From positions 1-40,962 of the forward strand of contig JAFIGH010000041.1 in assembly GCA_020831525.1 (NCBI GenBank): 40,962 nt of DNA, in the 5' to 3' direction. Every line of letters begins with the position of its first letter. Positions within the stretch are counted from its first letter, which is position 1. The stretch comes from Opitutales bacterium (lineage in GTDB: Bacteria > Verrucomicrobiota > Verrucomicrobiia > Opitutales > Oceanipulchritudinaceae). Made by a program: the position numbers and the translations under genes. Shown one piece after another: positions 1 to 40,962 of this stretch. Below the pieces are notes generated by a model. The model searched no databases, was not told where the DNA came from, and saw only the letters and a list, made by a program, of their open reading frames with translations.

Positions 1-426
1 CCGCAAAACCGTCGGCCGATCCCTGCCCAAGACCGTCGCTAACGATTGGGGCGTTCCACGGACAGGAATGTCCGTGCGCCGTTCGAATCCGTGTCCGCTC
101 CGCTCAACGAAGCATGGGTTTCGCCTCCGGCCCTTTCCGCTTCGCTTTTATCCAACCCGTGCCCCGTCCGAGACGGACCGGTTCCGAGGAGCGCAGCGTC
201 GGCATGTCGAAGACCAAGTCTCTCTCACGAAGTGTAGACACGGCCCCTCTTGTGAATGGCACTCGGATGAGCTGCTGGCTCGCAGGAGTGCGGCTCTCCC
301 TCCTTCGCCGGGACGGCTACGGCGGACAGGTTTAACCGCATAATACCGTTGGCCCGCTCTTCGATCCCGGGCTTGTCCGAGCGCCACGGCCCCTCTTGGC
401 ACGACGGATGCCCGGCTGAGAATGGA
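1..426. repeat. Non-coding, hairpin-rich left end
   Basis: No convincing gene is seen here; the open frames overlap one another in several frames and have low-complexity composition. The clearest element is a perfect hairpin at 57-76 with 8-base arms CACGGACA and TGTCCGTG around a GGAA loop. A second short inverted repeat, GTCCG/CGGAC, lies near 168-179. Both have relatives at 1106-1289, near 31490-31504 (as reverse complement) and at the right end of the window, so the stretch is best read as dispersed intergenic repeat DNA. Confidence 0.6.
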
Positions 427-807
427 TTACTTTGCGGGGGGTCCCAGATGTTCCAGAATGATTTTCCATCCGTCATTCGTTTTGATGAGAACAGAGGATC
501 CCCTTCCGCCTCCAGAAGACGGGGTTCCGTGAATAACGCCTTCCCAATTGAAAAGATATTCGCATGAAGCGAGATGATCGGCCTCCGCGACCCAATTCAG
601 ATCCGTGATCCAGAACTTCTCCTCCTTGATCAGATCGAAGGTCTTTTCAAAGGCCTGGCGGATCTCGTCTCTGCCTCGGAAAGTCGACTCCGTGAAGATG
701 AAGACCGCGTCCTCGTGAATAAGCTCTTTCACCAAGTCCCATGACTGGCGGGACAGCCGCTTTTCGTATTCTCGAAGCGTCTCTTCGGGGGTTTGGAAGC
801 TCACCAT
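427..807 (-). CDS. SnoaL/NTF2-like (DUF4440-type) small protein
   Basis: This 126-residue protein has the pattern of the SnoaL/NTF2-like alpha+beta barrel fold: an N-terminal helix (TPEETLREYEKRL), then LIHEDAVFIFTESTFRGRDEIRQAFEKTF, then beta strands ending in DGWKIILEHLG. Such proteins bind small molecules or act as simple enzymes or dimerisation modules; the substrate cannot be told from sequence. The start at 807 is chosen because AAGGAG lies five bases upstream of that ATG; a longer frame from 867 would add 20 poorly conserved-looking residues. It stands alone, with repeat DNA on both sides, and its coding sequence looks less GC-rich than its neighbours. Confidence 0.75.
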   Translation of the reverse strand: MVSFQTPEETLREYEKRLSRQSWDLVKELIHEDAVFIFTESTFRGRDEIRQAFEKTFDLIKEEKFWITDLNWVAEADHLASCEYLFNWEGVIHGTPSSGGGRGSSVLIKTNDGWKIILEHLGPPAK

Positions 808-867
808 TTTCTCCTTCGCTGTCGGGGGTTCTTTGTTGCTTGGATGGTTGCGTAACGATTCTTGCAC

Positions 868-1377
868 GGCGTCCGCCGCAGATCGGAGAAATCTGGTGGA
901 ACGGGCATGGAATTGTCAATGGATAATCTTTCGAGACGACGCATGAGCACCCGGCGCATCATGGAGGAGCCGTGCGCACACTTGCACAGCACGCTGCGGT
1001 TCGGTTCGTGCGTCGTAGCCGACTGCCATCCTGGCGGTCGGGTCCGCGGTGCCCGAAGGCCCGCGATCATACGATCCCACGCTGTAACCGACAGGGTCCA
1101 CCACCGGTGCCCCGTCCGAAACGGACAAGTCCCGAGGAGGGAAACAACGACATGTTGAAAATCAACTACTGTGCTTCGTTTCAATCCGGGCCCGCTTCGC
1201 CCAATGGGGCACGGGTATTGCCTCCGGCCATCTCCGCTTCGCATTCGTCCTACCCGTGCCCCGGTCCAACACGGACAAGAATGTCCGTGCTCCGTTTCAT
1301 CACGTACAGCATTCGGCGCGGACCGCTTCCAAGGCGGTTTCGCATCGTCCGGATTACGAGAGCGGAGCGCCATGCCC
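868..1377. repeat. Intergenic repeat cluster downstream of hisB
   Basis: About 500 bases lie between the SnoaL-like gene and hisB with no supported gene. They contain a plus-strand GTAG followed by a hairpin at about 1015-1041 (arms CCGACTGCCA and TGGCGGTCGG around TCC), an inverted repeat GTCCG/CGGAC near 1110-1125, and a perfect hairpin at 1270-1289 (CACGGACA, loop AGAA, TGTCCGTG). The last matches the hairpin at 57-76 except for one loop base. The GTAG-plus-palindrome layout is that of bacterial REP sequences and matches copies at the far right of the window. Confidence 0.6.
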
Positions 1378-1977
1378 TCAGGCCAGCAGCCCCTTGGTCG
1401 TGGGGAGGGAGTCGCCGGTGCGGCCGTCGTATTGGGTGGCCATGTCGAGGGCGCGGGCGAAGGCTTTGAAGACGGCTTCGGCGATGTGGTGGGGTTCCTC
1501 GCCGTATTCGAGGGCGATGTGCACGTTGGCGCCGCAGGCGTTGGCGAAGGCCTGGAAGAACTCTTTGACGAGCTGGATGTTGAAGTCGCGCACAAAGAGT
1601 TCGCGGGCATCCACTTTGTAGACGAGGGCGGGGCGGCCGCCGAGGTCGAGGGCAACGCGGGCGAGGGACTCGTCCATAGGGAGTATCCAGAAGCCGTAGC
1701 GGCGGATGCCGCGCTTGTCGCCGAGGGCTTCTTTCACCGCTTCGCCGAGGACGATGCCGACATCCTCGACGGTGTGGTGGTAGTCGACATCGAGGTCGCC
1801 CTCGGCCTTGACTTCGAGGTCGAAGAGGCCATGCCGCGCGAAGAGCGTGAGCATGTGGTCGAAGAAGGGGATGCCGGTGGCGGCGGAGGCGCTACCGTTG
1901 CCGTCGATCTGCAGGGCGAGTTCGATACGGGTCTCGGTGGTTTCGCGGCGGCGTTTGCTCAGTCGGTTGTCTGCCAT
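1378..1977 (-). CDS. hisB: Imidazoleglycerol-phosphate dehydratase
   Basis: HisB dehydrates imidazole-glycerol phosphate to imidazole-acetol phosphate, the sixth step of histidine synthesis. The 199-residue length fits the monofunctional enzyme, without the phosphatase half found in enterobacteria. The family metal-binding motifs are visible: [24 protein letters not shown] and [13 protein letters not shown]. The start codon lies inside the 3' end of hisC (19-base overlap), which indicates translational coupling. It is the last gene of the guaA-to-hisB run; repeat DNA follows and no clear terminator was seen. Confidence 0.97.
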
Positions 1978-3056
1978 TGGTCGATGATTTGGGAAAGGGA
2001 GGTCATTTGCGCATCGGTGCCGATGCTAATGCGCAGAAAGGGTGCTGTCAACGGATCCGACGGGAAATGGCGCACGAGGACGCGGTGCTCGCGGAGGAAC
2101 CGGAAGAGGGCTTCCGCCGTCTCCGGGCCCTCGCGCCCGTCGGCGGCGCGCGGGCGGGTGAAGACGAAGTTGGCGCTCGAGGGGTAGGTGAACCACCCGC
2201 GCTCTTCCAGCTCCGCGCTGAAGCGCGCGCGCGTCGCCTTGACGCGGGCGACAGTCTCACGGAAATAGGCTTGGTCGCGCAGGGCGGCGAGCGCCCCGGC
2301 CTGGCTGAGGCGGTTGACGTTGTAACTGTCGCGCACGCGGTCGAGGAGGTCGACGGTTTCCGCGTGGGCGAGGGCGTAGCCGACACGCAGGCCGGCGAGC
2401 CCGTAGCTCTTGGAAAAGGTGCGCGTGACGACGAGGCGCGGATAGCGTCCGAGGAGATCGGCGGCGGTGGACTCGGCAAAGTCGGCGTAGGCTTCGTCGG
2501 CCACGACGATGCCCGGCACGGCGTCGAGAAGGCGGGCGATTTCGTCGTTGGCAAAGCCGACGCCGGTCGGCGCGTTGGGTGTCGTGAGAAAGAGGATACG
2601 CGGTTTGGCGGCGGCGAGCGCGTCGACCGGCAGCCGCATGTCTTCGCCGAAGCGCACGCGGTGGGTCTCCGCCCCGCGGATAGCCGTGATGACGGGATAC
2701 AGGGAATAGCCCGGAAAGGCCATGACGGCGTCGCCGTCCGTACCGCAGAAGACGCGCGTGAGGAGGTTGAGAATGTCGTCCGAGCCATTGCCGACGATTA
2801 CCTGCGCGGGGTCGACGCCGTGGTGTTCAGCGAGGGCACGGCGCAGGGGCATGCTGCGCGGGCTCGGGTAGAGCGGCAGGCGCTCCACTTCGGCGGCGAT
2901 GGCGGGGCCAACGTCGCGGCTGCACGGGTACGGCAGCTCGTTGGTGTTGAGCTTGATCCAGTTGCCGTCGTCCGGCTGTTCGCCGGGCACGTACGGGTGC
3001 AACCGCGCGATATGGGTCCGCGCGTAATCGGCGGGACTGCCGTCCGTCGCGCTCAT
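1959..3056 (-). CDS. hisC: Histidinol-phosphate aminotransferase
   Basis: A fold-type I PLP enzyme of 365 residues that transaminates imidazole-acetol phosphate with glutamate. The PLP-lysine region reads [19 protein letters not shown], preceded by the aspartate of [10 protein letters not shown]; the N-terminal [10 protein letters not shown] and the C-terminal FLRISIGT are family signatures. Its ATG overlaps the hisD stop by four bases (ATGA, 3053-3056), with a GGAGGG ribosome-binding site just upstream. Its 3' end overlaps hisB. Pathway order hisD-hisC-hisB is intact. Confidence 0.97.
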
Positions 3057-4366
3057 ACGCCCTCCCCTTCCCCGTCGAAACGGATTTCGAGGGAGCGTCC
3101 GTGCGCGTCGAGCCCTTCCATGCGCGCGAAGGCCGCCACGACGGGACGCGCCTTGGTGAGGGAACGGCGGTCATAGCGCACGACGCTGCTGCGCCGCATG
3201 AAGTCGGTGATTTTCAGCCCGCTGAAAAAGCGGCCCGTGCGGTTGGTGGGGAGCGTGTGGCTGGGACCGGCCGCAAAATCGCCGAGGACGGTGGGCGAAT
3301 CGTGCCCACACAGGATCGTCCCCGCCGTCGTGATGCGCTTGATGAGCGGTTCAAAGGACTCCGCCGCGACGTGCAGTTCGAGGTGCTCGGGGGCGATGAA
3401 GTCGGCGATGGCGGCAGCGTCGTCCAGGTCCTGCGCGCGGATGAAAGCCGAGCCGGCTCTGAGGACGCGCGCGATGGCGTCGCGGTTGCCGAGGGCGGGG
3501 AGCTGGCGGTCGATCGCCGCCTCGACCGCCTTGCGTTGCGCTTCGTCGAGGTAGATATAGTAGATTTTCTCTTTGCCGGTGCCGTGTTCCGCCTGGGCGA
3601 GGAGGTCGGCCGCGATGTAGTCGGGCCGCGCCGTGGAGTCGGCGAGGGCGAGGGCCTCGCTCGGCCCCGGGAGAAGGTCGACGCCCACTTCGCCGAAGAC
3701 CTGCCGCTGCGCCTCGGCGACATAGGCGTTGCCCGGGCCCATGACCTTGTGCACGGCGGGGATCGTGCGGGTGCCGTAAGCCATCGCCGCAATCGCCTGC
3801 GCACCGCCCAACCGGTACACTTCGCCGATGCCGCACATGGCGAGAACGGCGAGCATCTCCGGGGCAAGGGTTCCGTCCTTGCGCGCGGGGGTGAAGACGG
3901 CGATCTCCGGCACACCCGCAAGCTTCGCAAGGGTAGTCGTCATGACGACGGTGGAGACCAGCGGCACGGTGCCGGCGGGGATGTAGATGCCGACGCGGCG
4001 GATCGGATACCAGCGCTCGCCGAAGCGCGCGCCGTGCGGGTTGCGGCCGCGCCATGAGCGCGGCAACCCCTCCTTGTGAAAGGCTTTCACGCAACCGATG
4101 GCGTCGCGCACCGCCGCACGCGCCTCGCGGTCGAGCCCGCGGCGCGCGGAGGCCAGCTCCGCAGCCGGGACGCGGAGGTCGCGCGGGCGGAAGTCGATGC
4201 CTTCGAACTTGCGGGTGTATTCGAGGACGGCTTTGTCGCCGCGGGCGCGCACGTCGGCGAGGATGCCGCGCACGGCGGACTCTACGCCTTCGTCCCGCGA
4301 ACGCTTCGCAATGAAGGACTCGAGCTTGCGGTAGAAACGCGGGTCGTTGGAATCAAATACACGCAT
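3053..4366 (-). CDS. hisD: Histidinol dehydrogenase
   Basis: HisD carries out the two final NAD-dependent oxidations from histidinol to histidine. The 437-residue length is typical. Signatures include HKVMGPGNAYVAEAQRQVFG, VDLLPGPSEALALAD and DFIAPEHLELH, the last carrying the catalytic Glu-His pair; the N-terminal WYPIRRVGIYIPAGTVPL is also characteristic. The start is 11 bases after the stop of the upstream exported protein gene, so cotranscription is likely. Confidence 0.97.
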   Translation of the reverse strand: MRVFDSNDPRFYRKLESFIAKRSRDEGVESAVRGILADVRARGDKAVLEYTRKFEGIDFRPRDLRVPAAELASARRGLDREARAAVRDAIGCVKAFHKEGLPRSWRGRNPHGARFGERWYPIRRVGIYIPAGTVPLVSTVVMTTTLAKLAGVPEIAVFTPARKDGTLAPEMLAVLAMCGIGEVYRLGGAQAIAAMAYGTRTIPAVHKVMGPGNAYVAEAQRQVFGEVGVDLLPGPSEALALADSTARPDYIAADLLAQAEHGTGKEKIYYIYLDEAQRKAVEAAIDRQLPALGNRDAIARVLRAGSAFIRAQDLDDAAAIADFIAPEHLELHVAAESFEPLIKRITTAGTILCGHDSPTVLGDFAAGPSHTLPTNRTGRFFSGLKITDFMRRSSVVRYDRRSLTKARPVVAAFARMEGLDAHGRSLEIRFDGEGEGV

Positions 4367-4377
4367 AGTCCGGACCG

Positions 4378-5112
4378 CTACAAGTTGGAGGGATAGTCGA
4401 AGATGGCTTCGTCGATTTCCGGGTTCACGCGGATCTGCTCCAGTGTGATCCGCCCCGCCAGTTCGCCGTTGATGTAGGATTCGATCTCCGTGGGGAAGCG
4501 CAGTCCGTCGACCCGCTGCTCGCCGCGCTCGCGGAGCATGACGCCGCCGTCCATCTCCGTCGTGAGGAGCCGACCCGTTTCCGCATGGACAGCGCGCACG
4601 ATGCGCCCGCGCCGTCCGAAGCGGTATTCGAGAACGTGCGCCGGTTCGCCTTCGACATCGCGTTTGCCGAGGTACTCCACGCTGCCGCGGAATTTCTCGT
4701 GCCCGCGGAAGAAATACAGATTCATGATCGTGTTCACGCGCATCTCCGCGTAGGTCGCCGGTTCCATGGGGGCGATCATCGCCGAGCTGAGCGGCTGGCC
4801 GTGCCGCTGCCGCATGACCCAGCCCTCGAACGGATCGACCGTCATGACGGTGAGCGTCTGTCCGTCGTCCTGCTCCACCCGCTGGTAGAGCGGGCGCATG
4901 AGGTGCGCTGTGTAGCGGACATCCGGCCCGTCGCCGGCGGGGACCTCGGTGCCCACGACGACGAGTGAATGCACTGCGTCGAGTTTGTCCTCCGGCCCGA
5001 TGTAGGCCCGCGCCATGGCAATGACGTCCTCCGCCTCGACGCCGGCCTGTGCGGCCGCGCCCGTGGCGGCGAAGGACACAGCGGCGAAGAACAATCTCAC
5101 AGCGACTCGCAT
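4378..5112 (-). CDS. LolA-like exported protein
   Basis: This is a 244-residue protein with a Sec signal peptide (about residues 1-22, ending near TGAAAQA) and a mature part resembling the LolA/outer-membrane lipoprotein-sorting fold: alternating strands such as YTAHLMRPLYQRVEQ, VMTVDPFEGWVMRQ, HVLEYRFGRRGRIVRAVHAETGRLLTTE and RFPTEIESYINGELAGRI. Proteins with this fold carry lipids or lipoproteins in the periplasm; the ligand here is unknown. The ATG at 5112 has GGGAG eight bases upstream; a TTG at 5130 is an alternative. It sits between guaA (four-base gap) and hisD (11-base gap), an unexpected place for an envelope protein. Confidence 0.7.
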   Translation of the reverse strand: MRVAVRLFFAAVSFAATGAAAQAGVEAEDVIAMARAYIGPEDKLDAVHSLVVVGTEVPAGDGPDVRYTAHLMRPLYQRVEQDDGQTLTVMTVDPFEGWVMRQRHGQPLSSAMIAPMEPATYAEMRVNTIMNLYFFRGHEKFRGSVEYLGKRDVEGEPAHVLEYRFGRRGRIVRAVHAETGRLLTTEMDGGVMLRERGEQRVDGLRFPTEIESYINGELAGRITLEQIRVNPEIDEAIFDYPSNL

Positions 5113-5116
5113 GACT

Positions 5117-6655
<1,539 letters not shown>

Positions 6656-6830
6656 GAAACGGGAAAAAAGGTCTTAAACAGCCCATCCCCGCCCCTCCAC
6701 GCAAGCTTGAAACCCGGCGGGCCGCGAAAGTCCGCCTGCGGAAATTCGTTGCCGCGAGGATTGCCCTTCCCCAAATTTGACGACAGAAACACGAAAACGC
6801 TGTTCAACCACTGGCCAGAAGAGAGAAAGT

Positions 6831-7067
6831 ATGCAATTTCCATGGCGGTGCCGTGTCGCAAGACCGCCTTCAAGCTATCCATGGGAGACAAAGGAAGACG
6901 AAGCCACCTACCGGGCATGGGAAGACGACTACCAAAAGGCGTCCGGGAGCTTTTCGACCTGCCGCCTGCACAAGGAGTTCGGCAAGCCCGGCGGGCATCC
7001 GGCCGTGCAGAAAGTGATCGACTACCACGACGCCATCGCCGTCGACGGATCGAAACCCCTCGCGTAG
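6831..7067 (+). CDS. Small protein of unknown function
   Basis: A 78-residue frame starting MQFPWRCRVARPPSSYPWE, preceded by a purine-rich GAGAGAAAG stretch that could serve as a weak ribosome-binding site. The second half (YRAWEDDYQKASGSF, then CRLHKEFGKPGGHPAVQKVIDYHDAI) has a plausible helical, charged composition, and the frame is not a shadow of a larger gene. No family is recognised. It lies divergent from guaA and about 100 bases before the toxin-antitoxin pair. It could be a real small gene or a chance frame. Confidence 0.4.
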   Translation: MQFPWRCRVARPPSSYPWETKEDEATYRAWEDDYQKASGSFSTCRLHKEFGKPGGHPAVQKVIDYHDAIAVDGSKPLA

Positions 7068-7129
7068 GCGGCAGGAGACCATTTGTCGAAGAAACCGGTC
7101 GCGCGAACGGCCAGAATACTCCCGAAAGA

Positions 7130-7161
7130 TTGACACAGGCGACCGGTCATGCATACTGGTC
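7130..7161 (+). promoter_or_regulatory. Promoter and candidate operator of Phd/VapC pair
   Basis: A consensus -35 TTGACA (7130-7135) is followed after 16 bases by CATACT (7152-7157) as -10. Overlapping the -10 is an imperfect inverted repeat: GACCGGT (7141-7147) and ACTGGTC (7155-7161), one mismatch, seven-base spacer. Transcription would start only a few bases before the ATG at 7167. Phd-type antitoxins normally repress their own promoter by binding such palindromes; the operator role is inferred. Confidence 0.5.
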
Positions 7162-7166
7162 ATTCT

Positions 7167-7391
7167 ATGGAAATCACCGCCACTGAGTTTAAGGCGAAGT
7201 GCCTGAAGTTGATCGATGAAGTGAACGAGACGGGCCGGGAAATGGAGATATCGAAGCGGGGAATATTGGTCGCGCGGCTCGTGCCCATCCGCAAAGATCC
7301 GCCATGGGCAGCCCTTCGCGGAAAAGGCCGGTTCAAGGGCGACCCGTTTGCCCCGGTTGTGGATCCGTCTGAGATCGAGGCGCTGCGATGA
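7167..7391 (+). CDS. Phd/YefM-type antitoxin
   Basis: A 74-residue protein with the N-terminal Phd fold: MEITATEFKAKCLKLIDEV, then a short strand-turn-strand EMEISKRGILVARLVPI. The C-terminal half is short and charged, as expected for the segment that wraps the toxin. The ATG at 7167 is preferred to one at 7149 because MEITATEF is the usual N-terminal pattern and the earlier codon lies within the candidate operator. The stop overlaps the start of the toxin gene by four bases (ATGA), so the two are translationally coupled. Confidence 0.85.
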   Translation: MEITATEFKAKCLKLIDEVNETGREMEISKRGILVARLVPIRKDPPWAALRGKGRFKGDPFAPVVDPSEIEALR

Positions 7392-7789
7392 GAGCGGTCC
7401 CTCTGCTCGACACGCACATTTGGCTGTGGTGGTTGCTTGGCGACGACCGGATGGCTGCGGAAGAACGGAGTTTTCTCGATGCTCTACCCGCGCCGGAGCG
7501 CCCATGGCTCTGCGACATCAGCATCTGGGAAACAGCATTGCTCGTAGAAAAGGGGCGTGTCGAACTCGACTGCCCGATGGCGGATTTCCTGAAAATCGCG
7601 ACCTCTCCCGCGACCGTCCGCGTGCTTCCGATTACCGACGGAGTCGCCGTCGAAATGAACGCTCTCCCTGAAACCTTCCACCGTGATCCCGCGGACCGTC
7701 TTATCGTCGCGACGGCCAGACAACGCGGAATCCCCGTGGCCACCCGGGACCGCCTCATCGTGGACTCGGATTTGGTCCAAATCTGGTGA
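7388..7789 (+). CDS. PIN-domain toxin, VapC family
   Basis: This 133-residue protein is a VapC-like PIN-domain ribonuclease. The expected acidic residues are visible: first Asp in LLDTHIWLWWL, Glu in SIWETALLVEKG, the Asp of HRDPADRLIVATA, and a last Asp in VATRDRLIV. PIN toxins cleave structured RNAs, often tRNA, using Mg2+ bound by these acids. All positions look intact, so the toxin is probably active. It overlaps the Phd antitoxin gene by four bases and ends ten bases from the convergent SRAP gene. Confidence 0.88.
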   Translation: MRAVPLLDTHIWLWWLLGDDRMAAEERSFLDALPAPERPWLCDISIWETALLVEKGRVELDCPMADFLKIATSPATVRVLPITDGVAVEMNALPETFHRDPADRLIVATARQRGIPVATRDRLIVDSDLVQIW

Positions 7790-7799
7790 CCGACGCCCG

Positions 7800-8537
7800 T
7801 TAGTTCGGCCCGCCGCCGGGGAACAGCTTGTCGAAGAAGTCGGTCGCGCGCGGGTATTCGTGGCGCTCGAGGAGCGAGGGGCTGTCATTGCGCGTATTGC
7901 CCACGTCCGGCCCGACGGGCCACGCCTCCATCGCCTCTGCGGGGAACGGGCGCAGAAGCGGGCGCACGGCGGCGGCATTCGTCACGGCAGGATCGAGCCA
8001 CGTGTCGTAGGCCTCGGCGGGCAGGATCACCGGCATGCGGTCGTGGATCGTCGCCATGAGCGCGTTCGGGCGTGTCGTGAGGAGAGCGCAGGAGAGGATC
8101 TCCGAACCGCCGGGGTGGCTCCAGTGTTCCCAGAGACCCGCCAGCGCGAAGGCACCGCCGTCGCGCATGCGGATGAAGTGCGGTCGCTTCACTCCGTCGA
8201 CGGACTTCCACTCGTAGAAACCGTCCGCCGGGACAATGCAGCGGCGGTAGCGCAGGGCGTCGCGGAAGGCGGGTTTTTCGGCGGCGGTCTCGGCGCGGGC
8301 GTTGATCAACCGCCATCCGATGTCCGGATCGTCGGCCCACTTCGGCACCAGTCCCCAGTGAAAGTAATCCAGCGAACGGCACTTTCGGTCGCGGTCGTCA
8401 AAGGCACAGAGAATTCCCTGTCCCGGCGCGATATTGTAGCGCGGATTCCACGCCGACACCGCCCCCGCATCCATCCGCGCGCGGAACCGGCGCGCGAGTT
8501 CCTCAGGGGGTGTCTTGACGATGAAGCGGCCGCACAT
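7800..8537 (-). CDS. SRAP-domain protein (YedK/HMCES family)
   Basis: A 245-residue SRAP protein. The family forms a covalent link between Cys2 and abasic sites in single-stranded DNA, shielding them from breakage. Seen here: Cys2 directly after the initiator Met (MCGRF), the asparagine of RYNIAPGQ, NARAET, the glutamate of ADGFYEW, and the histidine of TIHDRMPVIL, so the active site is complete. It lies 18 bases after the preceding lipoprotein gene on the same strand and may be cotranscribed. rmuC nearby gives this area a DNA-maintenance flavour. Confidence 0.93.
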   Translation of the reverse strand: MCGRFIVKTPPEELARRFRARMDAGAVSAWNPRYNIAPGQGILCAFDDRDRKCRSLDYFHWGLVPKWADDPDIGWRLINARAETAAEKPAFRDALRYRRCIVPADGFYEWKSVDGVKRPHFIRMRDGGAFALAGLWEHWSHPGGSEILSCALLTTRPNALMATIHDRMPVILPAEAYDTWLDPAVTNAAAVRPLLRPFPAEAMEAWPVGPDVGNTRNDSPSLLERHEYPRATDFFDKLFPGGGPN

Positions 8538-8555
8538 GGGGACAGCGAAGCGGCG

Positions 8556-9314
8556 TCATTGGAGCCAGTCCAGCCAAAGCGCGGCGAAGGCATCGGTCTC
8601 TTCCGGCGTGAATACCAGCCGCGCCGGCTCCCGAGGGAGAAACTCCATGCGCGGTTCGCCGAGCGCCGTGCCGAGGGCCCGCACAGCGTCAAACCCGGTG
8701 CCGAAAACATCGGGCTGCACGACCGTCGAAAGCTCGCCCGCGCGCAGGGCCGGCAACCACGCGGGATTCAGGCCCACCGCAACCGCGCCGCTGGCATTCC
8801 GCTCCGCCGCTTCCACCGGAAGGTCCGCATCGAAATACAGGCTCGGACGGACGGCAAACTCCGTCCCGAGCCCGTCCAAGGCCTGCCGCAGACGCCGCCG
8901 AGCTTCCGCGCGGAACACATCATTCGCGCCTTCGCGGTCAGTCCCCGCCCACGCCACCGCGCCGCCTGCCAGCACCACCACATCCTCGAACAACTCCCAG
9001 CGCAGCTCCGGTCGCGGCACAATAACAAGTCCTTCATATCCAGCGCCGACGACCTCGCGCAACACGCGCTCCTGCGCCTCCGCCGTCATCGCGCGCTCCG
9101 TCCAGTCGCGCACCGCGGTTTCGATGGAAAACTCCGTGCGCGCGGTCTCCGCCGCCGCGCGCATCCCCGCCAGAAGGGCGGCATGCGCCGGGTCACCCCG
9201 GTCGGCCCCGATCACCGCGATGCGCAGGTCCGCGTCCGCCGCCGCCGCGCAGGCGGCGAGGACCATGCACAACCCGAAAACCGCGACGAAGCGCAACTCC
9301 GCGCACCTTTCCAT
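8556..9314 (-). CDS. Putative lipoprotein, periplasmic sugar-binding-like
   Basis: A 252-residue protein with a lipoprotein signal: hydrophobic FVAVFGLCMVLAAC, where LAAC fits the lipobox. The mature part starts LRIAVIGADRGDPAHAALLAGMRAAAE and later reads GLVIVPRP, resembling type 1 periplasmic binding proteins of the LacI/RbsB sort. It appears shorter than the usual binding protein of about 300 residues, and no ABC transporter genes are adjacent, so a sensor or orphan role is as likely as transport. ATG at 9314 has GAGGTGG upstream; it is divergent from rmuC with 38 bases between start codons. Confidence 0.55.
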   Translation of the reverse strand: MERCAELRFVAVFGLCMVLAACAAAADADLRIAVIGADRGDPAHAALLAGMRAAAETARTEFSIETAVRDWTERAMTAEAQERVLREVVGAGYEGLVIVPRPELRWELFEDVVVLAGGAVAWAGTDREGANDVFRAEARRRLRQALDGLGTEFAVRPSLYFDADLPVEAAERNASGAVAVGLNPAWLPALRAGELSTVVQPDVFGTGFDAVRALGTALGEPRMEFLPREPARLVFTPEETDAFAALWLDWLQ

Positions 9315-9352
9315 TGCCACCTCATTGTCGACGCGGAATTCTAGCGATCAAG

Positions 9353-10747
9353 ATGGAAGTCGGAACATTCATCGCGGGCTTCGCCGCCGGGGCCGTCCTC
9401 TGCGCCCTCGCCGCGCTCTTCATCCTCCGCGGACGCGAGCATGCCGCCGCCATGCGACGCGCGGAGCTGGAATCCACCCTGCGGGCGCGCGACGAGGAAA
9501 GGGCACGGCTGGAGACGGAAGCCGGCAAGGCAACGGACGCCCTCGAACAGACCCGCCGTGAGTCACGGGACCTAGGCAACGCGCTCACCGAAGAGCGGAC
9601 CCGCCGCGAAGCCGAGGTAAAGGCCGCCGAAGAGCGCATCGCCGAGTTGCAGAAGCTCCGTGAACGGCTCGAAAACACCTTCAAAGCGCTTTCCTCCGAG
9701 GCCCTCCGGAACAACAACACCGCCTTTCTCGAACTCGCCCGTGAAAGCTTCGGCAAACTCCGCACCGAGTCCACCGGCGAACTCGAGAAGCGCAAGCAGG
9801 CCATCCACGAACTCGTCGACCCCTTGCGGAAGTCGCTCGAAAGCGTCTCCGAACGCATCCGCGAAATCGAGAAGGCCCGCGAAGGCGCCTACGAAGGTCT
9901 GCGCGAACAGGTGCGCGGCCTCCTCCAGACCCAGGGGCAGCTCCAGCGCGAAACCGGCAACCTCGTGCAGGCCTTGCGCACCCCCAACGTCCGCGGCCGG
10001 TGGGGCGAAATGCACCTGCAGCGCACCGTCGAATTCGCCGGCATGGTCGAACACATCGACTTCACCGGCCAGACCTCCGCCACCGGCGACGACGGCACCC
10101 TGCGCCCCGACATGATCATCCGCCTGCCCGGCGGCAAAAACATCGTCGTCGATGCCAAGGCGCCGCTCGAAGCCTACCTGCGCGCCGTCGAGACCGAAGA
10201 CGCCGCCGCCAAAGACGAGGCCCTCGCCCACCACGCCCGCCAGATTCGTGACCACATACGCAAACTCTCCGCCAAAAAATACTGGCAGCAGTTCGCCCCG
10301 ACCCCCGAACTCGTCGTCCTCTTCCTCCCCGGCGAGGCCTTTTTCAGCGCCGCCCTGCAAAAAGACCCCTCCCTCATCGAAGCCGGCGCCCGGGACAATG
10401 TCCTCGTCGCCACGCCCACCACCCTCATCGCCCTCCTGCGTGCCATCGCTTTCGGCTGGCGGCAGGAACGCATCGCCGAGGAAGCCGAGGCCATCGCCAA
10501 ACTCGGCGGCGAACTCCACGAACGCCTCGGTACCCTCGGCGGGCACTTCCAGAACCTCGCCAACGCCCTCAACCGCAGCGTCGATTCGTTCAACCAAGCC
10601 ATGCGCTCCCTCGACAGCCGCGTCCTCGTCACCGCCCGCCGCTTCGAGTCCATGGGCGGCCTGCGCACCAAACCCCTCCCCGACGCCCCCCTCATCCACG
10701 GGAAAGCCGAACCCTCCGCCAACCTCGACCCGCCCGAAAACAAATAG
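9353..10747 (+). CDS. rmuC: DNA recombination protein RmuC
   Basis: RmuC is a membrane-anchored protein with a nuclease-like C-terminal domain that limits rearrangements at inverted repeats in E. coli. The 464-residue protein has an N-terminal membrane helix (about 4-26, TFIAGFAAGAVLCALAALFI), a long coiled coil rich in E/R/A (about 30-190), and the RmuC domain with GRWGEMHLQRTVEFAGM, VVDAKAPLEAYL and VLVATPTTLIALLRAIAFGW. The ATG at 9353 places the membrane helix at the N-terminus; in-frame codons further upstream overlap the divergent lipoprotein gene. The family's link to inverted repeats is notable in a window full of them. Confidence 0.93.
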   Translation: MEVGTFIAGFAAGAVLCALAALFILRGREHAAAMRRAELESTLRARDEERARLETEAGKATDALEQTRRESRDLGNALTEERTRREAEVKAAEERIAELQKLRERLENTFKALSSEALRNNNTAFLELARESFGKLRTESTGELEKRKQAIHELVDPLRKSLESVSERIREIEKAREGAYEGLREQVRGLLQTQGQLQRETGNLVQALRTPNVRGRWGEMHLQRTVEFAGMVEHIDFTGQTSATGDDGTLRPDMIIRLPGGKNIVVDAKAPLEAYLRAVETEDAAAKDEALAHHARQIRDHIRKLSAKKYWQQFAPTPELVVLFLPGEAFFSAALQKDPSLIEAGARDNVLVATPTTLIALLRAIAFGWRQERIAEEAEAIAKLGGELHERLGTLGGHFQNLANALNRSVDSFNQAMRSLDSRVLVTARRFESMGGLRTKPLPDAPLIHGKAEPSANLDPPENK

Positions 10748-10795
10748 CCCCGCCGGGCAACCACACCCCCGCCCCTCGTCAAGTATTAAAACCGT

Positions 10796-10910
10796 GAGCT
10801 AAGAAATAAATAGCTCTAAGTTATATTTGTTGACGAGCAGGCCACCGTGCGATGCCCGGCGCGATACGCTGCTGCTGATACATATCATTCCCTGTCAACG
10901 ATTATAACTT
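10796..10910. repeat. AT-rich inverted repeat element before sugar kinase
   Basis: Two nested structures lie in this unusually AT-rich gap. The first is a perfect short hairpin GAGCTA/TAGCTC at 10796-10816. The second is a long inverted repeat: a 17-base arm at 10818-10834 (AAGTTATATTTGTTGAC) and its near-complement at 10894-10910, 15 of 17 positions matching, with 59 bases between. It could be a MITE-like relic or a regulatory region. Base composition differs sharply from the flanking genes. Confidence 0.5.
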
Positions 10911-10993
10911 TGGGCCATTAAAAAAGTGTCCCGCGGAAATATTCATTGACTTTCGGGCTGGACGGGGACGCCGGGGTGCGGAGGATCGGACGC

Positions 10994-11968
10994 ATGCGGC
11001 TGTTTCTGGGGATCGACGGGGGCGGGAGTCATACGCGGGCGTGGCTGGCTGATGAGGCCGGGGCGTGTCTCGGGGGGGGGGCGGCGGCGGGGTCGAATCC
11101 GGTGGACCCGTCCATAGGGCTTTCGGGGGCACGCGCGGCCATTGAGGCAGCGGTGAATGAGGCATTCGCGAAGGCGGGGATAGAACGTCAACCGGCGGAG
11201 GCGGCGTTTCTCGGGATCGCGGGGGTGTCGAACGAGGCGGAGCGGCAGGCCATGGCGCGGACCGTGGCCGCCCTTGCACTCGCGCCGGCGGCCCGCACCG
11301 GTGTCGGGCAAGATTTGTGCGTGGCCCACGAGGGGGCGCTGGCGGGGGGGCCCGGACTGATTCTCGTCGCCGGAACAGGATCGGCCTGCTACGGACGCAA
11401 TGAGCACGATGAAGCGGTGCAGACCGGCGGGCACGGATCGTTCATTGACGACGGCGGCGGGGGATTTGCGCTCGGGCGCGACGCCCTTGCCGCCGTCGCC
11501 CGCGCCGGGGACGGACGGGGTCCGGAAACCGCGCTGACGACGGCGTTGACCAACCGCCTCGGCGCGGAAGGGCTGCGCACACTGAGCCGCACCGGTGTGC
11601 CGCGCCGTGATGTCGCCGCGCTCGCAGTCGTTGTCATCGAGCAGGCGGAAGGCGGCGACGCGGTTGCCGCCGCCATTCTCGACCGGGGCGCGGATGAGCT
11701 GGCGCACCTCGTTCTTGCGGCGGCGCGGCGGGTTCCCTTTCCGGTGCCCTGCCCCGTCGCGCTCTGCGGCGGTCTCACGGAGTTCCCGCTGTATCGAAAT
11801 CGTGTCCTAGCGGCTCTGGAACGCGAATGCCCGGCAGCACATCCGGTGCAACCGCGACTGCCGCCCGTCGGCGGTGCCGTCCTTCTTGCCATGCGCCGCG
11901 CCGGCATTCACCCCCGCGAAGCAATCCTCGTCAGCCTCGCCCGCGCGGCACAGCACGCACACCCGTAA
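10994..11968 (+). CDS. BadF/BadG-type ATPase, N-acetylglucosamine kinase-like
   Basis: This 324-residue protein belongs to the ASKHA fold group of sugar kinases and BadF/BadG ATPases. It starts MRLFLGIDGGGSHTRAWLAD (phosphate-1 loop), continues with an ILVAGTGSACYGRN phosphate-2 motif and DDGGGGFALGRDAL, and has the adenosine-side PVALCGGLTEF. The closest functional guess is an N-acetylglucosamine or related amino-sugar kinase. The start has GGAGGA eight bases upstream. It stands alone between AT-rich repeat gaps. Confidence 0.82.
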   Translation: MRLFLGIDGGGSHTRAWLADEAGACLGGGAAAGSNPVDPSIGLSGARAAIEAAVNEAFAKAGIERQPAEAAFLGIAGVSNEAERQAMARTVAALALAPAARTGVGQDLCVAHEGALAGGPGLILVAGTGSACYGRNEHDEAVQTGGHGSFIDDGGGGFALGRDALAAVARAGDGRGPETALTTALTNRLGAEGLRTLSRTGVPRRDVAALAVVVIEQAEGGDAVAAAILDRGADELAHLVLAAARRVPFPVPCPVALCGGLTEFPLYRNRVLAALERECPAAHPVQPRLPPVGGAVLLAMRRAGIHPREAILVSLARAAQHAHP

Positions 11969-11997
11969 GGCCGAAGGGCCAACGACATATTTCTCCA

Positions 11998-12091
11998 TTT
12001 AATTTCTCAGAGCTAATACAAAAGTTGACACAGGCAGCAATGCTTGATTCATGAGCGGATTAATTATTTTTCATGAAAAACAGTTAATTAC
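11998..12091. repeat. AT-rich palindromic gap after sugar kinase
   Basis: The gap holds TTCTCAGAG (12004-12012), also present at 30640-30648 and inverted at 29271-29279 around the purEK transposase. A TTGACA (12025-12030) follows. A perfect 14-base palindrome TTTTTCATGAAAAA (12067-12080) lies between two TTAATTA copies (about 12060-12066 and 12085-12091). Nothing coding is supported. It may be an operator or a mobile-element remnant. Confidence 0.4.
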
Positions 12092-12231
12092 CACTATGTT
12101 CCGCGGTGGCTACGGTGGGGATCGAACCCGGGGACTGGGCTCACGACTCTCGACGGCATCAAATCAGGAAAGCCAGGCGGTATTGGGGACTGACGGACGG
12201 GGGCCGGCGGCGTTTATGGAAACTCTTGGGA

Positions 12232-13755
12232 TCAGTGGGCGCTGATGCCGCGGTAGAGGTTCATGACGCGGTCGCTCTGTTCGCGCCGCACTTGTTCGAG
12301 GGTAAGCCGTGGGATTTTGTACTCGGCGGCGTCGCCGGGGGTGTTTTCGCAGTGCCGCCGGATGACGGCGTAGAGGAATTTGAAGGCATCCCTCGGCTGA
12401 TGCATTTGGTCGAGAGCCTCGACAAGCTCATGGTGGCCGACGTCGTCGGCAAAGATATCTTTCAACTCCTCGACGGGGGCGTCGGCACCGTCCGCGTTCT
12501 GGCAGTGGCGGAACCGGCGGCTGCAGAGGTCGTAGAGCGTGGCCCCGGTCCAGCGCAGCGGGTTGATGAGGTTTTGCTTGTCGAGGCGCGCCTGCCGCTG
12601 GAAGGCGGTGTCTTCGCGCTCCACCTGGTGCCCGAGTTCGATGGGCAGGAGCATCTTCACGGCGACACGTTCCTGCTGGAGGAATTTGTTGTTGAGCAGC
12701 GGCCAGACGAGTTTGCGCATGCGTTCCACGTCGCTATTGATGAGTACCGGCTCGTCGACGCGGTCGATGAGGACGACGAGTGAGTCGTAGCCCACTGCCC
12801 CGAGAACACGGAGCAGACGCTGTGTCATTTCGTAGCGCTTGTCCTGGTCCTCCTTGTCGGGGAGGAGCGCGAGCGTGCCGGCGTTTTCCGGCAGGTTCCA
12901 GAAACCGCGGGAGAGCGCCTTGCGGGTATGGCTGACGGCGCGGATGGCGTCGCGCACGCGCCCCGCGCGCAACCAGCGGCGGAAACTGCCCGACACCCAT
13001 GCCGCCCCAAGGAGGACAAAACCAAGCGTCCCGGCCACGGCGGTGATCTTCCACTCGAGCGAGGCGGGGTCTGTGAAATGCCATACCCCCGCCCCGGCCA
13101 GCCCCGCGAGGCCGAAGAGCAATGCGGCAATGCCCAGCCCCGTGCGGTCGAGGAGCGGGCGCACGCGCAGGATTCGCAGGATTCGGGACCAACGGCTGCC
13201 GTCGTCACCGTGGGCAGGCTGGTCGTAGAGCAGGGCAAAGAGCGCGAGGTCGAGTCGCTTTTCGCGGCTCATTTTCCGGAGCGCTTTGTGATCTGCCTTC
13301 CGCCAGCGCTTGTCTTCCGCGTCCGTATCCTCTCCGAGGATCCAGTCGAGCAACTCCGTGACGGCGAGGCTGAGGATCGCGTCCTGATGATCGGAAAGAG
13401 TTATGTGGTCGAGACAGTCGGCGGGATCTTTGAGGGACAGATTATGCGAGAGCCGGTCGAGCACGGGGTTGATGTCGTCGTAGCGCACGATCCACGCCCG
13501 CCCGTTTGGCTGCTCTTTGTTGTACGACCGCAACCGCCGTTCGATCATCAGGCGCATGGCGGTCTTTCCACTGCCCTTCTCCCCGAAAACGATGGATGTG
13601 CTCGGGTTCTGCGGATTCCCTTCGATCTTCTGGAAGTCCGGATGGGTGACGGTCGCCTCCAGAGTCCGGGCGTAGACCGCGTCGTTGCGCGCCTCCTCGG
13701 CGAGAAACGGATTCTCACTCAGATGCCAGTGTGCGAAGAAGTCTTTTAGGTCCAT
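12232..13755 (-). CDS. Membrane-anchored P-loop NTPase (AAA/KAP-like)
   Basis: A 507-residue P-loop ATPase. Walker A GEKGSGKT is at residues 58-65; Walker B (LVVLIDRVDE) is at about 326-335. Between them, two predicted membrane helices (about 204-226 and 236-256) form a hairpin embedded within the NTPase domain, the layout of KAP-type NTPases that face the cytoplasm. The N-terminal HWHLSENPFLAEEA resembles other bacterial ATPases of this kind. It follows the dynamin-like gene on the same strand after 90 bases, and the pair may work together at the membrane. Exact family and function are unknown. Confidence 0.7.
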   Translation of the reverse strand: MDLKDFFAHWHLSENPFLAEEARNDAVYARTLEATVTHPDFQKIEGNPQNPSTSIVFGEKGSGKTAMRLMIERRLRSYNKEQPNGRAWIVRYDDINPVLDRLSHNLSLKDPADCLDHITLSDHQDAILSLAVTELLDWILGEDTDAEDKRWRKADHKALRKMSREKRLDLALFALLYDQPAHGDDGSRWSRILRILRVRPLLDRTGLGIAALLFGLAGLAGAGVWHFTDPASLEWKITAVAGTLGFVLLGAAWVSGSFRRWLRAGRVRDAIRAVSHTRKALSRGFWNLPENAGTLALLPDKEDQDKRYEMTQRLLRVLGAVGYDSLVVLIDRVDEPVLINSDVERMRKLVWPLLNNKFLQQERVAVKMLLPIELGHQVEREDTAFQRQARLDKQNLINPLRWTGATLYDLCSRRFRHCQNADGADAPVEELKDIFADDVGHHELVEALDQMHQPRDAFKFLYAVIRRHCENTPGDAAEYKIPRLTLEQVRREQSDRVMNLYRGISAH

Positions 13756-13845
13756 AATTGCGGAGAAATGCGCCGCCCCGCTCCGCGGGCCGGATGATCG
13801 AGAGCGGGCGGCGTTGCCAGCATGCCGCGCGGACGGCGCCGATCC

Positions 13846-16185
13846 TCAGACAATGCGGCCGTCATCCGGCAGATCCAAGCCGGAATCCCACGCCTCACCT
13901 TCGTCGTCTTCGTCCTGATCGTCCGCATTCTCGGCATCATTCACGCCCTCCGCGTCGGAGTCGAGACTTCGTTTGTCCCCCACAAAACGCACATGCAAGT
14001 CGTTCACTTCGCCGCGCAACCGCTGCGTCGCGGAGCCAAGGCCGTCGAGCGCGTCGAGCGCGGACCGTTGCGCCTGGTAGCGCCGCCGCAGGTCCGACGA
14101 GACCTTCTGCAACTCGCTTGCCTTACGGTCGAGGCGTTCGGCGAGGTGCTTTTTGAAGAACGCGGCGTAGGCGTCCAACACACTTTCCAAGTCCTTCACA
14201 ACACTGTTTTCGAACGCTTCCACGGCATACTGCTCAATGGACTCGGCAAGGTAGTCACGGCCTGCATCGCCCAACCGCTTGGCCTTAAGACCCGCGGAAA
14301 TAGGCTGGTCCGAAGGGGACGACTCACCCAACAGGCGGCGCCGCACGGCAGCGGGCGACCGGAACATGATCCAATCTAGAACCGTGCGCCGCACGGGCAG
14401 CCCCTCCTCCAGCGCGCCGGTATCGGGCAGGTTGGGCACATCCGCGAGCCGTTTCTTCGCCTCGGGCTCGAACGCGGGGTAGATGTCGTCGAGCGACAGT
14501 CCGAGATCACGGAGGCAATGAAGAATCTCCGAGTTCAGGCGCAGTCCGGCATCCTTCTCCCGCGCGCTCTCGTCAATCAACTGCGCGCCCTTACTGCGCG
14601 CTCCGGCACACGCCTCGGCGATCCGTGAACGGCTGCGCCCGACGAGCAGATTACCGAGGCTTTCATCCGACTCATACCAACTGTCGACCTCCCCGCGAAG
14701 GCTCGCCTTGAGGCCCGGGAGGACAGACAAGGCCTGTTCCTTCACACGCTCCCGCAGGCTGCCGAGCATTTCTTCCAGCGGATGGTCCCACTTGTCCTCG
14801 CCAAGGAAGCGGACGGCATTGAGCTGGTTCTCTTTCTCATCCGAGGCCTTTTTCAGGTCCTCAATGCGGGCGCGCAGGTCAGCGACAGGCGGTGACTCCG
14901 CCTGTTCTTCCGTTTCGTCGAGGACGGACTTTGCCTGCCGCAGACTGTCGGACATGAATTCGACAATATAGTCGCTGCTGTTCAAATATTCGGTGAGGTC
15001 GTCGACAAAGGCATCAAAACCAAGCTGCACTTCCGTCTCGGGACGGACAACCTCTCCGCCGGTCACCGCGTCGCCGCCCGCTGAGGAAGGCCCTACCGCA
15101 TCTTCATGATCAGCGGACTCCACGCCCGCCGCGATGTCTGTCTCCTCTTCCGTGTCAGCCTCCGGCGCGGCGGCATCGTGGCCTTCCGCCTCGTCCGCGC
15201 CGCGGGTCTCCGTTTCCAGCGAAGCGCCCTCTTCCTTCGACTCCCGCAAACGCCTCTCGGCGGTGCGCAGAAGATCGATCAGGTAAATCCGCAGGCGACC
15301 GCTCTCGATAGCGGAGCGGATTTGCGCGCTGACCGTCAGTGTTTCAAAAGCCTCCACGATTTTGCGCGGGTCACGGCTCTCCAAGGCCGGCTCCAGCTCA
15401 CCGGAAGGGCTGAGGTCCTTTTTTGACGAGTCGATGTTTACGACGAGAAACACCCGCGAGAAGACATTCAACAAATCCGCAAACTCGTTGAAGACCTGCT
15501 CAAAAAAGAGATTGTCGGTCTTCACGACAAAGACGGCGCACGCGGCGGTGTCCCGGAAATCACGGGTGAGCTGCCCGTAGTTGTACTTCATCTTTGTGTA
15601 GAGTCCGGGCGTGTCGACAAGGATCGTCCCCGACTCCCGAAGCGCCGGTGCCGAAAGCGTAAAATCAATCCGCCGCACGGCATCTTCATAATCCTGCGCC
15701 GGATTGAATACCCGCCCCTCCTCATCGGCCTTGCGGATCTCGTGCGCAAGCAGTTCGTGCGCCTCCTCGATGTTCTTCTGCAGTTCCTCACCCGAGCGGA
15801 ACGTCTTCCGCTCACCGTTGAAGCGCGTGAGGGAAAACTCCCGCTCCTCACCCTCGTGCACATACACAAGACACGGATAGGCGGGCAAACTCGACACCTC
15901 GCTCACATAGGCGCCGCTGATCGCATTCATGAGCGTAGACTTGCCGCTCTTCAAAGGACCGAAAATTACAAGGTAGGTATTCTGCTGCGCTGCCTTGTCC
16001 CGCAGGATCTTCAAGCGGTGCTGGTTGTCGAGCAGCGCGCTCGACACGGCGTTGAGGGAGGGCTCGTCCGACACGCGCCGGATTGTCTGGATAGCGTCCT
16101 CCAGTGCCTCGGCGAAGGGCTCGAGCGTGCCGGAAAAGCTCTGGCAGAATTCTGTGAGATCGACGTGTATAGTTTCTTTTAACAT
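13846..16185 (-). CDS. Dynamin-like GTPase
   Basis: A 779-residue protein with a dynamin-type GTPase domain: P-loop GPLKSGKST (76-84), DTPG (191-194) and the G4-type NIDSSKKD (250-257). The usual dynamin LPxGxxPVT switch is replaced by SSLPAYPCLVYV, so the G2 threonine appears absent. An acidic, low-complexity insert (about 325-395) separates the G domain from a long helical region (about 400-740) typical of stalk-forming assemblies. The C-terminus is highly acidic (DAENADDQDEDDEGEAWD). No membrane helix is seen, unlike the downstream NTPase. Bacterial dynamins remodel or protect membranes, some in phage defence; the role here is inferred only. Confidence 0.82.
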   Translation of the reverse strand: MLKETIHVDLTEFCQSFSGTLEPFAEALEDAIQTIRRVSDEPSLNAVSSALLDNQHRLKILRDKAAQQNTYLVIFGPLKSGKSTLMNAISGAYVSEVSSLPAYPCLVYVHEGEEREFSLTRFNGERKTFRSGEELQKNIEEAHELLAHEIRKADEEGRVFNPAQDYEDAVRRIDFTLSAPALRESGTILVDTPGLYTKMKYNYGQLTRDFRDTAACAVFVVKTDNLFFEQVFNEFADLLNVFSRVFLVVNIDSSKKDLSPSGELEPALESRDPRKIVEAFETLTVSAQIRSAIESGRLRIYLIDLLRTAERRLRESKEEGASLETETRGADEAEGHDAAAPEADTEEETDIAAGVESADHEDAVGPSSAGGDAVTGGEVVRPETEVQLGFDAFVDDLTEYLNSSDYIVEFMSDSLRQAKSVLDETEEQAESPPVADLRARIEDLKKASDEKENQLNAVRFLGEDKWDHPLEEMLGSLRERVKEQALSVLPGLKASLRGEVDSWYESDESLGNLLVGRSRSRIAEACAGARSKGAQLIDESAREKDAGLRLNSEILHCLRDLGLSLDDIYPAFEPEAKKRLADVPNLPDTGALEEGLPVRRTVLDWIMFRSPAAVRRRLLGESSPSDQPISAGLKAKRLGDAGRDYLAESIEQYAVEAFENSVVKDLESVLDAYAAFFKKHLAERLDRKASELQKVSSDLRRRYQAQRSALDALDGLGSATQRLRGEVNDLHVRFVGDKRSLDSDAEGVNDAENADDQDEDDEGEAWDSGLDLPDDGRIV

Positions 16186-16350
16186 GTATTGAGGCGTTTA
16201 CCTTTGATGGGAGTTCGCTGCGTCAAATACCGCAGGATCAATGCCAGAACGGTGGTCACCGTCCCGTCACGTAGTTCGTAATGGACCGATCCAGACGGAC
16301 CGGCACAACACGACCTTCCACTGTCTACGCCAGGCACTGCCGCCATGCAA

Positions 16351-16375
16351 GGACGGAACGGATTTTCCTCCGTCC
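16351..16375 (-). terminator. Possible hairpin terminator after RND exporter
   Basis: A 7-base-pair stem (GGACGGA at 16351-16357, TCCGTCC at 16369-16375) lies just beyond the stop of the minus-strand RND gene. There is no clear T-run on the 3' side, so intrinsic termination is uncertain. The rest of 16186-16385 shows nothing else. Confidence 0.25.
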
Positions 16376-16385
16376 CGGCACATCC

Positions 16386-18746
16386 TCAACGCCTCCAGTG
16401 GTGGTGGGGCATGAGCCAGCGGGCGATGGCGGGCAGGAGAAGAATGGCCCCGAGCATATTAAAGAGGAACATAAATGTGAGAAGAATCCCCATGTCCGCC
16501 TGAAACTGAAGGGCCGAGAATATCCACGTGCTCACACCCACCGCAAGGGTCAAGCCCGTGAAGACCACGGCACTGCCCGTTTGCCGCAGCGCCTCGACAA
16601 GAGACTCCTCAAAGAGGAGACCGGTGCGCATGCACTCACGCAACTTGAAGAAGAGGTAGATCCCGTAGTCAACCCCCACCCCCACCCCGAGGGCCACAAC
16701 AGGGAGAGTGGACACCTTGAGACCGATCTCCATCAAATACATGAGCGCATAGGCGAGAATGGATACAACCGCCAGCGGGGTGACGATGCAGAAAGCGGCC
16801 CGCCACGAACGGAAGGCAATGAGGCAGAGGACAATGACGGCACTAAAAACATAGAGCAGCATGGGGAACTGCGCGGCAGCCACAACCTCGTTGGTCGCCC
16901 CCATGACGCCCACATTGCCGGTCGCGAGCCGGAAGGCGACATCGTCCGCATCCTCCGTTTCGCGGAACGCCTTCACCGTTTCAATCACGCCCTCGATGGT
17001 CTCGGCCTTGTGGTCGCGGAGAAAGATGTAGACGGGCATAACGCTGCCGTCGGCATTGAGCAGGCCGGTAGCCGTATCGACCGGAGAAATCGCCTGCCCG
17101 AGCACGGCGGGGTGGCGCGGGAGGATATGCCACTTCGGATTCCCTTCGTTCCAGCCTTGGTTGATCGTCTTGGCGACAATCGGAAGCGACGACACCGACT
17201 GCACGCCCGGCGCGTTGCGGGCGTGCCACGAAAGCCGGTCGATCTTCTCCATAATACGGTAGTCCACACATCCGTTGGGAATCGTCTCACAGATTACCGT
17301 AATGACATTGACTCCGACATCGAACCGTTCGGTGATGGCCGCGCTGTCGCGGTTGTATTGCGAACCGGGCCGTAGCTCGGGCACGCCGTGGCTCAAGTCG
17401 CCGATGCGCACCTGAGCAGCGTAGTGAAACCCGCCCACGGCGAGAACAACGGCGATCACGATCATGGTGAGCGACCACCCAGGCTGGGCCACCAGAGCCA
17501 CGCGCCGCCAGAAGCGGTCTGTCCTTTCGCGGCGGTGCTGTATGCGCCGCCGCAGGCCGGGATCGAGCCGCACAAAGGACAGGAGGACCGGAAGAAGCAG
17601 CAGATTGGTGAAAAACAGCGTGAAGATTCCGAGGCTCGCCGTGATGGCCAGTTCCTGGATGATCGGAATACGGATCGCGAGGATCGTGATAAAGCCGATC
17701 AAATCAGTCGCGAGAGCGGTCGATCCCGGCACGAGCAGCTGCGCGAAGCTATCGCGCGCGGCCTGTAGACTCGATTTCCCGTTGAAGAACCCGCTCCTGA
17801 AGGAGCGTACCATCTGTACGCCATGGCTCACCCCGATGGCAAGGACAAGGAACGGCACGAGAATCGACATCGGATCAATCCCAAAGCCGAGGAGGCGCAG
17901 GAGCCCGAGTTGCCACACGACGGCTGTTACCGCCGTGAGAACGGTGAACCCTGCAAGCCGCGCGGACTGCGCGTAATGATAGACAAATACCGTTGTAATC
18001 AGCAGCGAAATGAAGAAGAAAAGAATCACATTGGCCGCCCCGTCGCGAACATCCCCAATAACCTTGGCGAACCCGATAATGTGGACATTCAGTCCGATGG
18101 ACCGTCCCCGGCGCTCAAACGGCTCCCGAAACCGATCTTCGAGGTGATTCGCCACCTCGATGTAGTCGAGCCGCCCGCCCGTCGCCGGATCGACCTCGAG
18201 GAGCTGGGCGGAGATGATCGCACCGGTGAAGTCACTGGCAACCAACTGTCCAAGCCGCCCAGACTTGACAATGTTCTCACGCACGACGCGGAGGTCCTCC
18301 TCCGTCCCCTGAAAGTCGGCGGGCACGACGTTCCCGCCCGCAAAGCCGTCTTCCACGATCTCGATAAAGCGGACATTCGGTGTCCAGACAGAGGTCACCT
18401 GCGCGCGGTCGACCCCCGGAATGAAATAGGCCTCGTCCGTGGCTTCGCGGAGGAGATTGAAAAAGAGCGGATCAAAAATATCGCCCTCGTCCATCGTAAA
18501 GGCGATGAGCACACGGTTCGCCCCGCCGAACTCATCCTGATACTCAAGAAAGGTCTGGATGTATTCATGACTGAGCGGCAGTTGCTTGGTGAAGCCGGCG
18601 TCGACGCGCAATTGCAGGGCCGACCAAATGAGAAAGGCCGTTGCCGCCACAAACAGGAAAAGCACGACCGCGCGGAAGCGGAAGAGGACAGCCGCCGTGC
18701 GCTCCAATCGACCGCCGCCGGATCCCGCGCGCGGGTCGGCTTTCAT
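16386..18746 (-). CDS. RND-superfamily (MMPL-type) exporter
   Basis: A 786-residue inner-membrane protein of the predicted RND exporter type. An N-terminal helix (about 27-46) is followed by a large periplasmic loop beginning LRVDAGFTKQLPLSHEYIQ, a block of several membrane helices with GFGIDPMSILVPFLVLAIGVSHG, then a repeat of the same plan ending with VVALGVGVGVDYGIYLFFKL, the expected two-fold internal duplication. Its ATG overlaps the stop of the YCF48-like gene by four bases. With DUF1329 and DUF1302 upstream, it probably moves a lipid or other hydrophobic compound across the envelope; direction and substrate are unknown. Confidence 0.85.
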   Translation of the reverse strand: MKADPRAGSGGGRLERTAAVLFRFRAVVLFLFVAATAFLIWSALQLRVDAGFTKQLPLSHEYIQTFLEYQDEFGGANRVLIAFTMDEGDIFDPLFFNLLREATDEAYFIPGVDRAQVTSVWTPNVRFIEIVEDGFAGGNVVPADFQGTEEDLRVVRENIVKSGRLGQLVASDFTGAIISAQLLEVDPATGGRLDYIEVANHLEDRFREPFERRGRSIGLNVHIIGFAKVIGDVRDGAANVILFFFISLLITTVFVYHYAQSARLAGFTVLTAVTAVVWQLGLLRLLGFGIDPMSILVPFLVLAIGVSHGVQMVRSFRSGFFNGKSSLQAARDSFAQLLVPGSTALATDLIGFITILAIRIPIIQELAITASLGIFTLFFTNLLLLPVLLSFVRLDPGLRRRIQHRRERTDRFWRRVALVAQPGWSLTMIVIAVVLAVGGFHYAAQVRIGDLSHGVPELRPGSQYNRDSAAITERFDVGVNVITVICETIPNGCVDYRIMEKIDRLSWHARNAPGVQSVSSLPIVAKTINQGWNEGNPKWHILPRHPAVLGQAISPVDTATGLLNADGSVMPVYIFLRDHKAETIEGVIETVKAFRETEDADDVAFRLATGNVGVMGATNEVVAAAQFPMLLYVFSAVIVLCLIAFRSWRAAFCIVTPLAVVSILAYALMYLMEIGLKVSTLPVVALGVGVGVDYGIYLFFKLRECMRTGLLFEESLVEALRQTGSAVVFTGLTLAVGVSTWIFSALQFQADMGILLTFMFLFNMLGAILLLPAIARWLMPHHHWRR

Positions 18747-19873
18747 CCTTCGCGCCGCGCCTCCCGCCGCGGAAGGTGCAACCGGTGGACTCCGTTCAGC
18801 CCCACGGCGACGACAACCCCGTCGGGTGCCTCGACAAGCGCCGCCGCGCCCTGCACGGGCACCCGCCAGAGCGCGAAACTCCGCCCTCCATCCCGGCTGA
18901 GAAAAAACTGGCCGTTCTGCGCGGCGAGGACGACCTCACCGCCGGATAGCCGCGCACCGTGCGTCACAAGGAGCGGCGCCGGTGATTCCACATCGGTCCA
19001 TGACACACCTCCGTCGCTCGAACGGAAGACATTGCCGCGCAAGCCGTAGGCAAGAAGCGTCCGGGCTCCCAGCGGAAGAACCCCGAAAAGCGAACCGTCG
19101 TAGGGCGAGTCCATTTCTTCCCAAGTCTCACCGTCATCGACGGAATGGAGGAGTTCGCCAGTCTCCAACGCGATGAAGAGCCCGCCGTCAACTGCCGCCG
19201 AAATGCGATTGAAATGAAGCTCCTCCCAAAAGATTTCGCGCAATGACCATCGGTTGCCGCCATCCATTGTCTCCACGAAAAGGCCGTAGGCGCCGACGGC
19301 GAACCCGCGCTCGGCGTCCAGAAAACGCACATCAAGAAAGCGGTTTTCGATACCTCCTTCCGCGTATTGATGATTCCATGACCTGCCTCCATCTGTTGTC
19401 GCGAGGACGACGTTGTCGTGGCCGACGGCCCAGCCCAACTCCGAATCGGCAAAGAAAACCGCGGTCAATGTGGAGCGGGTGGGCACCGGGACTTGCTCCC
19501 ATGTTCGCCCGTAATCATCCGAAAGGAGGATATGTCCGCGCTCCCCCACCGCGACCAGACGGTCGCCCGCCAGCGCGATATCAAGAAGCACCGACCGCTC
19601 CGCCAGCGGCATGATCTCGGCGGGAATCTCGACACGGGCGGACAGAGAATTGGGGAGGGAGACAAAAACGAAGAGGAGGAGGAAAAGAGAGGATGACCAC
19701 AATGCCGCCGCACCGCACCCGTAGCGCGAAGCTTCAGCGAGCGGCCGCCGCGCGCGCACGCTTCTGCCAACCGCACACGTGCCTCGCTTCAGCTGAAGCC
19801 TACGCGACACCGCCGCACCCCATACGTAGCGCAGTACTTTTGCGAGCGAAACGCCGACAAAGATTCCATCCAT
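18743..19873 (-). CDS. YCF48/BNR-repeat beta-propeller protein
   Basis: The mature part is a run of BNR/YCF48-type repeats: HILLSDDYGRTWEQV, VVLATTDGGRSWNHQ, LFVETMDGGNRWSL, LLHSVDDGETWEEM, VFRSSDGGVSWTDV, FFLSRDGGRSFAL, each with the aspartate-box GG.W pattern. A hydrophobic stretch SLFLLLFVFVSLPNSLSA reads as an export signal. The start is uncertain: ATG at 19873 is listed, but the N-terminus it yields is translated repeat DNA; GTG at 19759 or TTG at 19702 would put the signal peptide closer to the N-terminus. It lies between DUF1329 and the RND gene and likely forms part of the same envelope machine. Confidence 0.75.
   Translation of the reverse strand: MDGIFVGVSLAKVLRYVWGAAVSRRLQLKRGTCAVGRSVRARRPLAEASRYGCGAAALWSSSLFLLLFVFVSLPNSLSARVEIPAEIMPLAERSVLLDIALAGDRLVAVGERGHILLSDDYGRTWEQVPVPTRSTLTAVFFADSELGWAVGHDNVVLATTDGGRSWNHQYAEGGIENRFLDVRFLDAERGFAVGAYGLFVETMDGGNRWSLREIFWEELHFNRISAAVDGGLFIALETGELLHSVDDGETWEEMDSPYDGSLFGVLPLGARTLLAYGLRGNVFRSSDGGVSWTDVESPAPLLVTHGARLSGGEVVLAAQNGQFFLSRDGGRSFALWRVPVQGAAALVEAPDGVVVAVGLNGVHRLHLPRREARREG
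19720..19846. repeat. Three REP-like GTAG-headed palindromes
   Basis: Three 22-base units, each running from CGTAG to GCGAG, lie in the gap after DUF1329. Unit 1 (plus, 19720-19741) holds GAAGCTTC. Unit 2 (minus, about 19783-19804) is GTAG followed by a perfect 14-base palindrome GCTTCAGCTGAAGC. Unit 3 (plus, 19825-19846) has a CGCA/TGCG stem. GTAG plus palindrome is the REP signature recognised by RAYT transposases. The repeats overlap the upstream part of the YCF48-like reading frame. Confidence 0.6.
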
Positions 19874-19887
19874 CCGCTGACCTTGCT

Positions 19888-21252
19888 CTAGCGCACGCCT
19901 TCGCGACGGAGATTGGCGGGCGTGAAGTCGGAAGGCACCGGCGGGCGGGAGAAATCGTAGGGCCGTAGTTCGTTGTCCATGCCGATGGCGAGGTAGCGTC
20001 CGGCTTGGAGATCGGTATGGACCTCGAGCGTCGTCCACAGGCAGGGAACCTCATAGAAGTTGATCGCAAATCCCTCGGAAACACGCCAGAGCTGGCCACG
20101 GCCGTCGTATTGCTCCACAGCGAGGATTTGCCAGCTGTCTTCATCGACGTAAAACACGCGGCGGGCGTAGATATGGCGGGTTCCCTCGCGGAGGGTCGCC
20201 TCGACCACCCAAACGCGGTGCCGTTCGTAGCGTGTGAGGTCCTGGTTGATGTGGAGTGGGCGGAGGATGTCCCGCACGCGGATCGAGTCGCTGTGCAACC
20301 TGTAGTTATTGTAAGGCACGATAACCTCCCGCTTACCGAGGATCTCCCAGTTGTAGCGGTCGAGGGCGCCATTGAACATGTCGAACTGATCGCTTGTGCG
20401 CATACCGTCGGAAGCTGTCCCCGGATTGTCGTAGGCGACGTTCGGAGCCCGCCGAACCCGGCGCTGACCGACGTTGTAGGTCCATGCGCGCCGCGGCTCC
20501 CGCACTTGGTCGAGCGTCTCGTGCACGAGAAGAATCGACCCCGCGAGGCGCGCCGGGGCCACAACCGTCTGCTTGAGAAAGAGGAGGATGTTTTCGGAGA
20601 CACCTTCCATCGCTTCGCCGCCGCCATAGTTGAAGAGGAACTCGTCGTGAAATTCAACAAGCGTGAAATCGCCCCGACGGTTCGGCGAAGCCTGCGTAAT
20701 CGTGCGTGTAGCGCCCTCGCCGCGATAGCGCATAAGATGGTTCCAGATCACTTCCTCGCCGCGCGACGGAATAGGAAACGGGAAGCCGAAACGCGTCCCC
20801 GCCACGCCATCGCCGTCGCCGACAAGCCTTGCGTTGACGGCGTTGCTCCGGGTCGCTTCGTACACCTCTTCCGGATACGAAGCGGAGCGCCGCGTGGGGT
20901 AGACCGGTATTTTATACGTTTCCGGGTACGCGCGCAGCATGGCCTTGTGGCCGTCCGTCAGGTAATCGGCGTGCTCGTCCATGTTTTCCGTTGTGATGAC
21001 GAACAAGCGATCATCCTCCGCAAAAGGATCGGGGTGGTGCATGCCCGGCCGGTAGCCTTCGGGCCAATCCGTGAGGCCTCCGTCCCATGCGGGGATGACA
21101 CCGTCGGCGCTTCCCGCGCGTTCGGCGCCCACCGGGGTGAGGTCGCGCCCGAGGCGCTCTGCCTCCGACGAAGAGACCTGCGCATGGACAAGAGAAACCG
21201 CTCCGAGAAGCGAGAGGACAATGACGGGCTTTACGATGAAGTGATATGACAT
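19888..21252 (-). CDS. DUF1329 periplasmic protein
   Basis: A 454-residue exported protein with signal peptide (residues 1-24, ending VSLVHA) and DUF1329 features: ERLGRDLTPVGAERAGSADGVIPAWDGGL near the N-terminus, the MKL-like body with YNYGGGEAMEGVSENILLFLKQ, and EPRRAWTYNVGQRRVRRAPNVAYDNP. Its fold is related to lipoprotein carriers such as LolA/LolB, so a periplasmic lipid shuttle is the usual proposal. A strong AGGAGG lies five bases before the ATG. The DUF1302 gene precedes it by 18 bases. Confidence 0.92.
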   Translation of the reverse strand: MSYHFIVKPVIVLSLLGAVSLVHAQVSSSEAERLGRDLTPVGAERAGSADGVIPAWDGGLTDWPEGYRPGMHHPDPFAEDDRLFVITTENMDEHADYLTDGHKAMLRAYPETYKIPVYPTRRSASYPEEVYEATRSNAVNARLVGDGDGVAGTRFGFPFPIPSRGEEVIWNHLMRYRGEGATRTITQASPNRRGDFTLVEFHDEFLFNYGGGEAMEGVSENILLFLKQTVVAPARLAGSILLVHETLDQVREPRRAWTYNVGQRRVRRAPNVAYDNPGTASDGMRTSDQFDMFNGALDRYNWEILGKREVIVPYNNYRLHSDSIRVRDILRPLHINQDLTRYERHRVWVVEATLREGTRHIYARRVFYVDEDSWQILAVEQYDGRGQLWRVSEGFAINFYEVPCLWTTLEVHTDLQAGRYLAIGMDNELRPYDFSRPPVPSDFTPANLRREGVR

Positions 21253-21270
21253 GACGCCTCCTACGTAGGG

Positions 21271-23241
21271 TTAAAATGAATACTTGACTGTAGCGGTGAC
21301 AAAATCGCGGTCGCGGATCAGGTTCCGGCGCCCCGCCCCGAAGAACTTCGTGTAGTTGATATCAGCCGTCCACGAGAGCTGATAGGTTGCCTGCGCGCCG
21401 AGTGTCACGGACTTGCGGTGTTCGACGAAATTGCCGATAGGCTGCGGTGTTGTCCCGCGCACATCGTGGGCAAACTGAATCATAGGCGACACGTTCGTGC
21501 TGAAGAAAAGGTTGTCGTAGTCCAGCCTCCCGACCGCTCGGTATCCCCATGAGAATCGGTCCGCAAAGTGCCCGCTCGGCTCGGTGCCCGGCTGAAGTCC
21601 CGCTTGCGTCGCGGCCTCGGTCCCGCCGAGGAAGGTACCCGGTGCCTCGTAGCGCAGCTCGTCTTTGCCGGGCAGGCCCGGCACATAATTCGCCCCTGCC
21701 TCGACGAGAAAGACCGCCTGATTTGCGCCGAGCATGGGACCGAGAACTTTCGTCGCCGTCATCTGCGCCTGCCAGATGGATTCACGCGACCACCCGCGGA
21801 CATAGGTATCGAGCTGCCCGCTGAAGTCGCCCAGTTGATTGACGGCGGCGAAGCCGGGGTTGATGGAGGAGAGGGCGGCAAAAAGCAGCTCCACATCATC
21901 GATCTGGAGCGGCTGGTCCCAGCGGTAGGAAAGCTCACCCTGCAGCGAGATTCCGGTCGCTCCAACATCCGTGTTGAAGCTGGCCCCGAGAAGTTTGATG
22001 CTCTCGGGATACTCCACGAGGTAGCGCCCGGTGGCGGCGGCGGTGAGAAAACCGACCTGCCGCGCCCCGTCGGCGATCTGCTGCGCTCCGGGATAAAACG
22101 GCGCAAAGGGTGCCAGTTCCGGCGGCAGGCCTCCCGCCGGAACCTCCATAAGGGCTGCGCCCACAAGTTGAGGCAGGACGGCGGACACCGTCTCGGGCGG
22201 AATGCCCTGCGCGATCATTGCGGGAGCAAGGTTTGCCTGCGCGAGGTTGCCCGCCGTCGCCTGGACGACGGACGGATTGATGGGCGAAGTCGGAGTACGC
22301 GCGCTGAGCACAGGCAAACGGCTGTGGTAGTGCACAAAATACAACCCGAATTCGCTTCCGTTGAGTTCCGGCGCGTAAATGCGCGCGGCCAGCCCGAACT
22401 GTCCCGCATGGGTGGGGCGGCGGTCCTCGCCCCGCGGGATGGCCCCGAGGTCGCCGTCGTCCGGCAGCGAGCCGAACCCGAGAAACACCCGGTCACCGCC
22501 GCGTCCAACAAAGTCGTTTGTGCTGAAATATGTGCCCGGCGGGTCAACTATGATCTCCTTCCAACGGAATTGGTAGAACGCCTCCACAGTGACGTTGTCC
22601 GTCACCCCGGCGGACACGCTCGCGAGCCAAACGGGCAGAAAGGCATTGCGCAGCTCAGAACCCGGCTGACGCAGCAGCGAGACATCGACCGGATTGACGA
22701 CATTGACCCCGTTCGGGATGAATGTGCTCTCCCCCCAGTTGATGACCTGCCGCCCCAGGCGCAGATTTACAGGAGCGTTACCGATGCGCAGATTGTGCCA
22801 GAGGTAGGCGTCGAGCATGTCGTAGCGGCTGCCGACACGGTCAAGGGCCTCGCGCGTGAGCGGCGTGCGCTCGCGGTCGCGCTCCTCGTTGATGTAGTCG
22901 TAGAAGGCGCTCGCCCGGAAGAACGCGCCGGAGCGCTGGTAACGCAAATCCAAATCCGCCGTGGCGAGGACGGGGGCGGACACCCATCCCCTGGAGTAGT
23001 TCAGGTTGCCGTCGTCGGCGTTCACCGAGAACTGCGTGCCGCCTGCGGCGAGACCGATGAGGTCCGGTTGCGCGCTCTTCACGCGGTACATGCCGCCAAC
23101 GGAGACCGTCAGGTCGAGCCGGGCGTCGACGTCGCCGACCTGAAAATCGAAGGCGGAAACTGAAACGGCGGCACACACCCAGAGGGCGGGTATCCGCAAA
23201 ACGATACATGGAGCGATGAAGCGGGGCTGGAGTGATTTCAT
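21271..23241 (-). CDS. DUF1302 outer-membrane protein
   Basis: A 656-residue protein of the DUF1302 family, predicted outer-membrane beta-barrel. It has a signal peptide (about 1-30), then FQVGDVDARLDLTVSVGGMYRVKS, the family motif NLRLGRQVINWGESTFIPNGVNVVNPVDVSLLRQPG, and a C-terminus ending TATVKYSF with the terminal Phe required for barrel insertion. It is the first gene of the four-gene run. DUF1302 and DUF1329 genes are known to travel together with RND exporters; the compound handled is not established. Confidence 0.92.
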   Translation of the reverse strand: MKSLQPRFIAPCIVLRIPALWVCAAVSVSAFDFQVGDVDARLDLTVSVGGMYRVKSAQPDLIGLAAGGTQFSVNADDGNLNYSRGWVSAPVLATADLDLRYQRSGAFFRASAFYDYINEERDRERTPLTREALDRVGSRYDMLDAYLWHNLRIGNAPVNLRLGRQVINWGESTFIPNGVNVVNPVDVSLLRQPGSELRNAFLPVWLASVSAGVTDNVTVEAFYQFRWKEIIVDPPGTYFSTNDFVGRGGDRVFLGFGSLPDDGDLGAIPRGEDRRPTHAGQFGLAARIYAPELNGSEFGLYFVHYHSRLPVLSARTPTSPINPSVVQATAGNLAQANLAPAMIAQGIPPETVSAVLPQLVGAALMEVPAGGLPPELAPFAPFYPGAQQIADGARQVGFLTAAATGRYLVEYPESIKLLGASFNTDVGATGISLQGELSYRWDQPLQIDDVELLFAALSSINPGFAAVNQLGDFSGQLDTYVRGWSRESIWQAQMTATKVLGPMLGANQAVFLVEAGANYVPGLPGKDELRYEAPGTFLGGTEAATQAGLQPGTEPSGHFADRFSWGYRAVGRLDYDNLFFSTNVSPMIQFAHDVRGTTPQPIGNFVEHRKSVTLGAQATYQLSWTADINYTKFFGAGRRNLIRDRDFVTATVKYSF

Positions 23242-23834
23242 TGGTGTGGTTTAGGTCGGAGTGGAAGTCTCGGGCGGCAGGCGGAACGGTCACTCCGCGG
23301 CTGGACCGCAACCGGCGCCGACGGGCGCCGCGGTGCCCGGATCCCGCCGCTCGCGCAACAGCATGGTTGGAGACCGGAGTTCGATGAACACCGGATTTAT
23401 TTCAGGCGGATGCCGGGGTATGGTGCCTGCGCTGTTCACGCTTGAAAAATGATCTTGTTTAGCCCATCTAATCCCAACATGAACCGGTCGGATTTGTCAA
23501 CTTCTAGCCGCGCCTATAAGGTTTTCTTATTTGTAAAATGCGCACGGCTTTATGGATTACAGAGTAATTCATTCCGCCCCAGAGGCCCCCCTCTGTCCTG
23601 TTCGCCCTGATTTCCGGATCGTTTGCCACACAAAGAGAATGGAAGATTTCAGTTGATCCCCGGAGCTGAGGTCTATTTTGTTCAAAAAATGGGTGTTTTC
23701 GTTTATCTCAACCACAGGAGCGCGTTGAATGCATCGCGCCCGGCTGCCGTGCGTGCCTACCCGCGCTGGCAGGGGTACTGCCGGTCCCGACCCCTCGCCG
23801 CCGGCCGAAGGACAAGAGACCGTTGAAATCGTGT
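23242..23834. other. Divergent intergenic region
   Basis: About 590 bases separate the DUF1302 operon (minus) from the hybrid kinase (plus). The middle part (about 23440-23720) is clearly AT-richer than the genes and should hold both promoters. A TTGACA occurs on the minus strand at 23498-23493 as a possible -35 for the DUF1302 operon, with no good -10 at the right distance. No gene or structured RNA could be supported. Confidence 0.4.
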
Positions 23835-27740
<3,906 letters not shown>

Positions 27741-28037
27741 CGTGTCATTGTAACTGAGGCCCCATTTTCTTTTGATGCGTACAGAAAACAGAGCAGTCTC
27801 TGTTGACACAGTCAGTGGACACGGCGCGAGACAAGCAGTCTCCGTATCCCGCATTCATCCGAGACAGAAGAAACTTCCTTCTTCGCTCTGTCCGTTGAGC
27901 GGCATCCTCGGTCTGTTCTCTTTGCAATGCGAAAGAATCCCTTCGTTCCCGTCGCAATGCTTGCCCGACCCACCGTGGAAAGGCCGTCCGGCGGGCATGG
28001 CGCTTCATGCCTGCCGACGGATACGGTCATTGCCCGC
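27741..28037. other. Convergent intergenic region with possible terminator
   Basis: The hybrid kinase and purK end facing each other. A strong imperfect stem lies at 27984-28020 (arm 27984-27999 pairs with 28006-28020; CGTCC..GGGCATG against CATGCC..GACGG, with one bulge), directly after the purK stop. The minus-strand side has only a short T-run, so a purK terminator is possible but not certain. Nothing coding is seen. Confidence 0.35.
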
Positions 28038-29195
28038 TTATGGACACAACCGCAGCGCCGCCTCGATCGCGGTCGCCTCGGCGAAAGCCGTCTCCGCGTC
28101 ACCGGCGAGAACGCACACATGCCCCATCTTCCGACCGGGGCGCGCCTCCGTCTTGCCGTAGAGGTGAAGCTTCGCACGGGGATTGCGCAACAGACCCGCC
28201 CAGTCCGGTTCACCGTTGGCCCACAGGTCGCCGAGAAGGTTGACCATGGCAACGGGCGAAAGGAGCCGGGTCTCACCAGGCGGAAGTCCGCAGACGGCGC
28301 GGATGTGCTGCTCGAACTGGCTCGTCAGGCAGGCGTCGAGACTATAATGGCCGGAGTTGTGCGGCCGGGGGGCGAGTTCGTTGACGAGCCAGCCCTGCGC
28401 CGTACGGAACAACTCGACCGCCAGCAGACCCACGAGGCCGGACCGCTCCGCAATGGCACGGGCGAGTTCCACCGCCTCCGCCCCGGCCTCTCTCGAAACC
28501 CGTGCAGGAACCACGGTTGTATGTAATATATGGTTGCGGTGAACATTCTCCGCGACGGGAAACACCGAGGTCTCCCCGCGCCCGTTACGCGAGCAGATAA
28601 CCGAAAACTCTCCCTCAAAATCGGCCCACGCCTCCACAATCACCTCCACCCCGGCAAACGACGCCCATGCCGCCTCGACTTCATCCGCCGCCTCAAGTTT
28701 ACGCTGGCCCTTCCCGTCATATCCAAACGACGTCGTCTTTGCCACACACGGAAACCCGATCACTTCGACCGCCCTGCGGAAGCTCTCCTCCGAGTCCGCG
28801 ATACGGAAATCCACGCACGGAAATCCATTGTCGCGGAAAAAGGTCTTCTCCCGCTTGCGGTTCTGGCAGATAGCAAGGATCCCTGCGGACGGATGCACCG
28901 GCGCATGCGCGGATACCGCCGCCACCGCTGCCTTCGAGACATTCTCGAACTCCAGCGTGGCTACATCCAACCCCGCCGCAAACCGCCCGAGGGCCGCCAC
29001 ATCGTCGAAAGCGCCGATCACCTCCGCATCCGCCACCATCGCCGCCGGACCACCGGGTGACGGATCGTAGACACGGAACCGGTAGCCCAGCCGACGTCCG
29101 GCGAGGATCGACATACGGCCCAACTGGCCGCCCCCCAGCATGCCAATGCACGCGCCCGGCAGAATGGCACCGGTTTTTGACTTCTCCACACTCAT
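28038..29195 (-). CDS. purK: N5-carboxyaminoimidazole ribonucleotide synthase
   Basis: PurK uses ATP and bicarbonate to carboxylate AIR to N5-CAIR in purine synthesis. The 385-residue ATP-grasp enzyme starts with the GACIGMLGGGQLGRMSILAGRRLGYRF motif and has FPCVAKTTSFGYDGKGQ (ATP-binding lysine and glycine loop), VIVEAWADFEGEFSV and NELAPRPHNSGHYSLDAC. The ATG at 29195 lies 15 residues before GACIGMLGG; an upstream in-frame start at 29297 would add 34 unlikely residues. It works directly with PurE, from which it is separated here by a transposase gene. Confidence 0.95.
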   Translation of the reverse strand: MSVEKSKTGAILPGACIGMLGGGQLGRMSILAGRRLGYRFRVYDPSPGGPAAMVADAEVIGAFDDVAALGRFAAGLDVATLEFENVSKAAVAAVSAHAPVHPSAGILAICQNRKREKTFFRDNGFPCVDFRIADSEESFRRAVEVIGFPCVAKTTSFGYDGKGQRKLEAADEVEAAWASFAGVEVIVEAWADFEGEFSVICSRNGRGETSVFPVAENVHRNHILHTTVVPARVSREAGAEAVELARAIAERSGLVGLLAVELFRTAQGWLVNELAPRPHNSGHYSLDACLTSQFEQHIRAVCGLPPGETRLLSPVAMVNLLGDLWANGEPDWAGLLRNPRAKLHLYGKTEARPGRKMGHVCVLAGDAETAFAEATAIEAALRLCP

Positions 29196-29630
29196 GAATC
29201 CCCGCAAGTCAAATCCCGACAGCTGCCCTGTCCACCGCAATCCGCCCCGCCAAACCGTCATATGTAATATCTCTGAGAAAAGAAATATACGCATCAAAAG
29301 ATATATAAAGATATATCCTATTTCTACGGCTGTTTCTCATTTTTATAATGGAATCTTAGCTGGCGCGGAAGATGCGCCCCGGCCACCGCTTGCATTGAGA
29401 TCTCCGAGCCCCGCAACAGAGGCACGAAATCTTCGAAAGCGCTATTTTGAGATGCCTTCGGATCTGCCGGACCTATACTCAATCCGTCCTCAGTCCAGGC
29501 TCCGCACGCGCAGCAGGGCGTCCGTAAACGTTGCTCGACCAATGCCCCTACCACCGCCGTCCGCGCGGACGCTTCGCCAGACACCAAAAGCTGAATCTTG
29601 GCCCCCCTCGCCCACTCCGTTTCGCTGGCG
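29196..29630. other. Intergenic region between transposase and purK
   Basis: No gene is supported. Near purK the DNA is AT-rich and holds ATCTCTGAGAA (29269-29279), whose exact inverse lies at 30640-30650 beyond the transposase gene, and a direct repeat AAGATATAT about 29298-29317. The remainder (29350-29630) is GC-rich and featureless to the eye. Confidence 0.4.
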
Positions 29631-30650
29631 CTATGGCACCTCGACGCGACACGCCGCGCGGGCGTTCGCCGCCGCCAGCGGCAGGCCCGTGACCATCTCC
29701 ACCGGCACCGCCCCGGGCGGCTTGCGCAACTTGCCCAGCGCCCGCGCGCCGTCGCCCTCGCTTAACCAATGCGCCGTGCCCAGCGCCCGGCCCCGCGTCA
29801 TGAAACCCAGCCGCAGGCGCAGCAGCTCGTACGCGGGCAACTCCCCGCCCGACGCCATGGCCTTCGCCAGCGCCTCCGCGTCCACGCACCCGCCCGAACC
29901 GTCCCGCTTCCGCGCCGCTCCCTTGCCCAGCATCAGCAAACGGTAGCGTGCCAGCGCTCCATCCTCGCCGCCTTCGCCCGGGCGGCACGCCGCAAGCGAG
30001 GCGCGCAGCGCCGCACTTCCCCCGAGCGCCTCCGCATACCCGCACCAACGGTAGTTCTCTGGAAGCTCCGCCAGTCCCGCCCGCACCGGATTCAGGTCGA
30101 TATACGCCGCCACGAGGGCGACAACAGACGGCTCATCCTCCACCAGCACGCTGCCGAATCGCTCCGCCCACAGCGTCCCCTCCGTTTCGTAGGTTTGGTT
30201 GAACCACTTCGTGTAGCGCTGCTTGAGCGTGCGCATGAACTCAGAGATGTCCCCCATTCGGCTCCACAGCCGTTCCCGCAGATCCCGCGCCCGCGAGGTC
30301 TCGCCCTCCGCCAGAACCTCCGCAAGCTCCCGCACGTTGAGTCGGCACCACGCCGCCCGCCCCCGCCCATAAAGCGCCTCGAAGCGCGCCACCAGCTCCG
30401 CGTCGTCACACTCGCGCAGCGCCGGATCGACCCGCACGAGGATATGCGCGTGCGTCTGCATCGCGCAGTAGGTGATCACCTCCACACCGCTGAAGCGCGC
30501 CGCACGGTGCAGCGCCGCGACCCATACCTCCCGCTGCACATCCGCCAGCAACCGGCGTTTCTGCACGATGCGGGTATAGGCATGGTAAACAGATATTTTA
30601 TTTGACTTTATTCGGATGCTTCCCATAATATATTTTAAATTCTCAGAGAT
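29269..30650. mobile_element. Candidate RAYT element inserted between purE and purK
   Basis: The segment is bounded by an 11-base inverted repeat, ATCTCTGAGAA at 29269-29279 and TTCTCAGAGAT at 30640-30650, and contains one transposase gene. It interrupts an otherwise colinear purE-purK pair; removing it would leave about 200 bases between them. RAYT genes do not normally have terminal inverted repeats, so the boundaries are provisional. Confidence 0.4.
29631..30626 (-). CDS. REP-associated-type tyrosine transposase (Y1_Tnp)
   Basis: A 331-residue protein of the IS200-like/RAYT superfamily. The HUH motif is present as MQTHAHILV (His-x-His), the conserved KQRYTKWFNQTYETEGTLWAERF segment holds a candidate nucleophilic Tyr, and AYIDLNPVRAGLAELPENYRW is the familiar C-terminal signature. 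The segment after about residue 220 is an extension not needed for the Y1 fold. The ATG at 30626 gives the start MGSIRIKSNKISVYHAYTRIV, aligning with the fold's first strand; an upstream ATG at 30707 would add 27 residues. It lies between purE and purK in the same orientation. No GTAG hairpins were seen next to it. Confidence 0.82.
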   Translation of the reverse strand: MGSIRIKSNKISVYHAYTRIVQKRRLLADVQREVWVAALHRAARFSGVEVITYCAMQTHAHILVRVDPALRECDDAELVARFEALYGRGRAAWCRLNVRELAEVLAEGETSRARDLRERLWSRMGDISEFMRTLKQRYTKWFNQTYETEGTLWAERFGSVLVEDEPSVVALVAAYIDLNPVRAGLAELPENYRWCGYAEALGGSAALRASLAACRPGEGGEDGALARYRLLMLGKGAARKRDGSGGCVDAEALAKAMASGGELPAYELLRLRLGFMTRGRALGTAHWLSEGDGARALGKLRKPPGAVPVEMVTGLPLAAANARAACRVEVP

Positions 30651-30780
30651 TTTGAAGCCTGTCAAGAGCGAACGGCCTGTGATCGTTGGCGGCAGTTGAT
30701 TTTGCATGAACGCTCATGTCATCGGCGACAATGGGGTCTGCAATTTCGTGTCGCCGACGCCTACTCCGGGTGTCGTCCCG

Positions 30781-31284
30781 TCAGTCCTCGTCGGGCGGGG
30801 GGAGTTCCATGGCTTCGACGGCGGTGGTTTGGCGGGCGCGGTAGGCTTTGAGGCGTTCGCGCAGGTCGTTGTCGCCGAGCGCGAGGATGGCGGCGGCGGT
30901 AAGCGCGGCGTTCTTGGCGCCGGCCTCGCCGATGGCGAGTGTGGGCACGGGAATGCCCGCGGGCATCTGCACAATGGAGAGGAGGGAGTCCAATCCATTG
31001 AGCGCGCGCGACTTCACCGGCACACCGAGGACGGGCAGCTCGGTCATGGAGGCGACCATGCCCGGGAGGTGGGCCGCGCCCCCCGCGCCCGCGATGATGA
31101 CGCGGATTCCACGCCCCGCCGCCTCCCGCGCATAGGCGTAGAGGCGTTCCGGCGTGCGGTGCGCGCTCACGATGCGGGTTTCACGCGGCACCCCCAGCTC
31201 GTCAAGGATCAAAACGGCGTGCCGCATTGTGCTCCAGTCCGAGCGGCTGCCCATGATGACACCCACTTGCGCTTCATTTTCCAT
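30781..31284 (-). CDS. purE: N5-carboxyaminoimidazole ribonucleotide mutase
   Basis: PurE (class I) moves the carboxylate of N5-CAIR to C4, giving CAIR. The 167-residue chain shows [14 protein letters not shown] at the N-terminus, [14 protein letters not shown] with the active-site histidine, and [18 protein letters not shown]. It is the usual partner of purK and should precede it in one operon; here a transposase gene separates the two by about 1.6 kb. A GTG two codons earlier (31290) is an alternative start. Confidence 0.96.
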
Positions 31285-31576
31285 GTCCACGGTTCATGGT
31301 TTGCGACACGAGCGCTGTCGACGGAAAAGCGAGGATGTGTTCCCGGGGTTCAGTTACGCTTCTAAATGTATAGAACGGATAGGACTGGAATCGACGAGCA
31401 ATCCAGCCGTGTTTCGCGTCCCGAAGGACCGCGTTCCTCCGAACCAGCCGCCTATTCAACAGCCGTTGGTCCGGGACTACAACGGAGCACGGACTTTTCA
31501 GTCCGGGCTCAGGCACGGGTTGGAAAACCCATGCCGATGGATAAGCGTAACCGGAATCTCCGGGTCATTCCGCGAC
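31285..31576. repeat. Hairpin-bearing gap between purE and ldhA-like gene
   Basis: No gene is seen. A hairpin with GGACT (31491-31495) and AGTCC (31500-31504) lies beside a second, GGGTT/AACCC near 31518-31530. Read as reverse complement, this stretch aligns with the CCCGTGCC..GTCCGTGCTCCG repeat near 1255-1293, so it is another member of the dispersed hairpin family. Confidence 0.45.
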
Positions 31577-32584
31577 TCAATCGGAAAGCACTTCGGTTTC
31601 CTCCACAGGATCCTGTCCGGACGCGTGGCGAACAATGTTTTCGCGCGTGACCTCCGCGATCTTTGAGAGGGCTTCGGTGGTGAGGAAGGCCTGGTGCGCG
31701 GTGACGAGGACATTCGGGAAACCAATGAGCCGGATCAATTCGTCGTCCTGCACGACGGTGTCGGAGAGGTCTTCGAAGAAAACGCCCTCTTCTTCCTCGT
31801 AGACATCCAAGGCCACGCCGCCGATATGGCCGGACTTCAGCCCGTCGATGAGCGCGGTCGTATCGATGAGCTTGCCCCGGCTGGTGTTGATGACGACCAC
31901 ACCCGGACGCGTCTTCGCGAGGGTGTCCGCGTTGAGAATGTACCGGGTCGCGGGAAGCAGCGGCACATACAGCGAGACGACATGCGCCTCCGCGAGGAGT
32001 GTCTCGAACGATGTGTATTCGATCCCCCTGTTCTCCGCCCATTTCTCATCGGGAAATTTGTCGAAGGCAAGGACGCGGCAGCCGAATCCGCGGAAAATCT
32101 CCGCCGCCACGCGCCCGATCTTGCCGGTGCCGACAATGCCGACCGTCTTACCGTGCAAATCAAATCCCACCAAGCCGCCAAGAGAGAAATTCTGCTCCCG
32201 CACACGGTTGTAGGCGCGGTGGATCTTCCGGTTGAGGGTGAGCAGGAGCGCGACGGAATGTTCCGCCACGGCGTGCGGCGAATACGCGGGCACGCGCGTG
32301 AAACGCAGCCCCAGCTCGGTGCCCGCTTCGATATCCACATTGTTGTAGCCGGCGCAGCGCAGGGCCACATGACGCACGCCCACCTCGGCAATGACTTCGA
32401 GGCAGGCGCGGTCAAGCCGGTCATTCACGAAGACGCAGACCGCATCCGCCCCTTCGGCGCTGCGGGCCGTATCCGCATTGAGGCGGAACTCATGGAACAC
32501 CCACTCCACTTCGCCTCCGCCCGCCTCCGATGCCTCCAGGAAGCGGCGGTCGTAGCTCTTCGTGTCGTATACGGCCACCTTCAT
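31577..32584 (-). CDS. ldhA: D-lactate dehydrogenase (2-hydroxyacid dehydrogenase family)
   Basis: A 335-residue NAD-dependent D-2-hydroxyacid dehydrogenase resembling fermentative LdhA, which reduces pyruvate to D-lactate. It has the Rossmann motif GIVGTGKIGRVAAEIF, the arginine of INTSRGKLIDT, the acidic ALDVYEEEEGVFFED stretch, and the catalytic histidine in VLVTAHQAFLT. The N-terminal MKVAVYDTKSYDRRFLE and RCAGYNNVDIEAG are typical of LdhA rather than of glyoxylate reductases. It suggests a host able to ferment. It stands alone between two non-coding gaps. Confidence 0.9.
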   Translation of the reverse strand: MKVAVYDTKSYDRRFLEASEAGGGEVEWVFHEFRLNADTARSAEGADAVCVFVNDRLDRACLEVIAEVGVRHVALRCAGYNNVDIEAGTELGLRFTRVPAYSPHAVAEHSVALLLTLNRKIHRAYNRVREQNFSLGGLVGFDLHGKTVGIVGTGKIGRVAAEIFRGFGCRVLAFDKFPDEKWAENRGIEYTSFETLLAEAHVVSLYVPLLPATRYILNADTLAKTRPGVVVINTSRGKLIDTTALIDGLKSGHIGGVALDVYEEEEGVFFEDLSDTVVQDDELIRLIGFPNVLVTAHQAFLTTEALSKIAEVTRENIVRHASGQDPVEETEVLSD

Positions 32585-32699
32585 CACCGTCCGACGCTAC
32601 CCGCCGCCGAGCGAATCGCAAACACAGCAACCGCCAATCCGTCGCATCCAACAACGGCGTTTCTGTTTTTCCGGCGCCGGGCGGTCTACCCTACGCCGG

Positions 32700-32742
32700 A
32701 CCGGTTGTCAGGATGTCAGCCGGCTACGGCGGTCGGAATCCG
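32700..32742 (-). repeat. Degenerate GTAG-headed palindrome
   Basis: On the minus strand a GTAG is followed by arms CCGGCTGACA and TGACAACCGG around TCC, 8 of 10 pairs matching. Layout and TCC loop match the right-end B-type repeats. It lies in the 230-base gap between the ldhA-like gene and the small exported protein, which shows nothing else. Confidence 0.4.
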
Positions 32743-32813
32743 TTCGTTCGCGGAGCATTGCGGCGGCCGGCGTGTGCCCGCGTCTCATCCCGACCTCGAC
32801 CTGCGGCAGTCGT

Positions 32814-33377
32814 TCAATCCACCCGGCGTACGCGCACGGTGGAGCCGTAGCCTTCGACGCTGAGCAGGTAGGAACCGAAGGTGCCGCGGCGGATGCGGAC
32901 GACGGGGTCTTCGAGCCGGACAAAGAACTCTCCGTCCCCGCTCTGCTGCCATGTCTGGCCGTTTTCGAGCTTGAAGACCGTGTTGCCGCGCCAGCCGCGG
33001 AAGGTGCCGGCGATGCGGCTCTCGATTTCATCGGGGGTATCGCGCTGAAATATGGACGCGACCCGCTGGGTCACCTGCTCGAGGCCGAAGGAAGGCTCTC
33101 CGGAGGGAATGGCTTCCTCCACGGCCTCGCGGCGCTCCAACTCCACGTAGCCATAGAGCCACGTATTGAGAACCTCCAACTCCTCCGGGGAGAGACGGTG
33201 CAGCCCGGCGGCATGAAACTCCTCCCCGGACATCAGGTTCTGGATCTCTTGCTTGGGGCGGGTTTTCACCGATTCCTCCGCGAAGGCGGAATTCATTGTT
33301 AAACCGCAGAGGGCGACAGCGAAGCCGCGTTTACAGCCGGCCCATCGTCTGCTCGATAAATGTCTCAATCCGTTCAT
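32814..33377 (-). CDS. Small exported protein of unknown function
   Basis: A 187-residue protein with a likely signal peptide (about 1-33: CKRGFAVALCGLTMNSAFA then EESV). The mature part has LSPEELEVLNTWLYGYVE and a C-terminal strand-rich block IAGTFRGWRGNTVFKLENGQTWQQ, FFVRLEDPVVRIRRGTFGSYLLSVEGYGSTVRV. This looks like a small beta-barrel or SH3-like fold in the periplasm. I do not recognise a named function. The start overlaps the end of the S9 peptidase gene by 47 bases on the same strand, so it is probably coexpressed; a later ATG at 33296 is possible but would lose the signal peptide. Confidence 0.6.
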   Translation of the reverse strand: MNGLRHLSSRRWAGCKRGFAVALCGLTMNSAFAEESVKTRPKQEIQNLMSGEEFHAAGLHRLSPEELEVLNTWLYGYVELERREAVEEAIPSGEPSFGLEQVTQRVASIFQRDTPDEIESRIAGTFRGWRGNTVFKLENGQTWQQSGDGEFFVRLEDPVVRIRRGTFGSYLLSVEGYGSTVRVRRVD

Positions 33378-35283
33378 AGAGTTCAATCCGGTTTTCTTCG
33401 TTCACAAATCCGTGCCCTTCATTGCGTTTGGACATCCACTCGTACTCGACGCCGGCCCGCCGGAGAGCCGTGCGCATGCGTGTGCCGTGTTCGATGGGCA
33501 CGCGGGGATCCTGCACACCGTAGGCAAGAAACACAGGCACCTTTATCTCATTGGCCCGCAGCACGGGAGATGCCGCCTCAAGCATTTCACGTTCCTCGGA
33601 GGGATCTCCGATCTGCCGCTTGAGAACGGCAAACGCCTCTTCCTGCTGGCGACGGCGCGGGATCATAACCAAGTCGACCAAATCGGTCGGGCCCAAGAAA
33701 TTGACGGCAAACCGGTAGCGGTCCGGATAGAGGATCGCTTGCATCATGGCGGTGTAGCCGCCGTAGCTGGCACCGTAAATCCCGACACGCGATTTGTCGG
33801 CATAGCCCTCCTCTATGGCCCAGTCGACGGCGTCGATCACGTCTTCCTGCATGCTTTTGCCCCACTGTTTGAAGCTCGAGCGCAAATGCTCCCGGCCAAA
33901 GCCGGTCGAACCGCGGAAATTCATCTGCAGAACCGCAAATCCGCGGTTGGCGAAAAACTGTACCACGGGATCATAGCCCCATGAATCCCGGTACCACGGG
34001 CCGCCGTGAGGCATGACCAACAGGGGCACGCGAGCGTCCCCTTCGCGTGAGCGCGGGACGGTGAGGTAGAGCTGCATGGGGCGGTCGTCCCGCGCCGTAA
34101 TCCAGTAGCTCCGCGTCTCGGCGAGGTGTTCGGGATTCAGCCATGGATAGGTTTCACCCAAGGGCAGGACACGGAACTCGCCGCCGCGGAAGTCGACGAG
34201 ATGGAATTTGGGCGGCTGACGGTCTCCGAACGAACTCACGACCAAGCGCGTTTCGTCGAGGCTCGCACTGGAGATGGCGTTGTAGGTGTCGAGAAACGCC
34301 CGGTCGAGGATCGCCTGCAATTGCTGCCGTTCCTCGGAAAACCAACGTACCTCGGGACGCTCCGCGTTCACCGCGACTCCGATCGGTGCCCGGTGGTGCC
34401 GCGAGATAATGAGGTTCGACACGTCGAAGCGCTCATGCCCGTGGATACGGCGGCCGATCTTCCGTTCTTTCAAGTCAAACTCATAGATGGCTGCACGGTC
34501 CTCCTTCAGGTTCGATGAAATGTAGAGGGTGCGGTCGTCAAAGCCGAAGCCGACTGGACTCCAGCCGGGAGAGTCGACACCGAACTCAATGAGTGTCTCC
34601 CATCCGGCGTCCGCGGCAGGCCGGTAGCGTACGCCTGTTTTTTCCTCCTCCTTGTCGGAGAACACGGCGATGCGGATGTCGCCCTCCCAATCCGGAACCC
34701 ACCCGACAACGTCCCCCGGATTGCGCTGCACGACGTCGAGGCCGCCGCGCCACACGTTAAGGCGGAAGGCATCGGGGTAATCCAAGAGTCGGTTGTTGCT
34801 CGTGACCAAAACATGGTCCGGATCGTCGACGAGGCGGTCGATAACGCTCGTCCGACGCACGGACGCCATACCGCCGGCCCTTCCTTCCTGTGGTTCGACC
34901 AGCGTGCGCGGCCGCCCCCCGTCTTTGCTGATGGCAAAGATGCCGAGCGATTCGTTGCCGTCGCGGTCCATGAAGTAGAGCAAGCGCTCATTGCTCGCCC
35001 AAAGCACGCCGCTGACGTTGTTGCGGCGGTAGCCGGTGAGGCGCCGGCCCTCCATGTTGGCGATGTCCCAGACGAAGAGGTTGCGCCGGTTTTCCCATTC
35101 TCCGATGGCCGCGAGCGTGTTGCCGTCCGGCGAAATCGTGAAGCTGGTGAACTGCGGGTTGCGGAAGAAATCCTCCACGGGAATGCGCGGCACTTCCGCC
35201 GCGAGGCGAGTGCAGGAGAGCGCAACAAACAGGAGCGCAAGGCCCCGCACGAGAATGCGAATGGTCAACGATTGTTTCTTCAT
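33331..35283 (-). CDS. S9-family peptidase (prolyl oligopeptidase type)
   Basis: A 650-residue exported serine peptidase. A signal peptide (about 1-29) is followed by a beta-propeller gating domain (about 40-390) and an alpha/beta-hydrolase domain. The catalytic triad is visible: Ser506 in IYGASYGGY, Asp592 in YGVQDPRVP, His624 in NEGHGF; the oxyanion-side HGGPWYRD motif is present. Such enzymes release dipeptides or acyl-amino acids from peptides in the periplasm. It lies downstream of the TonB-dependent receptor but is separated from it by a terminator. Confidence 0.92.
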   Translation of the reverse strand: MKKQSLTIRILVRGLALLFVALSCTRLAAEVPRIPVEDFFRNPQFTSFTISPDGNTLAAIGEWENRRNLFVWDIANMEGRRLTGYRRNNVSGVLWASNERLLYFMDRDGNESLGIFAISKDGGRPRTLVEPQEGRAGGMASVRRTSVIDRLVDDPDHVLVTSNNRLLDYPDAFRLNVWRGGLDVVQRNPGDVVGWVPDWEGDIRIAVFSDKEEEKTGVRYRPAADAGWETLIEFGVDSPGWSPVGFGFDDRTLYISSNLKEDRAAIYEFDLKERKIGRRIHGHERFDVSNLIISRHHRAPIGVAVNAERPEVRWFSEERQQLQAILDRAFLDTYNAISSASLDETRLVVSSFGDRQPPKFHLVDFRGGEFRVLPLGETYPWLNPEHLAETRSYWITARDDRPMQLYLTVPRSREGDARVPLLVMPHGGPWYRDSWGYDPVVQFFANRGFAVLQMNFRGSTGFGREHLRSSFKQWGKSMQEDVIDAVDWAIEEGYADKSRVGIYGASYGGYTAMMQAILYPDRYRFAVNFLGPTDLVDLVMIPRRRQQEEAFAVLKRQIGDPSEEREMLEAASPVLRANEIKVPVFLAYGVQDPRVPIEHGTRMRTALRRAGVEYEWMSKRNEGHGFVNEENRIELYERIETFIEQTMGRL

Positions 35284-35387
35284 GGAACTGTAGGTCGGGA
35301 TTCATCAATTTCCCGAGAGCGCAAGAGACCGGGAATGATCAGCCGGTCTTCCGGTGGAATCAACGATGAATGCGGTTTTCGTGATCG

Positions 35388-35422
35388 AAAAAAGCCCCCT
35401 CCCGAATAAACGGGAGAGGGCT
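35388..35422 (-). terminator. Rho-independent terminator of the TonB receptor gene
   Basis: A strong stem pairs 35411-35422 with 35393-35404 (minus strand AGCCCTCTCCCG against CGGGAGGGGGCT) around a six-base loop and is followed on the minus strand by a run of T (plus-strand A at 35388-35393). It lies 38 bases after the receptor stop codon. It is the clearest intrinsic terminator in the window. Confidence 0.88.
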
Positions 35423-35459
35423 GAAAAGGAAGGAACGTTTCGATGATACCCGACTTCGC

Positions 35460-38240
35460 TTAGAAGTCGCGCGTCACGCGGAGGTACCAGAAGGCCGGCT
35501 CCCAGAGGTTCACACCGCCGGTGTAGCGGGTGGCTTCTCCATAATCCAGCGGGGGATCCCGGTCGAAGACATTGCGCACACCGAGGGTAATGCGGGTGTC
35601 GAGGAAGCCGCTGTAGGTGACCGCCGGATTGACCGTGATCTGCGAGGCATAGCGCGCATTCGTCAACTGAGCACCCGCCGGATTCACCTGATTCGTACCG
35701 GAGCGGCTGTGAATGTAGTTCACGAACACACTGGCCGACCAGTCAGCATACCGCCAGTTGGCGTTGAAGTTGCCGCGCCACTTGGGAAGGAGGCGTGACC
35801 CCGTCTGATTGGCACCGCCGAAGCTCAAATGTTCTTGATAGGTCGCCGAGGCCTGGAGGCGGAAGCGACCCGCCGCATCGGTGTCGAACTCGTAGCGAAC
35901 GTCGAAGTCGAAACCCTTGTATTTGCGCTCCGAGATATTCTCCCATGTCGTGCGCACGAAGTTGATCAATCCAACAGATTCGCCCGGAGCGGGCTCACCA
36001 CGCACAACAAACTGGGTGAACTCGGTCGGATTGCCGGCTTCGTCCAGCTCATTGTCGAGAAGGAACTGGGCATCATTCCGGTCGATGAGGTTCGTCGAAT
36101 CGAAGATGAAGTAATCGACGCCGAAGTACCAACCTTGCATCGGACCTTCCTCCGGGCTGAAAGCCACACCAAGGTAAATCGTCTCGGTGGTTTCCGGCTG
36201 GAGATCGGGATTACCCCCGCCGAGCATACGGATCTGCCGAAGATCGTCGTCGGGCCGACGCGGATCCGCAAGTGCCGACGCCGTAAAGCTTGTGCTCTGC
36301 GTCGAGTAGAGGAACGGAAGGTTCGGAGCGAGGAACGACTCGCTGTAGGCCGCGCGCAGGATCACACTCGGGATCGGCCGGAACATACCGGAAATCTTGG
36401 GCTTCGTCGTGCTGCCGAAGTCACTGTAATCCTCGAAGCGGCCCGCAAGCTGAAGCTCGAGATTCGGGAGCACCGGAACGGCTAACTCCGCGTAGAGAGC
36501 TTTCACATTGCGGCTACCGAAGATCGAGGAACCTTCGGAACCTCCGACAATCTGGCCGGTTTCATTAAGGGCCGTGCGGAAATCACTCAAATCCTCTTCT
36601 CGGTACTCACCGCCCGCGGCGACTCCCAAGGGTCCGGCGGGCAGGTCAAAAATCGTGCCGCCGACAGAGAAGTCGAACGAGTAGGTCTCGTAGCGCGAGG
36701 TGACCGGATTGGTGATCGTAATATAGTCGAGGATACGCTCGTCATTCGGACCAAACGGGTTGAGGTAAAGCAGTTCTTCTTCCGGCGTGCCGGCCCCGAA
36801 CACCACACCGTCGAGAGCATCTTGCATCAGACGGTCCTGTATATTGTTCTGATTGGCGTTGGTGTAGTTGTTCATCGTGTAGAGCGCACCGACGTCGAAG
36901 GTCCAGTCGGGGGTGATGTTACCGTCGAGACCCACAACAATGCGGGGCGTATCGGAAACGATGTCATTGATGCGGTTTCCGACTTCTACCAAACGGATGT
37001 AGTGGTCTTGGAGATCGCCATCAAGTTGGACACCCCACGGGTTGAACGGATTGTAGGCCGGAATGACCATCGCCGCATCGACGACACCGCTGCTGTAATG
37101 CTCGCGGTTACGCGGATCGAACTCAGTTCCTTCGCCGAAACGTTCTTCGAGTACCGCCGCACTCAGCGGTTCGCGGAAGTAGCCCTGCTCGGCAAAGCTG
37201 AAAGACGGCGTCGGAGCAGACTGGTTGAGCGTTTCCACGCGGCGGAAAGATACGTCGGCGTAGGCGCGGAGGTTGTCCGTGATCTCGTGACTCAGGCTCG
37301 TGTAGAAGCCGTACTGCCGGACTTCCGGGTGAAAGTCGGAGTCATCAAGAAAGTTGTAGAAACCGGCGCGGCGACCGCCTTCAAGCTCCGTTCCGTAGGG
37401 TATCGCCCCTTCAACGGTCGGGTTGCTCGTCGGTTCGGGGAACGTGCGGTATCCGACATCGGGGACCCAAACAAGCCCCGGAAAACCAGCCGCGCTGCGA
37501 CGGTCCGCGCCGCCGACATCACGCAGGTCAGCGTTGCTCGACCAGCCCATGTCGCGGGCGAAAAGCGCGTTGCGCTCATACCAGTCGGCCGTCACGACGA
37601 CGGACGTGCGGGCGGAACGGGCACCGGTGATGATGAAGCCGGACTTTTCGAAAGAGTCCGTGCTGAAGGTGTTGCCGATGCCGGCACTGACCGTCATGCC
37701 TTCGAAATCGCGCCGCAGGTTGATATTGACGACCCCCGAGACAGCGTCCGAACCGTAAATGGCGGAAGCGCCGTCCTTGAGGATTTCAACAGACTCGATG
37801 GCCGAGGCCGGAATGCTGTTGAAGTCGAACAGCGTCTGAAAACCGTTAAAGCCGGAGGCACCGAACGGAGCCGCGCGGCGACCATTGACGAGTACGAGCA
37901 CGTTGTTATTGCCGAGACCGCGCAGGTTGATCGTGCTGATCCCGGGCGTGAAGCTTGTGCCCGAGTCAATCGGAGTCAGGGCTTGTCCGGAATTGAAGGG
38001 CAGCGTGCGGAGCTGCTCGCCCACGGTGTTGAACCCGGTTGCCTCGAGGCTCTCGGGAGTCATCCGGAGAACCGGATTCGGGCCCTCGAGGTCGAGACGG
38101 GGAATACGGGAACCCGTAACCGTAAAGGCTTCGAGCTCTTCATCTTCCTGTGCATACAAATTTCCTGATGTGACGACGGCCACAGCAAGAAACGCAGGCA
38201 GGCCCCAACGGGACCAACGTATGGTTTTCTTGGTAAGCAT
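35460..38240 (-). CDS. TonB-dependent outer-membrane receptor
   Basis: A 926-residue TonB-dependent receptor. Signal peptide (about 1-31, ending NLYA) leads to EDEELEAFTVTGSRIPRLD, a TonB-box-like stretch, then the plug domain (about 45-180) with STINLRGLGNNNVLVLVNGRR, IPASAIESVEILKDGASAIYGSDAVSGVVNI, and a large barrel ending WYLRVTRDF with terminal Phe. It should import a large substrate such as a siderophore, peptide or glycan fragment. The S9 peptidase next in line on the same strand suggests peptide uptake, but this is only contextual. A single-gene unit with its own terminator is likely. Confidence 0.94.
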   Translation of the reverse strand: MLTKKTIRWSRWGLPAFLAVAVVTSGNLYAQEDEELEAFTVTGSRIPRLDLEGPNPVLRMTPESLEATGFNTVGEQLRTLPFNSGQALTPIDSGTSFTPGISTINLRGLGNNNVLVLVNGRRAAPFGASGFNGFQTLFDFNSIPASAIESVEILKDGASAIYGSDAVSGVVNINLRRDFEGMTVSAGIGNTFSTDSFEKSGFIITGARSARTSVVVTADWYERNALFARDMGWSSNADLRDVGGADRRSAAGFPGLVWVPDVGYRTFPEPTSNPTVEGAIPYGTELEGGRRAGFYNFLDDSDFHPEVRQYGFYTSLSHEITDNLRAYADVSFRRVETLNQSAPTPSFSFAEQGYFREPLSAAVLEERFGEGTEFDPRNREHYSSGVVDAAMVIPAYNPFNPWGVQLDGDLQDHYIRLVEVGNRINDIVSDTPRIVVGLDGNITPDWTFDVGALYTMNNYTNANQNNIQDRLMQDALDGVVFGAGTPEEELLYLNPFGPNDERILDYITITNPVTSRYETYSFDFSVGGTIFDLPAGPLGVAAGGEYREEDLSDFRTALNETGQIVGGSEGSSIFGSRNVKALYAELAVPVLPNLELQLAGRFEDYSDFGSTTKPKISGMFRPIPSVILRAAYSESFLAPNLPFLYSTQSTSFTASALADPRRPDDDLRQIRMLGGGNPDLQPETTETIYLGVAFSPEEGPMQGWYFGVDYFIFDSTNLIDRNDAQFLLDNELDEAGNPTEFTQFVVRGEPAPGESVGLINFVRTTWENISERKYKGFDFDVRYEFDTDAAGRFRLQASATYQEHLSFGGANQTGSRLLPKWRGNFNANWRYADWSASVFVNYIHSRSGTNQVNPAGAQLTNARYASQITVNPAVTYSGFLDTRITLGVRNVFDRDPPLDYGEATRYTGGVNLWEPAFWYLRVTRDF

Positions 38241-38480
38241 CTTGGTTTCTGTGTCTAGGTTGGTTCAGTCTGCCGACGGAAGCCGCCGACAATCTACGGA
38301 GAAAAACTGTGGATTTTTTTGAACGCGTATCAAGCCTTTTATGACACTTTGTAAAAATAGCGTGACGGTCTATTTAAGTCGCTTTTCTACAACTGCTTAG
38401 GAAATCAACCTGCAGGGTTCCGCAGCGAAATCTCCGCCCTGATTCCAATTTCCGCACCGTTATCCGCGGCATTTCCGAAT
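38241..38480. promoter_or_regulatory. AT-rich leader upstream of TonB receptor
   Basis: This stretch is notably AT-richer than the genes and should contain the receptor promoter on the minus strand. A TTTACA that could act as -35 lies near 38355-38350, but the -10 is poor. No operator palindrome stands out. Repeat DNA begins at about 38560. Confidence 0.35.
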
Positions 38481-38566
38481 ATCTTTGAACGTTTCGTTGC
38501 GGGTGGCGGGACATGTGCGGAGGCAACGGGGTGGCCCGGACCGGCGGCGGAGGCGGCGTGAATCGC

Positions 38567-38870
38567 GGAACCGTGGGCCAGAATGGCCCGCGGCGGCGGG
38601 ATTGATGACGGCGGGCGGTGGCTGGCGGACGCCCACCGTAGCGCGGTCCGGTCTCCGGGCCGCGGCGCGGCGCGTGTTCGCTGCCGCCGGGGCGATCCGG
38701 ACGGGCGCGGCGGGCACTACCACCGCGGAACAGACAAGAATGTCTGTGTCACGATGGGGTGGGTCCGCGCAATGCGGCGGGCGCGGGCATCGCGGGACCG
38801 GGGGCCAGGATGGCCCCCGGCTACGGCGGGCGGTGCGATGGCGGCGGGCGGCGGCGGGGGTGGTACAAAT
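38567..38870. repeat. REP/BIME-like repeat block, left of MNT/HEPN genes
   Basis: Order here: a headless B-type hairpin at about 38571-38593; A-type GTAG-headed hairpin on plus (38638-38661; arms GGTCCGG and CCGGGCC around TCT); C-type hairpin (38730-38747; ACAGACA, AGAA, TGTCTGT); B-type on minus (38799-38824; perfect arms CCGGGGGCCA and TGGCCCCCGG, loop GGA, then CTAC, i.e. GTAG on minus). A and B in opposite orientation with a spacer is the arrangement of BIMEs. Confidence 0.7.
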
Positions 38871-39221
38871 CTAACCTTCCGACCCGATTCCGTGCGTTTC
38901 CCTCAAGTATCTGCGGATTCGTTCAACCAAGCCAATGAGTTCCGGTGTCGTGCGGTAAATCTCGGCGTAGAGAGCGGGCAAATCCTCGACGGCATATTCG
39001 TGGACGATCTCATTGCGAATGTCCTTCAACTCCCTCAGTTCATCGACAGTCCCGACCAAACCACGCTTTACGGCACGGTTCGCGGCATCGAGCAACGATC
39101 CCGTGCCCTCAAACTCATGGCGGTCCAAGGCGCGGAATAGCTTGTGGATGACAAGGTCGGCGAGACGGGCAAAGCGGCCCGAGAGCGCTTCCAATTGATC
39201 CCACTGTTCCTCCGGACGCAT
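38871..39221 (-). CDS. HEPN toxin-like protein, HepT type (possibly frameshifted)
   Basis: The 116-residue frame has the HEPN RX4HXY motif as RNEIVHEY, within KDIRNEIVHEYAVEDLPALYAEIYRT, plus helices SGRFARLADLVIHKLFRALDRHEFEGTGSLLDAANRAVKRGLV that match MNT-partner HEPN proteins. HepT-type toxins are RNases silenced by modification of the Tyr in this motif by the MNT partner. A separate frame starting at 39330, overlapping the MNT stop by ATGA, reads like the missing N-terminal helix ([20 protein letters not shown]), so the gene probably began there and was broken by a +1/-1 shift near 39222-39240. Either it is a pseudogene or translation restarts at 39221. Confidence 0.7.
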   Translation of the reverse strand: MRPEEQWDQLEALSGRFARLADLVIHKLFRALDRHEFEGTGSLLDAANRAVKRGLVGTVDELRELKDIRNEIVHEYAVEDLPALYAEIYRTTPELIGLVERIRRYLRETHGIGSEG

Positions 39222-39330
39222 TCTCGTAGGGAGGACGGGGCGACAACCTGTAGGATCGCTCCAACCACCGGAGCGCGCGCTCAGTCGACCGCCAGCAATC
39301 GAGCAGGTATTCGCTGGAGGCTCCGTTCAT
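39222..39330 (-). pseudogene. Likely 5' part of the HEPN gene in another frame
   Basis: The ATG at 39330 overlaps the MNT stop by four bases (ATGA), the usual coupling in these pairs. Its frame begins [20 protein letters not shown] and continues RWLERSYRLS, a helix expected at the N-terminus of the HEPN partner, but then leaves the frame used by the rest of the gene and runs on to a stop near 39115. A single-base indel would restore one reading frame. Confidence 0.5.
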
Positions 39331-39611
39331 GACAATGGAACGGCGTCCGGCAGAACCATGCGGACAAATAGTTTGGATTCACTGGCGGACACGACCAAGT
39401 CCACGCGTTGTCCGCCCAACCGGTCGGACAACGCCCGGCGGGCTCTGCGCCGGCCCTGCCGGTCAAGGCGCGAGGACAAGCACAGAACATCGATATCGCC
39501 GCCCTTTGCATGGTCGTCGGTCCGCGAGCCAAACAAGAAAACACGCGCCTCGGGATCGTATTCGCGAAGAGTCTCCAGAATTATCTGTTGTTCTGCAACG
39601 GACAGACGCAT
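39327..39611 (-). CDS. Minimal nucleotidyltransferase, MntA-type antitoxin
   Basis: A 94-residue minimal nucleotidyltransferase. The active-site pattern is complete: [20 protein letters not shown] supplies GS and the two aspartates of DID, and QRVDLVV gives the third carboxylate. In MntA/HepT pairs this enzyme adds nucleotides to the toxin tyrosine. The ATG at 39611 ([18 protein letters not shown]) is preferred over an upstream start at 39689, because the extra residues lack family character. The stop overlaps the putative true start of the HEPN gene. REP-like repeats lie on both sides. Confidence 0.82.
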
Positions 39612-39726
39612 TGCGTGTTGTCGTAGTGAAGCTACCCGCCGACGCAACAGGATTCCGCAATCGACAAGGCTCCAAACATCATCCCCCACCCCCGAAAGTT
39701 AGTCCGCAGCACCACAACCACAACGC

Positions 39727-39957
39727 GGTCCGGTCTCCGGGCCGTGGAACCGTGGAACAGACAGGAATGTCTGTGTCACGATGGGGTGGAACCGCGCAAT
39801 GCGGCGGGCGATGGCTGAGGGACGCCGCACCGTAGCGCGGTCCGATCTTCGGGCCGCGGCGCGGCGCGTGTTCGCTGCCGCCGGGGCGATTCGGACAGGT
39901 GCGGCGGCGGCGGGCGCGCGCACCGCGGGACCGGGGGCCAGGATGGCCCGCGGCTAC
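39727..39957. repeat. REP/BIME-like repeat block upstream of RAYT
   Basis: Order: a headless A-type hairpin (about 39727-39743; GGTCCGG, TCT, CCGGGCC); C-type hairpin (39757-39774; ACAGACA, GGAA, TGTCTGT); full A-type on plus (GTAG 39832-39835; GGTCCGA, TCT, TCGGGCC to 39855); B-type on minus (39931-39957; CCGGGGGCCA, GGA, TGGCCCGCGG, CTAC). Compared with the copy at 38638, the loop-closing A-type pair changes from G-C to A-T, keeping the stem. Confidence 0.7.
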
Positions 39958-40050
39958 GGCGGCGGGACTGATGACGGCGGGCGATGGCTGGCGGACGCAT
40001 TGCACACGCAAACACTTGACCTTCGCAATTTCCCCGCGTTTTTCACACGT

Positions 40051-40674
40051 ATGCGGTCCCCGTGGTCCGGAACGCTTATCGGACGCTACAACGACGGACA
40101 CCCTCATTGGGTCGTCGACTACGGGTGTTACGCGGTGACGATCCGCTGTGTGGGCAGTCTTCCCGCGGAAACGATGCGCTCGTTGGCAGAACGCTGGGCG
40201 GCACTAAACAAAGTTCCCGCTCGAAGCGAGGACGCCCAACGCATCAGACGGAACATCTTTCACACACTCGACACGACGCTTGACCGGGGGACAGGGTTCG
40301 CACCGTTCCGGAACAGCGCGGCTGCCGGACTCTTGTCCGCATGGCTCGGAGAATACAACGCGGACGGGCTGCGGCTGGCGGCGTTTGTCGTCATGCCCAA
40401 CCATGTGCATCTCGTCACACAGCCCTTGGCGTGCGCATCACCGGAAGCCTTCGTCCGGACGTGGCGGCGCTTCAAAGCCCGCGCCGCGCGCAACGTCAAT
40501 CGCAGTCTGGGCCGCAAGGGTCCACTGTGGCAGCGCTCATGGTATGACCGGTGGATCCGCGACGCGGCGGAATGGCGGCGATGGGTGGACTACATCGCGC
40601 GGAATCCTGTGAAAGCCGAGCTGAGTGCAAGACCCGAAGATTATCCATACATGCGGCTGGGTGATGCGCCGTAA
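40051..40674 (+). CDS. REP-associated tyrosine transposase (RAYT)
   Basis: A 207-residue RAYT. It begins near HPHWVVDYGCYAVTIRCVGSLP, the classical first strand; has the HUH motif in FVVMPNHVHLVTQPL, GPLWQRSWYDRWIRDAAEWRRWVDYIARNPVKAELSARPEDYPYM with candidate catalytic tyrosines, and the NPVKA signature. RAYTs nick and move REP palindromes with a GTAG head. The frame is open upstream to 39781 through repeat DNA, so the start is uncertain; ATG 40051 is the first Met before recognisable homology. GTAG-headed palindromes lie on both sides, as expected for an autonomous RAYT locus. Confidence 0.88.
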   Translation: MRSPWSGTLIGRYNDGHPHWVVDYGCYAVTIRCVGSLPAETMRSLAERWAALNKVPARSEDAQRIRRNIFHTLDTTLDRGTGFAPFRNSAAAGLLSAWLGEYNADGLRLAAFVVMPNHVHLVTQPLACASPEAFVRTWRRFKARAARNVNRSLGRKGPLWQRSWYDRWIRDAAEWRRWVDYIARNPVKAELSARPEDYPYMRLGDAP

Positions 40675-40689
40675 CCGCAGGTACGCGAG

Positions 40690-40962
40690 CGTTAGGGCGA
40701 TTCGGACGGGCTCGGCGGGCGCGCGCACGGCGGGACCGTGGGCCAGGATGGCCCGCGGCTACGGCGGCGGGATTGATGACGGCGGGCGGTGGCTGGCGGA
40801 ACGCCGCATCGTAGCGCGGTCCGATTTTCGGGCCGCGACGCGGCGCGTGTTCGCTGCCGCCGGGGCGATTCGGACGGGTGCGGCGGGCGCCGGCACGGCG
40901 GGACCGGGGGCCAGGATGGCCCGCGGCTACGGCGGCGGGATTGATGACGGCGGGCGGTGGCT
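40690..40962. repeat. REP/BIME-like array downstream of RAYT, cut by window end
   Basis: After the RAYT stop: a partial A-type 3' part (from about 40690), B-type on minus (40736-40762), A-type on plus (40811-40834; GGTCCGA, TTT, TCGGGCC), B-type on minus (40904-40930) and the following conserved spacer to the window end. The two B copies are about 168 bases apart, giving a tandem A+B unit. The array continues beyond the window. Confidence 0.7.

Follow-up and report, generated by a model that had tools for sequence, protein, structure and literature searches.

A mitofusin-like dynamin encoded beside a membrane-anchored AAA+ ATPase in Opitutales: a possible two-nucleotide membrane-remodelling machine

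What might a soluble dynamin-like GTPase do when its gene lies beside that of an ATPase held in the membrane? The question is raised by a locus of an Opitutales bacterium (contig JAFIGH010000041.1); the whole stretch of DNA that was analysed, 40,962 nucleotides long, is here called the window. Pairing is common among bacterial dynamins (PMC6104087; PMC4159319). On the minus strand of the window the dynamin gene lies upstream and the ATPase gene downstream, with 90 bases between them, and a check of open reading frames bore out the positions, strand, gene order and spacing given in the preliminary description. Both genes are long frames, and homologues of both occur in further genomes, so the pair goes beyond what chance would produce. 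The features of the locus are as follows.

13846-16185, minus strand: first gene, soluble dynamin-like GTPase (BDLP/mitofusin-like) of 779 amino acids, assigned by a Dynamin_N match of 48.7 bits and a structure model
15934-15960, minus strand: G1 P-loop GPLKSGKST, residues 76-84, with identical letters in 21 of 21 dynamins
15871-15888, minus strand: LPAYPC, residues 100-105, where the usual switch-I threonine motif is expected, in 21 of 21 dynamins
15604-15615, minus strand: G3 motif DTPG, residues 191-194, by motif reading
15031-15228, minus strand: acidic low-confidence insert, residues 320-385, from sequence and model pLDDT
14326-14382, minus strand: aromatic and arginine motif, residues 602-620, a candidate membrane-contact (paddle) site whose pattern occurs in 20 of 21 dynamins
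13849-13962, minus strand: acidic low-confidence tail, residues 742-779, from sequence and model pLDDT
13756-13845, no strand: intergenic gap of 90 bases, free of terminator-like sites in a simple scan
12232-13755, minus strand: second gene, membrane-anchored ORC/Cdc6-fold AAA+ ATPase of 507 amino acids, assigned by profile and structure model
13561-13584, minus strand: Walker A GEKGSGKT, residues 58-65, by motif reading
12946-13146, minus strand: predicted transmembrane hairpin made of helices 204-227 and 233-270, inside a stretch that is inserted relative to DS41_1, from model and hydrophobicity
12751-12780, minus strand: Walker B including DRVDE, residues 326-335, by motif reading

The layout suggests a single transcription unit from which the two genes would be co-transcribed. 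A promoter scan found none, terminator-like sites occur at chance level, and an Rfam scan of the window returned no match. The GC and GC3 of both genes fall inside the range of their neighbours and give no sign of recent arrival. Those window neighbours that match a family are mostly metabolic or housekeeping genes.

The Dynamin_N domain of the window dynamin scores above its curated cut-off of 27 bits. The structure model (pLDDT 72, pTM 0.49; moderate confidence) consists of a G domain followed by a helical bundle and stalk, as in BDLP and the mitofusins, and it matches BDLP in a structure search (E 1.4e-11), a mitofusin (Z 16.6 over 382 residues, rmsd 5.5) and 5owv_B (Z 13.0). A sequence search of solved structures with the dynamin profile returned BDLP at 2.8e-4, not as the best match and amid helical proteins that are taken as coiled-coil noise. 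For such a predicted fold membrane remodelling would be the natural reading. The solubility claimed in the preliminary description agrees with the finding of a hydrophobic segment in 0 of 21 dynamins at the threshold used, and the acidic insert and tail that it noted are present, both modelled with pLDDT below 50; both vary among the dynamins, the insert from 22 to 86 residues when measured from motif to motif. The presence of LPAYPC in all 21 makes the unusual switch region a trait of the family. This sequence had been read as replacing the G2 threonine motif, and indeed no threonine lies within LPAYPC, but a serine or threonine stands two residues ahead of it in 21 of 21 dynamins, so that the G2 hydroxyl need not have been lost; the switch-I loop itself has pLDDT below 50, and alignment with BDLP is ambiguous there. 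The window dynamin thus shares its predicted fold, a G domain joined to a helical bundle and stalk, with Nostoc BDLP and the mitofusins, whereas it and its relatives differ from them in the missing hydrophobic segment, the LPAYPC of switch I and the acidic insert and tail.

In the window ATPase, DRVDEP begins at residue 331 and the hydrophobic peaks at 206 and 237. Two such peaks lie between the Walker motifs in all 14 ATPases counted (the G423 protein, which is split across two frames, being excluded), and together with the modelled helices they confirm the two membrane helices described earlier for this interval. The structure model (pLDDT 81.5) shows the core arrangement of an ORC/Cdc6-like AAA+ protein, matching archaeal ORC/Cdc6 1w5s_B with Z 13.2 (262 residues, rmsd 6.4, with many other AAA+ entries within 4 Z units) and RdrA with Z 11.5. 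Foldseek alone gave nothing significant with this model (best E 9.9e-3), and a sequence search of solved structures with the ATPase profile returned just two AAA+ entries, of which one was TnsC, at E 0.044. There was no Dynamin_N match at E <= 1. Against NCBIfam profiles the protein scores 102.7 bits for DS41_1 (NF053860; cut-off 370) and 61 bits for the P-loop ATPase Sll1717 family (NF047389; cut-off 75), and it appears to be a distant relative of both, under both cut-offs. DS41_1 is matched by 14 of 14 ATPases (best E 6.7e-34); in the window protein both ends align to it, residues 12-141 and 300-473, and what the ATPase has in addition is an insert of about 76 residues between the aligned parts, which includes the hairpin. 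The earlier statement that no named system is matched has to be amended by this distant relationship. KAP NTPases also carry a membrane insertion between their Walker motifs, and the window ATPase resembles them in having membrane helices inside the P-loop domain. It gave no KAP_NTPase profile match at E <= 1, and when its profile was compared by hhalign with six KAP proteins from Opitutales, 46 columns at the P-loop were all that aligned, at a probability of 46; assignment to the KAP NTPases was rejected on this profile evidence.

The two genes adjoin, dynamin first, in six genomes, four from one family (two genera) and two, G086 and G423, from a family that belongs to a different class of the same phylum. 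The adjacency in other genomes on which the preliminary description had made its pairing depend is thus found, in two distant families. The intergenic gap measures 90 bases in G000, G001 and G002, 36 in G016 and 2 in G086, and the flanking genes differ among G000, G016 and G086. Among 55 relatives the ATPase occurs in four, each time with the dynamin next to it, and in a sample of 177 Opitutales genomes the dynamin occurs in 16, among which fall all three that encode the ATPase (chance 6e-4 on the assumption, which is false, that genomes are independent). In G067 dynamin and ATPase lie on different contigs, and the ATPase falls within a clade of six from the host family of that genome. The sole finds in a scan of genome contigs were two sister MAGs; in the order that includes G086 (43 genomes) the search covered the dynamin alone.

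Other Opitutales combine the same dynamin with a membrane-anchored EHD-like protein, found in 9 of the 177 genomes, all nine of them dynamin-positive (chance 3e-11, again under the false assumption of independence). Its gene adjoins that of the dynamin in four of the nine and is not adjacent in five. Two adjacent dynamin-family genes, an arrangement absent from the window because the partner there is not a dynamin, are found in four related genomes that have an EHD-like neighbour there. These proteins resemble EHD2 and EHD4 (a profile match to EHD2 at E 4e-55 spans about 300 residues), have in 8 of 8 cases two hydrophobic segments that follow the G domain and, unlike the window ATPase, are members of the dynamin superfamily. 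EHD proteins have ATPase activity, and both candidate partners are presumed to be ATPases; to our knowledge the EHD family is otherwise known only from eukaryotes. The two partners exclude each other in the genomes examined: the 21 dynamin genomes comprise seven with the ATPase, nine with the EHD-like protein and none with both (p 0.007 by genome and 0.049 by genus, both assuming an independence that does not hold), and the EHD-like protein was not found in the 15 ATPase-carrying genomes searched.

The dynamin tree conflicts with the host families. A single clade for the dynamins of host family f1 was rejected (p-AU 1e-4, in a test chosen after the tree had been seen), and the six ATPase-adjacent dynamins form one clade in the best tree, with support of 86/84 that is not strong and with long branches involved; from these two results the dynamins appear to track partner type more than host. 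For the paired ATPases a single clade was not rejected (p-AU 0.349) and is not demonstrated.

The two genes may encode a two-component, two-nucleotide membrane-remodelling machine with an interchangeable membrane-anchored ATPase, likely devoted to envelope maintenance, a proposal to which we give an even chance. As we infer it, the two products would interact physically, control would run from the ATPase to the dynamin, and the machine would sit on the inner side of the cytoplasmic membrane. There the helical stalk of the soluble GTPase, together with a conserved aromatic and arginine tip, would mediate its assembly on the membrane. The ATPase, anchored by a hairpin emerging from inside its AAA+ domain, would recruit the dynamin and use ATP to load or disassemble the dynamin polymer. 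In related lineages the membrane-anchored EHD-like protein would serve the same dynamin in place of the AAA+ ATPase, and if so the machine would consist of a soluble dynamin and a membrane-anchored ATPase that can be exchanged. Tethering or fusing membranes, or sealing damaged ones, would be its likely task. More tentatively, a mitofusin-like dynamin may be combined with an exchangeable anchor, either EHD-like or a hairpin-bearing ORC/Cdc6 AAA+ protein, with a non-dynamin AAA+ protein, in the lineage of the window, in the position that a dynamin-superfamily partner takes in related bacteria, and the two-gene cassette having moved between classes as a unit. The membrane-remodelling or membrane-guarding machine of the preliminary description, possibly anti-phage, is favoured in its first part by two nucleotide-driven proteins, one of them anchored, that adjoin in six genomes, and by the BDLP/mitofusin fold.

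The alternative that survives best, which we nevertheless hold to be unlikely, is that two independent proteins are merely co-transcribed: a stand-alone membrane AAA+ protein of the DS41/Sll1717 type that serves a client of its own, and a dynamin that works alone, as BDLP may, their adjacency having been inherited once and passed on. The ATPase does have a life apart from the dynamin, since 8 of the 12 phylum-sample genomes with a strong ATPase match are without this dynamin, the best Dynamin_N matches in those eight being Era in six and Der in one (NCBIfam; seven of the eight scanned). This goes part of the way towards an outcome that the preliminary description had set against its own proposal, that each protein belongs to a separate characterised housekeeping family. 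Weak matches were excluded from the phylum-sample counts: for the dynamin 6 of 13 (E 7e-7 to 8e-4), for the ATPase 1 of 13 (G208); one further weak match (G549), from the dynamin search in the order of G086, was also excluded. The neighbours of the solo ATPases differ, and 5 of the 21 dynamin genomes have neither an ATPase nor an EHD-like partner detected; like the solo ATPases, these speak against an obligate pair. Independence is harder to reconcile with the same gene order and orientation in two classes despite different flanks, with the presence of the dynamin in every Opitutales genome in which the ATPase was detected (3 of 3 from the 177-genome sample and 4 of 4 among the 55 relatives) and with its mutual exclusion with the EHD-like partner.

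An anti-phage system is possible but unsupported, and we think it improbable. The ATPase would sense infection, as DS-41 or RdrA-type proteins may, and the dynamin would seal or destroy the membrane, so that lysis is delayed or the infected cell killed. The idea draws on the distant relationship of the ATPase to DS41_1 and its RdrA-like fold, and on precedent: B. subtilis DynA delays phage lysis, according to PMC8844932, and the DefensePredictor paper (PMC13092281) counts DS-41 among its validated systems. Going by the name alone, NCBIfam DS41_1 is presumably this DS-41. Among PADLOC profiles, LeoBC is weakly matched by 12 of 13 dynamins; the window dynamin matches it over part of the G domain (29.6 bits, profile positions 19-201 of 601) and has a non-dynamin partner, which does not place the pair in LeoA/LeoBC (Eleos). 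Two ABC ATPases near the pair in G016 match PADLOC mad3 (2e-28 and 2e-32) and a window RmuC protein matches RTasRmuC (2.7e-55), but by Pfam these are ordinary ABC_tran and RmuC proteins, and these broad families explain the matches; a hybrid kinase among the window neighbours gave weak matches (E ~0.02). Applied to five neighbours in the window, three in G016 and five in G086, PADLOC recognised no defence system. A tblastn search of 72,556 plasmid records for a mobile cassette found no match, and scans of viral contigs yielded 49 and 13 stretches, none confirmed as relatives. With mostly metabolic neighbours in the window and an unremarkable base composition besides, the anti-phage part of the preliminary description was not upheld.

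DynA and DynB act at the septum in Streptomyces. That the pair is likewise a division or envelope-morphogenesis factor, its ATPase a membrane landmark placing the dynamin at the septum as with these two proteins (mentioned in PMC6104087), is very improbable: a soluble dynamin with a membrane anchor in a chromosomal-looking, non-mobile setting would suit it, but the dynamin is patchily distributed (16 of the 177 Opitutales genomes), unlike an essential division factor, and no division gene was recognised among the window genes scanned.

Among known systems, Cj-DLP1/Cj-DLP2 of Campylobacter and other paired dynamin operons (PMC6104087) likewise set a dynamin beside a second nucleotide-driven partner, and it is to this group that the structure match 5owv_B relates; here, in contrast, the partner is no dynamin but a hairpin-anchored AAA+ ATPase of ORC fold. 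This suggests that the pair is a variant of the paired bacterial dynamin in which the partner is new. With bacterial PspA/Snf7 and their AAA+ ATPases, and with ESCRT-III and Vps4 (PMC11237479), the proposed machine would share the principle of an AAA+ ATPase serving a membrane-shaping polymer, but the polymer would be a dynamin-superfamily GTPase and the ATPase ORC-type and membrane-anchored. Among the papers listed by an abstract-level search of the literature none appeared to treat this dynamin and ATPase pair, none concerned Sll1717 and none on bacterial EHD looked relevant. If the proposal is true, the pair would be a membrane-remodelling machine driven by GTP plus ATP that is undescribed in the literature searched, and would put an EHD/mitofusin-like combination in Verrucomicrobiota. 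The usual view is that a bacterial dynamin requires another dynamin to work with; here a membrane-anchored ATPase stands in its place, and the contribution of the partner would be an anchor and control by ATP, not another GTPase. The pair would then offer a small two-gene system for studying what recruits and resets bacterial dynamins.

The dynamin and ATPase genes lie where the preliminary description had placed them, on the minus strand with the dynamin first and a gap of 90 bases:

Window 13846-16185, minus strand: BDLP/mitofusin-like GTPase (dynamin), 779 aa
Window 12232-13755, minus strand: AAA+ ATPase with a membrane hairpin, 507 aa

The dynamin matches Pfam Dynamin_N at 48.7 bits. The P-loop GPLKSGKST, the DTPG motif and a G4-like V-N-[I/T/V]-D-x-x-K-x-D-L are common to 21/21 dynamin homologues, and hydrophobic peaks are present in none (0/21). 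In the switch-I stretch, LPAYPC had been taken to replace the usual G2 threonine motif; it does recur in all 21, but a Ser or Thr is kept two residues before it, so canonical catalysis may be either retained or lost. The AlphaFold model (alignment of 13 sequences) has a pLDDT of 72 and a pTM of 0.49; pLDDT falls under 50 in both insert and tail and in some stretches of the G domain. Foldseek places BDLP closest to this model (E 1.4e-11), followed by IniA, mitofusins and the Campylobacter DLP pair, and VIA-align gives Z 16.6 against mitofusin-1. An aromatic/arginine motif conserved in the dynamins (pattern in 20/21) is a candidate lipid contact.

The ATPase carries Walker A at residue 58 and DRxDEP at about residue 331, and two hydrophobic peaks lie between them in all 14 intact homologues. 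With its structure model (pLDDT 81.5, alignment of 14 sequences), Foldseek alone returns nothing significant (best E 9.9e-3); VIA-align of the Foldseek candidates scores archaeal ORC/Cdc6 at Z 13.2, RdrA at 11.5, MuB at 11.0 and TnsC at 10.5. NCBIfam matches fall below cut-off for both DS41_1 (102.7 bits, cut-off 370) and Sll1717 (61 bits, cut-off 75), and both recur in 14/14 family members. When pieces are searched apart, residues 12-141 align to DS41_1 positions 2-109 and residues 300-473 to positions 192-354, while the 110-residue middle piece has no match. About 76 residues between the two aligned parts, the hairpin among them, have no counterpart in the DS41_1 profile; the window ATPase, which also scores below cut-off, is thus a hairpin-inserted relative of DS41_1 and not a member. 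Going by its name, DS41_1 would correspond to DS-41, one of the systems validated in the DefensePredictor paper, where its homologues are said to extend even to Halobacteria (PMC13092281).

Of 55 relatives, eight have the dynamin and four the ATPase, all four dynamin-positive with the genes adjacent. A phylum sample of 387 genomes gives strong dynamin matches in 7, strong ATPase matches in 12 and both in 4; under independence, and with relatedness ignored, four or more shared genomes have a chance of 1.8e-5. Of those four, the host genome (G000), G086 and G423 have the two genes adjacent, and G067 has them on different contigs. G086 and G423 belong to another class than the window's host; 2 bases separate the two genes in G086, and the ATPase gene of G423 is split, by either decay or assembly error:

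L065:7480-8966: G423 ATPase gene in two overlapping frames, beside a whole dynamin frame

The pair has a cytidylate-kinase-like gene and ABC ATPases as neighbours in G016, and polysaccharide-degrading enzymes and a sulfatase in G086. Across these two settings and the window only the two genes are conserved; the flanks differ. The window is one entire contig (40,962 bases) of a 5.3 Mb genome in 184 contigs from the Opitutales, within Verrucomicrobiota; dynamin homologues at 86% and 83% identity are in two Opitutales MAGs. On one side of the pair lies a transporter run and on the other a BadF-type kinase and RmuC (Pfam):

Window 16386-23241, minus strand: MMPL transporter, YCF48-like, DUF1329 and DUF1302 run, adjoining the pair
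Window 23823-27740: hybrid histidine kinase, 1305 aa, with solute-binding sensor, PAS, GAF, receiver and Hpt domains
Window 9314-10747: RmuC (Pfam, E 4.6e-100)
Window 7683-9344: 553-aa open frame

The MMPL run, which we take to resemble a lipid or steroid handling cluster, is not part of the pair. By length comparison, a sister genome has similar frames beside its pair, at least for DUF1302, DUF1329 and MMPL. RmuC also matches PADLOC RTasRmuC (2.7e-55), likely a false lead for defence annotation. The 553-aa frame matches nothing in Pfam or NCBIfam down to E <= 1 and may not be a gene.

Several observations speak against an obligate pair. In the phylum sample, 8/12 strong-match genomes carry the ATPase without this dynamin, and its surroundings vary among them. 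A Dynamin_N scan is positive in 29/29 genomes and in 12/14 control genomes, and thus catches other GTPases; the best matches in the eight solo-ATPase genomes are P-loop-length pieces, and the frames holding them, scanned in seven of the eight (those other than G337), score over NCBIfam cut-off as Era (6) or Der (1). The G067 ATPase falls inside a well-supported clade of six from its own host family. No partner is detected in five dynamin genomes, one of them (G228) 86% complete. Two solo ATPases adjoin a gene whose N-terminus presumably resembles RecN:

L061:3639-5213: solo ATPase of G143
L062:8331-9893: solo ATPase of G229

In four other genomes (G039, G427, G462, G479) the dynamin is closely followed on the same strand by a different protein, roughly 453 aa long and truncated in G479 where the contig ends. 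Its matches to EHD2 and EHD4 (single-sequence search, 5e-47 and 2e-43; profile against EHD2, 4e-55 over about 300 residues) are far stronger than that to Dynamin_N, and two hydrophobic segments follow the G domain in 8/8 members. Its loci are:

L020:10606-11964; L092:8057-9418; L101-L104; L106-L108: EHD-like protein

Within an order sample of 177 Opitutales genomes the EHD-like protein occurs in 9, all among the 16 that are dynamin-positive (3e-11 by chance, independence assumed). Its gene lies away from the dynamin in 5/9, in one case with no more than 42% identity. A search of 15 ATPase-carrying genomes did not find it, and no paper on bacterial EHD proteins came up in the collection searched. 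The 21 dynamin genomes divide into seven with the ATPase (six adjacent), nine with the EHD-like protein (four adjacent), five with neither and none with both, a mutual exclusion with p 0.007 when genomes are counted and 0.049 when genera are.

The six ATPase-adjacent dynamins cluster in the 21-row dynamin tree (86/84, or 88/87 without three long rows), their hosts being four of family f1 and two of another class. The remaining two f1 dynamins, from G003 (no partner) and G008 (EHD-like partner), are placed elsewhere. Constraining the six f1 dynamins to one group is rejected (p-AU 1e-4), and constraining the 17 host-order dynamins more weakly (p-AU 0.025), both constraints having been picked after viewing the tree. 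The ATPase tree neither supports nor rejects the paired ATPases as a clade (p-AU 0.349), and long branches are present in the trees. The two genes may have moved together, as one unit.

The suggestion of an anti-phage role is unsupported. PADLOC matches 12/13 dynamins weakly to LeoBC and 12/13 to mad8, in the window protein via the P-loop; strong defence-model matches among neighbours scanned in three settings are only RmuC and ABC ATPases, members of broad families. No relatives were found in plasmids or viral contigs, and the base composition of the pair is ordinary. Little speaks for defence beyond the distant DS41_1 kinship and the weak LeoBC matches.

The membrane machine proposed at the outset is plausible, and is strengthened by the pattern of partner exchange: the soluble dynamin stays the same, and its partner, in genomes where one was found, is either EHD-like or of the ORC type, with two membrane segments predicted in each. 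Bacterial dynamins usually occur as side-by-side pairs thought to be hetero-oligomeric (PMC6104087, PMC4159319). Here, the pair is judged to be a paired bacterial dynamin whose partner is a non-dynamin, membrane-anchored AAA+ protein. The partner may provide anchoring and ATP-driven control over dynamin assembly; similar control has been proposed where AAA+ ATPases act on PspA/Snf7-type polymers (PMC11237479). By analogy with BDLP and DynA (PMC8844932), the physiological task would be envelope repair.
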